The notes under the pieces: generated by a model
The model's input: only the letters and a program-made list of their open reading frames with translations
Told to the model about the DNA's origin: nothing
Databases searched by the model: none
In this document: one piece after another, positions 1 through 64,000 of the stretch
Layout of the letters: each line of letters begins with the position of its first letter
How positions within the stretch are numbered: the first letter of the stretch is position 1
Origin: Flavivirga eckloniae
GTDB lineage: Bacteria > Bacteroidota > Bacteroidia > Flavobacteriales > Flavobacteriaceae
Reading direction: 5' to 3'
Length of the DNA: 64,000 nt
NCBI RefSeq assembly: GCF_002886045.1
Contig: NZ_CP025791.1
Location: forward strand, 5,161,001 to 5,225,000
Made by a program: the position numbers and the translations under genes

Positions 1-80
1 TAATTTCAGATAAACTAGTCTAAATTAGTTTATGTCTGTTATAGATATATTCTTTAAAGTTTATTTGGTTGGATAGTAAG

Positions 81-107
81 AAAAAGGAGCCTTCTGGCTC
101 CTTTTTT
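81..107 (-). terminator. Bidirectional rho-independent terminator
   Basis: An 11-bp perfect stem (AAAAAGGAGCC / GGCTCCTTTTT) closes a TTCT loop and has A and T runs on its two sides, so it can work on either strand. It lies just past the 3' end of the carboxyltransferase gene and would end the acyl-CoA carboxylase operon. The 80 bases before it hold no gene I can support. Confidence 0.85.
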
Positions 108-129
108 ATTTATGAATGTTATTGATTGT

Positions 130-1671
130 TTATAAAGGAATGTTTCCATGTTTTCTTTTAGGAGTATCTACATGTTTATCCTCTAGCATAGAAAATGCTT
201 TAATTAGTTTTCTCCTTGTATTTTTTGGTAAAATAACTTCATCAATAAAACCACGTCTTGCAGCTCTATAAGGGTTGGCAAATTTATCTGCATACTCGGC
301 TTCTTTTTCTGCTAATTTTTCGGCAGGGTTATCTGCAGCAGCAATTTCCCTTCTAAAAATAATTTCACTAGCACCTTTGGCACCCATAACAGCAATTTCT
401 GCTCCTGGCCAAGCGTAATTTAAATCGGCTCCAATATGTTTGGAATTCATGACGTCGTAAGCACCGCCATAGGCTTTTCTGGTAATAACCGTTACCCGAG
501 GTACAGTAGCCTCGCTTAAGGCATATAGTAATTTGGCACCATGAACAATAATACCATTCCATTCTTGATCGGTTCCAGGTAAAAAGCCAGGAACGTCAAC
601 TAACACTAACAGCGGAATATTAAAACAATCGCAGAATCGTGTGAAACGAGCTGCCTTTTTCGAACTTTTAACACCAAGCACACCAGCTAAAAACATAGGT
701 TGATTTGCTATAATACCAATGCTTCGACCACCAAGTCTGGCAAAACCAACAATAATATTTTCAGCATAATCCTTATGAATTTCATAAAAAGAATCTTCAT
801 CAATAATACCTTCAATCACCTCGTGCATATCATAAGGTTTGTTAGGGTTTTCTGGTACAATATCAGATAAAACATCCCTTACTTCATCTTGTAATTCAAA
901 GTCCAATGTCTTAGGTGTTTCCGTATTGTTTTGTGGTAAATAGCTCAATAGTGTTTTAATATCTTCTAAACACTGAATATCGTTTATGGATGTTTTATGA
1001 GCTACACCAGATTTTGAGGCATGGGTATAAGCACCTCCCAATTCTTCGCTGGTTACCTCTTGATTGGTCACCGTTTTAACAACGTTAGGCCCGGTTACAA
1101 ACATATAGCTTGTGTTCTCTACCATTAAGGTGAAATCGGTCATGGCAGGGGAGTACACGGCTCCACCGGCGCAAGGACCCATAATAGCAGAAATTTGTGG
1201 AATCACACCAGAGCTTTGCACATTTCTGTAAAATATATCTGCATAGCCACCAAGCGACTTAACACCTTCTTGTATACGAGCACCTCCAGAATCGTTTAGA
1301 CCAATTATTGGCGCACCAACTTTAACAGCCAAATCCATGATCTTACATATTTTTTCGGCATGCGTTTCAGATAAAGCCCCTCCAAAAACCGTAAAATCCT
1401 GAGCATAAACATAAACCAATCTACCATTTACAGTACCGTAACCAGTAATAACACCATCTCCAAAATAAATTTCATTTTCCATACCAAAATCGGTGGTTCT
1501 GTGAGTTACTAAAACCCCGATCTCTTCAAAAGAACCTTCGTCCATTAGGTAATTAACACGTTCTCTTGCTGTGAGTTTCTTTTTTTCGTGTTGTTTGTCG
1601 ATACGTTTTTGGCCACCACCTAAATGGGCTAAGGCTACACGTTCGTTTAGTTTTTTTATTTTTGAATCCAT
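130..1671 (-). CDS. Acyl-CoA carboxylase beta subunit (carboxyltransferase)
   Basis: This is the carboxyltransferase subunit of a biotin-dependent acyl-CoA carboxylase. It moves the carboxyl group from carboxybiotin to an acyl-CoA, most likely propionyl-CoA, in the cytoplasm. The 513-residue length matches PccB-type subunits. Both crotonase-like halves are present, with oxyanion-hole glycine motifs [11 protein letters not shown] near residues 165-175 and [11 protein letters not shown] in the C-terminal half. It is the last gene of an operon read leftward after the carrier protein and biotin carboxylase, which together make a complete three-part enzyme. Substrate choice (propionyl-, acetyl- or methylcrotonyl-CoA) cannot be settled from this sequence; PccB-like is my best reading. 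Confidence 0.93.
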
Positions 1672-1729
1672 AATTTAGTGAGCTTTGTTATTCTACACCA
1701 ATGTGCGTAATTGTTTGTTGTTAAATAGA

Positions 1730-1791
1730 TTCCGTATATACCTCTACTTATTAAGACACTGTTAAAGAAGCTTTGGTATGGAACTACGGAA
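1730..1791. repeat. Short inverted repeat between accC and the carboxyltransferase gene
   Basis: TTCCGTA at 1730-1736 is mirrored by TACGGAA at 1785-1791 inside the 126-base gap of the operon. The arms are only 7 bp and the loop is long, so it may be an intercistronic RNA structure or chance. Confidence 0.3.
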
Positions 1792-1797
1792 CGATAG

Positions 1798-3237
1798 TTA
1801 ATTAGGTACTCTTAATAATTTTTGGTCTTCTATATATTGTTTTACTGCAAGAAAGGCAGCAATTCTAGCTTCTTTTTCTGTTTGTTCCTTTAAGGCTTCT
1901 GGCGAATAGAAATTTTTAACAAAATGCGTGTCAAAATTTCCAGAACGGAAAGCTTCATGCTCGCAAACAAATTTTCCAAAAGGAAGGGTAGTTTGAACAC
2001 CTTCTACATGGTAATTGTCTATGGCTTTTATCATAAGTTGGATGGCTTCATCTCTTGTTTTACCATAAGTGATGAGTTTAGAAAGCATAGGGTCGTAAAA
2101 AATAGGAATATCCATATCTTCTTCAAAACCATTGTCTACACGAATCCCTTCACCAGTGGGAAGCTTATAAGTATCTAAGTGTCCTACACTTGGTAAAAAG
2201 TCATTCAAAGGATCTTCGGCATAAACCCGTAATTCCAGCGCATGTCCATTTATTTTTAAGTCTTCTTGTTTTAGGGAAAGAGCTTCGCCACGTGCTATAA
2301 GAATTTGGAGTTCAACTAAATCGACACCAGAAATTAATTCAGACACAGGGTGTTCCACTTGTAATCTGGTATTCATTTCCAGAAAATAGAAGTTATGATC
2401 TGCGTCTAGTAAAAACTCAACAGTTCCCGCTCCTAAATAATCACAGGATTTGGCGACTTTAATAGCAGCATCGCCCATTTTTTCTCTTAATTCTGGAGTT
2501 AAAACTGACGAAGGTGCTTCTTCAACTACTTTTTGGTGACGCCGCTGAATGCTGCACTCACGTTCAAAGAAGTGTAAAATATTACCATGACTATCGGCCA
2601 TAACCTGAATTTCGATATGACGCGGAGAAGTGACATACTTTTCGATAAATACAGAACCGTCTCCAAAAGCGGAAGTAGCTTCGCTAATGGCGCGGTTCAT
2701 TTGAGATTCCAAATCACTTTCTTTTTCTACAATTCGCATACCTTTTCCGCCACCACCTGCAGATGCTTTGATGAGTATTGGGAATCCGATTTTTTTAGCA
2801 ATATCCTTAGCTTTGTCAACATCTGTAATGGCTTCGTCAATACCAGGAACCATAGGAATGTCATATTGCTTTACGGCTTCTTTTGCAGCCAATTTACTTC
2901 CCATAATTTTAATGGCTTTAGATCGTGGGCCAATAAAAATGATGTCGTTTTGTTCACATAATTCAGCAAAACTTGCATTTTCACTTAAAAATCCATATCC
3001 CGGATGTATACCATCTACGTTAAGTTGTTTGGCAACTTCGATAATTTTGTCGCCTTTAAGGTAAGATTGATTAGATGGTGGTTCGCCAATGCAAACAGCT
3101 TCGTCTGCAAATTTAACATGCGGCGCATTTCTATCGGCGGTAGAATATACAGCAACCGTATTAATACCCATTTTCTGGGCAGTTTTCATAACTCTTATGG
3201 CTATTTCGCCTCTATTAGCTACTAGTATTTTTTTCAT
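1798..3237 (-). CDS. accC: Biotin carboxylase subunit of acyl-CoA carboxylase
   Basis: This subunit carboxylates protein-bound biotin with bicarbonate and ATP. The 479 residues carry the ATP-grasp glycine loop GGGGKGM at 161-167, the signature ERECSIQRRHQK from residue 226, and the metal- and biotin-site stretch EMNTRLQVEHP around 287-297. It is a stand-alone biotin carboxylase with no fused carrier domain, which fits the separate carrier gene just upstream. The start gives the usual MKKILVANRGEIA beginning of the family. The middle gene of the operon, it is separated from the carrier gene by about 100 bases and from the carboxyltransferase gene by 126. Confidence 0.95.
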   Translation of the reverse strand: MKKILVANRGEIAIRVMKTAQKMGINTVAVYSTADRNAPHVKFADEAVCIGEPPSNQSYLKGDKIIEVAKQLNVDGIHPGYGFLSENASFAELCEQNDIIFIGPRSKAIKIMGSKLAAKEAVKQYDIPMVPGIDEAITDVDKAKDIAKKIGFPILIKASAGGGGKGMRIVEKESDLESQMNRAISEATSAFGDGSVFIEKYVTSPRHIEIQVMADSHGNILHFFERECSIQRRHQKVVEEAPSSVLTPELREKMGDAAIKVAKSCDYLGAGTVEFLLDADHNFYFLEMNTRLQVEHPVSELISGVDLVELQILIARGEALSLKQEDLKINGHALELRVYAEDPLNDFLPSVGHLDTYKLPTGEGIRVDNGFEEDMDIPIFYDPMLSKLITYGKTRDEAIQLMIKAIDNYHVEGVQTTLPFGKFVCEHEAFRSGNFDTHFVKNFYSPEALKEQTEKEARIAAFLAVKQYIEDQKLLRVPN

Positions 3238-3339
3238 AATAAATTATAATATACCATGAATACACATGTGTTTAATGTAATGTTTGTTTAAAATATATGT
3301 TTTTCAAATTTTGAAAACATATAAGAAAGTAGGGGCGCT

Positions 3340-3828
3340 TTAAGCGTCGAATTCAATTAGCAGTTGGTTCTTCTCAACCGCATCTCCATTATTTACAGAA
3401 ATAGATTTGATTACGCCATCTCTGGGAGAGGTAATGATGTTTTCCATTTTCATGGCTTCAAGAATTAAAAGAGGCGTATCTTCCTTTACTTCCTGATTCG
3501 CTTCCACATTAATTTCTAAAATTAATCCGGGCATAGGAGCTTTAACAGAATCAACATGTTTTATCGAGCCAATGGCAAACCCCATTTCTTTTATTAATAG
3601 ATCTAAATCGTTTGCGATATTAATATTATAGGAGTTGTTGTTAATTTTTACCTCATACGATTTTTTGTTGAAATCTGCTTTTGTAATTTCAGCTTCGTAT
3701 GATTTGTTTTGCTCAAGAACATGAAATTTCGATCCTGAAATTTGTAACGTGTCTAGATTTGAAATATCACCATTTTTTATTTCAAAATCAAAAGTATTAT
3801 TTACGGTGGCTTTGAAAGTTTTACTCAT
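3340..3828 (-). CDS. Biotin carboxyl carrier protein of acyl-CoA carboxylase
   Basis: This is the carrier subunit whose biotinylated lysine shuttles carboxyl groups between the carboxylase and the transferase. The 162-residue protein ends in a biotinyl domain with the motif EAMKMEN at 124-130, so lysine 127 is the predicted biotin site; a proline/glycine hinge (APMPG) starts the domain at about residue 97. The N-terminal 90 residues are divergent and match the longer carrier proteins found next to Bacteroidota accC/pccB sets. It is first in its operon, and the 173-base upstream gap presumably holds the promoter, although I see no convincing -7 box. Confidence 0.92.
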   Translation of the reverse strand: MSKTFKATVNNTFDFEIKNGDISNLDTLQISGSKFHVLEQNKSYEAEITKADFNKKSYEVKINNNSYNINIANDLDLLIKEMGFAIGSIKHVDSVKAPMPGLILEINVEANQEVKEDTPLLILEAMKMENIITSPRDGVIKSISVNNGDAVEKNQLLIEFDA

Positions 3829-4001
3829 TAGTGTCTTGAATTAATTAGTAGTAAATATATGACATGAATTTTTATAGACCAAGTTTTCTTATACACACCA
3901 AAGTTATGCTTTATTAAGCTAAGTTCTGGAATAGAGTAAGTTAAAAATATCAAAAAAGGACAACCTAAATCATGAGATAAATCATATTTTAGAATAACTT
4001 A

Positions 4002-4676
4002 TCAAACATTGAAATTGGAGTTTTTTTGATGGCTTTTTATAGCTTTTAATGAAAGAAAAATGCCGATAAAGAGTGATACAAATGCACCCATCCATATGCC
4101 TGGTATAAAATCTATAAACAGGAAAAAATCGTAAGCACCATGAAGTAGGGTAGCAGATAGCAAACCAACAAGATTTAAAAGTACTTTGTTTTTGGAAAAT
4201 TTTGCTTTACCCATATAGAAACCCATTAAGATTCCGAATGTAGCATGGGCGGGAACAGCTGTAAACGCTCTTATTAAAGCGGTTTCGTATCCGCCTTCCA
4301 GCACATAAAAAACGTTTTCTGTGGCGGCAAATCCCATAGATACCATTACGGCATAAACGATACCATCCAACGGCTCATCGAATTCCTTATGCCTTTGGGC
4401 ATAGTAGCGAACAATAATATATTTACTAAATTCTTCGGTTAGGGCCACAACAAAAAAGGCTTTAATAAATTGTTGAAAAACGCTTGTATGATCGGGAAGC
4501 GGTAATACAATGTCTAACACATAATATAAAATGGTCGTAATAACGATACTTACTATAGCACCTAAGAGGAAATTGAAAAAAAGTAAGCGTTTTGGTTCTT
4601 TTTCGTATTTGTCTTTAAAATAGATAAATACAATAATAATGCATACCGGGGCAATGGCAAGAAGAAGTAGGTTCAT
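4002..4676 (-). CDS. PrsW-family intramembrane metalloprotease
   Basis: A membrane protein of 224 residues with about seven hydrophobic segments. It carries the conserved PrsW/CAAX-type features: EEFSK at 81-85, an E-N pair at 120-121, a histidine at 144 in AHATFG, and HGAYD at 179-183. Family members cleave substrates within the membrane, for example anti-sigma factors in Bacillus; the substrate here is unknown. It is last in a leftward cluster after the Nudix hydrolase (27-base gap) and an aminotransferase. No anti-sigma gene is adjacent, so a link to sigma-factor control would be speculation. Confidence 0.88.
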   Translation of the reverse strand: MNLLLLAIAPVCIIIVFIYFKDKYEKEPKRLLFFNFLLGAIVSIVITTILYYVLDIVLPLPDHTSVFQQFIKAFFVVALTEEFSKYIIVRYYAQRHKEFDEPLDGIVYAVMVSMGFAATENVFYVLEGGYETALIRAFTAVPAHATFGILMGFYMGKAKFSKNKVLLNLVGLLSATLLHGAYDFFLFIDFIPGIWMGAFVSLFIGIFLSLKAIKSHQKNSNFNV

Positions 4677-4703
4677 TGGTAAAAGTAATATTTATAATTA
4701 GGG

Positions 4704-5258
4704 TTAATTCACAGTTTTTATAATGTTTTGCAAAACGAATTCGTAATACGATTTATTGGAAGGTACAAAGTGGTTGCCGTTATTTTCAATAGTGTTAATG
4801 AGGTCTTTAAAACTTGCAAAAGAAACGAGTTTAAGCGTTTCAACTTCCTCTTCCTGAGGTGTTAGTTGAGATATGGGTACTTTTAACTCGCAAAGAAAGG
4901 TGTTGTGAAATTCGTTATCTATAATGCCATTGCTGTAGGTTTGAAAACATTCAAAAACGCCTATATTTTTTAGATCGTTTTCAGAAATCGATAGTCCGAT
5001 TTCTTCTTTGGTTTCTCTTATAGCAGCTTGTTTAATGGTTTCTCCTGCATCGACATGACCTGCAACCGAGACGTCCCACATTAAAGGGCAAATTGCTTTT
5101 TTAGCGGAGCGTTGTGATAGTAGGATTTCACCATTTTTGGTATACAACCAAATATGTGCTGTATTATGGTAATAGCCTTTTTGGTGGATAATAGATTTTA
5201 ATTCGGATTTACCAGTGGGCTTTCCTTCTTTTGTTACGATATCTATGTATTCATCCAT
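4704..5258 (-). CDS. Nudix hydrolase (isopentenyl-diphosphate isomerase-like)
   Basis: This enzyme hydrolyses nucleoside diphosphate-linked substrates, or possibly acts like IPP isomerase. The Nudix box is complete at 67-89: G67, E73, R81-E82, E85-E86 and G88 are all in place. The N-terminal DIVTKEGKPTG and HNTAHIWLYT stretches resemble the YfcD/IDI-like branch, whose true substrates are mostly unknown. The gene begins 11 bases after the upstream aminotransferase stop, so the two are very probably cotranscribed. At 184 residues its length is normal for the branch. Confidence 0.88.
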   Translation of the reverse strand: MDEYIDIVTKEGKPTGKSELKSIIHQKGYYHNTAHIWLYTKNGEILLSQRSAKKAICPLMWDVSVAGHVDAGETIKQAAIRETKEEIGLSISENDLKNIGVFECFQTYSNGIIDNEFHNTFLCELKVPISQLTPQEEEVETLKLVSFASFKDLINTIENNGNHFVPSNKSYYEFVLQNIIKTVN

Positions 5259-5269
5259 TTTTAAATGGT

Positions 5270-6427
5270 TTATAAGTGTTTAGACAGACATGCAATAAGC
5301 GGTTCAAAATCCTGAGATGTATTGAATAAGTGGCAAGAAATTCTAATAAAATTTCCTCTAAATGAAATATAAATGTTTTTGCTCGATAAATCCTTTTGTA
5401 ATGCTTGAATGTCTACTTTGTTTGGTAATTCAATTCCGAATAAATGATGTGTTCTATGGTTTGGGTCTTCAATATAACATCCTAGTTTTTCTAACTTTTC
5501 AACAGCTTCAAAGGTAATCGATTTACAATAGTTTTGTATGGCTTTTGGAGTCCATTCTAAAACTTGTTTTAGAGCTGCAATTTGCATCTTCACATAAATG
5601 AAATTTCCATGTTCTCCTACTGAATATCTATTCGCTAAAGGTTTATATTGAGATTCATAATTCGTTGCACCTGCTAAATTTTCGCTATGCAACCTATTCA
5701 TCCAACTTTCCTCTATAGGGGAGCCGTTATCAAAATATGCTCCGTAATAGGCATAACCACAACCATAAGGTCCGAAAAGCCATTTGTAACCAGCACAAAT
5801 AAGCGCATCGGGTTGAAGCTCTTTAACAGAAAAGGGCAATGCGCCAACAGATTGAGAGCCATCTATAATTAAAAGCGCATTTTGTAATTTGGTTTTTTCT
5901 CTAATAGGTTTTAAATCAAATAAGCTTCCGTTTGACCAGTGTATGTTACCCATTGCTACTACAGCAGTTTTACTATTTATAGCATTTAAAATGGCTTCAT
6001 TCCATAGTTTGGTTCTATTGGTCTTTGATTTTGGAGTGCCTACCGTTTTTAACGTGGCATTATATTTTTCTGCTAATTTTTGCCATGAATATACATTGCT
6101 TGGAAATTGTTCGTCTATAACCAAAATTTCATCTCCTGGTTGTAGTTTAATATTATTGGCAACTGTAGCTATGCCATAAGAAGCAGAAGGAATAGTAGCG
6201 ATACGATTATAATCTTCCACTTCGACTAGTTGAGCGAATAGTTTTTTAAGCTCGGTAACGGGTTCAAAATAGTCTGAAACTTTAATGGTATGAGGAAGAC
6301 TTTTTTGTTTTAAACCTTCTAAACCAGCTTGATAAATAGATTTGAAAGAAGGTGATTGGCTTGCTGTATTTAAATAGGTGATTTCCTCAGGAAGATCAAA
6401 TAAATGTTTCTGATTTTGTAAAGGCAT
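5270..6427 (-). CDS. Class V-fold aminotransferase
   Basis: A pyridoxal-phosphate enzyme of 385 residues with the class V (SufS/NifS-like) fold. The cofactor lysine is K215 in CAGYKWLFGPYG, and the aspartate that contacts the pyridine ring is D189 in IIDGSQSVG. The C-terminal half lacks a recognisable catalytic cysteine loop, so this is more likely an aminotransferase or lyase than a cysteine desulfurase. It is the first gene of the aminotransferase-Nudix-PrsW cluster. Substrate unknown. Confidence 0.88.
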   Translation of the reverse strand: MPLQNQKHLFDLPEEITYLNTASQSPSFKSIYQAGLEGLKQKSLPHTIKVSDYFEPVTELKKLFAQLVEVEDYNRIATIPSASYGIATVANNIKLQPGDEILVIDEQFPSNVYSWQKLAEKYNATLKTVGTPKSKTNRTKLWNEAILNAINSKTAVVAMGNIHWSNGSLFDLKPIREKTKLQNALLIIDGSQSVGALPFSVKELQPDALICAGYKWLFGPYGCGYAYYGAYFDNGSPIEESWMNRLHSENLAGATNYESQYKPLANRYSVGEHGNFIYVKMQIAALKQVLEWTPKAIQNYCKSITFEAVEKLEKLGCYIEDPNHRTHHLFGIELPNKVDIQALQKDLSSKNIYISFRGNFIRISCHLFNTSQDFEPLIACLSKHL

Positions 6428-6597
6428 AGAGTGCTTAATTATTCAATAGTTAAAACTACTAAAGTTTATTGAAACAAGGGGAGAAAGAAGTAATCATTTA
6501 AAGAAAATATTTACTTATCCAGTAAAAGAAAGTAGCGTTTGAAAAATTAAGTATAATGAATTTTGTTCGTAGTAAGATTACAAACTGTCTTAAAACA

Positions 6598-6623
6598 AAA
6601 AAGTTATCCAAAAAGGATAACTT
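6598..6623 (-). terminator. Terminator downstream of the M42 peptidase gene
   Basis: AAGTTATCC and GGATAACTT form a 9-bp stem around a short A/T loop, and on the minus strand the stem is followed by a run of T. It sits about 30 bases past the stop codon of the M42 aminopeptidase and separates it from the aminotransferase operon. Confidence 0.8.
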
Positions 6624-6650
6624 AAGTGTATTTATCAAGATAGTCGACGT

Positions 6651-7739
6651 TTAATCGAAATAACTAAATGTTTCGCCATCTTTTATATTAAGTAGTGTTT
6701 CATAAATTAACTTAATTACATTTTCTACATCGTCTCTATGCACCATTTCTACGGTGGTATGCATATAACGAAGCGGCAAAGAAATTAAAGCAGAAGCTAC
6801 ACCACCATTACTGTAAGCAAAAGCGTCTGTGTCTGTTCCTGTTGCTCTAGATAATGCAGAACGTTGAAAAGGAATCTTTTTGTCTTCAGCAGTATCTGTA
6901 ATTAGGTCGCGTAATTTTTGTTGTACTGCAGGGGCATAAGCTACTACAGGTCCTTTTCCTATTTCCAGATGACCTTCCTTTTTCTTTTCTATCATAGGCG
7001 TTGTAGTATCGTGAGTTACATCGGTAACTATCGCTACATTTGGTTTAATAGTATGCGTAATCATTTCTGCGCCACGTAAACCAATTTCTTCCTGAACCGC
7101 GTTGGTGATATAAAGCCCGAAAGGAAGTTCTTTTTTGTTTTCTTTTAATAAACGTGCGACTTCAGCTATCATAAAACCGCCCATGCGATTATCTAAGGCA
7201 CGACAAACAAATTTATCTTTATTCAAAACATGGAACTCATCGGGGTAGGTAATAACACATCCTACGTGAACTCCCATTTTTTCAACTTCTTCTTTATCCT
7301 TCGCTCCAACATCTATAAAAATATTATCTGGTTTTGGAGCTTCTTCTTTGGCTCTGTTACGGGTGTGAATAGCTGGCCAGCCAAAAACACCTTTTACGAT
7401 CCCTTTTTTTGTATGAACGTTAACGATCTTACTAGGAGCAATTTGATGATCGCTACCTCCATTTCTAATTACATAAATTAGTCCATTGTCTGAAATATAA
7501 TTTACATACCATGAAATTTCGTCGGCATGTCCTTCAATAACAACTTTATATTTTGCTTTGGGATTTATTACCCCAACTGCAGTACCATATGTATCGGTTA
7601 TAAACTCATCTACATATGGTTTTAAATAGTCCATCCACAGTTTTTGTCCTGTCCATTCGTAACCTGTAGGGGCGGCATTATTTAAATATTTTTCCAAAAA
7701 GTCGATAGACTTTTCGTTCAGAATGCTGTTTTTTGTCAT
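6651..7739 (-). CDS. M42-family metallopeptidase (glutamyl/deblocking aminopeptidase type)
   Basis: A cytoplasmic zinc or cobalt aminopeptidase of 362 residues that trims N-terminal residues from peptides. Ligands and catalytic residues can all be placed: H71 in EGHADEIS, bridging D183 in RALDNRMGG, the EE pair at 217-218 in AVQEEIGLRGA, D240 in VTDVTHD and H327 in RYMHTTVE. M42 enzymes usually assemble into dodecameric tetrahedra. The gene stands alone with its own terminator and is divergent from the DUF4294 gene. Confidence 0.93.
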   Translation of the reverse strand: MTKNSILNEKSIDFLEKYLNNAAPTGYEWTGQKLWMDYLKPYVDEFITDTYGTAVGVINPKAKYKVVIEGHADEISWYVNYISDNGLIYVIRNGGSDHQIAPSKIVNVHTKKGIVKGVFGWPAIHTRNRAKEEAPKPDNIFIDVGAKDKEEVEKMGVHVGCVITYPDEFHVLNKDKFVCRALDNRMGGFMIAEVARLLKENKKELPFGLYITNAVQEEIGLRGAEMITHTIKPNVAIVTDVTHDTTTPMIEKKKEGHLEIGKGPVVAYAPAVQQKLRDLITDTAEDKKIPFQRSALSRATGTDTDAFAYSNGGVASALISLPLRYMHTTVEMVHRDDVENVIKLIYETLLNIKDGETFSYFD

Positions 7740-7809
7740 TATTTTGAAAAATTTTGCACTAAAATAGTAATATAAATAGAAAAAAAATGTTTTAGATTGT
7801 GTAAATTAG

Positions 7810-7817
7810 TAAATTTG
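7810..7817 (+). promoter_or_regulatory. Candidate Bacteroidota -7 promoter box for the DUF4294 gene
   Basis: TAAATTTG matches the flavobacterial -7 consensus TAnnTTTG exactly and ends 26 bases before the ATG of the DUF4294 gene. No clear TTG -33 box stands at the expected distance. Confidence 0.45.
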
Positions 7818-7843
7818 GAATATTAAAGCTCCAGTATTTTTTA

Positions 7844-8521
7844 TTGATGAACTGTTTAAAATATATATTCTTAATGTTTCCTGTTTTGCTGTTTGCACAG
7901 GAGAATGATACTGAACAGGATTCAACGTCAATCAAATACCTCATTATTAAAGGTGATTCTGTTCCAAGAACATCTATCGATTTAAGAGAGGTTAAACTAT
8001 TACATAAACTTAGATTTGGAAATAAAAAAGAACGTATTAGATATATTGTTCTTAGAAGGAAGACATTAAAGGTATATCCTTATGCTAAAATGGCTGCTGA
8101 GCGATTGGATTCTATGAATAGACATTTGGTTACACTTAAAAGAACTCGCGAAAAAAAGCGTTATACTAAGCACATTCAAAAATACATAGAAGGTGAGTTT
8201 TCCGATGAGTTAAAAAAGCTTACCCGTACCGAGGGGCAAATACTAATTAAATTAATTCATAGACAAACTGGTACTACGGCATTTGATCTGGTAAAGGAAT
8301 TGCGAAGCGGTTGGCGTGCGTTTTGGTATAATACCACAGCGAGTATGTTCGATATCTCATTAAAACGAACGTTCGATCCGGTAAATGTTGAAGAGGATTA
8401 TTTAATTGAAGATATTCTATTGCGCAGCTTTCAAAGTGGTCGTTTAGAGCGTCAAGAATCTGCTGTCGATTTTGACTTTTTTGATTTAACTAATAAATGG
8501 TTAGGTACAAAAAGCCCATAA
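7844..8521 (+). CDS. DUF4294 domain protein, exported
   Basis: A 225-residue protein with an N-terminal signal peptide (hydrophobic stretch ending in LLFAQ, signal peptidase I type) followed by a strongly basic domain that I recognise as DUF4294, a Bacteroidota-restricted family of unknown function. It carries many lysines and arginines around residues 60-110, so a nucleic-acid- or envelope-polymer-binding role is possible but untested. The next gene, hemolysin III-like, begins 19 bases downstream in the same direction, so they probably form an operon. Confidence 0.8.
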   Translation: MMNCLKYIFLMFPVLLFAQENDTEQDSTSIKYLIIKGDSVPRTSIDLREVKLLHKLRFGNKKERIRYIVLRRKTLKVYPYAKMAAERLDSMNRHLVTLKRTREKKRYTKHIQKYIEGEFSDELKKLTRTEGQILIKLIHRQTGTTAFDLVKELRSGWRAFWYNTTASMFDISLKRTFDPVNVEEDYLIEDILLRSFQSGRLERQESAVDFDFFDLTNKWLGTKSP

Positions 8522-8540
8522 ACTAAATGCGTATTAATAA

Positions 8541-9167
8541 ATGCGTATCCAAACTCCTTTTGAAGAAAAACTAAATGCTACCACACATGCCTTAGGGGCT
8601 TTATTAGGTATTTCTGCTTTAATACTTCTTATTGTTTTCGATAATAAAAAAACGGACTGGAGTCTGTTTAGTGTTATTATTTATGGTATTTCTATAATCG
8701 AATTGTTTACAGCGTCTACACTATATCATGCCGTAAAAGGAGAGAGGCAAAAACATTATTTTAGAATTGCAGACCATATTAGTATATACTTGCTTATAGC
8801 AGGTACGTATACACCGGTTTTATTAATTGCGCTTGAAGCGAGTTTAGGATGGACGCTTTTTTGGGTTGTTTGGGGAATTGCAGCCTTTGGAGTTGTTTTA
8901 AAACTGTTTTTTACAGGACGTTTTGAGGTGTTTTCTACAATCCTTTATCTGGTAATGGGATGGCTTATTGTATTCGATTTTACAAATTTATCTGCTAATA
9001 TTGGCAGCAATGGTATTTTACTTTTATTTGGAGGCGGACTATCGTATACGCTCGGTATTGTTTTCTATGCTATTGAAAAGATACCATTTAATCATGTTAT
9101 TTGGCACCTATTTGTTTTAGCAGGCGCCATTTTTCACTTTTTTATGATCTTCTTTTATGTGATTTAG
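8541..9167 (+). CDS. Hemolysin III / PAQR-family membrane protein
   Basis: A 208-residue integral membrane protein with seven hydrophobic segments. The PAQR metal-site features are visible: STLYHAV with a histidine in helix two, an aspartate-histidine pair in RIADHISIY, and histidines in HVIWHLFVLAGAIFH near the C-terminus. The family includes bacterial TrhA, linked to membrane fluidity control, and eukaryotic adiponectin receptors. It was named hemolysin III from heterologous expression, so haemolysis should not be assumed. Confidence 0.9.
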   Translation: MRIQTPFEEKLNATTHALGALLGISALILLIVFDNKKTDWSLFSVIIYGISIIELFTASTLYHAVKGERQKHYFRIADHISIYLLIAGTYTPVLLIALEASLGWTLFWVVWGIAAFGVVLKLFFTGRFEVFSTILYLVMGWLIVFDFTNLSANIGSNGILLLFGGGLSYTLGIVFYAIEKIPFNHVIWHLFVLAGAIFHFFMIFFYVI

Positions 9168-9182
9168 CTAAAAGCTTAAAAA

Positions 9183-9938
9183 TTAATTTTGTTTAATAAT
9201 TTTAATTGAACGCTTTTTACCGTTTTGTTCAACATTTAAAATATAAATTCCAGATGAAAGTGCATTACCGTTTACAGGCAGTTCATAAATCTCTGTATCT
9301 TGAACAAAAGCAACGCTATTAGATACTATAGGTCTTCCCAATACATCATAAAGCGTATAGTTTACAGGTGCATTCTCATAAAGCGATACAATTCTAAGAT
9401 TAATATCTTTTCTAAAAGGGTTAGGGTAAACCATAGCGTTAAAGCCATCTTCTTCGCGAACAAGATCGAAAGGGTCTGTAATGTTAATTTTCATTTCGCT
9501 CATACCGTAACAATTACCTCCAAAGTTTGAGGTAGGTGTAATAAGTACGTATCGTGCTTTGGTCTCATCAAAGTCGGGACCATCAACACCTTCATAGGTT
9601 GATAAACCAGAGCCCTGTTCCATAGTAAAAGCTCCTAAATTAGTCCATGTAACCCCATCTAACGAATAATCTAAATTATAGTTGTTTATACCATAATTAA
9701 GGTTTTTAGGCTCGTTTATATTCCAGAATTTAGATTCTTTTAATTCGTATTCGTATCCCAGATCGTACATGATCCAATGGGTTACACCATAGGTTGGGTT
9801 AGGGTTTTGCGACATATCGCAAGATACCCAACTATCGAACCAGGTTGTGCTATGTCTATCTGGATAGCATTGCGCATTTACTGTTTGTGTAATAAATATT
9901 AAGATAAATAGTATGTATATGTAGTGTTTTTTCATCAT
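9183..9938 (-). CDS. Secreted protein with T9SS type A sorting domain
   Basis: The start is placed at the ATG of MMKKHYIYIL, because this gives a clean signal peptide ending in NAQC and because this ATG overlaps the TGA of the upstream gene in an ATGA arrangement, a sign of translational coupling. A longer in-frame reading into the upstream gene is possible but would bury the signal peptide. The roughly 250-residue product has a middle region resembling F5/8-type (discoidin) beta-sandwich modules and a C-terminal T9SS type A domain that begins with VYPNPF and ends in KKRSIKIIKQN. It is the third gene of the DUF1800-DUF1501 operon and should be exported to the cell surface. Confidence 0.85.
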   Translation of the reverse strand: MMKKHYIYILFILIFITQTVNAQCYPDRHSTTWFDSWVSCDMSQNPNPTYGVTHWIMYDLGYEYELKESKFWNINEPKNLNYGINNYNLDYSLDGVTWTNLGAFTMEQGSGLSTYEGVDGPDFDETKARYVLITPTSNFGGNCYGMSEMKINITDPFDLVREEDGFNAMVYPNPFRKDINLRIVSLYENAPVNYTLYDVLGRPIVSNSVAFVQDTEIYELPVNGNALSSGIYILNVEQNGKKRSIKIIKQN

Positions 9939-11350
9939 AACATGTTCATAAAACCGATTGGAGCTGTACCGGAATTGGTATCGTAAAAATTTGATAAGTT
10001 TGGAAGAATGGTTGTAAGTTCCGATGCTGGAACACCAAACCATAAGGCTAACTCTGCCATATAAAGATCTGCTGCAGTGGTTGGTATCAAAACCCCTCTA
10101 TTTCTTAAATCAAGATCGCTACCTAATGCTAAAACCGGGTAGTCGCCATATATTTCTTTACCTCGAACTGCGCCACCCATCATAAAGGCATTACCTCCCC
10201 AAGCATGATCGGTACCGTTTCCATTAGATGAAAGTGTTCTTCCAAAATCTGATATACTAAATAGTGTTACACAATCATTGGTGTTTAATTCATTCATAAC
10301 ACCATTAAAATATTTTAAGGCAGCATTTACTTCTGCTAATTTATTTGTTTGGTTTATGAGTAGTTCGTCATGATGGTCCCAACCACCAATTTGAACATAA
10401 AAGGTTTGTCTGGTAAAGCCTAAAGCATCCCTACTAGCAATGGTTTTAGCAACCATTCGCAATTGTTCTGCTAAATTGTTTTCTTCTGGCATGATGGTGC
10501 TAAATTCTGGAACACCGTCTACAGCTTCTTGAAACTGTATGCCGGAATCGTTGGAGACTTTTATCGTGTTTTTATATGTGTTTTTAAATATATCCTGATA
10601 ATCCCGTTCTAAAATTGAATTTAAGGCCGTTGTTCTAAGCTGGCTAAGGAGCCCATCTCCGCCGTAACCATTAAGTCCAATGCTACCATTGTTTTTAATA
10701 GCGTAAGGGATTATTTGATTGCCTCGCTGGAATGTGTTACTACCTCTTAGCGAGACATTCATAGAGAGGTCTTGGTTGGAATTCATGGACTGAATTAAAT
10801 CTGCCATTCTACCTCCCCATCCTATATTGGTTCTCTCATGTGGCCTTCCTGTATGCCACTGTTGTGTTTGATCTGAATGCGAAAACAGACCTAAAGGTGT
10901 TTTTACTACTTTATCCTTTATCTCGCTTTTTGTTGAAGGTTCTATAAGTGTACCTACATTTGCAAGAAATGCCAAATCATTGCTTTCGAATAGTTGCTGC
11001 ATATCTGGCATAGATGGGTGCAGACCAAACGTTCTACCATCTGATGTATTTGGATTAATAGGTAATATTTGATTTTGTGGAATAGCCAGATTCGATCTTG
11101 TAGTAGCGTATTCAGCATACTCATTATTTCCTCTTGGAATAAGCATGTTAAAGGAATCGTTACCACCTCCCAACATTAAACAAACTAATGCCTTGTAATC
11201 ACCGTTTGCAACAATAGGTGAGCTGTTCATAGCTGTGGCAGCCATGGCTTTTAAGTTTATTAATGATGAAAATACAGTTGTGTAACCAAGTGTAGCACAT
11301 GATTGCTCTAAAAATTTTCGTCTGGATATATTATTTTTATGCTTTGTCAT
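9935..11350 (-). CDS. DUF1501 protein with Tat-type signal
   Basis: A 471-residue member of the DUF1501 family, related to sulfatase/alkaline-phosphatase-like folds. The N-terminus has a twin-arginine motif (SRRKFL at 9-14) followed by a hydrophobic stretch, pointing to export as a folded protein, perhaps with a metal bound. It lies 5 bases after the DUF1800 gene, its usual partner in Bacteroidota, Planctomycetes and Proteobacteria, and overlaps the start of the T9SS protein. Biochemical function is not established. Confidence 0.88.
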   Translation of the reverse strand: MTKHKNNISRRKFLEQSCATLGYTTVFSSLINLKAMAATAMNSSPIVANGDYKALVCLMLGGGNDSFNMLIPRGNNEYAEYATTRSNLAIPQNQILPINPNTSDGRTFGLHPSMPDMQQLFESNDLAFLANVGTLIEPSTKSEIKDKVVKTPLGLFSHSDQTQQWHTGRPHERTNIGWGGRMADLIQSMNSNQDLSMNVSLRGSNTFQRGNQIIPYAIKNNGSIGLNGYGGDGLLSQLRTTALNSILERDYQDIFKNTYKNTIKVSNDSGIQFQEAVDGVPEFSTIMPEENNLAEQLRMVAKTIASRDALGFTRQTFYVQIGGWDHHDELLINQTNKLAEVNAALKYFNGVMNELNTNDCVTLFSISDFGRTLSSNGNGTDHAWGGNAFMMGGAVRGKEIYGDYPVLALGSDLDLRNRGVLIPTTAADLYMAELALWFGVPASELTTILPNLSNFYDTNSGTAPIGFMNML

Positions 11351-11355
11351 TGGTG

Positions 11356-13161
11356 TTATTTTAGTATCACGTAATCTGGACTTGCTAATATTAGGTAAAG
11401 TGCCATTCTTACTCGGTTTAGCATGAAGTCTACCTTCTCACTTTTTCCTTTTATAGGCTCAAGGGCTGTAACGATGGCACGTTTTGTTTCATCTGAAAGT
11501 TGCCCACGGGTAAATAATTTATCTAACATATTAACGAGTACTTCACCATCCTTGGCATAATACTTTAGTTTATCGAAATTTAATGGGGTGTCTTCAAGAT
11601 CTAAATCCCTGGTGTCTAACATAGTAGAGTAGTGGTTGTTTGTCCAATAAATTACTCGATTTAAATAGGCCAAACATGTAGCGGATGTATGGATTTGGAA
11701 TTCTGGTCCTTTTAAATTGGCATCTGCAAATTCTGAATTTGGTACATAGTCTGGTAAAAAGAAGTTGAACACACTAGGAGAACCTAGGGGAGCTTGACCG
11801 GTATCTTTATAAAAGCGGGAGCCGATATTCCAGTTTACACCATTTTTATTGTCTACATCCAGTTGTCTGGTGGCATTAAAATACCTAATCATGGGCTCTA
11901 TTAATTTACCGCTGGTAGGATTTTCGGCCCAACTACAGCTTCTGGCTTCATCGTCTAGAAGTATGGCTTTTATAACAGCTTTCATATCGCCACGAACCCC
12001 ATTAGTATTATTAAAAACGTTAGTAATTCTGGATATGTATTCGGGCGAAGGATTGGATTTTACTAGTTGCTGAATTAACCGCAAAGCAATAAATGGCCCC
12101 GTATTTTTATGATTGAATAAGTTGTCTATAGCATCTTCAATATCTTGCATACCGGTTTGTCCATTGGGAACGATTTTGCCATTTAAAAGTCTTTTTTCAC
12201 CAGGTTCATGCCATTCATCATACATTTTCATGGGTAAATCCTTTCTGGCATAGTGTATACCTGCTCCAAATTCTGCAACAACATCATTGGGATTGGGTTC
12301 AATATCAGCAGGACCAAGTCCTGTAAATATTTTTGCGAATTCTTTTATATCGGCATTATCGTAGGTTGGAATTCTGTCACCATTTATATCTAACTCGTAA
12401 CTACCATCTGGGTTAAGTTCGTATAAACCAATGGTGAATAATTGCAGAATTTCTCTTGCAAAATTCTCGTCTGGATGAATGTTATTTTCTAGATCGCTTT
12501 TCGGGTTGTTGTAATGACTCAAGTAACCACCCATCATAGGGTGTAAGGCTATTGTTCGTAACAAATTTCTAAAACTACCAAAGGCATTATCTTTTAATAC
12601 ATCGTAGTAATCGCCTAAACCTAGCCCGTAACTATCAAGGTTTGAATCCCAAGAGATTACAAATATCTCACTTAAAGCTAAGGCTATTCTTTGTCTTAAC
12701 AAATCGTCGTTACCAATATTGGATTGCCACCAGGCATATTGAAAATGCGGCCAATCAGGGCCGTTATATTTATCTTGGTTTCCACCATTTGCAACAAAAA
12801 TAAGGAGCGCTTGGTTAAAAATATCTTCGGTAAGTTGTCTCATTGAAGGAGAAGCGATTTCAAATTGATCATCGATCCAGTCTTCAAATGGTCTTTCTGC
12901 AACTTGTTTAATGTAATTTAAATCGGTTCCAAAGGTTGCTTGTGCCAAGAAACGCGATGTTTCAAATAATCTGGCATCTAAACCATGACCATTTACTGTG
13001 TTTTGTGCACTGGCTGTTTCTCTCCAATCTGTACGGTTCTGTTCGCTACTGGAAGTAACGGTAATACCATTGCTATGTCCCGCACCCAAATAGTCTGAAT
13101 ATGCTTGGGAGAAAAAGTAAATTGGTAAACATAGAAAAATGAAAAGTAAGTGTTTTTTCAT
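11356..13161 (-). CDS. DUF1800 protein, exported
   Basis: A 601-residue protein with a signal peptide (KKHLLFIFLCLPIYFFSQA) and a long alpha-helical DUF1800 domain. Stretches such as RFLAQATFG, FAREILQLFTIGLYELN and RVRMALYLILASPDY are typical of the family. It is first in an operon with DUF1501 and a T9SS substrate. The conserved pairing suggests that the products act together in the envelope or outside the cell, but no reaction is known. Confidence 0.88.
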   Translation of the reverse strand: MKKHLLFIFLCLPIYFFSQAYSDYLGAGHSNGITVTSSSEQNRTDWRETASAQNTVNGHGLDARLFETSRFLAQATFGTDLNYIKQVAERPFEDWIDDQFEIASPSMRQLTEDIFNQALLIFVANGGNQDKYNGPDWPHFQYAWWQSNIGNDDLLRQRIALALSEIFVISWDSNLDSYGLGLGDYYDVLKDNAFGSFRNLLRTIALHPMMGGYLSHYNNPKSDLENNIHPDENFAREILQLFTIGLYELNPDGSYELDINGDRIPTYDNADIKEFAKIFTGLGPADIEPNPNDVVAEFGAGIHYARKDLPMKMYDEWHEPGEKRLLNGKIVPNGQTGMQDIEDAIDNLFNHKNTGPFIALRLIQQLVKSNPSPEYISRITNVFNNTNGVRGDMKAVIKAILLDDEARSCSWAENPTSGKLIEPMIRYFNATRQLDVDNKNGVNWNIGSRFYKDTGQAPLGSPSVFNFFLPDYVPNSEFADANLKGPEFQIHTSATCLAYLNRVIYWTNNHYSTMLDTRDLDLEDTPLNFDKLKYYAKDGEVLVNMLDKLFTRGQLSDETKRAIVTALEPIKGKSEKVDFMLNRVRMALYLILASPDYVILK

Positions 13162-13312
13162 ATGAGATTTTTGGCTTTTATATTGTTTAGTTACGAGAGT
13201 TATTGAAGATTGGATTTCAAATATAGATAAATATATAGATGAAAAGCTGTATTTTTCGATGAACGGTATTTTTTAAATTTGTTGATATACGGCTAATTCC
13301 CCTTTTATCGTT

Positions 13313-13320
13313 TAATTTTG
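13313..13320 (+). promoter_or_regulatory. Candidate -7 promoter box for the GNAT gene
   Basis: TAATTTTG fits TAnnTTTG and ends 20 bases before the ATG of the acetyltransferase gene. A good -33 TTG at 19-20 bases spacing is not visible, so the match is partial. Confidence 0.4.
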
Positions 13321-13340
13321 GGCTACTAATTTTAGGTTTT

Positions 13341-13832
13341 ATGACAAAAATCATTGTTGCCAATACAAGGGAACTTTACTTACAAATTGAAAAATTGGCT
13401 GATATTATTTGGAGGGAACATTATATCCCTATAGTAGGAAAACCACAGATAGATTATATGCTTGATAAGTATCAATCTGCAACAGCAATAGAGGAACAGG
13501 TTGTAAACGGACAGGGCTATTTTTTGATTATTTACGAGGATGAATTTGTTGGTTATCTTTCTATAAAAAAGGAAGTGAACGCCTTATTTTTAAGCAAGAT
13601 TTATGTTTTAAGCAATTATAGGGGGAAGAAGATAGGCAAAGCGGCTATGGCGTTTATTGTTGAAAAAGCGAAGAGTTACCAATTGAAAAGTATTAGACTA
13701 ACGGTAAACATAAATAATACGGGCTCGATTAAAGCTTACGAAAAACTGGGCTTTGTTAATGTAGGGCCTTTGGTTACAGATATTGGTAATGGGTTTGTTA
13801 TGGACGATTATCAAATGGTGAAAACGGTTTAA
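13341..13832 (+). CDS. GNAT-family N-acetyltransferase
   Basis: A 163-residue single-domain acetyltransferase that moves acetyl from acetyl-CoA to an amine. The acetyl-CoA pyrophosphate loop is YRGKKIGKAAM at about residues 93-103, followed by the strand IRLTVNINN and the asparagine/tyrosine region AYEKLGF. Substrate cannot be inferred. It stands alone between the DUF1800 operon (divergent) and a 268-base gap. Confidence 0.85.
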   Translation: MTKIIVANTRELYLQIEKLADIIWREHYIPIVGKPQIDYMLDKYQSATAIEEQVVNGQGYFLIIYEDEFVGYLSIKKEVNALFLSKIYVLSNYRGKKIGKAAMAFIVEKAKSYQLKSIRLTVNINNTGSIKAYEKLGFVNVGPLVTDIGNGFVMDDYQMVKTV

Positions 13833-14022
13833 TAATGGTTTCTATCGACTTGCCATTAACGTTGTATAAAGACTTAATCTATTTGAGTTCTAAAAGAAAA
13901 TCAAACCGTGAATTACACAAATAGTATTTCAAGAATATACAAAGGGTTTCACTATCACTAGTCATAATCAGGAATCAGACTTTCTGCCTGACTTAAATCC
14001 AGATAGATTTTAAGTTTTAGCC

Positions 14023-14045
14023 TATTTTTGTAAACTGTGTTTACA
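14023..14045 (+). promoter_or_regulatory. Promoter-like box overlapping a perfect palindrome
   Basis: TATTTTTG at 14023-14030 matches the -7 consensus and runs into a 7-3-7 perfect palindrome (TGTAAAC / GTTTACA, 14029-14045), an operator-like arrangement. No gene follows on the plus strand; the next gene faces the other way. The rest of the 13833-14100 gap shows nothing I recognise. Confidence 0.35.
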
Positions 14046-14100
14046 AATAATTAAACAACCTTTGTTTATCAACATACCATCAGGCTAAATTTAGGTTTTG

Positions 14101-14529
14101 TTATCCTTCTATCACCTCTTTGTATTCTTCAAAAAAAGCTTCAAATAGACTCATATTTTTGTTGAAAAATCCCATGACATCACGCCATGAGTTTTTATTG
14201 TGAATGGATACTTTTTGTTCTAAAGGCACATAAATTCTAGACACTTCTTTTTTATTCTCTAAAAAGTACTCTTCGTCAAAAATAGCTTCTGGTAAAAAGT
14301 CGTCTAAAAGAATCGATTTTAAGGCTAGAAGTTTTTCCCAATATTTAATTCGACTTTCAAGGTCGTCTTCAAGGTCTAAAGCCACCAAAGCTTTTTTGTT
14401 GTCAAAATGAAACTTAAAGCTAAAGCCTTTTAGTTTGGTATTGTATAAAATCCATTTCCGCGGAAATGATTTTCCAAAACTTGTCCAAAACTCTTGTCGT
14501 AATTGTCGTGATTCTTCTTTGCTAAACAA
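14101..14529 (-). CDS. DUF4268 protein
   Basis: A 142-residue cytoplasmic protein that matches the DUF4268 family in its opening (EESRQLRQEFWTSFGKSFPRKW) and in the later IYVPL segment. Members are widespread in Bacteroidota and also occur as C-terminal parts of larger nuclease-like proteins, which hints at a restriction-endonuclease-like fold; that is inference. It is the last of three leftward genes after the methyltransferase and ZIP transporter, with a 54-base gap. Confidence 0.8.
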   Translation of the reverse strand: MFSKEESRQLRQEFWTSFGKSFPRKWILYNTKLKGFSFKFHFDNKKALVALDLEDDLESRIKYWEKLLALKSILLDDFLPEAIFDEEYFLENKKEVSRIYVPLEQKVSIHNKNSWRDVMGFFNKNMSLFEAFFEEYKEVIEG

Positions 14530-14583
14530 GGTGTGTGGTTAAAAGTTTAAAGTTTTGAATTCCAGGTTCAACATCTTGTAGGT

Positions 14584-15264
14584 TTAAATTAAATATGCGA
14601 TACCAATCCCGAGAATGATGGCAATAAATTTGGATAGATTGAATTTATGTCCGTCACCACTTTCAAATAGGATCGTTGTTGAAATGTGAAAAAATATGCC
14701 TATTACAATAGCATTAATAATATGTATATAGCTGGCAGCCATTTCGGAAGTAAGCGAAATGAGAGTTCCTAAAGGTGTCATACAAGCAAAAATAATTAGA
14801 AATATAGCGATCTCAATCTTTTTGTAATTAGATTGAAATAGAAACATACTAATTATTGTTGCTATGGGAATTTTGTGTATTAGCACGCCATAAACCATAT
14901 CGTTATGTTCGTGAATGGAAAAGCCTTCTAAAAAACTATGAATACATAAGCTTATAAATAATAACCACGGGAAAGTTGTACTGTTCTTGTGAACATGTAC
15001 ATGACCATGTTCGGCACCTTTAGAGAATAGTTCTAAAACAATTTGCAGCACAATACCGCACATAATATATAGTCCGGTAAGTTTGGCGTCTAAATGCTCA
15101 TAGACTTCAGGTAATAATTCGAACAGCGTTAAAGCCAATAAAAATGCCCCACTAAAAGAAAGAAGGAGTTTGGTATTCCAGGTTTTTTTTGTTTTGGTAA
15201 TGCTTGCTATAAGCACACCTAAAATAACAGCATAAAAGGGTAAAAGATAGTTATTCATGTACAT
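14584..15264 (-). CDS. ZIP-family divalent metal transporter
   Basis: An inner-membrane transporter of 226 residues with about eight membrane segments, importing zinc or a related divalent cation. A histidine-rich cytoplasmic loop (HGHVHVH) precedes the two signature helices, HSFLEGFSIHEH and HKIPIATI, which supply the binuclear metal site. The start could be two codons later (MNNYLLPF at 15258). It is probably cotranscribed with the upstream methyltransferase gene, 39 bases away. Confidence 0.88.
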   Translation of the reverse strand: MYMNNYLLPFYAVILGVLIASITKTKKTWNTKLLLSFSGAFLLALTLFELLPEVYEHLDAKLTGLYIMCGIVLQIVLELFSKGAEHGHVHVHKNSTTFPWLLFISLCIHSFLEGFSIHEHNDMVYGVLIHKIPIATIISMFLFQSNYKKIEIAIFLIIFACMTPLGTLISLTSEMAASYIHIINAIVIGIFFHISTTILFESGDGHKFNLSKFIAIILGIGIAYLI

Positions 15265-15303
15265 GTAATACGCTTCAAAAGTGTTTTAATACTAATTGAT
15301 AGG

Positions 15304-16035
15304 CTATTTAAAAATCATTACTAAGCGTTCTGATGTTTTCGCATTAAACTTACGCAATTTATAATCACCAAAAACATCCAGCAAATGTACGTTAGCTTTT
15401 TCAAATAACCTTTTAAAATCTTTGAGTGTAAATGCTTTAACGCGTTCTAAGAAATTATAATGCTTACCGTTTACATAAAATGAAATATCTTTTATAATAT
15501 AACCGTCTTGTAAATAGCGTTTCAGATTAAAATCGATACCGTCTACCGTTTTGAGCTCTTCTGGTACTAAATTATCGATTACATATTCGCTATTCATAAA
15601 ATCAATGACGCCGAAGCCATATTCGTTAAGGTTTGCTTTTATAGCTTTTATGGTATTAAGATTATCTTCGTCTTTATCAAAATATCCAAAACTGGTAAAT
15701 AAATTAAAAACGGCATCAAATTGTTTTTTGTAAGGTTTGCACATATCATGAACTTCGAAATGCAAAGTATCGTTTTCAAATTGTTTAGCGTGCTTAATAC
15801 TGTTTTCACTTAAATCTACACCGGTTACATGGTATCCCAAAGTGTTTAAATAAACGGCATGTCTACCTTTACCGCAGGCTAAATCTAAAATAGTACCTTG
15901 TTCTGGTATGTTTAAATAATTGGTGAGGGTATCCATAAACTCATGTGCTTCGGTATCGTCTCTATCCTTATATAAGATATGGTAGAAAGGCGTGTCGAAC
16001 CAAGATGTAAACCAATTTGTTGTATCTGTTATCAT
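15304..16035 (-). CDS. Class I SAM-dependent methyltransferase
   Basis: I chose the internal ATG giving MITDTTNWFTSWFDTP, because close family members in Flavobacteriaceae begin with this WFTSWFDTP block and the 13 preceding codons look unrelated. The 243-residue product has the SAM-binding loop LDLACGKGRHA and a downstream acidic strand GVDLSENS. Substrate is unknown; the fold resembles small-molecule methyltransferases of the Methyltransf_25/11 groups. Confidence 0.85.
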   Translation of the reverse strand: MITDTTNWFTSWFDTPFYHILYKDRDDTEAHEFMDTLTNYLNIPEQGTILDLACGKGRHAVYLNTLGYHVTGVDLSENSIKHAKQFENDTLHFEVHDMCKPYKKQFDAVFNLFTSFGYFDKDEDNLNTIKAIKANLNEYGFGVIDFMNSEYVIDNLVPEELKTVDGIDFNLKRYLQDGYIIKDISFYVNGKHYNFLERVKAFTLKDFKRLFEKANVHLLDVFGDYKLRKFNAKTSERLVMIFK

Positions 16036-16236
16036 ATTTTTTAATGGCGGTTTTGTTGTGTAGTTAAACAACACGAAGGCACATGTTTATTCGTATTTAG
16101 CATTTATAATGGAAAATTTAGAATATAAATATTAAGTTAAAGTGTTTAAAAAGTGAATTAATATAACTTTTCAAACAGCTTTTAACTGTGCCCCAAACCT
16201 GATTCATATTAACATTAATTTAACACAAAATTACGC

Positions 16237-16244
16237 TATTTTTG
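16237..16244 (+). promoter_or_regulatory. Candidate -7 promoter box for the THUMP methyltransferase
   Basis: TATTTTTG matches TAnnTTTG exactly, 38 bases before the ATG of the RNA methyltransferase gene. No convincing -33 TTG precedes it. Confidence 0.45.
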
Positions 16245-16282
16245 CAAGCTAATAAAGTGTAATTAGTAAGTAGTAGGAAAAA

Positions 16283-17440
16283 ATGGAAGAAAATTTCAAA
16301 ATGGTAGCCAAAACTTTGTTTGGTTTTGAAGAATTATTAGCAAACGAACTTACACAATTAGGGGCTCAAGATGTAAAAAAAGGAGTTCGAAACGTTAGTT
16401 TTTCGGGAGATAAGGGGTTTATGTACAAAGCCAATTTAGGGTTACGTACCGCTATTAAAATTTTAAAACCCATCCACACATTTACTGTTAATAGCGAAAA
16501 AGACCTATATAATAAGATTTATGCCATGCAGTGGGATCAATATTTAAAGCCTACTGGTACTTTAGCTGTAGATGCTACCATTCATTCCGACTTGTTTTCG
16601 CACTCTTTATACATAGCACAAAAAACAAAAGATGCTATAGTAGATAAGTTTCGTGATACTACCGGACAACGGCCTAATGTAGATTTAAAGTTTCCTGATT
16701 TAAAAATCAATGTGCATGTAGATAGACGCCAATGTACCATATCGTTAGATTCTTCGGGAGATTCTTTGCATAAGCGTGGTTATAAAACGGCAACCAATAT
16801 TGCACCAATTAATGAAGTATTGGCCGCTGGATTGATTATGCTTTCGGGTTGGGATGGTGAAACCGACTTTATGGACCCTATGTGCGGAAGTGGTACGATG
16901 CTCATTGAAGCAGCTATGATAGCTTGTAATATTCCACCTAATTTAATGCGTAAAGAGTTTGCTTTTGAACGCTGGCAGGATTGGGATGTTGATCTATTTG
17001 AAAAAATAGAAGAATCCTTACTTAAAAAGGCTCGAGACTTTCATCATAAAATAATCGGGTACGATAAGGCTCCAAGTGCGGTTGCTAAAACCAGAGATAA
17101 TGTAAAGAATGCGCAATTAGACGATTTTATCGAGGTTAAACATGAAGATTTCTTTAAAACCCAAAAAGCAGGTGAGGAGAAGTTACATATGGTATTTAAT
17201 CCACCTTATGGTGAACGTTTGGATATTGATATGGAGCAATTCTATAAAAATATTGGGGATACCTTAAAACAAAATTACCCAGGAACAGACGCATGGTTTA
17301 TTACCTCTAACCTTGATGCACTAAAACACGTGGGCTTACGTCCTTCTCGTAAAATTCAATTATTTAACGCTAAACTGGAATCGCGTTTGGTTAAATATGT
17401 AATGTATGAGGGGAGTAAGAAAGGGAAGTATATGAAGTAA
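16283..17440 (+). CDS. THUMP-domain class I RNA methyltransferase (RlmL-N-terminal-like)
   Basis: A 385-residue enzyme with an N-terminal ferredoxin-like/THUMP RNA-binding region (about 1-155) and a Rossmann methyltransferase domain. The SAM loop is DPMCGSGTMLIEA at 198-210 and the amino-methylating NPPYG is at 306-310, which indicates base N-methylation, as in the m2G enzymes RlmL and RlmK/L. It corresponds to the RlmL half of E. coli YcbY and lacks the second domain. The target, probably 23S rRNA guanine, is inferred by family. Confidence 0.9.
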   Translation: MEENFKMVAKTLFGFEELLANELTQLGAQDVKKGVRNVSFSGDKGFMYKANLGLRTAIKILKPIHTFTVNSEKDLYNKIYAMQWDQYLKPTGTLAVDATIHSDLFSHSLYIAQKTKDAIVDKFRDTTGQRPNVDLKFPDLKINVHVDRRQCTISLDSSGDSLHKRGYKTATNIAPINEVLAAGLIMLSGWDGETDFMDPMCGSGTMLIEAAMIACNIPPNLMRKEFAFERWQDWDVDLFEKIEESLLKKARDFHHKIIGYDKAPSAVAKTRDNVKNAQLDDFIEVKHEDFFKTQKAGEEKLHMVFNPPYGERLDIDMEQFYKNIGDTLKQNYPGTDAWFITSNLDALKHVGLRPSRKIQLFNAKLESRLVKYVMYEGSKKGKYMK

Positions 17441-17460
17441 TTACTTGGTATGGTTTTGAA

Positions 17461-18882
17461 TTAAGCCTCAAGTACATTCACAATATCCTTTATAAATACC
17501 ATAGTTTCGGCTTCAATCTGTTGGCATAGTGCATTGAAATTATTGAAGTTGAGGTTTTCCATGATTATATGGTCTACAATGGAGTGTCCTTTCAAGTTAT
17601 CTGGGATGTGGTATTTATTCCAGTCACTATCTTTAAATATATTCCAATATTCTTTTTGAATTTGTCTATTTCGTCCAGCCAGGCATATTTCAAATTGCAT
17701 TTTTGTGTGGTTAAAAATGATAACGATTTTTAACTTCATGTTTGTCAGCGAAACAGGCGTAAAAGTAAAGTATGAATAATCCATGCTTCCTTGATAAATC
17801 TGCCCAGCTTTATAGTCAAAAGGGTACGTTTTTATAAAATAAGTTCTTAGTTTTTTTATATAGGTTAACAACGTTTTATAATCTTTCTGTATATCTCCTT
17901 GCTTAATTTGTTTTCTGTAATGTGTTAAATCATCATTTGCGAGCTGTTGCTCTTTTTTTATGGTTCGATTATGTTCTAAACGAGGTTTTTTTATGGGAAT
18001 ATATATATCTACAATAAATTTATGTTCTGGATGTGTTTTAGAATCATTATGATATAGTTCAAAATAATGACCGTCTTCAAATTCATATTCGTTTTCCAAA
18101 ACCCAAGTAAGCATACCATTCCAGGCTTTTGAAAAATCATCCGTAGTTATTTCAAAATGGCCTACAGCATAATAACCTTTTTGAATGTTAACTAGTTTTA
18201 ATGCACCTTCGGCTTTAACGCCATTGGGAATGGTGAAACAAGTGCTTAATCTTACTTTGGAATCTTCTGTAACTTTTGGATTATCGTGATATAGCGTAAC
18301 GGCTTTTAAGTTGGGCGTATTAAGAAGGTCTTTAGATTCCATCCAAGTCATTAGCTTTTTAAAAGTGTCGGCAACTTTGTTAAATTCACCTATATGGGTC
18401 ATGCCTATAAGGCGCATGCCAGCAAGTTCTTTTATTTCTATGTGTCCATTCATTTTAATCCAGTTTAAACTATTGTCTATTTGGCAAATATATTTTTCAA
18501 TAGTTGTTTTGGATTTACCAATCTTGCGAATTACATCTTTAGAAGTAAATTTTGAAGGGCTTACTCCATAAAAGTTTTTAAAGGCTCTTGTAAAAGAGCT
18601 GCCACTGCTAAAGCCATATCTATATGCAAGCTGATTAATAGGTTCCTGAGTGCCTACCAATAAAATTGAAGCAATTTTTTCAACCCTTTTTCTATTAATA
18701 TAGATGTTAATGGTTTCTCGGGTTATTAATTTGAAAAGTCTATGAAAGTGAAAAGGCGAGTAGTTTGCTTTTTGAGATAGCAGATCGAGCGATAATTCTT
18801 TGTCTAAGTTCTTTTCAATGTAGTCAATAACAATATTAGTTCTATTTATATATGTTTTGTTTGTGTCATTGTTCATCTTCAA
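17461..18882 (-). CDS. AraC-type regulator fused to GyrI-like and DUF7000 domains
   Basis: A 473-residue transcription regulator in three parts. Residues 1 to about 120 hold two AraC helix-turn-helix motifs (LSQKANYSPFHFHRLFK and LAYRYGFSSGSSFTRAFK). Residues about 150-305 are a GyrI-like effector-binding domain, with IKELAGMRLIGMTHIGEF at its start. Residues about 318-473 match DUF7000 (HYRKQIKQGDIQKDYKTL, YQGSMDYSYFTF, FEICLAGRNRQIQKEYW). AraC plus GyrI is common, whereas a further C-terminal DUF7000 is less usual. It lies tail to tail with the RNA methyltransferase, and its target genes are unknown. Confidence 0.85.
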   Translation of the reverse strand: MKMNNDTNKTYINRTNIVIDYIEKNLDKELSLDLLSQKANYSPFHFHRLFKLITRETINIYINRKRVEKIASILLVGTQEPINQLAYRYGFSSGSSFTRAFKNFYGVSPSKFTSKDVIRKIGKSKTTIEKYICQIDNSLNWIKMNGHIEIKELAGMRLIGMTHIGEFNKVADTFKKLMTWMESKDLLNTPNLKAVTLYHDNPKVTEDSKVRLSTCFTIPNGVKAEGALKLVNIQKGYYAVGHFEITTDDFSKAWNGMLTWVLENEYEFEDGHYFELYHNDSKTHPEHKFIVDIYIPIKKPRLEHNRTIKKEQQLANDDLTHYRKQIKQGDIQKDYKTLLTYIKKLRTYFIKTYPFDYKAGQIYQGSMDYSYFTFTPVSLTNMKLKIVIIFNHTKMQFEICLAGRNRQIQKEYWNIFKDSDWNKYHIPDNLKGHSIVDHIIMENLNFNNFNALCQQIEAETMVFIKDIVNVLEA

Positions 18883-18991
18883 TCTGTTAATCTATACAAC
18901 GAATATAGCAAAACTGAATCATGTTTTTTATTAGTGAAACTCTATTTTGAAAATTTGCGAAGCAAAGCATTTAAAATAGTAAGTAGAACTA

Positions 18992-19034
18992 ATCCCGCTT
19001 TTTGTGCTGAACTCGTTTCGGTATCCAGCGGGAT
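18992..19034. repeat. Flavobacterial intergenic hairpin element
   Basis: ATCCCGC and GCGGGAT form the outer 7-bp stem; inside, GCTGAAC and GTTTCGG form a second, imperfect stem. Elements of the type CCCGC-GCTGAA-TTTC-GCGGG are scattered between genes in many Flavobacteriaceae genomes. Family assignment is from memory; other copies are not in this window. Confidence 0.6.
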
Positions 19035-19140
19035 CTTATGTATAATACCTCTTGCGCTTGCCCCGAGGATCATTTACTTTATTATTTGTGAATTTTATAA
19101 CAAAAAGAAGTTTTTTGTGGTCTTGTTGATTGTAATGCTA

Positions 19141-19302
19141 AGAACTCATCTTGACTTTTTCTATTTCCTAAAAAATGACTGAAATTTATCCATATTGCGT
19201 TACTTTTTTTATCTGTAACCCTGCTATAGCTTTCAAAAAGTGCCTTATCTGGTCAAATTTCATCTCATTTTCGGTTAAAAACAAAAAGTCAAGATGAGTT
19301 CT
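19141..19302. repeat. 20-bp perfect inverted repeat enclosing 122 bases
   Basis: AGAACTCATCTTGACTTTTT at 19141-19160 is the exact reverse complement of 19283-19302. The first flanking base on each side already mismatches, so the arm length is sharply defined. The enclosed 122 bases contain no gene. The shape resembles a MITE or a remnant of a small mobile element. Confidence 0.75.
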
Positions 19303-19359
19303 AATTGAAATGCATAAGTGTTGTATATTTAGTAAAATTTTTATTTAATTCATTATCTC

Positions 19360-20406
19360 ATGCCCAGAATTCAAAAACCTTTCATGCTTTGCGCTTTATT
19401 TTTCATGTTACTTGCAACATTACAGGCTTGCGAAGCGCCACCAAAAGCAAAATTAAAAGCATTAATTATCGACGGACAAAACAACCATGGTGTATGGCCA
19501 AAAACAACCATTATGATGAAAAACTACTTGGAAGAAACCGGGTTGTTTGAAGTGGATGTTGAACGCACAGATTACATGTGGATTGGACCACATTATAATA
19601 AGATGGAAGGTGTAGACGATATTAATGATTTGTTAGGCATGTATCCCATAGATGAGCAAGGGGAAAGAACACTGGTTGAAGAACCTAAGCATGATCCTAA
19701 TTTTAGCCCAGACTTTAAGGCTTATGATGTTGTTATTTCAAATTTTGGATGGAAAACGGCAAACTGGAATGAGATTACTAAGAAGAATTTTGAGGACTAT
19801 ATGATGAATGGTGGTGGATTTGTTCTTGTACATGCGGCAAATAATCCTTGGGGCGATTGGGAAGAATTCAATAAAATTATTGCTCTAGGAGGGTGGGGAG
19901 GTAGAGGTACCCATAGCGGCCCTTATGTGTATTATGATATAAAAGATGAATTAAAACATGATACTTCCGATGGTCCTTGTGCAAGTCATGGTCCGCAGCA
20001 TGAGTTTCAGTTAAAAACCCGTGCTCCAGAACATCCTATTATGAAGGGACTGCCTGATACTTGGATGCATACCAAAGATGAATTATACGAGCGCATGAGG
20101 GGGCCTGCTAAAAACATGACCATATTGGCCACAGCGTTTTCGGGAGTTGAAGCTGATGCTACAAAGGAAAACAAGAACGAAGGCCGTAGTGGCAGGCATG
20201 AACCATTATTAATGGCTGTTGAGTATGGCAAAGGGCGTGTATTCCATTCGGCTTTGGGTCATATGGATTATTCCATGGAATGTGTAGGTTTTATAACAAC
20301 ACTTCAACGTGGTGCAGAATGGGCAGCAACAGGTAAGGTTACCCAGAGTATTCCGGAAGATTTTCCAACTTCAGAAACCTTGAGCTCCAGAAAATTTAAA
20401 AAATAG
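19360..20406 (+). CDS. ThuA-domain lipoprotein
   Basis: A 348-residue lipoprotein. The N-terminus has a hydrophobic stretch and a lipobox ending LQAC, so the mature protein should be anchored in the envelope. The rest is a ThuA (class I glutamine-amidotransferase-like) domain, with an early KALIIDGQNNH strand, a central GGGFVLVHAANNPW loop, and GKGRVFHSALGHMDY near the end. In Bacteroidota such proteins are linked to sugar or glycoside use, often near dehydrogenases, but no sugar genes adjoin this copy, so its substrate is open. Confidence 0.87.
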   Translation: MPRIQKPFMLCALFFMLLATLQACEAPPKAKLKALIIDGQNNHGVWPKTTIMMKNYLEETGLFEVDVERTDYMWIGPHYNKMEGVDDINDLLGMYPIDEQGERTLVEEPKHDPNFSPDFKAYDVVISNFGWKTANWNEITKKNFEDYMMNGGGFVLVHAANNPWGDWEEFNKIIALGGWGGRGTHSGPYVYYDIKDELKHDTSDGPCASHGPQHEFQLKTRAPEHPIMKGLPDTWMHTKDELYERMRGPAKNMTILATAFSGVEADATKENKNEGRSGRHEPLLMAVEYGKGRVFHSALGHMDYSMECVGFITTLQRGAEWAATGKVTQSIPEDFPTSETLSSRKFKK

Positions 20407-20435
20407 CCTTTACGTGTATGTGCAGTAAAATATAG

Positions 20436-21170
20436 TTACTTGTCTTTTTTATAAAGTGGAATACGGTACGATAACGTATAGCTATATCCTACACCTACAC
20501 CATTGCTATCAAAAGTCTTATTAAATCCTGGTATATAAACGTTTCCAAAATTATCGGGTACGGTTTCGCTAGCTATCATTTTAAGCTGTACATTCAAGCC
20601 CAGGTATAAATTGTTTAATAATTCTGCTTTTATACCTAAAATAAACTCTACCCAAAACGCTGTTAGGTCTTTAAATTCCTGTTTTTCATTAGACGAAAAT
20701 TGAGTGACCCAATATTGATTGGTACTATAAACGTTGAAACTATTTAGATCGTGACTAAATGTACTTGCGCCTATTCGGAAACCAGAATAAATCATGTTAT
20801 CCATATCCAACCAGTTTTGGTATAGGTTATAGTCAATACCAGCCTTAAGATAAGATCCTTTAGTTGTAATATCTAAAACCTCATTAACGGTATTTTTTTC
20901 TTCAGTACCAATTTCACCAGCTATATATAAACGTTTTTTTATCCTATAATCGGCAGAAATCTCAAACCCGGTATATTCGTCTTTCTCTGCAAAAGATCTA
21001 ACAAGTTTACTAATATCGCCACCTACACGAAGTCCGTATTTTAATTTAACTTTCACGGAGTCTTTAGGCGTACTAATAATGCTGTCGTTTTGAGCGTTTG
21101 CAGATATGCTCAAAAGGAGCATGCATATAAGTCCTCTAATGAGACAATGCAAAGTGTGATGCTGTTTCAT
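20436..21170 (-). CDS. DUF6048 family protein, probable outer-membrane beta-barrel
   Basis: A 244-residue exported protein with a signal peptide ending SANAQ and alternating beta-strand sequence (KYGLRVGGDISK, KRLYIAGEIGTEEK, VGVGYSYTLSYRIPLY), as in small outer-membrane barrels. I recognise it as the DUF6048 family, which in Flavobacteriaceae sits beside DUF6452 and rlmD, as it does here. Its start overlaps the end of the DUF6452 gene by 35 bases, suggesting coupled expression. No function is known. Confidence 0.72.
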   Translation of the reverse strand: MKQHHTLHCLIRGLICMLLLSISANAQNDSIISTPKDSVKVKLKYGLRVGGDISKLVRSFAEKDEYTGFEISADYRIKKRLYIAGEIGTEEKNTVNEVLDITTKGSYLKAGIDYNLYQNWLDMDNMIYSGFRIGASTFSHDLNSFNVYSTNQYWVTQFSSNEKQEFKDLTAFWVEFILGIKAELLNNLYLGLNVQLKMIASETVPDNFGNVYIPGFNKTFDSNGVGVGYSYTLSYRIPLYKKDK

Positions 21171-21738
21171 CTTCTACAGATTGGTTATCGGTTAAGGTCT
21201 TTCTGGATTGTATCCACATGTCTGGATCGCTATCTTCTAAGCTGAGTATTACATTTTTAAAAATAGTTTTATAACCACAAGCTCTTGATACAAATACCTC
21301 TTCTCGACTATAGTCTAAGGTAATGGTATCGTAGTTCCCAGAAATATAGTCGTCTGATGCATCCTCTGCTGTACCGTTATCGTTTATTCCAGCTTGAGAT
21401 ATAAGGATATATTGTGTTTTGTCTAAATCTGTTCTTAACGGCAGAAAAACACTATCTATTCTTGTTGGGTTGTCGACATTCACCGGAAGATTATATTCGG
21501 GAAGAATATGCTCATTACCAACATTGATAGGGTTAGGTAAATTAAACGATTCATCTACCCCAATAACAACCAAATTAGAGACAATTTTAGTGCTTTCTTC
21601 ATCATTTGCATCAAGAAATTTTATAATTATTCTTGGGGTGGTAGGTGTGCTTCCGGGACAAATATCGTCGCGTTCGCAACTAAAATACCCTATCGTTAAC
21701 AAGGCGATTAGTAATAGGCTTAGGTTTCTTTTTCTCAT
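21136..21738 (-). CDS. DUF6452 family lipoprotein
   Basis: A 200-residue protein with a lipoprotein signal (LLTIGYFSCERDDICPG; the cysteine of FSC is the predicted lipid site). The opening CERDDICPGSTPTTPRIIIKF is characteristic of the Bacteroidota family DUF6452. It lies between rlmD and the DUF6048 barrel protein on the same strand; together they may form an outer-membrane lipoprotein-barrel pair, which is my inference. The acidic residues after the lipidated cysteine could direct surface exposure. Confidence 0.75.
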   Translation of the reverse strand: MRKRNLSLLLIALLTIGYFSCERDDICPGSTPTTPRIIIKFLDANDEESTKIVSNLVVIGVDESFNLPNPINVGNEHILPEYNLPVNVDNPTRIDSVFLPLRTDLDKTQYILISQAGINDNGTAEDASDDYISGNYDTITLDYSREEVFVSRACGYKTIFKNVILSLEDSDPDMWIQSRKTLTDNQSVEDETASHFALSH

Positions 21739-21841
21739 TAATCTTTTTTGTATATAGAATTAATTTATCAATTGAGTTTAGAGTTCCTTAAGAAACTTAA
21801 TAGTTGTTGTTTTTCAATTTTTTTAAGCTAATATACATACT

Positions 21842-23254
21842 TTATCGCTTTTCAAGTAGTACCACATTTTCAACATGAAATGTTTGCGGAAACATATCTA
21901 CTGCTTGTGTTTTCGTTACTTTATATGCAACATCCATTAGTGACAAATCTCTGGCCTGTGTGGCACTGTTACAACTTACATAAACTACTTTTTTAGGTGC
22001 TATATTCAATATTTGCTGTACAACGTCTTTATGCATACCATCTCGTGGCGGATCGGTTATAATAACATCTGGTTGACCATGTGTGGCTAAAAATACATCA
22101 TTAAAAACTTGTTTCATGTCACCAACATAAAACTCAACGTTATTTATATTATTTAATTGTGCATTCTCTTTTGCTGCTGTAATAGCATCTGGAACAGATT
22201 CTACACCAATAACTTTGCTCGCCTTTTTGGCAACAAATTGGGCTATGGTTCCTGTTCCTGTATACAAATCATAAACAAGTTCATTACCTGTTAATCCTGC
22301 AAAGTTCCTAGTTATTTTGTATAATTCGTAAGCTTGTTCCGAATTGGTTTGATAAAATGATTTGGCATTAATCTTAAACTTCAAGCCTTCCATTTCTTCA
22401 AAAATATGATCTTCACCTTTGTAGCAAATAACGTCCTGATCGTAAATGGTATCGTTAGCTTTTCCGTTAATAACATATTGTAACGACGTTATTTGTGGAA
22501 ATGTGTCGGCGATATAGTCTAATAACAATTCGCGTTTTGCTTTATCGTCTTTAAAGAACTGGACCAACACCATAATATCGCCAGTACTGGATGTACGAAT
22601 CATCATGGTTCTTAATAATCCTGTTTGATTACGGGTGTTAAAAAACTCCAGTTCATTATCAATAGCAAACTGCTTAACGGCATTTCTAATAGCGTTTGAA
22701 GGGTCTGCTTGTAAATGACACTTTTTAAGATCAAGAATTTTATCCCACATACCCGGAATATGAAATCCGAGCGCATTTCTATCGCCTAAATCCTCATCAG
22801 ATTGTACTTCTTCTATGGTTAACCAACGGCTATCGCTAAAAGAAAATTCCATTTTATTTCTATAGAAATATTGGTTTGAGGATCCTAGAATAGGTGTTAT
22901 TTCCGGAAGTTCAATGTGTCCTATGCGGGTTAAATTATTGGTAACTTCATTTTGTTTGTAAAACAATTGATGCTCGTAAGCCATATTTTGCCATTTGCAA
23001 CCACCACAAGTTCCAAAATGCTCACACTCAGGTTGTACTCTTTTATCGGATAATTTATGAAACGTTATGGCCTTTCCTTCGTAATAGGCTTTACGTTTTT
23101 TAAAGGTTTGTATATCAATAATATCGCCAGGTACTGCATTCGATAAAAAAACCACTTTACCGTCTGGTGCTTTGGCTATGGTTTTTCCTTTAGCCCCGGC
23201 ATCAATAACTTCAATTTGCTCAAAAACTTGTTTCTTTGCTTTTCTTCTAGACAT
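21842..23254 (-). CDS. rlmD: 23S rRNA (uracil-C5)-methyltransferase RlmD
   Basis: This enzyme makes m5U in 23S rRNA (position 1939 in E. coli numbering) with SAM. The 470 residues hold an N-terminal TRAM domain, an iron-sulfur site (C77, C83, C86 in CEHFGTCGGC and a fourth cysteine in LKKCHLQ), the SAM motif YDLYTGTGTIAQF, the DPPRDGMH active-site loop and the catalytic cysteine in VYVSCNSATQ. Bacteroidota copies are annotated as RlmD, although some RumA homologues have other uracil targets. It is the first gene of the rlmD-DUF6452-DUF6048 run. Confidence 0.93.
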   Translation of the reverse strand: MSRRKAKKQVFEQIEVIDAGAKGKTIAKAPDGKVVFLSNAVPGDIIDIQTFKKRKAYYEGKAITFHKLSDKRVQPECEHFGTCGGCKWQNMAYEHQLFYKQNEVTNNLTRIGHIELPEITPILGSSNQYFYRNKMEFSFSDSRWLTIEEVQSDEDLGDRNALGFHIPGMWDKILDLKKCHLQADPSNAIRNAVKQFAIDNELEFFNTRNQTGLLRTMMIRTSSTGDIMVLVQFFKDDKAKRELLLDYIADTFPQITSLQYVINGKANDTIYDQDVICYKGEDHIFEEMEGLKFKINAKSFYQTNSEQAYELYKITRNFAGLTGNELVYDLYTGTGTIAQFVAKKASKVIGVESVPDAITAAKENAQLNNINNVEFYVGDMKQVFNDVFLATHGQPDVIITDPPRDGMHKDVVQQILNIAPKKVVYVSCNSATQARDLSLMDVAYKVTKTQAVDMFPQTFHVENVVLLEKR

Positions 23255-23276
23255 GCTGCAAAAATAATAATAGCGA

Positions 23277-23284
23277 CAAATATA
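23277..23284 (-). promoter_or_regulatory. Candidate -7 promoter box for rlmD
   Basis: On the minus strand this reads TATATTTG, an exact TAnnTTTG match 22 bases ahead of the rlmD ATG. A second match (TATTTTTG, plus-strand 23259-23266) is almost at the start codon and would give a nearly leaderless transcript. Confidence 0.45.
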
Positions 23285-23444
23285 AAAGGTTTTATTTCCA
23301 TTAACTTTAAGAAGATTTTTATAAAGGCTTTTTTGGGCTTAAGCTTGCTTTGGTTTTACTCAAAACAAATCATGATCTGCAAGTGTAAAAAAATGAACCT
23401 TTTTTAATTTTTAGAGTCTCTATAGTGTAAGTTGATCGATAGGA

Positions 23445-23999
23445 ATGAATAGTGAACAACGAAAAATAGACAAGCAACTTGTTTTAGAGTATCAATCTGG
23501 TAACAAAAGCGCTATGGTGGTTTTGGTAAAGCGATGGCATAAATTATTCTGTGAAAAGGCTTTTTATATTTTAAAGGATGCTGATGCTGCTAAAGATATT
23601 GCTCAGGATAGTTGGAACATTATTATGGACAAAATATGTAATTTAAATAACCCCGAAAGTTTTGGGAGTTGGGGAATGCGCATTGTATACACAAAATCTA
23701 TAGATTTAATTAAGGCTAAAAACAGAAAACTAAGCGAGCTAGAGAGTTATAAATATGAACAGGATATTTTAGATGTGCAGGACGATGATAATGAGTCATT
23801 AAAACGAAAGCTTTTGCACACGGTAAAGAAACTACCCGATAATCAGCAAGCTGTTATTAAGTTGTTTTATGTTGAGGATTATTCGTTAAAAGAGATAAGC
23901 GCTATTTTAAACATATCTGTAGGAACAGCAAAATCGAGGTTGTTTCATGCAAGGGAAAAATTAAAAGAAACATTAAAATATAGAAATTATGAAGACTAA
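23445..23999 (+). CDS. ECF-type RNA polymerase sigma factor
   Basis: A 184-residue extracytoplasmic-function sigma factor. Region 2 spans about residues 25-95 (DADAAKDIAQDSWNIIMD, then FGSWGMRIVYTKSID), and region 4 is near the end (QAVIKLFYVEDYSLKEISAIL and VGTAKSRLFHAREKL). It directs RNA polymerase to an alternative promoter set. The next gene begins within or just after its stop codon and encodes a small membrane protein, a plausible anti-sigma partner. Confidence 0.9.
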   Translation: MNSEQRKIDKQLVLEYQSGNKSAMVVLVKRWHKLFCEKAFYILKDADAAKDIAQDSWNIIMDKICNLNNPESFGSWGMRIVYTKSIDLIKAKNRKLSELESYKYEQDILDVQDDDNESLKRKLLHTVKKLPDNQQAVIKLFYVEDYSLKEISAILNISVGTAKSRLFHAREKLKETLKYRNYED

Positions 24000-24000
24000 T

Positions 24001-24375
24001 ATGGAAGACATAGATAAGTTGATTAAAGAAACTTTAACTGAAGAGGAAGCTAAGTTTTATGATAAATTAAATGAGCAGAATTTATTTCAAATGGTAGTTG
24101 GACTATTTCAAGGGAAAAACAAATGGATTATGTATTTAATCAATATAGTAACCATTATATTCTTTTTTCTATTTTGGTATTGTATTGTTCAGTTTTTTAG
24201 CACCGATAATACTAATGAAATGCTTAAATGGGGATTTGGAAGCGTAATATTTTTAATGGCAATAAGCATGCTAAAGCTTTTTGCCTGGATGCAAATGGAC
24301 AAAAATGCTATAATTAGAGAGGTAAAGCGTTTGGAGTTACAGGTGTCTTCGCTTTCTGGTAAAATGTCTGAATAA
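24001..24375 (+). CDS. DUF6768-like small membrane protein, possible anti-sigma partner
   Basis: A 124-residue protein with an acidic N-terminus (MEDIDKLIKETLTEEEAKFYD), two membrane helices around residues 42-65 and 75-100, and a short C-terminal coiled region (MDKNAIIREVKRLELQVSSL). I chose the ATG at 24001, directly after the sigma-factor stop, because family members begin with this MEDIDKLI block; an ATG at 23989 overlapping the sigma gene is the alternative. The layout is that of a sigma/membrane-regulator pair, but an anti-sigma role is inference. The family name is from memory. Confidence 0.72.
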   Translation: MEDIDKLIKETLTEEEAKFYDKLNEQNLFQMVVGLFQGKNKWIMYLINIVTIIFFFLFWYCIVQFFSTDNTNEMLKWGFGSVIFLMAISMLKLFAWMQMDKNAIIREVKRLELQVSSLSGKMSE

Positions 24376-24516
24376 GGTTTTAGAATACAGCCGATATTTG
24401 TTAACTTTACAGCCTTATTCGGGGATGATTTCTCTCCCACGCTGAATTTTCGTTGTTTCGAAAGGATAAAGGTACAGTAGGAATTGCATATTTTTCATAT
24501 TTAAACTTTTTTTAAA

Positions 24517-25761
24517 ATGGCAATTTTAGAACAACAAACATCACATCAATTAATTGATTTAGAAAACAAGTACGGTGCACATAACTACCATCCATTACCT
24601 GTTGTATTAAGCAGGGGAGAAGGTGTTTATGTATGGGATGTAGACGGAAAACAATACTACGATTTTCTTTCTGCATATTCTGCCGTTAATCAAGGGCATT
24701 GTCACCCAAAAATTGTTAATGCTATGGTGCAACAAGCCCAAACATTAACGCTAACCTCAAGGGCTTTTTATAATGATATGCTTGGCAAGTACGAGAAATT
24801 TGCCTGCGAGTTTTTTGGATTTGACAAGTTGCTGCCAATGAATACAGGCGCTGAGGCTGTAGAAACGGCAGTAAAGCTATGTAGAAGGTGGGCATACGAG
24901 GTAAAGGGCATTGATGAAAACAAAGCTGAGATTATTGTATGCGAGAATAATTTTCATGGGCGTACCACAACAATTATTTCATTTTCGAATGATCCGGTTG
25001 CGCGTGAAAATTTTGGACCATATACGAATGGATTCATTAAAATTGAATACGATAATCTTGAAGCATTAGAATCTGTTTTACAAAACAACCCTAATATTGG
25101 AGGGTTTTTAGTAGAACCTATACAAGGAGAGGCTGGGGTTTATGTGCCTAGCGAAGGTTATCTGACCAAGGCCAAAGCACTTTGTGAGCAATATAATGTT
25201 TTGTTTATTGCAGATGAAGTACAGACAGGCATTGCCAGAACAGGGAAACTATTAGCTGTTAATTATGAAAATGTTACACCAGATATTTTAATTCTGGGTA
25301 AAGCGATAAGTGGTGGTGTTTATCCGGTATCGGCTGTTTTAGCTAATGATGCCATTATGAATGTTATTAAGCCAGGTAGTCATGGAAGTACGTTTGGAGG
25401 AAACCCCGTAGCTGCTGCTGTAGCTATAGCTGCTCTAGAGGTAATTAGAGATGAAAGACTAGCTGAAAATGCAGAGAAACTTGGAGCTATATTTAGAAGC
25501 GAATTAAACAAATATATCGAAACCAGTAACATCGCTAAACTTGTTAGAGGAAAAGGATTGCTAAATGCTATTCTTATTAATGATGACGAAGATAGCGATA
25601 CTGCCTGGAATATTTGTTTGGCTTTAAGAGATAATGGGTTGCTTGCAAAACCTACGCATGGAAATATTATACGTTTTGCGCCTCCGTTAATAATGAATGA
25701 AGCACAATTATTGGATTGTGTTAGTATTATTATAAAAACGCTGAAGGCGTTCGAGGAATAA
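24517..25761 (+). CDS. rocD: Ornithine-oxo-acid aminotransferase
   Basis: This PLP enzyme interconverts ornithine and 2-oxoglutarate with glutamate-5-semialdehyde and glutamate, linking arginine and proline metabolism. The 414 residues are class III aminotransferase throughout: [13 protein letters not shown] around 108-120, the cofactor aspartate in [14 protein letters not shown], and the Schiff-base lysine K262 in [15 protein letters not shown]. Length and motifs match RocD closely. It has its own strong terminator, and the 141-base leader carries no clear known riboswitch. Confidence 0.94.
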
Positions 25762-25784
25762 TTTTTAGCAAAGCGTAAAAACTT

Positions 25785-25830
25785 AAAGAGGCTGTTTGAA
25801 TTTTGTATATTTCAAACAGCCTCTTTTGTA
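25785..25830 (+). terminator. Bidirectional terminator after rocD
   Basis: A 16-bp perfect stem (AAAGAGGCTGTTTGAA and its complement at 25811-25826) around a 10-base loop is followed by a T-rich stretch. It separates the convergent rocD and CCC-motif genes and can serve both. Confidence 0.88.
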
Positions 25831-25852
25831 TGATTTTTTAAGATATTATTTG

Positions 25853-26185
25853 TTATTGATCGAACATTTCTCTCATTCTTTCCTGCATTAATTCTTGATC
25901 TTGCATGGCTTCCCAGCCAAATGTAGCGAATAGCCAAATAACAAAAATAGCATAAAGGAGACTTAAAACAATACCAATTATAGCAAGTACTTTACCTGTT
26001 TTAACGTTTTGAAATCCAGTGTAATCTTCAGGGTTTTCGGCATATAATTGAGTGGCCTTTTTTGCTAGAACTAAAGCAACAACTCCTAGGATTAAACCAA
26101 CAATACCATAGCAACAACAAGTTACTATAGATAGGATTCCGAAAACTAAAATTAGTGTTGAATTTGGTAATTTTTGTTGTTCCAT
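25853..26185 (-). CDS. CCC-motif membrane protein
   Basis: A 110-residue protein with two membrane helices. A triple cysteine (TCCCYG) lies at residues 22-26 in the first helix, and a conserved intervening loop (KKATQLYAENPEDYTGFQNVKTGK) precedes the second. This matches the Bacteroidota small proteins annotated as CCC-motif membrane proteins, usually found beside a DUF2752 gene as here (13-base gap). Function unknown. Confidence 0.8.
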   Translation of the reverse strand: MEQQKLPNSTLILVFGILSIVTCCCYGIVGLILGVVALVLAKKATQLYAENPEDYTGFQNVKTGKVLAIIGIVLSLLYAIFVIWLFATFGWEAMQDQELMQERMREMFDQ

Positions 26186-26198
26186 CGTTTGTTTGTAA

Positions 26199-26480
26199 TT
26201 AGAAGGTTTTTAATATAAAATTTGTAATAATGATAATTGTATTAATTATAGCCAAAATAACAATTATTTTGTAAGCATGTTTATAGTTTTTAAACATATT
26301 TATAACTATAAAAATAAAAAGTAGTAAAAGCGTATAAACGGCTGGATACATATAAAAGGCGTCTGCAAATTGTCCTTTAAATATTAAGGCGATAGATCTT
26401 TGAAAACCACAACCCATGCACTCTATTCCAAAAAGTTTTTTGTTTAAACATGGTAGCATGTAATCGTTTAAAGCTTGCAT
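26199..26480 (-). CDS. DUF2752 membrane protein
   Basis: A 93-residue membrane protein carrying the DUF2752 signature: a conserved proline-cysteine near the start (MLPCLNKKLFG) and CMGCGFQRS at 21-29, followed by two hydrophobic helices. It is the upstream member of a two-gene unit with the CCC-motif protein, a pairing common in Flavobacteriaceae. The role is not known; the cysteine motif could bind metal or be redox active. Confidence 0.82.
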   Translation of the reverse strand: MQALNDYMLPCLNKKLFGIECMGCGFQRSIALIFKGQFADAFYMYPAVYTLLLLFIFIVINMFKNYKHAYKIIVILAIINTIIIITNFILKTF

Positions 26481-26760
26481 GAGGTGATAAAATATTATGG
26501 TGCTAAAATAGTAAAAGGATATAAGTTTTTGTTTCTAAGCACCTAAAATAAAATAACAATAACTAATATGATGTAAGTTGTTTTGGTAGAATGCAAAAGA
26601 TTTTTCTAAAACATTTAGTACAGTTATCATATAACAGAATGGCAAATAACGAATAATGGCTAGAACTAAATGAACCGTTAGTCTTAGTAGTTTATTTTCA
26701 TAATATTAGTTATAAATAATCTACTAAAGTCATCTAGGTAAGTAAAGGTGAAATGGAACC

Positions 26761-28521
26761 TTACTTTTTATTCTCAATGATGATTTTTTTGTTTAAAACT
26801 TGATTGTTGCTTAAAATTACTTTCGCAATATATACACCGTTACGAAGTTGTTTTGTCGAGTAAGTATAAGCTTTTTTAGAGTTGTTTATACTTTCCTTTT
26901 TTACTTCTTTACCAGTAACATCAAATAAACTTAATGTTTCTATGTTTACAGCATTTGGGTTTAATACTTTAAGCTCAGAAATACTATTATTATGGAATAT
27001 GGTTAAATCATCCAAATTAATTTCGGTAGTGTTTAAAGTCTCTTCTTTAAATACAATTTTAAACCTATCCGGATAGTTATTAGCTTCAATAGTAACATTA
27101 AAATCTTGGGTTCTTAAATCGGTATAAGTGTTGTTTTCTGTGTCGTGTACATAAATGGGTTGACTGTTGTCAAAATTTTGCACATCTGCAATTCTAATTT
27201 TAATTTGAGACTCTGTGGTTACTTTAATAGACAAAGGAATACTTAAAGCAACATCGAAAGGCAATGCTTCTGCTACGTATGGTTTTTCATCAATCAGCCA
27301 ATATGCATCCGAATGTAAAATGTCTTGTATAAACATTTTGCATTCCAAACCGTAATCAAAACCATCTGTAGCCGAATTATGAAATGTTTCGACCAATTGT
27401 CTGGTATATGTATCATTAAAATCAACATTTAACCTAAATCGTTTAGCGTCATTCGGTACCTGAACAAAACTATTAGCAGCTTTAGAGGTTTTCTTTTTTG
27501 TATTCGAACTTTTAAAGAATCGACTATCGGCATGCGCTTCTGTTATATATACTCTATGACTGTTTTTTGCTTTTACTACGCCATTGGCACTTCCTACAAC
27601 CATAAAACCTTGTCCTATTGGTATGTATTGTGTTGGGATTTTGCTGCCTGTTCCGGTATTGCCAGTATTAATAGAGCCATCACCATTATAGGTATTATAT
27701 ACAGCAGCTACAGGAGTTTCTATGGTACCCGTAGGATCAATGGTATAAGAAGCATATCCACCATCATAGGCCTTTAAGAGATGTGAGTTTATTGCAGGGT
27801 TTTGCTCCCAAAATCGTAAAGTACCATCAATTACAGTTCTATTTTCAAGGTCATGAATGTAAGCAAAAGCGTCTAAAGCAGAAGGATATGGATTGCCAAC
27901 CAAGCTTTCTTTACCGGTTTCAACAGCAACCGACATGGTGCCATTATTAGGTTTACCTTTAAAATCGTATTGTTGTGCATCACCAGATCCTGCAGTACCT
28001 TTCATGGTAAAACCTTCACCTGGATTTATTGTACTTGCTGTCAATACCTGTACCCAATCATAATAACTATCAGAAGCAATTGTTTTGTATATCCAACGTG
28101 GCTCAATATTTAATGGGCTTGACGATCCATTATGATTAGGATCTTGTGCAGTACCGGCAGGGGTAGATGTTATAAGGCCAGTAACATCATTTAGGAGTGT
28201 AATTCCAAATGGATTGTTTACAGAATTATTGGTAGTAGTACCCACTGGCGAGCACCAATAATTATATTCATATTCATCAACATTTCCTTCTTGATAAACA
28301 CTAAGTGAGCCTACTCCAGAGTTTCCGGTAACGCCTGTACCTTGTATTACTTGGGCTTCGTTACGCAAGTACATACTACTATTGGCTTCATTTAAGTTAA
28401 TGTCGTCTTCAACAAAAACGATTTCATCATTAATAAAAACGTAAGCATCATTCCTAACTGATAATTGTGAGAAGGCTAAATTGCCGATTAAAAGCAATAA
28501 AAAGGCATATTTGTTAAACAT
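26761..28521 (-). CDS. Large secreted protein with T9SS type A sorting domain
   Basis: A 586-residue exported protein. The signal peptide ends near LAFSQ, the middle is beta-rich with many Asn/Gly/Thr turns, and the last 80 residues form a T9SS type A sorting domain (LSLFDVTGKEVKK, then TKQLRNGVYIAKVILSNNQ and a basic KKIIIENKK tail). It should cross the outer membrane by the type IX system and be attached to the surface or released. No catalytic domain is recognisable; an adhesin-like role is possible. The gene stands alone. Confidence 0.88.
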   Translation of the reverse strand: MFNKYAFLLLLIGNLAFSQLSVRNDAYVFINDEIVFVEDDINLNEANSSMYLRNEAQVIQGTGVTGNSGVGSLSVYQEGNVDEYEYNYWCSPVGTTTNNSVNNPFGITLLNDVTGLITSTPAGTAQDPNHNGSSSPLNIEPRWIYKTIASDSYYDWVQVLTASTINPGEGFTMKGTAGSGDAQQYDFKGKPNNGTMSVAVETGKESLVGNPYPSALDAFAYIHDLENRTVIDGTLRFWEQNPAINSHLLKAYDGGYASYTIDPTGTIETPVAAVYNTYNGDGSINTGNTGTGSKIPTQYIPIGQGFMVVGSANGVVKAKNSHRVYITEAHADSRFFKSSNTKKKTSKAANSFVQVPNDAKRFRLNVDFNDTYTRQLVETFHNSATDGFDYGLECKMFIQDILHSDAYWLIDEKPYVAEALPFDVALSIPLSIKVTTESQIKIRIADVQNFDNSQPIYVHDTENNTYTDLRTQDFNVTIEANNYPDRFKIVFKEETLNTTEINLDDLTIFHNNSISELKVLNPNAVNIETLSLFDVTGKEVKKESINNSKKAYTYSTKQLRNGVYIAKVILSNNQVLNKKIIIENKK

Positions 28522-28693
28522 AGCTCATATAGGTTATAGTAAATAAAGGGATAACAAATATATATAATTTTTCACAAAAACAATTTTTTTATCGGTATAA
28601 TGCGCCTTTAAGCGAAAAAACACTAGCAAAATCACTACTGAAAAATCTAATTTTTAACGTAATTTGCACACCTAAAAGAAGACATTATTAGTA

Positions 28694-28885
28694 ATGAAGT
28701 ATTTGAATTACATATTAATTATAATTGGGGCAGTTGTTGCCATTTATGCTAAAGCTGAAACCGAGCAAAATGAATATATTTTAATAGGTGGAATTATTAT
28801 ACTAATGCTGGGTGTATATAGAGTATCCAGAAGTGTTCCTAGTAGGCAAGAAAGTGAAGATGTTGATAATTTTGAAAACGATTAG
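28694..28885 (+). CDS. Small two-helix membrane protein
   Basis: A 63-residue protein: two hydrophobic segments (LNYILIIIGAVVAIYA and YILIGGIIILMLGVY) and an acidic tail rich in Glu and Asp. The stop codon is 2 bases before the ATG of the Smr gene, so the two are almost certainly cotranscribed. I do not recognise the family. Confidence 0.7.
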   Translation: MKYLNYILIIIGAVVAIYAKAETEQNEYILIGGIIILMLGVYRVSRSVPSRQESEDVDNFEND

Positions 28886-28887
28886 TT

Positions 28888-29451
28888 ATGTCTTTAAAAC
28901 TAGGAGATTTTGTTATGGTTATCGATGACGACTTGTCTGGTGTTATAAAACAAATTTCTGGGGATGTTATTTCTATAGAAACAGAAGATGGGTTTTTATT
29001 GGACTTTAAAAGTGATGAGCTGGTTGCTAACAATACCGGTAAAAGTTTTTCCCAAGCAGTATTCTCTAAAAAAACAATTAATGATGTTGTTTTTGAGAAA
29101 GAACAGCCTTCCAAACGAACACAAATCAAAAAGAAACCTAAGGATAGGTATGAACCAACCATGGAGATTGATTTGCATATTAACAAGTTGGTTAAGTCTT
29201 CAAAGGGAATGTCTAAATACGATATTTTGACTTTGCAATTGGATACTGCTAAGCGTCAATTAGACTTTGCCATTGCCAAACGTATTCCAAAAATTGTATT
29301 CATTCATGGTGTTGGAGAAGGTATTTTAAAAGTAGAATTGGAATATTTGTTTGGGCGCTACAACAATATAAAGTTTTACGACGCTAATTACCAAAAGTAT
29401 GGTTTAGGAGCTACCGAAGTTTATATTTACCAGAATATAGTGCCTAATTAA
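28888..29451 (+). CDS. Smr-domain protein (DUF2027/MutS2-like C-terminal domain)
   Basis: A 187-residue protein. Residues 1-60 form an SH3-like/DUF2027 beta module (LGDFVMVIDDDLSGVIKQI), and residues about 95-187 form an Smr domain with the motifs EIDLHINKL and FIHGVGEGILK. Smr domains are nucleases or DNA/RNA-binding modules, found at the C-terminus of MutS2 and as stand-alone proteins with DUF2027 in Bacteroidota. Its role in this organism cannot be named. Confidence 0.87.
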   Translation: MSLKLGDFVMVIDDDLSGVIKQISGDVISIETEDGFLLDFKSDELVANNTGKSFSQAVFSKKTINDVVFEKEQPSKRTQIKKKPKDRYEPTMEIDLHINKLVKSSKGMSKYDILTLQLDTAKRQLDFAIAKRIPKIVFIHGVGEGILKVELEYLFGRYNNIKFYDANYQKYGLGATEVYIYQNIVPN

Positions 29452-29463
29452 GAACAGGTTCTT

Positions 29464-30432
29464 TTAGTCGTCGTATGGCTTAAAAATAGTTTCCCCTTCT
29501 CTTGAACTTTGCAATTTAGAATTACCGGTCAATATTCCAAAATCAAATTCATCAAAAGAAACTTGATCTAAATCAAAATTGGTAAATTTAATTGTTACTG
29601 TTTTTGTTATAAAAATAGTGTGAGTTCTATATTTTTCTTCAGGTGGTACGTTATTAGCTACAGCTGGGTTTAAATAATCATAGAGCGGGCTGCCATCTTC
29701 ATTTGTATTATTATTGGGATTATCGTCTGTTGGGTCTTGGTTCTGGGTCTCGGTTTCTTCATTTCGAGTGTCAACACCATCTCCATCATCATCAAAATCT
29801 AAATAATCAGGAATCTTATCACCATCAGTATCTTGAGCATCTGTTATATTTCCATCTCCATCTAAATCGGGGTTTTCATCTTTGGTTAAAACGTTATCAC
29901 CATCATCATCAGCATCAAGGTAATTGGGTATGCCATCTTTATCTGTATCATCGTTTTCAAGATTACCATCTTTATTTAAATCCTCTAAATTTGCAGGGAT
30001 ACCATCTTCGTCATCTTCTGTTAAAACAGTTTCTATAAAAGCAGTTCCATCTTCACTTGTTGTATTATTAGTTATTTTTACTTCAGAAGAGGGAACGTCG
30101 CTACAAAATAAGCCACTTGTCGGCAATTTATCATTGCTATATGTTCTATAGTTAGAAGGGTTGGATGAACTTAATACAACCGTTTTTTCATATTTTTGAG
30201 TAGTTTCATCCAGCACAAAGATGTCATCAAGATTTAAACCCGAAACAAACAGGGATAAAGATTCAGACGGATCACTTTTAGTTTTATAAAACACAACACC
30301 TTTTGTGCCTTGACAAGCTTGGAAGGTTTCACCAAATTCTAACGTTACAGTAATTACATCACCGTCATCGCAAGAGTATATATTTAACAGACTTAAGGTT
30401 AATAGAACTAAAAATAATTTACGCATTGACAT
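29464..30432 (-). CDS. Calcium-repeat (thrombospondin type 3-like) lipoprotein
   Basis: A 322-residue lipoprotein (lipobox IYSC; an alternative start is MRKLFL two codons later). After the cysteine comes DDGD, an acidic patch like the lipoprotein export signals that send Bacteroidota lipoproteins to the outer surface. Residues about 150-230 hold four or five Asp-rich repeats of the type DxDxDGIPxxLD (TDKDGIPNYLDADDDGD, TDGDKIPDYLDFDDDGDG), which in thrombospondin type 3 repeats bind calcium. The rest is novel to me. Likely a surface calcium-binding protein of unknown partner. Confidence 0.82.
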   Translation of the reverse strand: MSMRKLFLVLLTLSLLNIYSCDDGDVITVTLEFGETFQACQGTKGVVFYKTKSDPSESLSLFVSGLNLDDIFVLDETTQKYEKTVVLSSSNPSNYRTYSNDKLPTSGLFCSDVPSSEVKITNNTTSEDGTAFIETVLTEDDEDGIPANLEDLNKDGNLENDDTDKDGIPNYLDADDDGDNVLTKDENPDLDGDGNITDAQDTDGDKIPDYLDFDDDGDGVDTRNEETETQNQDPTDDNPNNNTNEDGSPLYDYLNPAVANNVPPEEKYRTHTIFITKTVTIKFTNFDLDQVSFDEFDFGILTGNSKLQSSREGETIFKPYDD

Positions 30433-30481
30433 TGGGTTTTTGAGACAAAAATAAAGTAATTGTTATTTATAACGTAGCTTA

Positions 30482-30511
30482 TTGCTAATAATTTTATTTC
30501 AAGTATTTTTG
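30482..30511 (+). promoter_or_regulatory. Promoter of the cysteine desulfurase gene
   Basis: TTG at 30482-30484 and TATTTTTG at 30504-30511 are separated by 19 bases, matching the flavobacterial consensus TTG-N17-20-TAnnTTTG. Transcription would begin roughly 50 bases ahead of the ATG. Confidence 0.6.
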
Positions 30512-30569
30512 CCCCCTAAAAGTTTTTGTTTCTCTAACTTTTGTACTGAATTGATAAAAATCTCTTTTT

Positions 30570-31715
30570 ATGAAGCCTGTGTATTTTGATAATGCTGCAA
30601 CAACCCGAATACGAGACGAGGTCATAGTTTCTATTACAGAAGTTATGAGGCACAATTATGGAAACGCTTCATCGTCGCACAGTTTTGGGAGGGGGGCAAA
30701 GTCATTGATAGAACAATCAAGGAAGACTATTGCAAAGTATTTAAATGTATCTGCCGGAGAAATTGTATTTACATCTGGGGGAACCGAAGCCGATAATTTA
30801 GTATTAAGAAGTGTTGTTAGGGATTTAGGAGTGGTGCACATCATTACTTCTAAAATTGAGCATCATGCTGTTTTGCATACCATTGAGCAACTTAAGAAAG
30901 AATATGGCATATTGGTTAGTTATATTAACCTTACAGCTAATGGTGATATAGATTATTCTCATTTAGAATCTTTATTGCAAACTAAAGGTAAAATTTTAGT
31001 AAGCTTAATGCATATAAATAATGAGATAGGTAATGTTTTGGACATGCATCGGGTTTCTGGTTTATGTAAGGCTAATAATGCTCTGTTTCATAGTGACGCC
31101 GTACAATCTATAGGGCATTACGATATGGATTTACAAGATATAGAAGTTGATTTCTTGGCAGCAAGTGCTCATAAGTTTCATGGACCTAAAGGTGTGGGAT
31201 TTGCTTTTATTCGGAAAAATTCTGGTTTGCAACCTTTAATTTTTGGAGGCGAGCAGGAGCGAGGGCTTAGGGCAGGAACCGAAAGTGTACATAATATTAC
31301 AGGTATAGAGGAAGCATTAAAAATGGCTTATGATAACTTAAAAGAGGAAGCCAGTTACATTAAGGAGATAAAACAATATTTTATCGATAAGATCGTAAAA
31401 GAAATACCTAAAGCTACTTTTAATGGTAATTCTGGCAATTTAGATAATAGTACTTATACACTGATTAATGTTTGTTTGCCTATTCCTCCCAAAAAGGCTG
31501 CCATGTTATTGTTTCAACTAGATTTAAAGGGAATAGCATGTTCTAAAGGAAGTGCTTGCCAAAGTGGGAGTTCTCAAAATTCGCATGTTTTAACCGAAAT
31601 TTTAAGCGATACCGATTTACAGAAACCTTCTATTCGCTTTTCGTTTAGTATATATAATACAAAGGAAGACGTGGATTATGTAGTTAATGTTTTAAAGGAT
31701 TTTATAACAGACTAA
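30570..31715 (+). CDS. Cysteine desulfurase (NifS/IscS-like)
   Basis: This PLP enzyme of 381 residues removes sulfur from cysteine and hands it on as a persulfide. Lysine 202 in SAHKFHGPKG binds the cofactor, histidine 99 in KIEHHAVLHT stacks on it, and cysteine 330 in SKGSACQSGS is the catalytic thiol on its mobile loop. The length is that of class I (NifS/IscS) enzymes. It lies alone and not with iscU or suf genes, so it may supply sulfur for tRNA thiolation; that is inference. Confidence 0.9.
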   Translation: MKPVYFDNAATTRIRDEVIVSITEVMRHNYGNASSSHSFGRGAKSLIEQSRKTIAKYLNVSAGEIVFTSGGTEADNLVLRSVVRDLGVVHIITSKIEHHAVLHTIEQLKKEYGILVSYINLTANGDIDYSHLESLLQTKGKILVSLMHINNEIGNVLDMHRVSGLCKANNALFHSDAVQSIGHYDMDLQDIEVDFLAASAHKFHGPKGVGFAFIRKNSGLQPLIFGGEQERGLRAGTESVHNITGIEEALKMAYDNLKEEASYIKEIKQYFIDKIVKEIPKATFNGNSGNLDNSTYTLINVCLPIPPKKAAMLLFQLDLKGIACSKGSACQSGSSQNSHVLTEILSDTDLQKPSIRFSFSIYNTKEDVDYVVNVLKDFITD

Positions 31716-32243
31716 TCACTTATTCTTTATATCGTTTAGAAGATCTCTTATTTCTTCCAAAAGCATATTGGTTTTTTCGTTGGAGGATATATTCTGTTCA
31801 TTTTCTTTTGAACCAGATCGAATGACTTCTCTTTGATTAAGTACGTGTTTTTTAAACTCGACAGAATCCTTAATACCAATAAGCTTTAAATCACTACCTC
31901 TAGGGTTGCTCTGTCCTGCTGTTTCAATTTTTAATACTCTTAAATCTAAAACTCTTAATAGCGGATTGTCTATAAAAGTAAGGTCTTGTATGTTTTCTAA
32001 TGGAATGGTTTTTTCAACTTTAAACATAACCCCTTTTTTAAATTCTAAATGTCTGTGGGTAAGCTTGCATTCTATAGTCTTATAATAACGTTTGCTGAAG
32101 TATTGCCCAAATCCCAAGAACCAAAAGAATAGTATTGGAATGCCTATAAATGAAATGAGTAGAACGAAAGCAGTTACCAAAAAGATGTAGGTTTTAATAT
32201 TTGGATTGAATTCTGCTTTTCTTATAATATCTGTTTGCATCAT
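31716..32243 (-). CDS. PH-domain (bPH2) membrane protein
   Basis: A 175-residue protein with two closely spaced hydrophobic helices (about 18-50) followed by a bacterial PH domain of the YdbS/bPH2 type (KTIECKLTHRHLEFKKGVMF and ENIQDLTFIDNPLLRVLDLRVLKIET). The tail is acidic. Such proteins are membrane-attached with no known activity. It starts one base after the stop codon of a small upstream ORF and ends a leftward operon that begins with the M23 peptidase. Its stop codon abuts that of the cysteine desulfurase gene, leaving no room for a separate terminator. Confidence 0.82.
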   Translation of the reverse strand: MMQTDIIRKAEFNPNIKTYIFLVTAFVLLISFIGIPILFFWFLGFGQYFSKRYYKTIECKLTHRHLEFKKGVMFKVEKTIPLENIQDLTFIDNPLLRVLDLRVLKIETAGQSNPRGSDLKLIGIKDSVEFKKHVLNQREVIRSGSKENEQNISSNEKTNMLLEEIRDLLNDIKNK

Positions 32244-32244
32244 A

Positions 32245-32400
32245 TCAAATTATTTTAAAATGAGTGGTTATTAATGCTTGAGCTAAACTTTTATAATAAT
32301 TTTTAGCTGATGTTTTTCCGATTTTAAATAAAGCAAGTTGCGTATAAACCAAATTAATACAGCTAGTGAGTAAGCATATATTTATAATGGTTTTAAGCAT
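32245..32400 (-). CDS. Small 51-residue membrane or exported protein
   Basis: An ATG at 32400 opens a 51-codon frame, MLKTIINICLLTSCINLVY onward, ending in TTHFKII and TGA. It starts 15 bases after the TonB-receptor stop and ends one base before the PH-protein start, so it fits neatly into the operon with no overlap. The N-terminus is a single hydrophobic helix or signal, perhaps a lipobox (LLTSC), and the rest is basic (KIGKTSAKNYYKS). I do not know the family. Spacing is the best evidence for a real gene; nothing shows that it is translated. Confidence 0.5.
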   Translation of the reverse strand: MLKTIINICLLTSCINLVYTQLALFKIGKTSAKNYYKSLAQALITTHFKII

Positions 32401-32415
32401 TTTAAAATTTGAATA

Positions 32416-34878
32416 TTAAAATTTCATGGTCGTTCTTACATTAAACACCCTTGGTGTTAAGTAATTAGGAATCGCATATTGCTGTTTGCTAAATGCATCT
32501 CTTACCCACGTGTTAGTAATAGAGTTTTGAACATCGAAAATATTGAAAATCTCTACTCCTAAAGATAATTCTTTAAACGGCTTTTTCCAACCGCTTTTAA
32601 ATTGTTTTTTAGCATCAACAAGTACAAGTTGTAAGCCCAAATCGGCACGTTTGTAATCAGGTAGTCTGTTTTGGTATTGGTAAGGGTCTGCATAACTTGG
32701 AGAACCTCCGGGCAAGCCCGTATTATAAACCAAGTTTAAGTACATTTTCATATTGGGCATACTTGGTACATAATCTTGAAATAGTGCAGCAAATTTTAAG
32801 CGTTGATCTGTTGGTCTTGCTATATAGCCTCTGTTATCTATATTTTCTTCAGTTTTTAAATATCCAAAGCTAAACCACGATTCGGTGCCGGGAACAAACT
32901 CGCCATTTAGTCTCATGTCTAATCCATAAGCAAAAGCTTTGGCATTATTACTAGCCCTATATCGAATACGTACGTTTTCTAAAGTATATGGATTTACATC
33001 GGTTAAATTTTTGTAATAAGCTTCGGTAGTTAGTTTAAAGGGGCGATCCCACATTTTAAAACTGTAGTCGTTACCCAAAACTAAGTGAAATGATTGCTGT
33101 GCTTTTACTTTAGGTTGCACTGTACCACTAGCATCTCTAAGCTCTCTGTAAAATGGAGGTTGATAGTAAAGTCCGGTAGCAACCCTGAAAAGCATATCTT
33201 TTTCCCAATCTGGTTTAATTGCAAATTGTGCTCTAGGACTGAATACGGTTTGATTAGATGAAGTAATTCCATCGCCTTCAACACTCCAGTTATGGGCTCT
33301 TACTCCAGCATTATACCAAACTTCGCTTGTGCCTATGGTAGCGCGTTTGCTCCATTGCAGATAGGCTTGCAGTCTATTTATTTGCGTATTATTTCTTGTT
33401 CTTACATTTTGAAATGCTTCAATAGGACCACTGTATGGTACATATGGCTGTTCGTTTACGGGTATTGATCTAGGAGGTCTAATAGAGAATCCAGAAGAAT
33501 CGATAACTTCCCATTCAACTAAACGATCGCGTATATCTTCGTTTGTGTATTTTACAGACCATTCAATTCTGTTATCATCTATATTAACATCACCTTTATG
33601 CTCTATGTTAGTTATTAGGGCATCTAAATCGTTACGTCCATGGTTAAGCTGGCTACCAATATCTTGACTAAATTCAACATTACCCAAATTTCCGCTACCT
33701 AGGTCTGTATTAACTTCTCCCAATCTGTATTGTGCTAGAATATCGAAATATTCTTCTTCGGTGGTATGGTATGTAGATGCTATAAGTTTAAGTGTTAAAT
33801 CGTCGTTTGCGAAGTACGTTCCTTTAAAAGCTCCAAAATAAGTTTGGTAGCGGTCTTTTTCTTGCCCTTGATAAAAGACCAGCAATGCTATTGGCTCACT
33901 TAATGTTCCAAAATTAGTTTGTCTGGTTTGTGGCTCGTAATTATATTTATTCAATGAAGCATTTCCCAAAAAGCTTAAATGAAACTTGTTTGAAACCTTA
34001 TAAGTAAAATAGGCTTGGGCGTCTGCAAAAGTTGGAGTAAAATTGGTTTCGGTTTCTTTTGCATCTACCAATAAACTATTATCGCGATAACGAATTCCGG
34101 CAATTCCGGTAAACCTCGAATCCTTACTTACCGTTTCAACCGAAAGACTTCCACCTAGTAAACTTAAATCGGCATTGACTTCAAATTGATAAGGTATCTT
34201 ATATGTAATGTCTAGTACAGAAGATAGTTTATCTCCGTATTTGGCTTGAAACCCACCTGCCGAAAAATCGACGTTTTGCACTAAATCTGTGTTTACAAAG
34301 CTTAAACCTTCCTGTTGTCCAGATCGTATTAAAAACGGACGATATACTTCTATATCGTTAACATACACCAGGTTTTCATCGTAATTACCACCTCGCACCG
34401 AGTATTGGGTACTCAATTCGTTATTATTACTTACCCCAGGAAGTGTTAGTAGTAAATTTTCTACCCCAGCATTGGCGCCGGGTATTTTTCTAATGGTTTC
34501 TGGTTTTAAAGTAACAACACCCTCTACTTCTTTGCGTCTGTTGTTGGTTACCACAACGGTTGCAATTTGTTCAATAGAGGTACTCATTACCGGATTGAAT
34601 TCGTACTCTTCACCATTCTTTAAATTAAAAGTACTAACCACTTTTTTATGTGAGAGATGTGTAAACTCTACAGTAACATCTTCATTCGCCTTAATTTTTA
34701 ACAGAAAAAAACCGTTTGAGTTTGTTACGGTTCCATTGGTTCCGGTTTTAATGCTTACCTTTTCAATAGGGCGATTATTTTCGTTTAGTATAACTCCTTT
34801 AATGGTTGCTGTTTGCGAATAACTAACGGTTATTATGAAGAGAAATAAAAAAAAAGATAGTTGTATTTTTGCTTTCAA
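32416..34878 (-). CDS. TonB-dependent outer-membrane receptor
   Basis: An 820-residue outer-membrane transporter. After the signal peptide (FLFIITVSYSQ) comes a carboxypeptidase-regulatory-like beta domain (about 22-105), a plug domain (about 120-215, with the VENLLLTLPGVSNNNELSTQYSVRGGNYDEN region split over several strands), and a 22-strand barrel ending in the aromatic residue of TTMKF. It takes up an unidentified ligand using TonB energy. No SusD-like lipoprotein gene follows, so it is not a typical polysaccharide pair. It lies 12 bases after the M23 peptidase gene. Confidence 0.92.
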   Translation of the reverse strand: MKAKIQLSFFLFLFIITVSYSQTATIKGVILNENNRPIEKVSIKTGTNGTVTNSNGFFLLKIKANEDVTVEFTHLSHKKVVSTFNLKNGEEYEFNPVMSTSIEQIATVVVTNNRRKEVEGVVTLKPETIRKIPGANAGVENLLLTLPGVSNNNELSTQYSVRGGNYDENLVYVNDIEVYRPFLIRSGQQEGLSFVNTDLVQNVDFSAGGFQAKYGDKLSSVLDITYKIPYQFEVNADLSLLGGSLSVETVSKDSRFTGIAGIRYRDNSLLVDAKETETNFTPTFADAQAYFTYKVSNKFHLSFLGNASLNKYNYEPQTRQTNFGTLSEPIALLVFYQGQEKDRYQTYFGAFKGTYFANDDLTLKLIASTYHTTEEEYFDILAQYRLGEVNTDLGSGNLGNVEFSQDIGSQLNHGRNDLDALITNIEHKGDVNIDDNRIEWSVKYTNEDIRDRLVEWEVIDSSGFSIRPPRSIPVNEQPYVPYSGPIEAFQNVRTRNNTQINRLQAYLQWSKRATIGTSEVWYNAGVRAHNWSVEGDGITSSNQTVFSPRAQFAIKPDWEKDMLFRVATGLYYQPPFYRELRDASGTVQPKVKAQQSFHLVLGNDYSFKMWDRPFKLTTEAYYKNLTDVNPYTLENVRIRYRASNNAKAFAYGLDMRLNGEFVPGTESWFSFGYLKTEENIDNRGYIARPTDQRLKFAALFQDYVPSMPNMKMYLNLVYNTGLPGGSPSYADPYQYQNRLPDYKRADLGLQLVLVDAKKQFKSGWKKPFKELSLGVEIFNIFDVQNSITNTWVRDAFSKQQYAIPNYLTPRVFNVRTTMKF

Positions 34879-34890
34879 AAGAGTCTGAAT

Positions 34891-36576
34891 TTATTTTCGG
34901 TAAAATAACGCTTCAAAAGTAGAATTATTTCCTACATTATCGGTAATGATCACCTTTAAATTATTTTTTGTGTCGGTAATAATACCGTCATTAAAATCAT
35001 GAGTAAGCATATTTTTTTTATAATCGTACTCCATTAAGATCCATTTACCGTTTACAGAGGCTCTATATTTGGAAATACCCGAATGCTCATCTTCAATTTT
35101 AACTTTTAAATAGCGGTATTTGCTTAACCACTGCCCATCTTTAAAATTAATGGGTGTAATGGTTGGGTTAATAGTATCTGTTGCTAAGGCAAAAGTCCCT
35201 AAGGTTCTCGTTCTGGCTGTTAACAGATTTCCTTTCCTTTTAGTCGATATATGTGCAGGCTTTTTTTGCGAACCTATTAAACGAGCAATATATAACTTGC
35301 TTTTATCCTCTTCATTATAAGCACTTACGTCGAATGTAATATTGAATTTTTTCTTAGCGGGCATAACATTTTCATGCAACGTAAGGGTATCATTTTTTAC
35401 TTCAAAATCAATATAGAAGTCATCATAAAATGTATTTTTTAAAAACTCAACAGAAATATTTCCTTCTTCTAAATTGGTCGCTTCATCCGTTTTAATATAA
35501 TAAGGTGTCGTTTGCTTTTTTTCAGGTTCGGTAATACAGTCTTTAGTACCTTTTATATGTATGGTTACCCAAGATTCATTTTTTTTAAAATCGGTAACTC
35601 TAATTTTATAAACAGAATAAGTGCTATCCTGCATAGACACATAGCCGTTGTTTACTACAGATTTATATAGACTTAGTGGTGAGTTTTTTTTGAATAATTT
35701 TTGAATACGTTTCTTTTTTGTAGTGTAATGTTCGTAATCAATAAGTTGGTTGATGTGTTTTGTTTCGTTAAATGAAAACCGTCTAAAATCAATTTCGAAG
35801 TTTTGTCTGCCATTTAAAAAAGTCTGAATGTTATAAACACCATTGGAATTTGCTGAGAAATCCTGTCTGTCTATCGTTTCAATACCAAACCCAATGTTTC
35901 CGTATGCTTCAATATTCTTAATGGTATAATCGCCGTTTTTAAGAGGAATTAATTGCAGTTTCTGTTTTGTGTTGGCTTTGCTTATAAATGAATTTTCATC
36001 TAAAGGGTACGCATAAATTGATTTTATTATTGGAAGTGTTGAATCCTTAATATCAATACCAAAAAGCATAGGGTTAATTGGGCGTTCTTCTTTATCTCTA
36101 ATTTCGTAATGTAAATGAGGACCGCCAGAACCTCCTGTATTTCCACTATAACCTACAATACAGCCTTTTGTAACGGGTAAAAGCTCGGCACTAGGAAACA
36201 GTTCAATTTGAAACGATTCCTTTTCGTATTGATGTTTTTTAATATATTCTTCAATATCTGGTCCAAATTTTTGTAAATGCGCATAAACAGTAGTGTATCC
36301 GTTAGGATGTGTTATGTATAACGCTTTTCCATAGCCATAGTGCGATACTTTTATTCGACTCACGAACCCGTTAGCAGAAGCTACAACTTTTAAACCGGTG
36401 CGTTGCTGTGTTTTTATATCCAAACCAGAGTGAAAGTGGTTTGAACGTAATTCGGCAAATGTACCCGATAATATTAACGGAACTTCTAACGGACTCCTAA
36501 AATAATCTTGTGGATAATTATTTTGAGCACTTAAAAAGAATGAAAAAATATAAAAAAAGAATAGTGTTAATCGCAT
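34891..36576 (-). CDS. M23-family metallopeptidase
   Basis: A 561-residue exported peptidase (signal FFLSAQ) with a LytM/M23 domain near its N-terminus. Zinc ligands are visible in HFHSGLDI (HxxxD) and GGPHLHYEI (HxH). The C-terminal 350 residues are beta-sandwich-like with no named domain. M23 enzymes usually cut peptidoglycan cross-bridges; the active-site motifs are complete, so it is probably active. It is the first gene of the peptidase-TonB receptor-small ORF-PH operon. Confidence 0.9.
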   Translation of the reverse strand: MRLTLFFFYIFSFFLSAQNNYPQDYFRSPLEVPLILSGTFAELRSNHFHSGLDIKTQQRTGLKVVASANGFVSRIKVSHYGYGKALYITHPNGYTTVYAHLQKFGPDIEEYIKKHQYEKESFQIELFPSAELLPVTKGCIVGYSGNTGGSGGPHLHYEIRDKEERPINPMLFGIDIKDSTLPIIKSIYAYPLDENSFISKANTKQKLQLIPLKNGDYTIKNIEAYGNIGFGIETIDRQDFSANSNGVYNIQTFLNGRQNFEIDFRRFSFNETKHINQLIDYEHYTTKKKRIQKLFKKNSPLSLYKSVVNNGYVSMQDSTYSVYKIRVTDFKKNESWVTIHIKGTKDCITEPEKKQTTPYYIKTDEATNLEEGNISVEFLKNTFYDDFYIDFEVKNDTLTLHENVMPAKKKFNITFDVSAYNEEDKSKLYIARLIGSQKKPAHISTKRKGNLLTARTRTLGTFALATDTINPTITPINFKDGQWLSKYRYLKVKIEDEHSGISKYRASVNGKWILMEYDYKKNMLTHDFNDGIITDTKNNLKVIITDNVGNNSTFEALFYRK

Positions 36577-36721
36577 AGAAAAGTATAATGGCTAAAATAT
36601 TAATTTGTAATGGATATGCAAAGAATAAAACAATTAGATAAAGCAATAATCGAACCAAAAGTTGTATATTAGTCTGATTATGAGAGATATTGATAGATTT
36701 TGAAATTTTATTGGAAAACAA

Positions 36722-36752
36722 TTGTAATTTATACACAGGTATCTTAACTTTG
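36722..36752 (+). promoter_or_regulatory. Promoter of the coiled-coil protein-zapA operon
   Basis: TTG at 36722-36724 and TAACTTTG at 36745-36752 are 20 bases apart, fitting the flavobacterial promoter pattern, with the ATG 25 bases beyond the -7 box. Confidence 0.55.
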
Positions 36753-36776
36753 TGTTATAAGTATTCAAATTTGTAA

Positions 36777-37067
36777 ATGGGTAATATTGAAGATATTGTA
36801 GATTCTTTAGAAAACAAAATTAGTAAGGTATTACACAAATTAGAGCTTTTAAAACTTGCTAATTCCAAATTAAACGAAGAATTAGAGGTTTCAAAAAAAG
36901 AAATTCAAAACCAAAAATTGCTTGTGGCAAATTGGGAAGAAAAATATGAAGCTCTAAAAGTTGCAAATACGATACTTGGTGGTGACGATAATAAAAGAGA
37001 AACTAAGCTTAAAATAAACGCGTTAATTAGAGAAATTGATCATTGTATTGCACAACTATCCGATTAA
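36777..37067 (+). CDS. Small coiled-coil protein upstream of zapA
   Basis: A 96-residue protein, coiled coil for most of its length (ENKISKVLHKLELLKLANSK and further Lys/Glu heptads), with a short C-terminal helix. It ends 15 bases ahead of zapA, so it is likely cotranscribed with it. Small coiled-coil proteins in this position recur in Flavobacteriaceae; a ZapB-like role in division-ring organisation is suggested only by shape and neighbourhood. Confidence 0.72.
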   Translation: MGNIEDIVDSLENKISKVLHKLELLKLANSKLNEELEVSKKEIQNQKLLVANWEEKYEALKVANTILGGDDNKRETKLKINALIREIDHCIAQLSD

Positions 37068-37082
37068 TGTAACATAAATTGA

Positions 37083-37370
37083 ATGTCTGAAAAGCTTAAA
37101 ATAAAGCTATCTATAGCTAACAGGGTATATCCTTTAACAATTGAAGCAAATCAAGAAGAAGGATTGCGTAGAGCAGCTAAGAACATTGAAATTATGATAA
37201 AACAGTTTGAGCAAAGTTATTCTGTTCGGGATAAACAAGATGTATTGGCCATGTGTGCCCTGCAGTTTGCCTCTCAAGAAGAACAGAAATCTATTAATAA
37301 AGAGAATGTTAATGAACATGTGGAAGAGAAGTTAAATGCGCTTAATGATTTGTTACGTTCTTATGTTTAA
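37083..37370 (+). CDS. zapA: Cell division protein ZapA
   Basis: A 95-residue ZapA protein that cross-links FtsZ filaments at the division site. The opening (KLKIKLSIANRVYPLTIEANQEEGLRRAAKNIE, interrupted by loops) is the usual globular domain; a C-terminal coiled helix follows. The flavobacterial order zapA-6S RNA-rny supports the call. Confidence 0.88.
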   Translation: MSEKLKIKLSIANRVYPLTIEANQEEGLRRAAKNIEIMIKQFEQSYSVRDKQDVLAMCALQFASQEEQKSINKENVNEHVEEKLNALNDLLRSYV

Positions 37371-37394
37371 TCTCTTAAGTTCTTTAAAATAAAC

Positions 37395-37595
37395 TAAAAA
37401 GTTACTGCCTGCATTGGTTATTTTTTTTGATAAACTCAACGTTAATTCTTTAAAAAGGGTGAGTTTAAGTTGTAAAAGCATGCTACTAGTACTGAATTTA
37501 TTTCGGTACTTGGGTAGACCCTTGATCAGCTTGTTAACCCTAAACTTGTTTTTAAGGAGTTTATACAAAACTTTATACCGGTGTAGGCTTTTTTA
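37395..37595 (+). ncRNA. ssrS: 6S RNA (flavobacterial type)
   Basis: The gap between zapA and rny is the standard site of the 6S-Flavo RNA, which binds RNA polymerase like an open promoter. The closing stem is visible: CCTGCATTGG at 37408-37417 pairs along its whole length with CCGGTGTAGG at 37578-37587, including G-U pairs, and is extended by G37407-C37588. Inside are hairpins AAACTCA/TGAGTTT (37432-37466) and AGTACTGAA/TTCGGTACT (37488-37510), separated by unpaired regions like the central bubble. A T run follows the closing stem. The exact ends are estimates. Confidence 0.85.
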
Positions 37596-37618
37596 TATAT
37601 ACTAACTAACTAAAAACG

Positions 37619-39193
37619 ATGGATAACTCAATTATATATGCTGTAGGTGGGGTTGTTTTAGGACTCATTATAGGTTTTATTATAACAAAGCGGATTGAAA
37701 AGAATAATGCTTCTAAACTTATAAAAGAAGCGAAAAAAAATGCCAATTTAATACTAAAAGAAGCTAAAAGTGAGGGGGAAAGGCTAAAAAAAGATAAAAT
37801 TCTTCAAGCTAAGGAAAAATTTATAGAGCTTAAATCTGAGCATGAAAAAGTAATCTTATCGAGAGATAAGAAAATGGCAGAAGCCGAAAAACGTACCCGT
37901 GATAAAGAATCGCAAATCTCTAACGAACTTTCTAAGAACAAAAAACTTAACGATAGTTTAGAGGGTAAGATTAAGGACTATGATCATAGACTCGATGTAC
38001 TGGATAAGAGACAAGAGGAGATCGATAAACTTCATAAAAATCAGGTACAACAATTAGAGGTTATTTCCAGTCTTTCTGCAGAAGAAGCCAAAGAACAATT
38101 AGTAGAATCTTTAAAAGGAGAAGCTAAAAATGATGCAATGGCTTATATTCAAAGCTCGTTGGAAGAAGCCAAGTTAACCGCAGAACAAGAAGCCAAAAAG
38201 GTTATTATTAATACGATACAGCGTATCGGCACAGAAGAAGCTGTGGATAACTGTGTGTCTGTATTTAATATAGAATCGGACGATGTAAAAGGACGTATTA
38301 TTGGTAGAGAAGGTAGAAACATTCGAGCTATCGAAGCGGCTACTGGAGTTGAAATTATTGTAGACGATACACCAGAAGCTATTATACTATCTTGTTTTGA
38401 TTCTGTAAGAAGGGAAATTGCTCGTTTATCATTGCATAAATTGGTAACCGACGGTAGAATTCACCCAGCGCGTATTGAAGAGATTGTAAAGAAAACCAAG
38501 AAACAAATTGAGCAAGAGATTATTGAAGTTGGAAAACGTACAGTAATCGATCTTGGAATACATAATTTAAACCCGGAGCTTATTAAGATGGTAGGGCGTA
38601 TGAAGTATCGTTCTTCTTACGGACAAAACCTATTACAACACTCACGTGAAGTAGCTAAGCTTTGTGGTGTTATGGCTGCGGAATTAGGTCTTAACCCAAA
38701 ACTGGCAAAACGTGCTGGTTTATTGCATGATATTGGTAAGGTGCCGGATGCAGAAGCAGATATGGAAACACCTCACGCTATATTGGGGATGCAGTGGGCT
38801 GAAAAATATGGAGAAAAGAGAGATGTATGTAATGCTATAGGAGCGCATCACGATGAAATAGAAATGAAATCGTTATTAGCACCAATTATACAGGTTTGTG
38901 ATGCCATTTCGGGAGCACGACCAGGAGCACGTCGCCAAGTTTTAGACAGTTATATACAACGTTTAAAGGATTTAGAGGATATTGCTTTTGGATTTACAGG
39001 TGTTAAGAAAGCCTATGCGATTCAAGCAGGTAGAGAACTAAGGGTTATTGTTGAAAGTGAAAAGGTAGATGATCAAAAAGCAGCAGATCTGTCGTTCAGC
39101 ATTTCTCAAAAGGTACAAACAGATATGACTTATCCAGGTCAGGTTAAAGTTACTGTAATTAGAGAAACCAGAGCGGTTAATATCGCTAAATAG
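37619..39193 (+). CDS. rny: Ribonuclease Y
   Basis: A membrane-anchored endoribonuclease of 524 residues that starts mRNA decay. There is an N-terminal membrane helix (residues 5-25), a long coiled coil to about residue 200, a KH domain ([21 protein letters not shown] from about 221) and an HD domain with H-HD-D ([28 protein letters not shown]). Everything is intact. It follows 6S RNA and ends with a strong terminator. Confidence 0.95.
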
Positions 39194-39210
39194 ATATATT
39201 ATATACAAGT

Positions 39211-39240
39211 AAAAAAATCCAGCTTTCGCTGGATTTTTTT
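39211..39240 (+). terminator. Bidirectional terminator between rny and xerD
   Basis: A 13-bp perfect stem including A and T runs (AAAAAAATCCAGC / GCTGGATTTTTTT) around TTTC serves both the rny and the convergent xerD transcript. Confidence 0.9.
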
Positions 39241-39263
39241 ATTTTTACTAATATCTAAACTTT

Positions 39264-40175
39264 TTATTTTTTTAGCGATTGTCTTCTAGGGTGAAACTCT
39301 TCAACTACATTGGTTAAATGGCTTTTGTCCAAGTGCACATAAATTTCGGTAGTAGTTATACTTTCATGACCAAGCATTAACTGTATAGACCTAAGATCTG
39401 CTTTATTCTCCAACAAATGCGTGGCAAACGAATGTCTAAACGTATGCGGGGAGATGTTCTTTTTAAGTCCGATTTTTTCAGCCAATTGCTTTATAATAGT
39501 AAAAATCATGGCTCTGGTAAGTTGTTTGCCTCTTCGGTTTAAAAAGAGTGTGTCTTCAAAGCCAGCCTGAATATTTAAATGATTACGGATTTCATTTCTA
39601 TAAATATTGATATACTTTTGGGTAACATCTATAATTGGAACAAAGCGTTGCTTATCTCCTTTACCCGTTACCCTAATAAAACCCTCGTTAAAAAATAAAT
39701 CTGATATTTTTAAATTAATGAGCTCGCTAACCCGTAACCCACACCCGTAGAGTGTTTCAAGAATCGCTCGATTACGTTCTCCTTCTGGCTTACTTAAGTC
39801 GATAGCATTTATAATGTCGTTAATTTCGTTTTCACTTAAGGTATCGGGTAGTTTTCTACCAATTTTTGGAGATTCAATAAGCTCTAAAGGGTTAGAGGTC
39901 ATATAATCTTCAAATACCAAGTAGCTAAAAAAACTGCGTAATCCAGAAATAATGCGCGATTGAGAACGGGCATTTACACTTTTAGAAATACTATATATAA
40001 ACCCTTGAATTATTTCTGTAGTAATTGTAGTTGGAGCTTCATCAATATTATGGCTCTCCAAGTAAACCATTAGCTTTTTAACATCGCGGGAATAATTTTC
40101 AATAGAGTTTTCAGACAAGCCGCGCTCTATCTTTAAGTATAGTTGATAATCTTTAAGTGCGTTTTGCCATTTCAT
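39264..40175 (-). CDS. xerD: Site-specific tyrosine recombinase XerD
   Basis: A 303-residue tyrosine recombinase that resolves chromosome dimers at dif. The catalytic set is complete: R148, K172, H244, R247, H270 and Y279 (TEIYVH). The N-terminal SAM-like core-binding domain spans about 1-90. In Flavobacteriaceae this gene usually faces away from aroQ, as it does here, except that two barrel-protein genes lie between. Whether it is called XerC or XerD cannot be decided from motifs; XerD is the usual annotation. I see no dif site in the window. Confidence 0.92.
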   Translation of the reverse strand: MKWQNALKDYQLYLKIERGLSENSIENYSRDVKKLMVYLESHNIDEAPTTITTEIIQGFIYSISKSVNARSQSRIISGLRSFFSYLVFEDYMTSNPLELIESPKIGRKLPDTLSENEINDIINAIDLSKPEGERNRAILETLYGCGLRVSELINLKISDLFFNEGFIRVTGKGDKQRFVPIIDVTQKYINIYRNEIRNHLNIQAGFEDTLFLNRRGKQLTRAMIFTIIKQLAEKIGLKKNISPHTFRHSFATHLLENKADLRSIQLMLGHESITTTEIYVHLDKSHLTNVVEEFHPRRQSLKK

Positions 40176-40477
40176 GTTATGTAAAAATAGCGCAAATCTT
40201 TGGATTTTTTACAGCTAAAAGGTAAATGATGGCATTCAATATTTTTTGATTTCTTAGTGGTTTGATAATCAGTATGTTTTTGTGTTAAAATATTGATAAT
40301 TAGATTTTAAGAATAATTTTCTGACTATAAATGGATATTTCTTCCTCATTCCTCAACTTAAAACATCGACAAAGTGCGTTTTTGTTCGTTTAAAAACGAT
40401 GTTTTGTTTGATTCTTTTTTGATCTTAAAAAAATTAGGTTTTATTTGTTACAATCAAAAATTAAAAACAAATCTATT
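40176..40477. other. 302-base gap between xerD and the first barrel gene
   Basis: The gap contains a stem of 9 bp, AAAACATCG at 40360-40368 with CGATGTTTT at 40397-40405, enclosing 28 bases. It may be a leader structure or terminator-like hairpin ahead of the porin genes. I see no further gene or known RNA. Confidence 0.4.
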
Positions 40478-41011
40478 TTGAAAAAATTACTACTATGTGC
40501 TACTATTGCAGTATTTGTCCTTTCAAGTGCTAATGCTCAAGAGGTTAATTTTGGTGTTAAAGCGGGTGCGGACTTTGCTTCATCTAAAGTTAAAAGACCA
40601 CTATTTGATGTTAGTTTTACGGGAACAGGATTCTACATAGGTGGTTTTGCAAACATTGGACTTTCTGATGCATTATCTTTTCAACCAGAAGTGCTTTATG
40701 TATCTGTTTCAACCGGTGGCAATACAGGTCTTGATTTTGATGAAATTCATATCCCGCTTATGGGTAAATTTGCAGTTTCTGAGAAGTTTGCTGTACTAGC
40801 CGGGCCAGCTCTGGGTATTTTGCTTGATGCAGGTGAGGGAACGAAGTCTTTTAATTATGGTATAGAAGCTGGTGCAGCTTTTAATATAACCTATAATTTC
40901 TTTGTAGAAGCCAGATATAACATAGGTTTAGCCAATTTATCTGATAATGTGCCAGGCATTAATTCATCTAAAATTAGTGGTTTTTTTACAGGCGTGGGAT
41001 ATAGATTTTAG
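40478..41011 (+). CDS. Outer-membrane beta-barrel (porin-like) protein, first of a tandem pair
   Basis: I place the start at the TTG of 40478, which gives a normal signal peptide (MKKLLLCATIAVF ... SANAQ) and aligns with the start of the paralogue downstream; no ATG is available, and an upstream TTG at 40445 would add 11 unlikely residues. The 177-residue product is an OmpA/PorT-like 8-strand barrel with glycine- and aromatic-rich strands (FGVKAGADFAS, FYIGGFANIG, ISGFFTGVGYRF). Function unknown. Confidence 0.82.
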   Translation: MKKLLLCATIAVFVLSSANAQEVNFGVKAGADFASSKVKRPLFDVSFTGTGFYIGGFANIGLSDALSFQPEVLYVSVSTGGNTGLDFDEIHIPLMGKFAVSEKFAVLAGPALGILLDAGEGTKSFNYGIEAGAAFNITYNFFVEARYNIGLANLSDNVPGINSSKISGFFTGVGYRF

Positions 41012-41175
41012 ATACAACTACATTTATAAATTTATTATGGGAGGCAATTGTTTTCCTTTTTTGGTGTTAATAAGGATGTATAAAAAATTAGAAATGATAC
41101 AATATTTAAAAGTTTCTACTTTTTATATTGCTTTACTTTAATACACTTGTGTTTATTATAAACTTTAAATCTACT

Positions 41176-41703
41176 ATGAAAAGAATATTATTATATACAG
41201 CTATTGCGGTATTTGGATTATCGACTATGAATGCTCAAGAATTGGGATATGGCGGTAAAGCGGGTGCAGCTTTTGCCACATTAAAAATTAAAAATCAATC
41301 GTACAGTATAACAAATTCTGAAACAGGGTTTTATATAGGTGGGTTTGCAGATATTGGAATTTCTGACGATTTTGGTTTTCAACCTGAAGTTCTATATATC
41401 GCAGTTGAAGGGTTAAATCAAGTAAGCATACCTATTATGGCAAAATATAAACCATCTGAAGAGCTTAGTATTCTTGCAGGGCCTAGTGTAGGTTACTTAC
41501 TAGATGTTGATGAAGGGTTTGAGTCTGTTAATTATGGAATAGAAATAGGTGCTGCTTATAATATAGTTATTAATAGGTATATAAAAGGGTTAATTGTTGA
41601 AGCCAGGTATAATTTTGGTTTAGCTAACTTACTTGAAAATACATCCAGCGGGTTAACAAGAAAACTCAAAGGGTTTTTTATTGGTCTGGCATATAAAATT
41701 TAA
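41176..41703 (+). CDS. Outer-membrane beta-barrel (porin-like) protein, second of a tandem pair
   Basis: A 175-residue paralogue of the preceding gene. It shares the signal peptide ending MNAQ and the blocks GGKAGAAFAT, GFYIGGFADIGISD, FQPEVLYI and LAGPSVGYLLDVDEG with it. The ATG at 41176 gives MKRILLYTAIAVFG; earlier in-frame codons look non-coding. The pair is probably a recent duplication with a common ancestor, since even the bases just before the start codons are alike. Confidence 0.85.
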   Translation: MKRILLYTAIAVFGLSTMNAQELGYGGKAGAAFATLKIKNQSYSITNSETGFYIGGFADIGISDDFGFQPEVLYIAVEGLNQVSIPIMAKYKPSEELSILAGPSVGYLLDVDEGFESVNYGIEIGAAYNIVINRYIKGLIVEARYNFGLANLLENTSSGLTRKLKGFFIGLAYKI

Positions 41704-41729
41704 ACACTACAGTATATAGTGAAAAAGTA

Positions 41730-41757
41730 AGGAGCTTGTTGCAAGCTCCTTTTTTTA
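41730..41757 (+). terminator. Terminator after the barrel-protein pair
   Basis: AGGAGCTTG and CAAGCTCCT form a 9-bp stem around TTG, followed by seven or more T. It lies 27 bases past the second barrel gene and ahead of aroQ. Confidence 0.88.
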
Positions 41758-41784
41758 TGCTCAATTTTTTAATACTTTTATCCC

Positions 41785-42204
41785 ATGAAAAAATTAATAA
41801 TTATTAATGGTCCTAATTTGAATTTATTGGGAAAAAGAGAACCTACTATTTATGGAAGCTTGACGTTTACTGAGTTTTTTGAAGCGTTAAAGCAAAAACA
41901 TACTAATGTAGAGATTGATTATTTTCAATCTAATATTGAAGGTGAGCTTATTGATAAAATGCATGAAGTAGGTTTTAGCTACGATGGTATTATTTTAAAT
42001 GCAGCTGCTTATACACATACTTCTGTGGGTATTGGAGATGCTGTTAAAGCCATAGAAACACCTGTAATAGAGGTGCATATTTCAAATACGTTTGGTAGAG
42101 AAGAATTTCGTCATCAATCTTATATTTCTCCTAATGCTGCTGGAGTTATTCTGGGGTTTGGTTTGAAGAGTTATGATTTGGCGATAAAGAGTTTTTTAGA
42201 TTAG
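41785..42204 (+). CDS. aroQ: Type II 3-dehydroquinate dehydratase
   Basis: This enzyme dehydrates 3-dehydroquinate to 3-dehydroshikimate in the shikimate pathway. The 139 residues hold all the family marks: GPNLNLLGKREPTIYG at the start with the catalytic tyrosine, ILNAAAYTHTS, HISN and REEFRHQSYISP with the arginine and histidine of the active site. Length is normal for the dodecameric type II enzymes. A strong terminator follows within 35 bases. Confidence 0.96.
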   Translation: MKKLIIINGPNLNLLGKREPTIYGSLTFTEFFEALKQKHTNVEIDYFQSNIEGELIDKMHEVGFSYDGIILNAAAYTHTSVGIGDAVKAIETPVIEVHISNTFGREEFRHQSYISPNAAGVILGFGLKSYDLAIKSFLD

Positions 42205-42235
42205 AGTCTAGAATATATTATATAGTATAAATATA

Positions 42236-42262
42236 AAAGTTCCGATTTCTCGGAACTTTTTT
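42236..42262 (+). terminator. Terminator between aroQ and lpdA
   Basis: AAAAGTTCCGA and TCGGAACTTTT form an 11-bp stem with a TTTC loop, and more T follows. It can serve aroQ and the convergent lpdA. Confidence 0.88.
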
Positions 42263-42307
42263 AGTCTAGAGTCTATGCTCTATATTCTATTATGTTTTAT
42301 CAAAAGA

Positions 42308-43684
42308 CTATAAGTGTATCACTTCATCATAAGCATCTGCTACAGCTTCCATTACAGCCTCACTCATTGTTGGGTGTGGGTGCACAGCTTTTAATACCTC
42401 ATGTCCGGTAGTTTCTAGTTTTCTACCTAAAACAGCTTCGGCAATCATATCGGTAACACCAGCACCAATCATGTGGCAGCCTAACCATTCACCATATTTA
42501 GCATCAAAAATTACTTTTACAAAACCATCAGGTGTTCCAGCAGCTTTAGCTTTTCCAGAAACAGAGAACGGGAATTTACCAACTTTAATATCTAAGCCTT
42601 TTTCTTTAGCTTGTTTTTCGGTTAAACCTACACTGGCTACTTCTGGCGAACAGTATGTACAGCCAGGAATGTTTCCATAATCTAAAGCCTCAACATGCAT
42701 ACCTGCTAATTTTTCCACACATAGTATACCTTCTGCAGAAGCAACATGGGCTAACGCTTGTCCAGGAGTAACATCACCAATAGCATAATAACCCGGAATA
42801 TTGGTTTGGTAAAAATCGTTAACAATAATCTTGTCTCTATCTACAACAATACCAACATCTTCTAAACCTATATTCTCAATATTAGTTTTTATACCAACGG
42901 CAGATAAAATAATATCTGCTTCAAGAACTTCTTCTCCCTTTTTTGTTTTTACAGTTGCTTTTACGCCTTTTCCAGAAGTGTCCACAGAGGTCACTTCGGC
43001 AGAAGTCATAATATTCATACCGCTTTTCTTAAAAGAACGTGCTAATTGTTTAGAAACCTCTTCATCTTCTACAGGAACAATATTAGGTAAGTATTCAACA
43101 ATAGTTACTTCGGTTCCCATTGAGTTATAAAAATAGGCAAACTCAACACCTATAGCACCAGAACCAACAACAATCATTTTCTTAGGCTGTTTTGGTAAAA
43201 CCATAGCTTCTCTATACCCAATAACCTTTTTCCCGTCTTGCGGTAAACTTGGTAGTTCTCGAGATCGAGCTCCTGTTGCAATAATTATATTGTCTGCACT
43301 ATATTCAGTTCCATCAACATCCACCTTTTTACCAGGTTTAAGTTTTCCAAAACCATCAATAACGTCAATTTTGTTTTTCTTCATTAAAAACTGAATGCCT
43401 TTACTCATGCCTTCAGCAACACCACGGCTACGTTTTACTACAGCATCAAAATCTTTATCGAAATCTTTAACCGATAACCCGTAATCTTCTGCATGTTTAA
43501 GATATTCAAATACCTGGGCAGATTTTAATAATGCTTTAGTTGGGATACAACCCCAGTTTAAACATATACCGCCAAGGTTCTCTTTTTCAATAATAGCAGT
43601 TTTAAAACCTAATTGTGATGCTCTAATAGCGGCAACATAACCACCAGGACCACTTCCAAGGACAATAATATCGTATTTACTCAT
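42308..43684 (-). CDS. lpdA: Dihydrolipoyl dehydrogenase (E3)
   Basis: This FAD enzyme re-oxidises dihydrolipoamide in the pyruvate, 2-oxoglutarate, branched-chain and glycine-cleavage complexes. The 458 residues carry the FAD fold GSGPGG at 10-15, redox cysteines C41 and C46 in GGICLNWGCIP, the NAD fold VVGSGAIGVEFA, and the C-terminal His-Glu pair in HPHPTMSEA. It stands alone, as the shared E3 often does in Bacteroidota. Confidence 0.95.
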   Translation of the reverse strand: MSKYDIIVLGSGPGGYVAAIRASQLGFKTAIIEKENLGGICLNWGCIPTKALLKSAQVFEYLKHAEDYGLSVKDFDKDFDAVVKRSRGVAEGMSKGIQFLMKKNKIDVIDGFGKLKPGKKVDVDGTEYSADNIIIATGARSRELPSLPQDGKKVIGYREAMVLPKQPKKMIVVGSGAIGVEFAYFYNSMGTEVTIVEYLPNIVPVEDEEVSKQLARSFKKSGMNIMTSAEVTSVDTSGKGVKATVKTKKGEEVLEADIILSAVGIKTNIENIGLEDVGIVVDRDKIIVNDFYQTNIPGYYAIGDVTPGQALAHVASAEGILCVEKLAGMHVEALDYGNIPGCTYCSPEVASVGLTEKQAKEKGLDIKVGKFPFSVSGKAKAAGTPDGFVKVIFDAKYGEWLGCHMIGAGVTDMIAEAVLGRKLETTGHEVLKAVHPHPTMSEAVMEAVADAYDEVIHL

Positions 43685-43765
43685 GTGTTAAATTTTAGGG
43701 TACGAATTTACGAAATCGAATTTGAATAAAGAATTTAGAAGGCTTTAAATTTATATCTTTAATGC

Positions 43766-43773
43766 TACCTTTG
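43766..43773 (+). promoter_or_regulatory. Candidate -7 box for the NADH dehydrogenase-like gene
   Basis: TACCTTTG fits TAnnTTTG, 94 bases ahead of the ATG, which would leave a long 5' leader. No TTG -33 is evident. Confidence 0.38.
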
Positions 43774-43867
43774 CACCGCAGGTATTTGTATATGAAATAA
43801 GTACAACAATAGTCTGTAAATTTTATGCGAATCACATAAAATCTATTAAAAAAATAAGAAACTGTTA

Positions 43868-45151
43868 ATGAACATATCAAGAACAAGTTTTCCTAGAATT
43901 GTTATTATAGGTGGAGGTTTTGCGGGGGTTGCTTTAGCAAAAAAGTTATCTAAACAAGATCTTCAAGTTGTTTTATTAGATAAGAATAACTACCATACAT
44001 TTCAACCATTATTATATCAAGTGTCAACGGGTGGACTAGAGCCAGATTCTATTGCTTATCCTATTAGAAAGATATTGAAAGACTTTCCTAATTTCCATTT
44101 TAGGTTAGCAAATGTTGAGGAAATCGATACCGAAAAAAACAAAGTGGTTACTAATATAGGTAAGCTTAAATTCGATTATTTGGTAGTGGCTTCGGGTTCT
44201 ACAACCAATTATTTTGGGAACAGCGATATAGAAAAATATAGTATGGCCATGAAAACCATACCGCAGTCTCTTAATTTAAGAAGTTTGATACTGGAGAATT
44301 TTGAGGATGCTTTGTTGACTTCGGATTTAAACGAACGTAATGCGCTCATGAATTTTGTGATTGTTGGAGGAGGACCAACAGGGGTAGAGTTGGCTGGTGC
44401 TTTGGCGGAAATTAAAAAGGGGATTTTACCAAAAGATTATCCGGATTTGGATACGCGCATGGCTCAAATACATGTGATACAATCTGGGGATTGCATTTTA
44501 AAGGGGATGAGTGCTAAAGCATCGGAAAAGGCAGAAGACTTTTTGGAACGATTAGGTGTGCATGTTTGGAAGAATGTTAGGGTAACTAATTACGACGGAA
44601 AAACCGTAACAACCAACACCGATTTAACTTTTGAAACGGCTACTTTAATTTGGGCAGCCGGAGTAAAGGGAGCTGTTGTAAAGGGACTTGATGGCGAAGA
44701 ATTTGTAACAAGAGGCCAAAGGCTTTTGGTAAATGAGTTTAGTCAGGTAAAAGGGTTTAAGCATATTTTTGCAATAGGAGATGTGGCATGTATGGTAAGC
44801 GATGAATACCCTAAAGGGTTGCCTATGATGGCACAACCAGCCATTCAACAAGGTGATCAATTAGGCGATAATATTTTAAAATTAATTGAAGAACACCCCA
44901 TGAAACCTTTCCGTTATAAGGATAAAGGTGCTATGGCAACCATAGGAAGAAATAAAGCGGTAGTCGATTTAAAACGGTACAAATTTCAAGGCGTTTTTGC
45001 CTGGTACGTTTGGATGTTTGTTCACCTGTTTTTTCTAATAGGCTTTAGAAATAGGATGGTTGTTTTTATAAATTGGGTATATAATTATGTGAGATTCGAC
45101 CGGGAAGCTCGTTTAATTATTAGGCCTTTCAAAAAGAAAAGTAATATCTAG
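43868..45151 (+). CDS. Type II NADH:quinone oxidoreductase-like flavoprotein
   Basis: A 427-residue FAD enzyme with two Rossmann folds, IIGGGFAGVALA near residue 13 and IVGGGPTGVELAGALAE near 168, and the second FAD contact AIGDVACM at about 303. This matches single-subunit NDH-2 enzymes, which pass electrons from NADH to quinone without proton pumping. The C-terminus has a short amphipathic or hydrophobic region (VWMFVHLFFLIGFRN) that would attach it to the inner membrane. Confidence 0.92.
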   Translation: MNISRTSFPRIVIIGGGFAGVALAKKLSKQDLQVVLLDKNNYHTFQPLLYQVSTGGLEPDSIAYPIRKILKDFPNFHFRLANVEEIDTEKNKVVTNIGKLKFDYLVVASGSTTNYFGNSDIEKYSMAMKTIPQSLNLRSLILENFEDALLTSDLNERNALMNFVIVGGGPTGVELAGALAEIKKGILPKDYPDLDTRMAQIHVIQSGDCILKGMSAKASEKAEDFLERLGVHVWKNVRVTNYDGKTVTTNTDLTFETATLIWAAGVKGAVVKGLDGEEFVTRGQRLLVNEFSQVKGFKHIFAIGDVACMVSDEYPKGLPMMAQPAIQQGDQLGDNILKLIEEHPMKPFRYKDKGAMATIGRNKAVVDLKRYKFQGVFAWYVWMFVHLFFLIGFRNRMVVFINWVYNYVRFDREARLIIRPFKKKSNI

Positions 45152-45231
45152 TTTTATTGTTTGAGACGCAAAAGCCGCAAAGCTGTTTTTGCAACTAAAT
45201 AGGTGTTATAGTGATCTGGTTTTATTGGAAT

Positions 45232-45795
45232 TTAGAAAACCCATAAATCATCTGTAAAGTGTCGTCTGCCTTTTTCTTTGCTGAATTTTTCGGCATTATA
45301 CTTAGAAGAGTTGCCTTTTGGAATTGATAGCGATTGCCAGTTTTTACCTTTTACTAATTTTCCAAGAAAAACAATTTGTCCGATGTGATAGGAGTAATGT
45401 GCTAGTTGTCTGTTAATGGCTTCGGTAACTGTATGTCCTTGATTTCTAATGTAAATAATACGTTCTAAATCGGTTTCTGTTAGGGGGGTAATAGCCTCGA
45501 ATAAACAATTCCAACCTTTGTTCCAATCATTAACAAGGTCATCTTTGGAAGCATATGTATCTTGAAATTCCAAATCGCGATGACGTGATTCTTTCTCACC
45601 ATCTTCAGTTAAGAAATTAGTCCACCTGCTTAGCATATTGCCGACAATATGTTTAGTAATAATGGAAATAGAATTAGAATCTTCTTCGAATTCTTTTTGG
45701 AGTTCTTCTAAGTTAAGTGTTTCAAAAGTTTTATCGCCTAAACTTTTATAATATTCAAACTGTTTAATAATACTCGGTAGGTAAGATGTTTTCAT
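45232..45795 (-). CDS. DUF1572 (DinB-superfamily) protein
   Basis: A 187-residue helical protein of the DUF1572 branch of the DinB/YfiT-like superfamily. The metal-type histidines appear in ISIITKHIVGNM, in REVNRQLAHYSYHIGQIVF-like sequence (here INRQLAHYSYHIGQ), and in a conserved HIGQIV helix. Family members may be thiol-dependent transferases or hydrolases, but this one has no assigned reaction. It lies upstream of msrB on the opposite end of a repeat-bearing gap. Confidence 0.78.
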   Translation of the reverse strand: MKTSYLPSIIKQFEYYKSLGDKTFETLNLEELQKEFEEDSNSISIITKHIVGNMLSRWTNFLTEDGEKESRHRDLEFQDTYASKDDLVNDWNKGWNCLFEAITPLTETDLERIIYIRNQGHTVTEAINRQLAHYSYHIGQIVFLGKLVKGKNWQSLSIPKGNSSKYNAEKFSKEKGRRHFTDDLWVF

Positions 45796-45828
45796 TCCTC
45801 AAAAATAAAATGCTGAATCATAAATACC

Positions 45829-45892
45829 AAATTCCAAGCTCACGATTAGGAATTCTACAATCACAACTTTTGAATATGGAGCTTAGGAATTT
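45829..45892. repeat. Inverted repeat element between the DUF1572 and msrB genes
   Basis: AAATTCCAAGCTC at 45829-45841 pairs with GAGCTTAGGAATTT at 45879-45892, 13 bp with one bulge. Short arrays of AATTCC/GGAATT are common between flavobacterial genes. Confidence 0.5.
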
Positions 45893-45917
45893 GGAATTTA
45901 CTTTTTAGATTTTGAAA

Positions 45918-46394
45918 TTATTTTTTAGGAATAAACTTTAAGGCTACTCCGTTAATACAATGACGTTTTCCTGTTGTTTCCCTAGGACCGTCGTTAAAAA
46001 CATGTCCAAGATGTCCACCACAAGTAGCACAATGTTCTTCATCTCTTGAATATCCTAATTTATTATCGGAACCATAGGCTACGTTGTCTTTAATTTCTCT
46101 GTCGAAACTAGGCCAACCTGAACCGGAATCGAATTTATGTTCGCTTTTAAATAAAGGTGTATCGCATCCGGCGCATACATAAGTGCCTTCTTTGTAATTT
46201 TTATTTAGAGGGCTAGAAAACGGGCGTTCGGTTCCGGCTTCCCTTAAAACATAATATGCTTTTTTAGATAGCTGCGCTTTCCATTCGGCTTCAGTTTTAG
46301 AAACTTTATAAACTTTCTGTTCAGCTTTTTGGGCATTATTGTTGTTGCAACTAAATAGTGCTATAGTTAAGCATAATAAAACTAGTTTTTTCAT
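45918..46394 (-). CDS. msrB: Lipoprotein peptide-methionine (R)-S-oxide reductase
   Basis: MsrB reduces methionine R-sulfoxide in proteins. This 158-residue form begins with a lipoprotein signal (TIALFSC, cysteine 16), so it should repair oxidised envelope proteins. Structural zinc is held by CAGC and CATC, and the catalytic cysteine is in GKRHCINGVALKF. A single MsrB domain fills the rest; no MsrA is fused. Confidence 0.94.
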   Translation of the reverse strand: MKKLVLLCLTIALFSCNNNNAQKAEQKVYKVSKTEAEWKAQLSKKAYYVLREAGTERPFSSPLNKNYKEGTYVCAGCDTPLFKSEHKFDSGSGWPSFDREIKDNVAYGSDNKLGYSRDEEHCATCGGHLGHVFNDGPRETTGKRHCINGVALKFIPKK

Positions 46395-46571
46395 GTTATT
46401 GGAGTTCTTATTTAAACTTGTTTCTTATTATGTCGTATCTATTAAGAATACATGACATAATTGATTTAAAATTTTTTAATTCTAATTTTGTGACCAATAA
46501 AAAAATATAGTGTCTAAATTATTACAACACAAATTTTGTACTTTTATAGAATATTGTAAATCCCTTATATA

Positions 46572-47387
46572 ATGAAATTTAAAAAATTGCTTTTAATAGT
46601 CGGTATAGTCATGTTTGTACTATCATGTGCTACCAATCCATTTACAGGAAAAAATACCTTAGCTCTGGTGCCAAATTCTCAATTGTTTCCAACAGCTTTT
46701 GCTCAATATGATCAGTTTTTAACGGAGAATAAAGTGATTAAAGGCACTAAAGATGCTGAAATGATAAAAAGAGTAGGGCAGCGTATTGCTGTTGCTGCAG
46801 AACGTTGGTTAAATTCTAATGGCAATCAGGGGTATTTAACTGACTATAAATGGGAGTATAATCTGGTTGATGATAAAACGGTAAATGCCTGGTGTATGCC
46901 GGGAGGTAAAATCGTTTTTTACACAGGTATTTTACCCATTGCAAAAGGAGAAACGGGAGTAGCGGCTATTATGGGACATGAGGTAGCACACGCATTGGCA
47001 AATCATGGGCAACAGCGCATGAGTGCTGCTTATTTACAACAAGGTCTGGCTGTTGCTGGAAATATTGCTATTAAAGATGAAAAATCCAGAAATGCATTTA
47101 ATCAATATTATGGTGTTGGAACACAAGTAGGAGTCATGCTACCTTTTAGTAGGAGCCATGAAACCGAAGCAGATGTGATAGGTGTATATTTAATGGCTAT
47201 TGCTGGTTACAATCCAGATGAAGCTTCGGAATTGTGGAAGCGTATGAAGGCTAACAGTGGCGGAAAAGCACCACCAGAAATTTTAAGCACGCACCCTTCT
47301 AATGATTCTCGTATTGCGAATCTTAAAAGGTTAGCTCCAGAAGCCAAGGCAGAAGCTAAAAAGTTTGGAGTTACCAAATTTAAATAA
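46572..47387 (+). CDS. M48-family metallopeptidase lipoprotein
   Basis: A 271-residue zinc peptidase of the M48 (Ste24/BepA/LoiP-like) class. The lipobox ends LSCA with C19, the zinc motif HEVAH is at 136-140, and the third ligand is E197 in SHETEAD. Soluble M48 lipoproteins take part in outer-membrane protein quality control; this link is by family. A small terminator follows about 110 bases downstream. Confidence 0.92.
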   Translation: MKFKKLLLIVGIVMFVLSCATNPFTGKNTLALVPNSQLFPTAFAQYDQFLTENKVIKGTKDAEMIKRVGQRIAVAAERWLNSNGNQGYLTDYKWEYNLVDDKTVNAWCMPGGKIVFYTGILPIAKGETGVAAIMGHEVAHALANHGQQRMSAAYLQQGLAVAGNIAIKDEKSRNAFNQYYGVGTQVGVMLPFSRSHETEADVIGVYLMAIAGYNPDEASELWKRMKANSGGKAPPEILSTHPSNDSRIANLKRLAPEAKAEAKKFGVTKFK

Positions 47388-47494
47388 TAATAATTTCGAT
47401 TTGTAATGAGTTAGTAATCATTTCAATTGATTATTTACTATTTGTTATTACAGATTTCTTAACATAGAAATAAAAATATTTAACTACTTTAGTG

Positions 47495-47525
47495 AGCTGC
47501 TCATAATAGGGCAGCTTTTTTATTT
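47495..47525 (+). terminator. Terminator downstream of the M48 gene
   Basis: AGCTGCTC pairs with GGGCAGCT (8 bp with one G-T pair) around ATAATA, followed by a run of T. It lies about 107 bases past the M48 stop. Confidence 0.75.
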
Positions 47526-47717
47526 AAAATAAGACTGTTTGAAAAGTGTCATTTAGAACACTTGTCTGTCGGATGGGCAAGTAGAGAAAGACAGGGAATA
47601 TCTTTAAGGTTAGCACTTGTTTGTTAGTGTTTTTAGATTTTTCGCTTGCTTCGATTACGCTCAGTACTGGACGCTCTGAACGACAATTCGAGAATTTTTC
47701 AGGTAGCCTCGTTTTAA

Positions 47718-47737
47718 ATCCCAATAGAGATTGGGAT
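47718..47737. repeat. Hairpin of an intergenic repeat
   Basis: ATCCCAAT and ATTGGGAT form an 8-bp perfect stem around AGAG. It closes a stretch of repeat-like DNA ahead of the MFS transporter and could also act as a leader hairpin. Confidence 0.5.
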
Positions 47738-47764
47738 CTCACGATTTAATGGTTAAATATTTAT

Positions 47765-49066
47765 ATGGAACAACTTAAAAAAGGGAGTAAAAAACTTCTA
47801 AACGCTTGGGCTTTTTACGATTGGGCAAATTCGGTTTATACATTAACAATAGCCTCTTCGATATTCCCTATATTTTACTCAGCATTATTTCTTTCTGAAA
47901 TAAAAACAGTTTCAGCCTTTGGGTTTGAATTTAAGAGTACCGCATTAATCACTTTTGTTACCGCCTTCACCTTTTTAGTAGTCGCTTTTTTGTCTCCAAT
48001 ATTATCTGGAATTGCCGATTATGTTGGAAATAAAAAGAGTTTTTTAAAGTTTTTCTGTTATATCGGTGGTTTTGGATGTATAGGACTGTATTGGTTTAAT
48101 TTAGACCAGATTCACTTAAGTTTATTATTCTACTTTATGGGATTAATAGGCTATTGGGGAAGTTTGGTTTTTTATAATTCATATTTACCAGATATAGCGT
48201 TTCCGGAACAGCAGGATAGAATAAGTGCTAAAGGGTTTTCATTAGGCTACATTGGAAGCGTCATTTTATTAATTGTTAATTTGGCAATGGTAATGAGTCA
48301 AGATAATGGAGCAGACAAAATGCTAATGATGAGATACTCTTTCTTAACTGTTGGCCTTTGGTGGATTTTGTTTAGTCAATATTCATTTTATTATTTGCCT
48401 AAAGGAACCTCTTCTGGCCAAAAAGTAACCAGAGCCGTTGTTTTTAATGGTTTGAAAGAATTGAGACAGGTATGGAAACAGTTAAAACAAGATTTAAGGT
48501 TAAAACGTTATTTATATGCCTTTTTTGTTTTTAGTATGGCGGTGCAAACTATAATGTTGGTAGCTGTTTATTTTGGTGAAGAAGAAATTGCATGGGGAGG
48601 CGACGATAACAAGACCACAGGTTTAATCGTTAGTATTTTAGTCATTCAATTGGTCGCTGTAGTAGGAGCTGTATTAACCTCGAGAGCATCATCTAAATAT
48701 GGAAATATTAAAACGTTAATTGGTATTAATTTTATCTGGATGGGATTATGTTTTTATGCCTTTTTTATGGAAACACCTTTTCAGTTTTACATAGCAGCCT
48801 CTGTTGTTGGTTTGGTTATGGGGGGAATACAATCTTTGGCGCGATCAACCTATTCTAAATTTTTACCGGAAACAGAAGATACTACGTCCTTTTTTAGCTT
48901 TTATGATGTGGCCGAAAAAATAGGAATTGTAATTGGTATGGGGATTTTTGCAACCATAGATCAATTTACAGGAAGTATGAGAAATGCCATTTTGTTTTTA
49001 TTTGTATTCTTTTTAGCAGGAATAGTTTTGTTATTTAGAGTTCCCAAGCTGTCTGAAAACAAATAA
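47765..49066 (+). CDS. MFS transporter of the UMF1/Atg22-like group
   Basis: A 433-residue inner-membrane protein with about twelve helices. The opening LNAWAFYDWANSVYTLTIASSIFPIFY, read in pieces, is the hallmark of the UMF1/Atg22-like branch, as is GGIQSLARSTYSKFLPE in the C-terminal half. Atg22 exports amino acids from yeast vacuoles; the bacterial substrate is unknown. The ATG is closely preceded by a repeat hairpin, and a strong terminator follows. Confidence 0.9.
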   Translation: MEQLKKGSKKLLNAWAFYDWANSVYTLTIASSIFPIFYSALFLSEIKTVSAFGFEFKSTALITFVTAFTFLVVAFLSPILSGIADYVGNKKSFLKFFCYIGGFGCIGLYWFNLDQIHLSLLFYFMGLIGYWGSLVFYNSYLPDIAFPEQQDRISAKGFSLGYIGSVILLIVNLAMVMSQDNGADKMLMMRYSFLTVGLWWILFSQYSFYYLPKGTSSGQKVTRAVVFNGLKELRQVWKQLKQDLRLKRYLYAFFVFSMAVQTIMLVAVYFGEEEIAWGGDDNKTTGLIVSILVIQLVAVVGAVLTSRASSKYGNIKTLIGINFIWMGLCFYAFFMETPFQFYIAASVVGLVMGGIQSLARSTYSKFLPETEDTTSFFSFYDVAEKIGIVIGMGIFATIDQFTGSMRNAILFLFVFFLAGIVLLFRVPKLSENK

Positions 49067-49096
49067 TTTAATTATTCATCAAATTACGTATAAATT

Positions 49097-49145
49097 AAAG
49101 AGGCTGAATTCTTTGGATTTTAACTTAGAATTCAGCCTCTTATTT
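49097..49145 (+). terminator. Terminator after the MFS transporter gene
   Basis: AAGAGGCTGAATTCT and its complement (49127-49141) form a 15-bp stem with a 14-base loop and a following T-rich stretch. Confidence 0.88.
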
Positions 49146-49240
49146 TGATTGATGATTGTATTGATTGATGAATTTATTTTTAATTAACTTGAGTTTAAAA
49201 GCAGTTTAATTTTAACGATAAATACACTAAAAATGTTACT

Positions 49241-49315
49241 TGTCACCTTGAGCGCAGTCGAAAGGTCATTAAAACCTATAATTTTAAATAGGTTTCGACT
49301 GCGCTCAACCCGACA
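49241..49315. repeat. REP-like palindrome (flavobacterial TTGAGCGCAGTCGAAA type)
   Basis: The two arms, 49241-49263 and 49293-49315, pair over 16 continuous bases and again at the TGTC/GACA tips; an inner stem (AAACCTAT / ATAGGTTT) lengthens the hairpin. The core CGAGTGCGCTCAA-like sequence (here TTTCGACTGCGCTCAA) recurs between genes in many flavobacterial genomes. Confidence 0.75.
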
Positions 49316-49372
49316 CTTAAATTAAATCACTGGCATTCAGTATAATAATATTATGGTTACGTCGAACTCACG

Positions 49373-50104
49373 TTAATTAGAAGAAATATCTCCAGAACCA
49401 GAAACTCTGGCATCAACTATAGGGTCTCCTTTATAAGTGATATCTCCCGATCCTGCAACTCTAGCTTTTAAGTTCTTATTGGTAAAAACTTTAGCGTCTC
49501 CAGATCCAGCAACAGAAACATCTGTGTTGTTTGTCTGTAAGCCAAAGCCATGAAAATCACCCGACCCAGCCACTTTGGCTTCTAAATTATTGGTGTCTCC
49601 TTTTAGTGTAACATCTCCTGAGCCTGCTATAGCTGCTTTTGTTGAGGATGCTTTTATATTGAGAACCACATCGCCAGAGCCAGCTAAAGCAATATCAAGG
49701 TTGGTTGCAGTTATTATATCTTCATTCCATAAATCGCCTGAACCAGCAAGGGAGACTGTGCTAATATCCTCGAATGGAATCGTGATTTTTATGGTTTTAA
49801 ATTTACTAGGACTAATATTAGCTCCTTTTCTTTTTTTTATAATCAGTTTATTGTCTTTAACCTCTGTAATGATATGCTCTAATAAGTTTTCTTCCCCTTC
49901 AATTTTAATGTTTCCTTCTGTGCCTTTTACTAAAATAAAATCCATGAAGCCAGAACATTTTACGCCATCATATTCCGAGGTTGTTCGGGTTATGGTTTTC
50001 ATATTACCGTTTCCTTTTACCTTCCCCCATTGGGCATACGATGTAGAGGCTAAGAGTAGGGAAGCTATAATTAAGACTGTTTGTTTTTTGATTGATGTTT
50101 TCAT
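49373..50104 (-). CDS. GIN-domain (DUF2807) exported repeat protein
   Basis: A 243-residue protein with a signal peptide ending TSYAQ and a head GIN domain of the DUF2807 family. The C-terminal 140 residues consist of about seven repeats of some 19-20 residues, each with the turn AGSGD or SGSGD (SLAGSGDLW, ALAGSGDVVL, AIAGSGDVTL, KVAGSGDFHG, SVAGSGDAKV and so on), which suggests a right-handed beta-helix. It is last in the four-gene sigma-factor module. Function unknown; envelope location is inferred from the signal. Confidence 0.88.
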   Translation of the reverse strand: MKTSIKKQTVLIIASLLLASTSYAQWGKVKGNGNMKTITRTTSEYDGVKCSGFMDFILVKGTEGNIKIEGEENLLEHIITEVKDNKLIIKKRKGANISPSKFKTIKITIPFEDISTVSLAGSGDLWNEDIITATNLDIALAGSGDVVLNIKASSTKAAIAGSGDVTLKGDTNNLEAKVAGSGDFHGFGLQTNNTDVSVAGSGDAKVFTNKNLKARVAGSGDITYKGDPIVDARVSGSGDISSN

Positions 50105-50130
50105 ATGATTACTATTTATTATTGATGAAT

Positions 50131-51219
50131 TTAGTTTTTATAAAGTGACACACTGCCGTATTCGGATTCTATGTTGATAGTATTTCCGGAGTCTTTACTA
50201 CCATGGTGACCTATAAAAATCTTGTCTATAGATTTTATGATTTTTTTTGTGAATTCCAGCCCTTCCTCTTTAAGTGAACCATATTGTAGATCGATATTAA
50301 AATTGAAATTATATGCTGGTACGTAACCTATTTTTATGCCTACATAATCAGATTTAATGTTAACATTTCCGGCATTTTCGGTTAATCGATTTATTTTTAT
50401 AGAACCGTAATCTGCTCTAAGAGATACGTTTTTATAAACGTCTCCTATAATAGTTGTTAAGTAGTCGCCATTTCCAGTAATATTATTGGCTTTTTCAATT
50501 TTCATACTACCGTAATCGCAATTATAATTAACATCTTCGGCTATTTCTACTTTAGAGTTTGAGTAGTCGGCATTAATATTTAGGTTGTTCGTTTTTGAAA
50601 CTGTGAAACCACTATAATCGGCGTTTATTTTTCCGCTTTTTATATAATCAAAATAACAGTTTTTTGTATAATCGAAATTTATAATATTGTTATCGCCCAT
50701 TAACTCTTTAGTAGTAATTTTACCATAATCACAATTTATTTTAGCGTGTCCCTTTAGTTTGTCCACATTAATGCTTCCATAGTCATTACTTAAATCGATA
50801 GCACTGGTAACGGGGATTTTAACAATGTAGTTGATTTTCCTGCTGACTCTATCGTTTTTTTTCCAGTTCCACCAAGAGCTGTTTCTACTGTCTTCGAATT
50901 GTGTTTTTGCAGAAACATAATCTGTAGATGCGTCAAACTTAATTGTTATGTCATCTAGTTTTTGCTTAACTTTTTCTTCGTCATTACCTGTAGTTGTAAT
51001 GGTTATTTCAAAAACCATTCTGTTTTCGTCCCAGGTAACAATATCGATGTTTCCGTAGCTATTATCTACGTTAAGTGTAGCTTTTGCAGAAACAGAGAAT
51101 TCCTTATTAATTACTTTCTTTTTTGTGTACTTGCCTTTAGGGTTTGTTTCTGTTGCAGTGGCAAAAAGAGGTATGGTTAGGAATAGAATTAATATTTTAA
51201 ATTGTAATGTTCGTTTCAT
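50131..51219 (-). CDS. Exported beta-helix-like repeat protein (DUF4097-like)
   Basis: A 362-residue protein with a signal peptide (FKILILFLTIPLFATA). Most of the sequence is repeats of about 18-22 residues built around a D-Y-G turn: DNSYGNIDI, NDYGSINV, CDYGKITT, ADYSGFTV, ADYSNSKV, CDYGSMKI, ADYGSIKI, SDYVGIKI, SEYGSVSL. The pattern fits a beta-helix like the DUF4097 adhesin-type proteins. It sits between the putative anti-sigma gene and the GIN protein, 26 bases from the latter, so the two repeat proteins are probably made together. Confidence 0.82.
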   Translation of the reverse strand: MKRTLQFKILILFLTIPLFATATETNPKGKYTKKKVINKEFSVSAKATLNVDNSYGNIDIVTWDENRMVFEITITTTGNDEEKVKQKLDDITIKFDASTDYVSAKTQFEDSRNSSWWNWKKNDRVSRKINYIVKIPVTSAIDLSNDYGSINVDKLKGHAKINCDYGKITTKELMGDNNIINFDYTKNCYFDYIKSGKINADYSGFTVSKTNNLNINADYSNSKVEIAEDVNYNCDYGSMKIEKANNITGNGDYLTTIIGDVYKNVSLRADYGSIKINRLTENAGNVNIKSDYVGIKIGYVPAYNFNFNIDLQYGSLKEEGLEFTKKIIKSIDKIFIGHHGSKDSGNTINIESEYGSVSLYKN

Positions 51220-51298
51220 GAGATTGATTTTTAATTATTTCTAAAAGGGTCGTACTTTGGCAGTACCTAGTACGGGAGAGACTTATCGTTTTATAATG

Positions 51299-51874
51299 TT
51301 AAATAGTTGTATTAGATATCTTATTTGGTAAATCATTTAGTTGTTTAATGTTTTCTATTTGCGTTAAAGTGCTTTGCAATAAATCTATTCTATTTTGAAA
51401 GTTGGAAATCATGGCGTAAATAACCCGGCTATCATCTCCGCTTTCGGTTAAATCTTTTTTCAAAGAATTGTAATTTTCTTCTAAAGTCCTCATATGAACC
51501 ATGGTATCTTTAATTAGTTTTTGAACTTCAGGCGCTTTTTCATTTTCAATTTTGCTTAACTCTTCAGTGATGGTTAGCGTAAAGAAATCTTCTGTTTCTG
51601 CCATTTTAGGAGATACACTGGCTAGTTCTCTGTAACCAGAATCTTGTTGAGAACCAATAAACAATGTTATTATTAGTATTACAGAAGCGGCTACACCAAT
51701 TAAAGGTTTCCATAAACGACGCCTTTGTTTATCAACTTTAACTAGTTGCAGCTCGCTTTGTTTGTTTAATTTGTTTAAAAAACGTTCTGTATGATTTAAT
51801 CCTGGGTTTTCAATATCAAAATCGTTTTCATGTTTTTTAAACAGTTGCTCTATGTTGTCATTGTCATTATTCAT
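51299..51874 (-). CDS. Putative anti-sigma factor, single-pass membrane protein
   Basis: A 191-residue protein. The N-terminal 75 residues are charged and cytoplasmic, a membrane helix covers about 76-92 (PLIGVAASVILIITLFIG), and the C-terminal part is helical and periplasmic. It overlaps the sigma-factor gene by 8 bases and follows it, the classic layout of an ECF sigma and its anti-sigma, but I see no ZAS zinc motif (HxxxCxxC), so the assignment rests on context. Confidence 0.7.
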   Translation of the reverse strand: MNNDNDNIEQLFKKHENDFDIENPGLNHTERFLNKLNKQSELQLVKVDKQRRRLWKPLIGVAASVILIITLFIGSQQDSGYRELASVSPKMAETEDFFTLTITEELSKIENEKAPEVQKLIKDTMVHMRTLEENYNSLKKDLTESGDDSRVIYAMISNFQNRIDLLQSTLTQIENIKQLNDLPNKISNTTI

Positions 51875-52424
51875 AAACCGCTTGTAATTTAGTTCTTAAA
51901 CTTTCCTTAGCTCTGGAAATTGTTGTTCTGCAATTGGCGTTGGAAATATTTAAAATATCACTTATTTCTTCATAATCGTAACCTTCTATAAGGTTCAAGG
52001 TTAATGCTATTCTGTAATTATCTTTCAACAATTTCATGGTGTTTAGAATTTGCTTCACCTTTATGTTTTCAAATTCACCGTTGCTATCAATACCGTTGCT
52101 GTCTTCTATTTTGTATAGTATATCATCTATAGGAACTTCATTCTTTTTATTCTTCTTTTTATAATGATAAATACTATTATTTATAACGATTCGTTTTAGC
52201 CACGCTCCAAATATTTTCGATTCTTTAAGGCCATTTAGTTTTGTAAAAGCCATTAAAAATGAATCTTGCATGATATCTTCTGCTTCAAAGCTGTCTTTTA
52301 CTATTCTAAAAGAAGCGTTGTACATGGCTTTATAATATCTGTTATATATTTCCAATTGTGCAGATTGGTTTCCAGATTTACAAAGCTCAACAAGCTGTTC
52401 GATATTTAATTTAGTTGGCGTCAA
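51867..52424 (-). CDS. ECF-type RNA polymerase sigma factor
   Basis: A 185-residue ECF sigma factor with region 2 (NASFRIVKDSFEAEDIMQDSFLMAFTKL, then GAWLKRIVINNSIYHYKKK) and region 4 (YRIALTLNLIEGYDYEEISDIL, then NCRTTISRAKESLRTKL). The start codon appears to be TTG at 52424, since no in-frame ATG lies between it and the upstream stop; this would limit translation. It heads a leftward operon: sigma, anti-sigma, two repeat proteins. Confidence 0.88.
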   Translation of the reverse strand: MTPTKLNIEQLVELCKSGNQSAQLEIYNRYYKAMYNASFRIVKDSFEAEDIMQDSFLMAFTKLNGLKESKIFGAWLKRIVINNSIYHYKKKNKKNEVPIDDILYKIEDSNGIDSNGEFENIKVKQILNTMKLLKDNYRIALTLNLIEGYDYEEISDILNISNANCRTTISRAKESLRTKLQAVYE

Positions 52425-52485
52425 AAAAACAAATTGTTATAGTATAGATATGCATCGTTATATTTTGTTACAGTATTTGCAAAAA

Positions 52486-52518
52486 AAAATCCTATACTCT
52501 CGTAGAATATAGGATTTT
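52486..52518. terminator. Terminator-like hairpin between clpC and the sigma-factor gene
   Basis: AAAATCCTATA and TATAGGATTTT form an 11-bp stem around an 11-base loop. It lies about 150 bases past the clpC stop on the minus strand, and the A run on the left side gives the T tract on that strand. Confidence 0.7.
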
Positions 52519-52561
52519 AATATGATTAAAGTACCGTTTTTTAATAATTCATAGGTGAATT

Positions 52562-52669
52562 TTAATAAGCCGGAGCTGCTTCTGTTACTTGTTTCCTCAG
52601 GTTAAACGCTGCTTTTATCAGGTTTTCCAAGGCTGTTTTTGTTTCTGGCCAAGCTCTAGTTTTTATTTT
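52562..52669 (-). other. In-frame 35-codon open stretch beyond the clpC stop
   Basis: After the clpC TAA the same frame stays open for 35 sense codons (KIKTRAWPETKTALENLIK onward, to EAAPAY) before another TAA. No ATG, GTG or TTG begins it in a sensible place. The stretch is richer in G+C than ordinary gaps here. It might be a readthrough extension, a remnant of a lost gene, or chance. Confidence 0.35.
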
Positions 52670-55219
52670 TTACGATTCCGTAGGCTTTTCAGCTTTTTCG
52701 ATCGTGATTTTTAATTCTTTAGACTTCTTGTCTAAATCGATACTTATTTTGTCGCCTTCTTGTACATGAGATGTAATAATCTCTTCTGCCAAAGCGTCCT
52801 CAATATACTTTTGAATAGCTCGTTTTAAAGGTCTTGCGCCATATTGTTTGTCGAAACCTTTTTCGGCAATATAGTCTTTGGCGCTTTTACTAAGTTTTAA
52901 GATATAGCCTAAACCTTTAATTCTTGCTAAAAGTTTTTCTAATTCAATATCAATAATTTTATTGATGTCTTCTTTCTCTAACGGATTAAATACTACAACA
53001 TCATCAATTCTATTTAAAAATTCTGGAGCAAACGATTTTTTCAATGCGTTTTCAATAACACTTCTTGCATTAGCATCTTCCTGAGCTTTTTGCGATGCCG
53101 TTCCAAAACCTATACCGGTACCGAAATCTTTAAGTTTTCTAGCACCAATATTAGACGTCATGATAATAATCGTATTTCTAAAGTCTATTTTTCTTCCTAA
53201 ACTATCTGTTAAATATCCATCATCAAGTACTTGAAGTAACATGTTAAAGACATCTGGATGTGCTTTTTCAATCTCATCTAACAATATAACAGCATAAGGT
53301 TTGCGCCTTACTTTTTCGGTTAATTGTCCACCTTCTTCGTAACCAACATATCCTGGAGGCGCCCCAATTAATCTGGAAATAGCAAATTTTTCCATATACT
53401 CACTCATGTCAATTCTAACAAGCGAGTCTTCACTATCAAATAATTCTCTTGATAATACTTTTGCTAATTGCGTTTTACCAACACCTGTTTGCCCTAAAAA
53501 GATAAATGAACCAATGGGTTTGTTTGGATCTTTAAGTCCGGCACGGTTACGCTGAATGGCTTTTACGACTTTGGCAACAGCCTCGTCTTGTCCTATTACT
53601 TTTCCTCTTATTAGGTTTGGCAACTCGGCAAGTTTATTAATTTCTGTTTGAGCAATTCTGTTTACCGGAACTCCTGTCATCATAGAAACCACATCGGCAA
53701 CATTGTCTTCGCTAACCGTTTCTCTATGCTGTTTGGTGTCTTCTTCCCACTTTTCTTGGGCGATAACCAATTCTTTTTCTATGCGTTTTTCATCATCCCT
53801 AAGCTTGGCAGCCTCTTCATACTTTTGCTTTCTGACTACAGCATTTTTAGACTCTTTAATGTCTTCTAGCTGTTTTTCGAGTTCCAGAATTTGTTGAGGA
53901 ACATCAATATTAGTGATATGTACACGAGAGCCTGCTTCGTCTAAAGCATCAATAGCTTTGTCTGGTAAAAAGCGCTCGGTCATATACCTATTAGTTAATT
54001 TAACACAAGCTTCAATAGCTTCAGGTGTATAATCAACATTGTGATGTTCTTCGTACTTTCCTTTTATATTATTAAGTATTTCTATAGTTTCTTCAACAGA
54101 AGTTGGTTCTACAATGACTTTTTGGAAACGACGCTCTAAAGCACCGTCTTTTTCAATATATTGTCTGTACTCATCTAAAGTTGTGGCACCAATACATTGA
54201 ATTTCACCACGGGCTAGGGCAGGTTTAAACATATTGGAAGCATCTAAACTTCCCGTAGCTCCACCGGCGCCAACTATGGTGTGTATCTCGTCAATAAAAA
54301 GGATAACATCGTCGTTCTTCTCAAGCTCGTTCATTACGGCTTTCATACGCTCTTCAAATTGACCTCTATATTTTGTTCCTGCTACTAAGCTGGCCAAATC
54401 TAAAGTTACAACTCGTTTATTAAACAATATACGTGATACTTTTCGCTTTACAATTCTTAGTGCTAAACCTTCAGCAATGGCAGATTTACCAACACCAGGT
54501 TCACCAATTAAAAGCGGGTTGTTCTTTTTACGTCTACTTAAAATTTGGGAAACACGCTGTATTTCCTTTTCACGACCAACAACAGGATCAAGTTTACCTT
54601 CTTCTGCCAGGGCTGTTAAATCGCGTCCAAAATTATCTAAAACAGGTGTTTTGGATTTTTTGTTCGTTTTTCCGGTTGGTGCATTAAAAATATTGTCTTT
54701 TGAAGCATCGTCCTCTGGATTCATATCGTCATCTTGAAAAGATTCGGACTTTGGTTCTATATAATTATTGTCGTTTGTTATCATAAGTTTAAATTGTTCT
54801 TTAACGTTATCGTAATCAACCTTTAGTTTATTTAAAAGCTTGGTGGTAGGGTCGTTTTCATTTCTTAAAATACAGAGCAATAAATGCGCTGTATTAATAG
54901 AAGTACTTTGAAAAAGCTTAGCTTCTAAAAATGTGGTTTTTAAAGCGCGTTCTGCCTGCCTGGTAAGGTGTAAGTTCTTTTTTTGATTGGAAGTTACAGC
55001 TATGTTAGGGTTAGCAGGACTTAATATTTCAACTTTGCGCCTTAAATGATTTAAATCAATATCTAAGGCGTTTAATATATTAATTGCTTTACCGCTACCA
55101 TCTCGCAGAAGCCCAAGCATTAAGTGTTCAGTGCCAATAAAATCATGACCTAAACGCAATGCTTCTTCTTTGCTATATGCAATTACATCTTTTACTCTGG
55201 GGGAAAAATTATCATCCAT
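52670..55219 (-). CDS. clpC: ATP-dependent Clp protease ATPase subunit ClpC
   Basis: An 849-residue Hsp100 unfoldase that feeds substrates to ClpP. Two Clp-N repeats occupy about 1-75 and 78-150; Walker A boxes are GEPGVGKS at 239-246 and GQTGVGKT at 576-583; the first Walker B is ILFIDE at 306-311; a UVR-like coiled motif (QKYEEAAKLRDDEKRIEKEL) spans about 465-484. The domain order is that of ClpC and not ClpB, which has a longer middle domain, or ClpA, which lacks the UVR motif. It is divergent from gyrA. Confidence 0.94.
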   Translation of the reverse strand: MDDNFSPRVKDVIAYSKEEALRLGHDFIGTEHLMLGLLRDGSGKAINILNALDIDLNHLRRKVEILSPANPNIAVTSNQKKNLHLTRQAERALKTTFLEAKLFQSTSINTAHLLLCILRNENDPTTKLLNKLKVDYDNVKEQFKLMITNDNNYIEPKSESFQDDDMNPEDDASKDNIFNAPTGKTNKKSKTPVLDNFGRDLTALAEEGKLDPVVGREKEIQRVSQILSRRKKNNPLLIGEPGVGKSAIAEGLALRIVKRKVSRILFNKRVVTLDLASLVAGTKYRGQFEERMKAVMNELEKNDDVILFIDEIHTIVGAGGATGSLDASNMFKPALARGEIQCIGATTLDEYRQYIEKDGALERRFQKVIVEPTSVEETIEILNNIKGKYEEHHNVDYTPEAIEACVKLTNRYMTERFLPDKAIDALDEAGSRVHITNIDVPQQILELEKQLEDIKESKNAVVRKQKYEEAAKLRDDEKRIEKELVIAQEKWEEDTKQHRETVSEDNVADVVSMMTGVPVNRIAQTEINKLAELPNLIRGKVIGQDEAVAKVVKAIQRNRAGLKDPNKPIGSFIFLGQTGVGKTQLAKVLSRELFDSEDSLVRIDMSEYMEKFAISRLIGAPPGYVGYEEGGQLTEKVRRKPYAVILLDEIEKAHPDVFNMLLQVLDDGYLTDSLGRKIDFRNTIIIMTSNIGARKLKDFGTGIGFGTASQKAQEDANARSVIENALKKSFAPEFLNRIDDVVVFNPLEKEDINKIIDIELEKLLARIKGLGYILKLSKSAKDYIAEKGFDKQYGARPLKRAIQKYIEDALAEEIITSHVQEGDKISIDLDKKSKELKITIEKAEKPTES

Positions 55220-55480
55220 AATCGTGTCCTTTCTGCATTAAAAATACTAAAACATTTAACTAAAGGCAAAAACTATACCTTAAATGATCTGTTAAGCTGC
55301 TAATTGACGAAAAAAAGTTTATAAAATCAAAATTTTTTAAGTGATACTTATTAACTAAAAAAGCATATACAATTGTTAATAAAAAACATGAAAAAAAGTA
55401 TAGAAACACCTGTCATGACTATTGAAATACTTATATTAGCATGTTGTGAAATACACATATAAAACTTAATTAAATTATTT

Positions 55481-58048
55481 ATGACAGAAGGAGAAAAATT
55501 GATCCCTATTAATATTGAGGATGAGATGAAATCGGCTTACATTGATTATTCAATGTCGGTCATTGTGTCACGTGCTTTGCCAGATGTAAGAGATGGTTTA
55601 AAACCAGTTCACAGACGTGTACTATATGGTATGCATGAACTAGGAGTTAGAGCAAATTCTGCACATAAAAAGTCCGCAAGAATAGTTGGAGAAGTTTTAG
55701 GTAAGTACCATCCACATGGTGATACGTCTGTTTACGATGCTATGGTGCGTATGGCTCAAGAATGGAGTTTACGTTATATGCTCGTTGATGGTCAAGGTAA
55801 CTTTGGTTCTATAGATGGCGATAGTCCGGCGGCCATGCGTTATACAGAAGCACGTATGCGCAAAATATCTGAGGATATGTTGGCAGATATTGAAAAAGAA
55901 ACAGTAGATCATAAATTAAACTTTGATGATACGTTACAGGAGCCAACTGTGTTGCCAACACGTATTCCAGGTTTATTAGTTAATGGTGCTTCTGGTATTG
56001 CTGTAGGTATGGCAACCAATATGCCACCGCACAATTTAACCGAAGTCGTTAATGGTACCATTGCTTATATAGATAATAACGATATAGAAATAGATGAGCT
56101 AATTACACTTATTAAAGCTCCTGATTTTCCAACAGGGGGAACCATTTATGGGTATGATGGTGTAAAAGAGGCTTTTCATACAGGTCGTGGACGCATCGTT
56201 ATGCGTGCTAAAGCAAATATTGAGGAAGTAAATGGGCGTGAGTGTATTATAGTTGATGAGATCCCTTACCAAGTCAATAAGGCAGACATGATTAAAAAGA
56301 CTGCCGATTTAGTAAACGACAAAAAGTTAGAAGGTATTGCGACGATTCGTGATGAATCTGATAGAAATGGTATGCGTATAGTATACGTTTTAAAGCGTGA
56401 TGCAATTCCGAATATTGTATTAAACAAACTGTTTAAGTATACTGCTTTACAGTCCTCATTTAGTGTGAATAACATTGCGTTGGTTAATGGACGTCCGCAA
56501 TTGTTAAACCTAAAAGATCTCATCCACTATTTTGTAGAGCACAGGCATGAGGTTGTTGTAAGAAGAACAACATACGAGTTACGAAAAGCAGAAGAGCGTG
56601 CTCATATTTTAGAAGGTTTAATTATTGCTTCAGATAATATTGATGAAGTTATCTCTATAATTAGAGGGTCTTCCAATGCCGATGAAGCCAGAGAGAACTT
56701 AATAAAACGTTTCGAGCTTTCCGAGATTCAGGCCAAGGCTATAGTTGAAATGCGTTTACGCCAATTAACAGGACTGGAACAAGACAAATTACGTTCGGAG
56801 TACGAAGAAATAATGAAAACAATCGAAGACCTTAAGGATATCTTGGCTAAAAAAGAGCGCAGAATGGATATTATTAAGGAAGAACTGGAAGTTGTTAGGG
56901 AAAAGTACGGTGATGAGCGTCGTTCTACCATCGAGTATGCTGGAGGTGATTTAAGTATTGAAGATATGATTCCAGATGAGAAAGTGGTTATTACCATTTC
57001 GCATGCAGGTTATATTAAACGTACATCGCTAACAGAATATAAAACACAAAATAGAGGCGGGGTTGGTCAAAAAGCATCAACGACCCGAAATGAGGATTTC
57101 TTAGAACACTTATTTGTAGGTACGAACCATCAATACATGTTGTTCTTCACTCAAAAAGGAAAATGTTTCTGGATGCGTGTTTATGAAATCCCAGAAGGTA
57201 GTAAAACATCCAAAGGAAGAGCTATTCAAAACTTGATAAATATTGAGCAAGATGATAAGGTAATGGCCTTCATTTGTACTCAAGACTTAAAGGATGAAGA
57301 CTATATTAATAGTCATTATGTCATAATGGCAACTAAAAACGGTCAAGTTAAGAAAACATCTTTAGAACAGTATTCAAGACCAAGAACCAATGGTATTAAT
57401 GCTATTACTATTAAAGAAGACGATGTACTTTTAGAAGCTAAATTAACTACTGGTACTAGTCAGGTTATGTTAGCATTAAAATCTGGAAAAGCTATTCGTT
57501 TTGAAGAAGCCAAAACAAGACCAATGGGTCGTGGTGCCTCTGGAGTTAGAGGTATAAGATTGGCTCACGATAAAGATGAAGTTATCGGCATGGTAACTAT
57601 AGAAAATCCAAAAGAAGAGTCTGTACTTGTGGTTTCTGAAAATGGTTATGGTAAGCGAACTTACATTGACGATCCAGAAGACGGAGAACCAGTATATAGA
57701 ATTACAAATAGAGGAGGAAAAGGGGTTAAAACCATTTCCATTACAGAAAAAACAGGAAACCTGGTAGCTATTAAAAGTGTAACAGATAATGATGATTTAA
57801 TGATTATTAATAAATCTGGTATCGCTATACGTTTAGCTGTTGAGAACCTAAGAGTTATGGGTAGAGCTACCCAAGGGGTTAAGTTAATCAATTTAAAAGG
57901 AAAAGATTCTATTGCAGCTGTAGCAAAGGTGATGCATGAAGAAGATGACGTTGAAGATGTTGAAACTGTTAACGATACCAATGAAAATGTTGAGGGTGGC
58001 ACAACTCTTGATAATACTGAAGGTGATAATGATAACACAGAAAATTAA
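55481..58048 (+). CDS. gyrA: DNA gyrase subunit A
   Basis: The 855-residue breakage-and-rejoining subunit of gyrase. The catalytic tyrosine is Y121 in [10 protein letters not shown]. In the quinolone-resistance region HGDTSVYD, the residue equivalent to E. coli Ser83 is T82 and that equivalent to Asp87 is D86. The C-terminal domain is a six-bladed beta-pinwheel, with a GyrA-box-like segment [14 protein letters not shown] around residue 520, and ends in a long acidic tail (about 30 Asp/Glu/Asn-rich residues). ParC lacks such a box, which supports GyrA over ParC. Confidence 0.95.
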
Positions 58049-58067
58049 TAAATAATAAATTCATAAA

Positions 58068-59327
58068 ATGAGAACACAGTTATTAATAGCTTTAACCTTT
58101 TCAATAAGTACTTTGACATTTGCGCAAAAGAAGGAATTGAAAACGGCCGATAAAGCTATAAGAGGCGAAAAATATGCTGAGGCTAAATCGGCATTAAAAC
58201 AAGCGGAAGCACTTATGGATGCTATGGACGCTAAGGCTAAATCAAAGTATTATTACTTAATTGCTAAAGCGTTATACGGAAAAGGAGAAGTGCCTATAGC
58301 CGATTCGGATGCTGCTTTAGAGAGCTTAAACAAAGTTGAAATTGGATATTCTGCAGAAGTTAATCTGTTAAAGCAGGATATGGCAAATGGCTTATTGAAG
58401 AAAGGAAATACGGCTTATGAGGGTAAGGATTACTCAAAGGCATCAGTATTTTTCGAAAAATCGTATCGAGTTACGGAAACGGATACCGTATTTCTTTATT
58501 ATGCAGCAGCAACTGCGGTTAATGTTCAAGAGTACGATAGAGCTTTAGGGCTTTATGAGGAGCTTAAAAAGTTAGGGTATACAGGTATTACTACTCAGTA
58601 TGTTGCTACGGATATTAAAACACAAAAAGAAGAAGTGTTTAATAGTAAAAGTTTACGTGATATTTCTGTTAAAGCTAAAACGCACAATAACCCAACAGAG
58701 CGTGTGTCTGAATCTAAGAAACCAGAAATTGTAAAAAACGTTGCGCTTATTTATGTTAACAGAGGTGATGACGAAAAGGCAATTGCTGCAATGAAAGAAG
58801 CAAGAGCAGAGAGTCCTAATGACGTTAATCTAATTTTATCTGAAGCCAATGTTCATTACAAAATGGGCAACACTGATGAGTTTAAGAAATTATTGGAAAA
58901 AGCCACGCAAATGGATCCTGATAATCCTGAATTACAATACAATTTAGGGGTGATAGCTTCAGAATCCAATCAACCAGAAGAAGCAAAAGCGTATTATGAA
59001 AAAGCGGTAAAATTAGATCCAAAATACATAAATGCTTACATAAACTTAGCAGCTTTGATTTTAAACAGAGAGCAATCTATCATTGAAGAGATGAATGGCT
59101 TAGGGACATCTAGAGCAGACAATAAGCGCTATGATGTATTAAGAGCAGAGCGTCAAGGAATTTATAAAGAAGCTGTTCCTTACCTAACAAAGGCACTTGA
59201 AATTAATGATAAGAGTATTAGCGCAGCAAAAACGTTAATGAATATTTACAGTATTCTTGGAGAAACTGATAAGTTTAAAAGTATGAAAGAGAAAGTTGAA
59301 GCTTTAGAAAGTGAAGGCGTTAACTAA
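58068..59327 (+). CDS. Exported TPR protein
   Basis: A 419-residue protein with a signal peptide (ISTLTFAQ) and tetratricopeptide repeats over about 25-160 and 220-415, for example AKYEKAVKLDPKYINAYINLAAL-type repeats (here PEEAKAYYEKAVKLDPKY). TPR proteins act as scaffolds. It starts 20 bases after gyrA and is probably on its transcript, although the two functions are unrelated; the same neighbourhood occurs in other Flavobacteriaceae as far as I recall. Confidence 0.87.
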   Translation: MRTQLLIALTFSISTLTFAQKKELKTADKAIRGEKYAEAKSALKQAEALMDAMDAKAKSKYYYLIAKALYGKGEVPIADSDAALESLNKVEIGYSAEVNLLKQDMANGLLKKGNTAYEGKDYSKASVFFEKSYRVTETDTVFLYYAAATAVNVQEYDRALGLYEELKKLGYTGITTQYVATDIKTQKEEVFNSKSLRDISVKAKTHNNPTERVSESKKPEIVKNVALIYVNRGDDEKAIAAMKEARAESPNDVNLILSEANVHYKMGNTDEFKKLLEKATQMDPDNPELQYNLGVIASESNQPEEAKAYYEKAVKLDPKYINAYINLAALILNREQSIIEEMNGLGTSRADNKRYDVLRAERQGIYKEAVPYLTKALEINDKSISAAKTLMNIYSILGETDKFKSMKEKVEALESEGVN

Positions 59328-59348
59328 ATCTAAAAAAATATACATTTT

Positions 59349-59382
59349 AAAAAAGGAGCAAATTTTAATTTGCTCCTTTTTT
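59349..59382. terminator. Bidirectional terminator
   Basis: A 14-bp stem (AAAAGGAGCAAATT and its complement) around TT, with A run before and T run after, lies between the TPR and NlpC/P60 genes, which converge. Confidence 0.9.
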
Positions 59383-59383
59383 A

Positions 59384-60133
59384 TTAAACTACTTTTTTAA
59401 TAACGCGTAGTTTGTGTGTATGTGTTCGTTTGTCTACATTATATATACCAGAGTGGTCTAATCGGTCTATTCTAACCTTACCATGGGCATGTATTATATA
59501 GTTGTCTTTCATTATAATACCTACATGAGTTATAATACCTTCGTTGTTATCGAAAAAGGCTAGGTCACCAGGCTCACTTTCTTCTATAAAACTTAAAGCT
59601 TCTCCCTGGGTTGCCTGTAGGGAGGCATCACGTAATAATTTGTATCCGTTTAATTTATAAACCATCTGGGTAAACCCGGAGCAATCGATCCCAAAGGGTG
59701 TTTTTCCTCCCCATAAATATGGCGTGTTTAAATATAAAAAAGCGGTTTGTATGATGTTGCTTTTAGGCTTTTTTCCTTCAATAAAGTTACCTTCGTGTTT
59801 ATGATTTAAATTTGAAAGTCCGTTTAAGGACGATCCTAATAGAATAGGGTGTAATTGATTGTTTTTGTCTTCAATAAATTCAACTAAATCTTCCGAAAGT
59901 TTTGGTGTTTCCTTATTTAAGGTTTTATAAGCATCTTCTGCAATTTCGAGATATTGTTTATTGTCTATCCAACCCTCATAAGAATCAAATGCTAAACGCA
60001 CTTTACTCCAGTTTTTGCGTTGTTCTAAGACTTTAAAAATTTCACCATATATGATTTGTGAAACAAGCTCGCTGGTATCTGCTGGTTCACCTCTAAGAGG
60101 AACAATACTTAAATTACAAATTCCGTACTGCAT
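59384..60133 (-). CDS. NlpC/P60 (C40) cell-wall hydrolase
   Basis: A 249-residue peptidase with an N-terminal SH3b region (1-70, ending WIDNKQYLEI) and a C-terminal NlpC/P60 domain. Active-site residues are the cysteine in FGIDCSGFTQ, the histidine of THVGIIM, and the third polar residue in IIHAHGKV. It should cut peptidoglycan stem peptides (D-glutamate to diaminopimelate). I see no signal peptide, so it may work on imported muropeptides in the cytoplasm, as some recycling enzymes do. Confidence 0.9.
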   Translation of the reverse strand: MQYGICNLSIVPLRGEPADTSELVSQIIYGEIFKVLEQRKNWSKVRLAFDSYEGWIDNKQYLEIAEDAYKTLNKETPKLSEDLVEFIEDKNNQLHPILLGSSLNGLSNLNHKHEGNFIEGKKPKSNIIQTAFLYLNTPYLWGGKTPFGIDCSGFTQMVYKLNGYKLLRDASLQATQGEALSFIEESEPGDLAFFDNNEGIITHVGIIMKDNYIIHAHGKVRIDRLDHSGIYNVDKRTHTHKLRVIKKVV

Positions 60134-60266
60134 AAAGTTATTATCTATTAACTATTACTATTAATTATTTGTGCAATTATATTGGAGATAAACCTCTGAT
60201 TGCCGAATAAAAATTTTAAAAAGTTTTTTCATAATAAATAATAACAATAAAAGTAATTTAATATTA

Positions 60267-61442
60267 CTAACGTTCTATAATAACTGCAGAAGCACCACCA
60301 CCTCCATTACAAATGGCTGCTGCTCCAATTTTAGCATCATTTTGTTCTAAAACATTTAGCAAAGTAATCATAATTCTAACACCAGAACAACCAAGAGGGT
60401 GTCCTAATGATACTGCGCCACCATTTACATTTACGTTGCTGTCATTTAATCCGAGAATTTTCATATTCGCAAGACCAACAACCGAGAAAGCTTCGTTAAA
60501 TTCGAAATAATCTACATCCGATATTTCTATGCCAGCTTTACTTAAAGCTTTAGGAAGTGCCTTTGCAGGAGCTGTTGTAAACCACTCAGGTTCGTGAGCA
60601 GCGTCTGCGTAACTTTTTATAGTTGCCAAGGGAGTCAAGCCAAGTTCGTTAGCTTTTTCTTTGCTCATTAAAACCATAGCGCCTGCGCCATCATTTATTG
60701 TTGAAGCATTGGCAGCTGTTACAGTACCATCTTTTGAGAATGCGGGACGTAATTGCGGAATTTTTTCCATCTTAACATTAGTAAATTCTTCGTCTTTACT
60801 TACTACAATAGGTTCTCCGCGACGTTGTGGTACTTCAACAGGAACGACTTCATTATTAAATTTACCGGCATTCCAAGCAGCGGCAGAGCGCTCATAGGAT
60901 TGTACAGCAAAAGCATCTTGATCTTCTCTTGAAAATTTATATTCTGTAGCACAAGCATCTGCACAAACACCCATGGCATTTTGATCGTAAGCATCTACCA
61001 GACCATCTTTTTGCATGCCATCAATTAATGTGGCTGGTCCAAATTTAGTGCTAGATCTGGCATGTAAATAATGAGGGATTAGGCTCATATTTTCCATACC
61101 TCCGGCCACTACAATATCTGCATCTCCAAGTGCGATGGTTTGAGTAGCTTGCATCACCGCTTTCATTCCAGAGGCGCATACTTTATTTACAGTGGTACAT
61201 GGTACCGTATTAGGTATTCCTGCATAAATAGCAGCTTGCCTAGCCGGAGCTTGACCCGTACCAGCCTGCACTACGTTACCCATTAATACTTCCTCAACTA
61301 ATTCTGGTTTTAAATTTATTTTGTCTAAGGCTCCTTTTATAGCAATAGATCCAAGTTTGGGGGCGGTAATAGTGGATAGAGCACCTAAAAAACTCCCAAT
61401 TGGAGTTCTTGCAGCCGATACAATAACTACTTCTTTATTCAT
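60267..61442 (-). CDS. Acetyl-CoA C-acyltransferase (thiolase)
   Basis: A 391-residue thiolase with nucleophile C89 (VNKVCASGM), H348 (GHPLGCSG) and C378 near the end. It makes or breaks acetoacetyl-CoA or longer 3-oxoacyl-CoA. The length and NEAFSVV block are those of biosynthetic/degradative type II thiolases; whether it serves beta-oxidation or ketone metabolism is not clear. The gene stands alone. Confidence 0.92.
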   Translation of the reverse strand: MNKEVVIVSAARTPIGSFLGALSTITAPKLGSIAIKGALDKINLKPELVEEVLMGNVVQAGTGQAPARQAAIYAGIPNTVPCTTVNKVCASGMKAVMQATQTIALGDADIVVAGGMENMSLIPHYLHARSSTKFGPATLIDGMQKDGLVDAYDQNAMGVCADACATEYKFSREDQDAFAVQSYERSAAAWNAGKFNNEVVPVEVPQRRGEPIVVSKDEEFTNVKMEKIPQLRPAFSKDGTVTAANASTINDGAGAMVLMSKEKANELGLTPLATIKSYADAAHEPEWFTTAPAKALPKALSKAGIEISDVDYFEFNEAFSVVGLANMKILGLNDSNVNVNGGAVSLGHPLGCSGVRIMITLLNVLEQNDAKIGAAAICNGGGGASAVIIER

Positions 61443-61542
61443 TAATTTTATGGTTTAATTTGTTCTTGCGAAAATAACGATTTTTTAGTAGAAATGTATA
61501 TGATTCATTTATTATAAAAATGGTGGTAGCTTATAATTTTAT

Positions 61543-61550
61543 TACATTTG
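61543..61550 (+). promoter_or_regulatory. Candidate -7 promoter box for the 7TM-HD gene
   Basis: TACATTTG is an exact TAnnTTTG match, 18 bases ahead of the ATG. No clear -33 TTG stands at 19-20 bases spacing. Confidence 0.45.
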
Positions 61551-61568
61551 AGACCATTAAGTTTTTAG

Positions 61569-63617
61569 ATGAAAGATTTTATAAATAAACTATATAAAAA
61601 TCATTCTTTAATTTATAAAGGGTTATTATTTATATCGACCACTTTTTTTATTGTGTATTTGTTTCCTAAAAGTGGAAAATTCAAGTACAATTTTGAAAAT
61701 GGAAAACCCTGGCAATCAGAAAATTTATATGCACCTTTCGATTTTGCCATAAAAAAAACAGATGGCGAGATTGAGTCTGAAAAAGAAGTGCTAGTTAACA
61801 ACTCGGTATTGTATTTTAATTTAGACAATACCATCGAAGCTAAAATAAAATCTTCATATAGTAATCACTTTAAAAATACATTTTCAGATTCTATTCCTAG
61901 GTCGGTGTCTAAAAAGTTATACAAGATCGGCGAAAAAATCGTTGACGAATTGTATCTATTTGGGGTTTTAAGTGAGGATTATAATTTTCCCGAAGATAGG
62001 GCTATAGTTGTGCTTGACGGAAGGGTTAAAAAACAGGATGGTTTCTTTTCTCATTTAATTAAGCAGGATGGAGTATCGAAAGTTATTGATAATGCTTTGA
62101 ATAAACAAGGTGTGATTCAGTATAAAACAGTTTTTACCTCCTTGTTTTTCGATTTAGTAGAGCCTAATCTGGTTTTCGATAAATCGTTTACAGATAAGGC
62201 ACTACAAGAAGAAATAGGAAAAATAGCTTACACCAGAGGAAGTGTTGCAAAGGAAACCTTGATAATTTCTAAGGGAGAAGTTGTAGAAGGCGATAAATAC
62301 CAAATATTAAAGTCGTTACAGTCGGAATACGAATCGCAGGTTTGGAGTAAATCCAATTATATCTGGGTATTGTTCGCTTATACATTGTTAGTAGCCTTAG
62401 CGTTATTAATGCTACTTTTGTTTTTAAGAAAGTATAGAATTGAAGTATTTGAAAATAATACTAAGGTTACATTTATTTTCTTCAATGTTTCTTTAATGAT
62501 ATTTATAACAACCTTTGTTGTAAATTATGATGCCAAGTATATTTATATTGTCCCCATTTGTATTTTGCCCTTAGTACTCAAGGCCTTTTTTGATGCCAGA
62601 CTGGGCTTATTTTCGCACGTCCTTACTGTATTGTTAATTGGGTTTATTGTACCCAATAGTTACGAATACATGTTTCTTCAAATTATAGCAGGAATTGTAA
62701 CTATATTGACTGTTTCAGAATTATACAAAAGAGCTAATTTATTTATATCGGTAGGGCAAATAACACTCATTTATATTATTGCCTATTTTGCATTTGTGGT
62801 TATTCATGAAGGTAGTGTGAAAACAATAAAATGGGAAATATTTATTTGGTTTATCTTGAGTGGACTTGCGACGCTTTTTGTACAGCCTTTAATATACATA
62901 TATGAAAAGATTTTTGGTTTGGTTTCTGATGTATCGCTTTTGGAACTTTCCGATACTAATTCGAAATTATTAAAAGAGCTGTCCGATAAGGCACCAGGAA
63001 CCTTTCATCATTCTTTAAATGTAGCCAACCTAGCTGAAGCTTCTGCAAATGAAATAGGAGCTAACGCTATGCTGGTAAGGGTAGGAGCTTTGTATCATGA
63101 TATTGGTAAAATGAGGAATCCAACTTTTTTCACCGAAAACCAATCAACAGGGATTAATCCACACGATGAATTGTCACCTAAGGAAAGCGCACGAATCATT
63201 ACAGATCATGTTATAAACGGTATAGAGATAGCCAAAAAGAATAATTTACCGGATAGAGTTATCGATTTTATACGTACTCACCACGGCTCTAGTGTTGTGT
63301 ATTATTTTTATATGCAGGAAAAGAAGGAATACGATGATGTTGATAAGCTAGATTTTAGTTATCCGGGGCCAAAACCATTTAGTAAGGAAACGGCTATTTT
63401 AATGATGTGTGATAGTATTGAAGCTGCGTCGAAAAGTCTAAAGGAACCAACATCTACAAAGATTGATGCATTTGTTGAGAATATCATAAATAAGCAAATA
63501 AAGGATGAACAATTTCTAAATGCGGACATTACATTTAAGGAAATTGAATCGATAAAAAAGGTGTTAAAACACAAGCTTGCAAACATTTATCATTTACGTA
63601 TTGAATACCCGGAATAA
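61569..63617 (+). CDS. 7TM-HD membrane phosphohydrolase (PgpH-like)
   Basis: A 682-residue protein: an N-terminal helix, an extracytoplasmic 7TMR-HDED-like domain to about 260, seven membrane helices to about 460, and a C-terminal HD domain. Metal-site motifs are FHHSLNVANLAE, LYHDIGKM and RTHHGSS. PgpH of Listeria, with this architecture, hydrolyses cyclic di-AMP, so this protein may do so; the substrate has not been shown for Bacteroidota. No diadenylate cyclase gene is in the window. Confidence 0.88.
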   Translation: MKDFINKLYKNHSLIYKGLLFISTTFFIVYLFPKSGKFKYNFENGKPWQSENLYAPFDFAIKKTDGEIESEKEVLVNNSVLYFNLDNTIEAKIKSSYSNHFKNTFSDSIPRSVSKKLYKIGEKIVDELYLFGVLSEDYNFPEDRAIVVLDGRVKKQDGFFSHLIKQDGVSKVIDNALNKQGVIQYKTVFTSLFFDLVEPNLVFDKSFTDKALQEEIGKIAYTRGSVAKETLIISKGEVVEGDKYQILKSLQSEYESQVWSKSNYIWVLFAYTLLVALALLMLLLFLRKYRIEVFENNTKVTFIFFNVSLMIFITTFVVNYDAKYIYIVPICILPLVLKAFFDARLGLFSHVLTVLLIGFIVPNSYEYMFLQIIAGIVTILTVSELYKRANLFISVGQITLIYIIAYFAFVVIHEGSVKTIKWEIFIWFILSGLATLFVQPLIYIYEKIFGLVSDVSLLELSDTNSKLLKELSDKAPGTFHHSLNVANLAEASANEIGANAMLVRVGALYHDIGKMRNPTFFTENQSTGINPHDELSPKESARIITDHVINGIEIAKKNNLPDRVIDFIRTHHGSSVVYYFYMQEKKEYDDVDKLDFSYPGPKPFSKETAILMMCDSIEAASKSLKEPTSTKIDAFVENIINKQIKDEQFLNADITFKEIESIKKVLKHKLANIYHLRIEYPE

Positions 63618-63643
63618 AAATTATAAAAAAGGGACAAAAATAG

Positions 63644-63674
63644 TTGTGTTATATCTAAGTATCTAGTACATTTG
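63644..63674 (+). promoter_or_regulatory. Promoter of the tRNA-Ser gene
   Basis: TTG at 63644-63646 and TACATTTG at 63667-63674 are 20 bases apart, the best full match to the flavobacterial promoter in this window; the tRNA begins 37 bases after the -7 box. Confidence 0.65.
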
Positions 63675-63710
63675 CAACCGCAATTTTATTGCAAGGTTCA
63701 TAATAATATT

Positions 63711-63794
63711 GGAGAGGTGCCAGAGTGGTAATGGAGCAGATTGCTAATCTGTCAACGCGTAAGTGTTGCCCGGGTTCGAATCCCGGTCTCTCCG
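63711..63794 (+). tRNA. tRNA-Ser (anticodon GCT)
   Basis: An 84-nt class II tRNA. The acceptor stem GGAGAGG pairs with TCTCTCC (last pair G-T), the discriminator is G, the anticodon stem GCAGA/TCTGT holds the loop TTGCTAA with anticodon GCT (63727-63760 region), and the long variable arm (CAACGCG-TAA-GTGTTG) is typical of serine tRNAs. The T-loop has GGTTCGAATCC. CCA is not encoded. It reads AGC and AGT codons. Confidence 0.96.
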
Positions 63795-63813
63795 CTTTTT
63801 TTTTGATAACCTT

Positions 63814-63931
63814 CGGGGTGTACCACGCTAAGGCGTGGCAGGTCTATGACCGGTCAAAGATGACGCCGAAGGAGTTATTATCGCGCCGCGTTTGGGACGC
63901 GGAGGTCGTCACGCTACAGGCGTGACCACCC
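63814..63931 (+). other. tRNA-Pro-like element with altered T-loop and expanded D-arm
   Basis: The stretch starts with CGGGGTGTA, as Pro tRNAs of this group do. From 63878 it reads TTATCGCGCC, then a perfect anticodon arm (CCGCG-TTTGGGA-CGCGG, 63886-63902, anticodon TGG at 63893-63895), then variable loop AGGTCG, then a 5-bp/7-base T-arm-shaped hairpin (TCACG-CTACAGG-CGTGA, 63909-63925) whose loop is not TTCRANY, and CACCC that pairs with GGGTG of the 5' side. About 50 bases with hairpins (for example CCACGC-TAAG-GCGTGG at 63823-63838 and palindrome GACCGGTC at 63848-63855) fill the D-arm. It is unlikely to be a working tRNA. It is far richer in G+C than its surroundings. Confidence 0.6.
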
Positions 63932-63944
63932 AAAACTATGACTT

Positions 63945-64000
63945 ATGGTAGTTTATATATTATATAGTCAAAAACGTTCAAGATATTATATAGGTCAAAC
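63945..64000 (+). CDS. GIY-YIG nuclease family protein, cut by the window edge
   Basis: Only the first 18 codons are in the window: MVVYILYSQKRSRYYIG and following. VYIL and YYIG are the two halves of the GIY-YIG signature, at the right spacing of about ten residues. Proteins of this kind (UPF0213-like) are small stand-alone nucleases in Bacteroidota, often next to tRNA genes. An ATG seven bases upstream (63938) opens another frame that stops early. The remainder of the gene lies outside. Confidence 0.75.
   Translation, partial: MVVYILYSQKRSRYYIGQ

Follow-up and report, generated by a model that had tools for sequence, protein, structure and literature searches.

Structure of the locus

The window, that is, the whole 64,000-nucleotide stretch of Flavivirga eckloniae DNA that was analysed (contig NZ_CP025791.1, positions 5,161,001 to 5,225,000), contains near its end an intact tRNA-Ser(GCT) gene (63711..63795, plus strand), called by ARAGORN and by Infernal (56.2 bits). 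It is the first member of a tRNA-Ser/tRNA-Pro pair that is invaded by an element; the same Ser-Pro neighbourhood is found without the element in other Flavivirga species (e.g. loci L026, L037 and L042). A large open reading frame of 682 aa upstream of the tRNA-Ser gene (61569-63617) may encode a membrane HD-domain phosphohydrolase, which it resembles in sequence.

The stretch at 63814-63931 had been singled out in the original prediction as a mimic of tRNA-Pro(TGG), and its coordinates proved to be exact. By its sequence, it is the displaced 5' part of a tRNA-Pro(TGG) gene followed by the first 23 bases of the element. The displaced part (63814..63908, plus strand) opens with CGGGGTGTA, whose C is base 63814 and which comprises the native 5' acceptor strand with bases 8-9 of tRNA-Pro (63814-63822); the 31 bases at 63878-63908 are identical to bases 21-51 of the genome's tRNA-Pro (E 7.2e-9). 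The D-arm between these two segments is altered, its start being substituted by the palindromic hairpin CCACGC-TAAG-GCGTGG (63823..63838, plus strand). In relatives such as L021 the D-arm hairpin reads TCACGC..GCGTGA, with the closing pair changed on both sides; displaced copies with an unaltered D-arm occur in the second unit of L021 and in L024, L120, L131 and L135. The place of the T-arm is taken by the hairpin TCACGC-TACAG-GCGTGA (63909..63925, plus strand), whose stem is conserved. This hairpin forms the 5' end of the element, which we set at 63909, the point where the sequence departs from the tRNA. It is followed by CCACCC (63926..63931, plus strand), an element-borne copy of the acceptor 3' strand that is complementary to the displaced acceptor strand, in agreement with the proposed pairing of CACCC with GGGTG. 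A functional tRNA gene was rejected as an interpretation of 63814-63931, since neither ARAGORN nor Infernal calls a tRNA there and the T-arm is replaced.

An ORF for a GIY-YIG nuclease of 80 aa begins at 63945 (63945..64000 in the window, plus strand) and continues beyond the window to genome position 5225187. It runs into a restored, intact tRNA-Pro(TGG) gene that also lies beyond the window end (genome positions 5225178-5225253): the final codons are encoded by the leader and the first ten bases of the intact tRNA, and the stop codon TAG coincides with bases 8-10. The element is about 320 bp long and consists of the 5' hairpin with CCACCC, the ORF, and the leader with the 5' two-thirds of tRNA-Pro. 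Its insertion point is the boundary between the variable loop and the T-arm. Because the 3' end of the element joins the host's own tRNA 3' part, a complete tRNA-Pro is re-formed downstream. A second unit, 91% identical over query bases 15-211, resides on the opposite strand at the other tRNA-Pro(TGG) gene of the genome, and at both loci a tRNA piece precedes the ORF and a complete tRNA-Pro follows it. The end of the ORF inside the intact tRNA-Pro, its 80-aa length and the second unit all lie beyond the window and could not have been included in the original prediction; the finding is larger than what was proposed there.

The GIY-YIG nuclease

The ORFs of the two copies in the window genome match the GIY-YIG domain PF01541 at E 8.6e-16 (window copy) and 4.5e-16. 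The domain covers nearly the whole length of the ORF, so that the protein amounts to a catalytic domain only. Residues Y4, Y15, G17, R25 and E61, which we take to be the catalytic positions of GIY-YIG enzymes, are invariant in 10 diverse members; a GIY-YIG domain with conserved residues is a property of homing endonuclease elements. Structure prediction from an alignment of 6 sequences gives one compact domain, with a mean pLDDT of 82.5. The best Foldseek match is 1zg2 (UPF0213, BH0048), followed by Slx1, UvrC and the catalytic domain of I-TevI, none of them with E <0.001; the match to 1zg2 (E 2.7e-3, rmsd 7.3) therefore points to kinship of fold only. The ORF is under purifying selection, with dN/dS of 0.06-0.16 in 4 pairs (dN 0.06-0.11, dS 0.69-1.18).

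Curated libraries gave the window protein no name beyond its domain. A plasmid origin was rejected, since no match to the ORF was found among 72,556 plasmid records. A phage origin was rejected, as the 50,697 phage records yielded a weak match only, to two records of one phage at 39% identity. In the units of both loci only the GIY-YIG frame is likely to be a gene; the remaining frames are short and overlap the tRNA parts. An integrase-driven element was also rejected, since the unit contains no integrase-sized ORF at either locus.

Filled and empty tRNA-Pro genes in Flavivirga

The 12 Flavivirga genomes have two tRNA-Pro(TGG) genes each. Seven of these 24 genes are filled, both genes of the window genome being among them, 16 are empty and one lies at a contig end. 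The element is thus polymorphic at one exact site across related genomes, as is typical of a homing endonuclease element, in a comparison that is between species only, with one genome per species. The suggestion that the mimic is a recombination scar of a tRNA-targeted mobile cassette was essentially right, given that filled and empty genes occur at the same sites within one genus.

Of the 23 genes that were read, 21 share a single intact tRNA-Pro sequence whether or not they contain the element; the remaining two are both genes of one element-free genome (G004) and differ in one acceptor pair. The leader GATAACC.ATT on the 5' side of the tRNA is native at empty sites and codes for part of the ORF C-terminus at filled sites. 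Two units stand in tandem at two of the seven filled genes (G001 and G006), and one filled gene has a broken ORF (G008).

Two of the 16 empty genes (L045 on contig C3 of G007 and L047 on contig C4 of G008) contain a small insert at the D-arm that has no ORF. The D-arm inserts of L045, L047, L024 and L143 are composed of GTGTAG, a TACCG.. hairpin and, at their end, a repeat of the start of the tRNA. They have the appearance of another type of tRNA-Pro insert, one that is non-coding.

Distribution, targets and orientation

Matches to the window ORF were found in 54 of 349 genomes of the family, and a profile built from ten diverse members matched in 227 of 395 Bacteroidota genomes (both at E 1e-12). 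Among the best 80 of 313 named relatives, a tRNA gene lies downstream of the ORF (start at -40 to +150 from the ORF stop) in 59 cases and upstream in 14, although for three of the latter (L128, L150 and L166) only tRNA-Ser is upstream and a contig edge is downstream, and the upstream assignment of L223, within a tRNA cluster, is doubtful; a contig edge accounts for 5 cases and 2 have no tRNA. The 30 best phylum loci have a tRNA gene downstream in 15 cases, upstream in 11, a contig edge in 2 and none in 2. These rates, taken from best hits, apply to this nuclease family only rather than to all GIY-YIG genes, because the queries were built from tRNA-linked proteins. At 13 other loci of the window genome, which were chance hits of the search that detected the second unit, no tRNA was found.

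Another piece of the same tRNA, with a score higher than in any of 50 shuffles, is present on the far side of the ORF in 87 of the 92 loci tested (69 of 72 in the downstream class, 18 of 20 in the upstream class); 7 of the 99 tRNA-bearing loci were excluded from this count for too little flank or for tRNA-Ser upstream only. At a fixed score of 14 the counts are 59 of 72 and 16 of 20. Such tRNA pieces and GIY-YIG genes are strongly associated, a further point in favour of the mobile-cassette suggestion.

The targets include Pro, Arg, Ala, Asn, Val, Ser and Asp tRNA genes, invaded from the 5' or the 3' side. In the downstream class the commonest spacing places the ORF stop on tRNA bases 8-10 (37 Pro(TGG), 3 Pro(GGG), 1 Arg(TCG), 1 Arg(CCG) and 1 Ala). 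The upstream class has the reversed order of intact tRNA, ORF and displaced 3' piece, with a terminator-like hairpin before the ORF in several loci, and the leader of these elements invading from the 3' side differs from that of the 5'-side elements. Two to six ORF units are present at 31 of 110 loci.

Target choice tracks nuclease lineages. A quick tree was built from 158 ORFs, 124 of them labelled by target; on it the target changes 30 times, compared with 66-75 times in 20 shuffles, which leave host relatedness in place. In Arenibacter, the ORFs in Pro(GGG) genes are closest to ORFs of other species, not to those in the Pro(TGG) genes of the same genome.

Several loci have unusual repeat structures. 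In L072 (G192, contig C18, 444893-445511) the ORF is followed by ORF-less tandem repeats of a Pro(GGG) piece, about 97 bp apart, before the intact tRNA. L108 (G141) contains a series of tRNA-Val-like copies around the ORF with arms replaced by hairpins; one of these copies is called tRNA-Lys by ARAGORN. Five GIY-YIG units with equal scores stand in a row in L231 (G637, contig C1, 2945594-2947084), 315 bp apart, and L173 has six GIY-YIG units with no called tRNA nearby.

Transcription

The sequence TAnnTTTG is the promoter box of Bacteroidota. Of 48 tRNA-Pro loci, 38 have it in the 100 bases preceding the displaced copy or the linked tRNA-Ser, and 13 have it upstream of the restored tRNA; the background is 288 in 3121 sequence windows. 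At the restored tRNA the box falls within the ORF, at -97 in 12 of these 13 loci and at -58 in 4. This pattern agrees with one putative transcript over the mimic, the ORF and the tRNA, in which case the restored tRNA would seem to depend on read-through. RNase P cuts at the tRNA 5' end. As the stop codon is inside the tRNA, such a cut would remove the last codons of the ORF.

Conservation and folding of the displaced copies

We parsed 46 of 55 distinct Pro(TGG) copies, using a procedure that favours paired stems and CCACCC. The T-arm hairpin stem is 96-100% identical per position in these copies, and its loop is variable. The first five positions of the acceptor-strand copy CCACCC are conserved at 93-100% and the sixth at 76%; the leader that follows is conserved at 39-78%. 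Acceptor pairs are standard in 210 of 230 cases. Two of the parsed copies (L167 and L214) are anticodon-arm hairpins followed by AGACC. The nine unparsed copies comprise three incomplete ones (the first unit of L119, L144 and the first unit of L157) and six that have no hairpin or are of another type. By these values, the hairpin with the acceptor strand is a conserved end of most Pro(TGG) elements. The alternative of a decaying tRNA copy, raised in the original prediction, therefore holds in part, for the copy as a tRNA, but not for the element's own end.

A rival reading holds that the mimic works as an RNA device and is retained either for its shape or because it is unlike the tRNA: the displaced half would then be inert and would not capture the restored tRNA's 3' half, or it would serve as a substrate of tRNA-processing enzymes. 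The window copy does fold well, with the stems that had been described (-51.1 kcal/mol, z -2.86; 1 of 200 shuffles equally good), and the conservation of the hairpin and CCACC far above that of the leader would be expected of such a device. The hairpin stem hardly varies, however, so that its conservation does not demonstrate pairing, and this near absence of covariation speaks against the device. In other displaced copies the anticodon arm is substituted by hairpins, mostly TC(A/C)CGC..GCG(T/G)GA. Among 39 distinct hairpins of this kind in Pro, Asp and Val loci, two of which are near-native (L147 and L166), pair 3 is A-T in 17 and C-G in 17. These two-sided changes would favour a device, but the search admitted only hairpins with six complete pairs. 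Of the compensatory stems claimed earlier, those in the substituted anticodon arms found some support within this search for complete pairing, and those of the T-arm and of a preserved cloverleaf did not.

Folding was also examined at equilibrium. In 39 TGG copies the mean closure of the cloverleaf was 0.24, compared with 0.38 in copies with a shuffled interior, and the acceptor was closed in 9 copies versus 15; closure is thus not favoured. Among 30 whole transcripts, 28 were predicted to have the displaced acceptor strand paired with the 3' strand of the restored tRNA (0.68 or more); the folding of the 30 loci altered little when the hairpin and CCACCC were shuffled. The idea that the hairpin and CCACCC insulate the folding of the restored tRNA received no support from these 30 transcripts and was rejected. 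Energy models carry a multiloop penalty, which probably favours pairing of the displaced acceptor with the restored 3' strand in whole-transcript predictions; the result accordingly is no support for insulation rather than proof of misfolding. In a few transcripts an altered displaced half was predicted to mispair less than a native half (0.01 in L147 and 0.03 in L152 versus 0.97), as an inert half would. Overall, the folding models lend no support to selection on tRNA shape, and we regard an RNA device as a rather unlikely explanation of the mimic. The earlier suggestion that the nuclease uses the mimic as a decoy or docking site found no evidence here.

Alternatively, the hairpin beside the ORF could limit nuclease levels as a translational switch, a role that RNA hairpins have for several phage homing endonucleases. 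In the window copy the conserved hairpin ends 19 bases upstream of the start codon. The start codon itself is outside the hairpin, though, and the invaders from the 3' side have a different leader, which makes such a switch unlikely.

The hairpins were also compared with palindromes elsewhere in the genomes. CACGC..GCGTG palindromes number 4-17 in seven genomes of the window genus, versus 0-3 for a control, and have varied loops; in the window genome (G000) there are 9 versus 2, 4 of the 9 within the two elements. From these counts no dispersed family is apparent, although the modest excess over the control may leave room for one. Palindromes of the type CCTGCC..GGCAGG occur in the displaced copies of Arg, Met and Ala loci and are dispersed in Flavobacteriaceae genomes (43 versus 1 in the control for G200, 65 versus 1 for G345 and 46 versus 0 for G000), so the hairpins in these copies may be no more than common palindromes of the genome. 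For TCCCGC..GCGGGA the excess over the control in 8 genomes is modest (4-15 versus 0-2).

A probable mobile element that rebuilds its target

The mimic is probably the remnant of the 5' part of a tRNA-Pro(TGG) gene, left after the insertion of a homing-type mobile element of about 320 bp into that gene. The anatomy of the unit and its recurrence are well supported; we infer its mobility and mechanism, and read them as homing-type by analogy with phage SegB and fungal mobile ORFs. The nuclease would cut tRNA genes that lack the element, and repair of the break from an element-bearing copy through the flanking tRNA homology would insert the element and restore the tRNA. Breaks at the re-formed tRNA, together with recombination between repeats, could produce tandem arrays and losses. 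The mimic, the ORF and the restored tRNA would be co-transcribed from the old tRNA promoter, and, with the stop codon inside the tRNA, maturation by RNase P would destroy the nuclease message and keep the enzyme scarce.

Insertion of a homing endonuclease element is expected to destroy or alter its target, so that the filled allele escapes cutting, which is not what we see. The restored tRNA equals the empty target, and the presumed site therefore survives insertion, unlike classical homing sites. That the re-formed tRNA resembles an uncut target is a weak point of the homing-type reading. The restriction of the 80-aa protein to a catalytic domain is another point against it, as recognition of a particular tRNA gene would have to come from this domain.

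An ordinary tandem duplication of tRNA-Pro, with an unrelated GIY-YIG gene caught between the copies and subsequent decay of the first copy, is very improbable: the direct repeats do resemble a duplication and some displaced copies and ORFs are decayed, as is the broken ORF of G008, but recurrence of the arrangement in many tRNA families and from both sides strongly disfavours it, and it is further opposed by purifying selection on the ORF, by a target choice that follows nuclease lineages and by a junction hairpin that is nearly invariant across genera. Two kinds of intron were considered and rejected. An intron was suggested by a fold in which the displaced 5' half is paired with the 3' half of the restored tRNA, yet a complete tRNA lies downstream and an anticodon is missing from many of the displaced halves. 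For a group I intron in the tRNA gene, no intron family was present among the Rfam matches up to E 1 at both loci, and the tRNA is contiguous downstream.

Returning to the homing-type element, we lean, with some reserve, towards a phylum-wide class of minimal bacterial mobile elements, each made of one GIY-YIG gene of about 80 aa and a part of a tRNA gene. Its lineages would be specialised by tRNA target and by entry from the 5' or the 3' side, with the tRNA rebuilt each time. The 5' class would set an essential tRNA on the 3' side of its own ORF in the old tRNA transcript, and the piece left behind would be disarmed by palindromes in its arms. If true, this would account for the abundance of orphan small GIY-YIG genes in Bacteroidota and explain a class of tRNA-like genome fragments. 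It would mean that a large family of selfish elements lives inside essential tRNA genes and repairs the gene that it invades, with nuclease expression possibly coupled to tRNA maturation. It would also link phage SegB, fungal mitochondrial mobile ORFs and bacterial tRNA genes.

Comparison with known systems

Integrative elements at tRNA genes insert in the tRNA gene and restore the tRNA by a carried piece. Unlike them, the tRNA element has no integrase, the GIY-YIG gene being its only likely gene. With the UPF0213/YhbQ-like small GIY-YIG proteins the nuclease shares a stand-alone small GIY-YIG domain, and UPF0213 is its nearest Foldseek match; no report of UPF0213 residing in tRNA genes was found in the open-access literature. 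Titles and abstract openings found in searches of that literature likewise contained no description of GIY-YIG genes inside bacterial tRNA genes. The element may be a variant of known nuclease-driven mobile elements that is itself apparently undescribed, an open-access search being no proof of novelty.

SegB is a larger protein than the 80-aa ORF product. It is a free-standing GIY-YIG homing endonuclease of phages T4 and T6 (PMC13096335; PMC2988022), and the accessible parts of one report state that it cuts inside tRNA genes and drives tandem amplification of tRNA together with its own gene (PMC13096335), by homologous recombination and with the cut motif RAWTSGAAC. In our own reading, the reverse complement of this motif appears to match the tRNA T-loop. 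As far as these accounts go, SegB and the tRNA element share the GIY-YIG domain, the association with tRNA genes and tandem units of tRNA and nuclease. The SegB gene, however, sits between phage tRNA genes, whereas the ORF of the tRNA element is inside a tRNA gene, and the same parts of the reports describe no carried or displaced tRNA half for SegB.

The fungal mitochondrial mobile ORFs (mORFs) form gene hybrids, described in the available sections of one paper for atp6 of Allomyces and for atp6, atp9, cox2 and nad3 of Glomus (PMC3630166). There an endonuclease ORF (LAGLIDADG, or GIY-YIG in atp9) is inserted with a replacement gene end and the native end is displaced beyond the ORF, and the endonuclease was biochemically shown to drive mobility (PMC3630166). 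To judge from those sections, the tRNA element differs in that it targets a bacterial tRNA gene, has a unit of only about 320 bp, replaces in its 5' class the 5' end of the gene, forms tandem arrays, and has displaced arms that become hairpins. Its carried part is, moreover, the host's own sequence rather than a foreign end, the restored tRNA being the same as the element-free one. What the two systems have in common, on the same partial account, is a nuclease ORF that carries a replacement for the end of its target gene and displaces the native end, an arrangement found here in 69 of 72 and 18 of 20 loci of the two classes.
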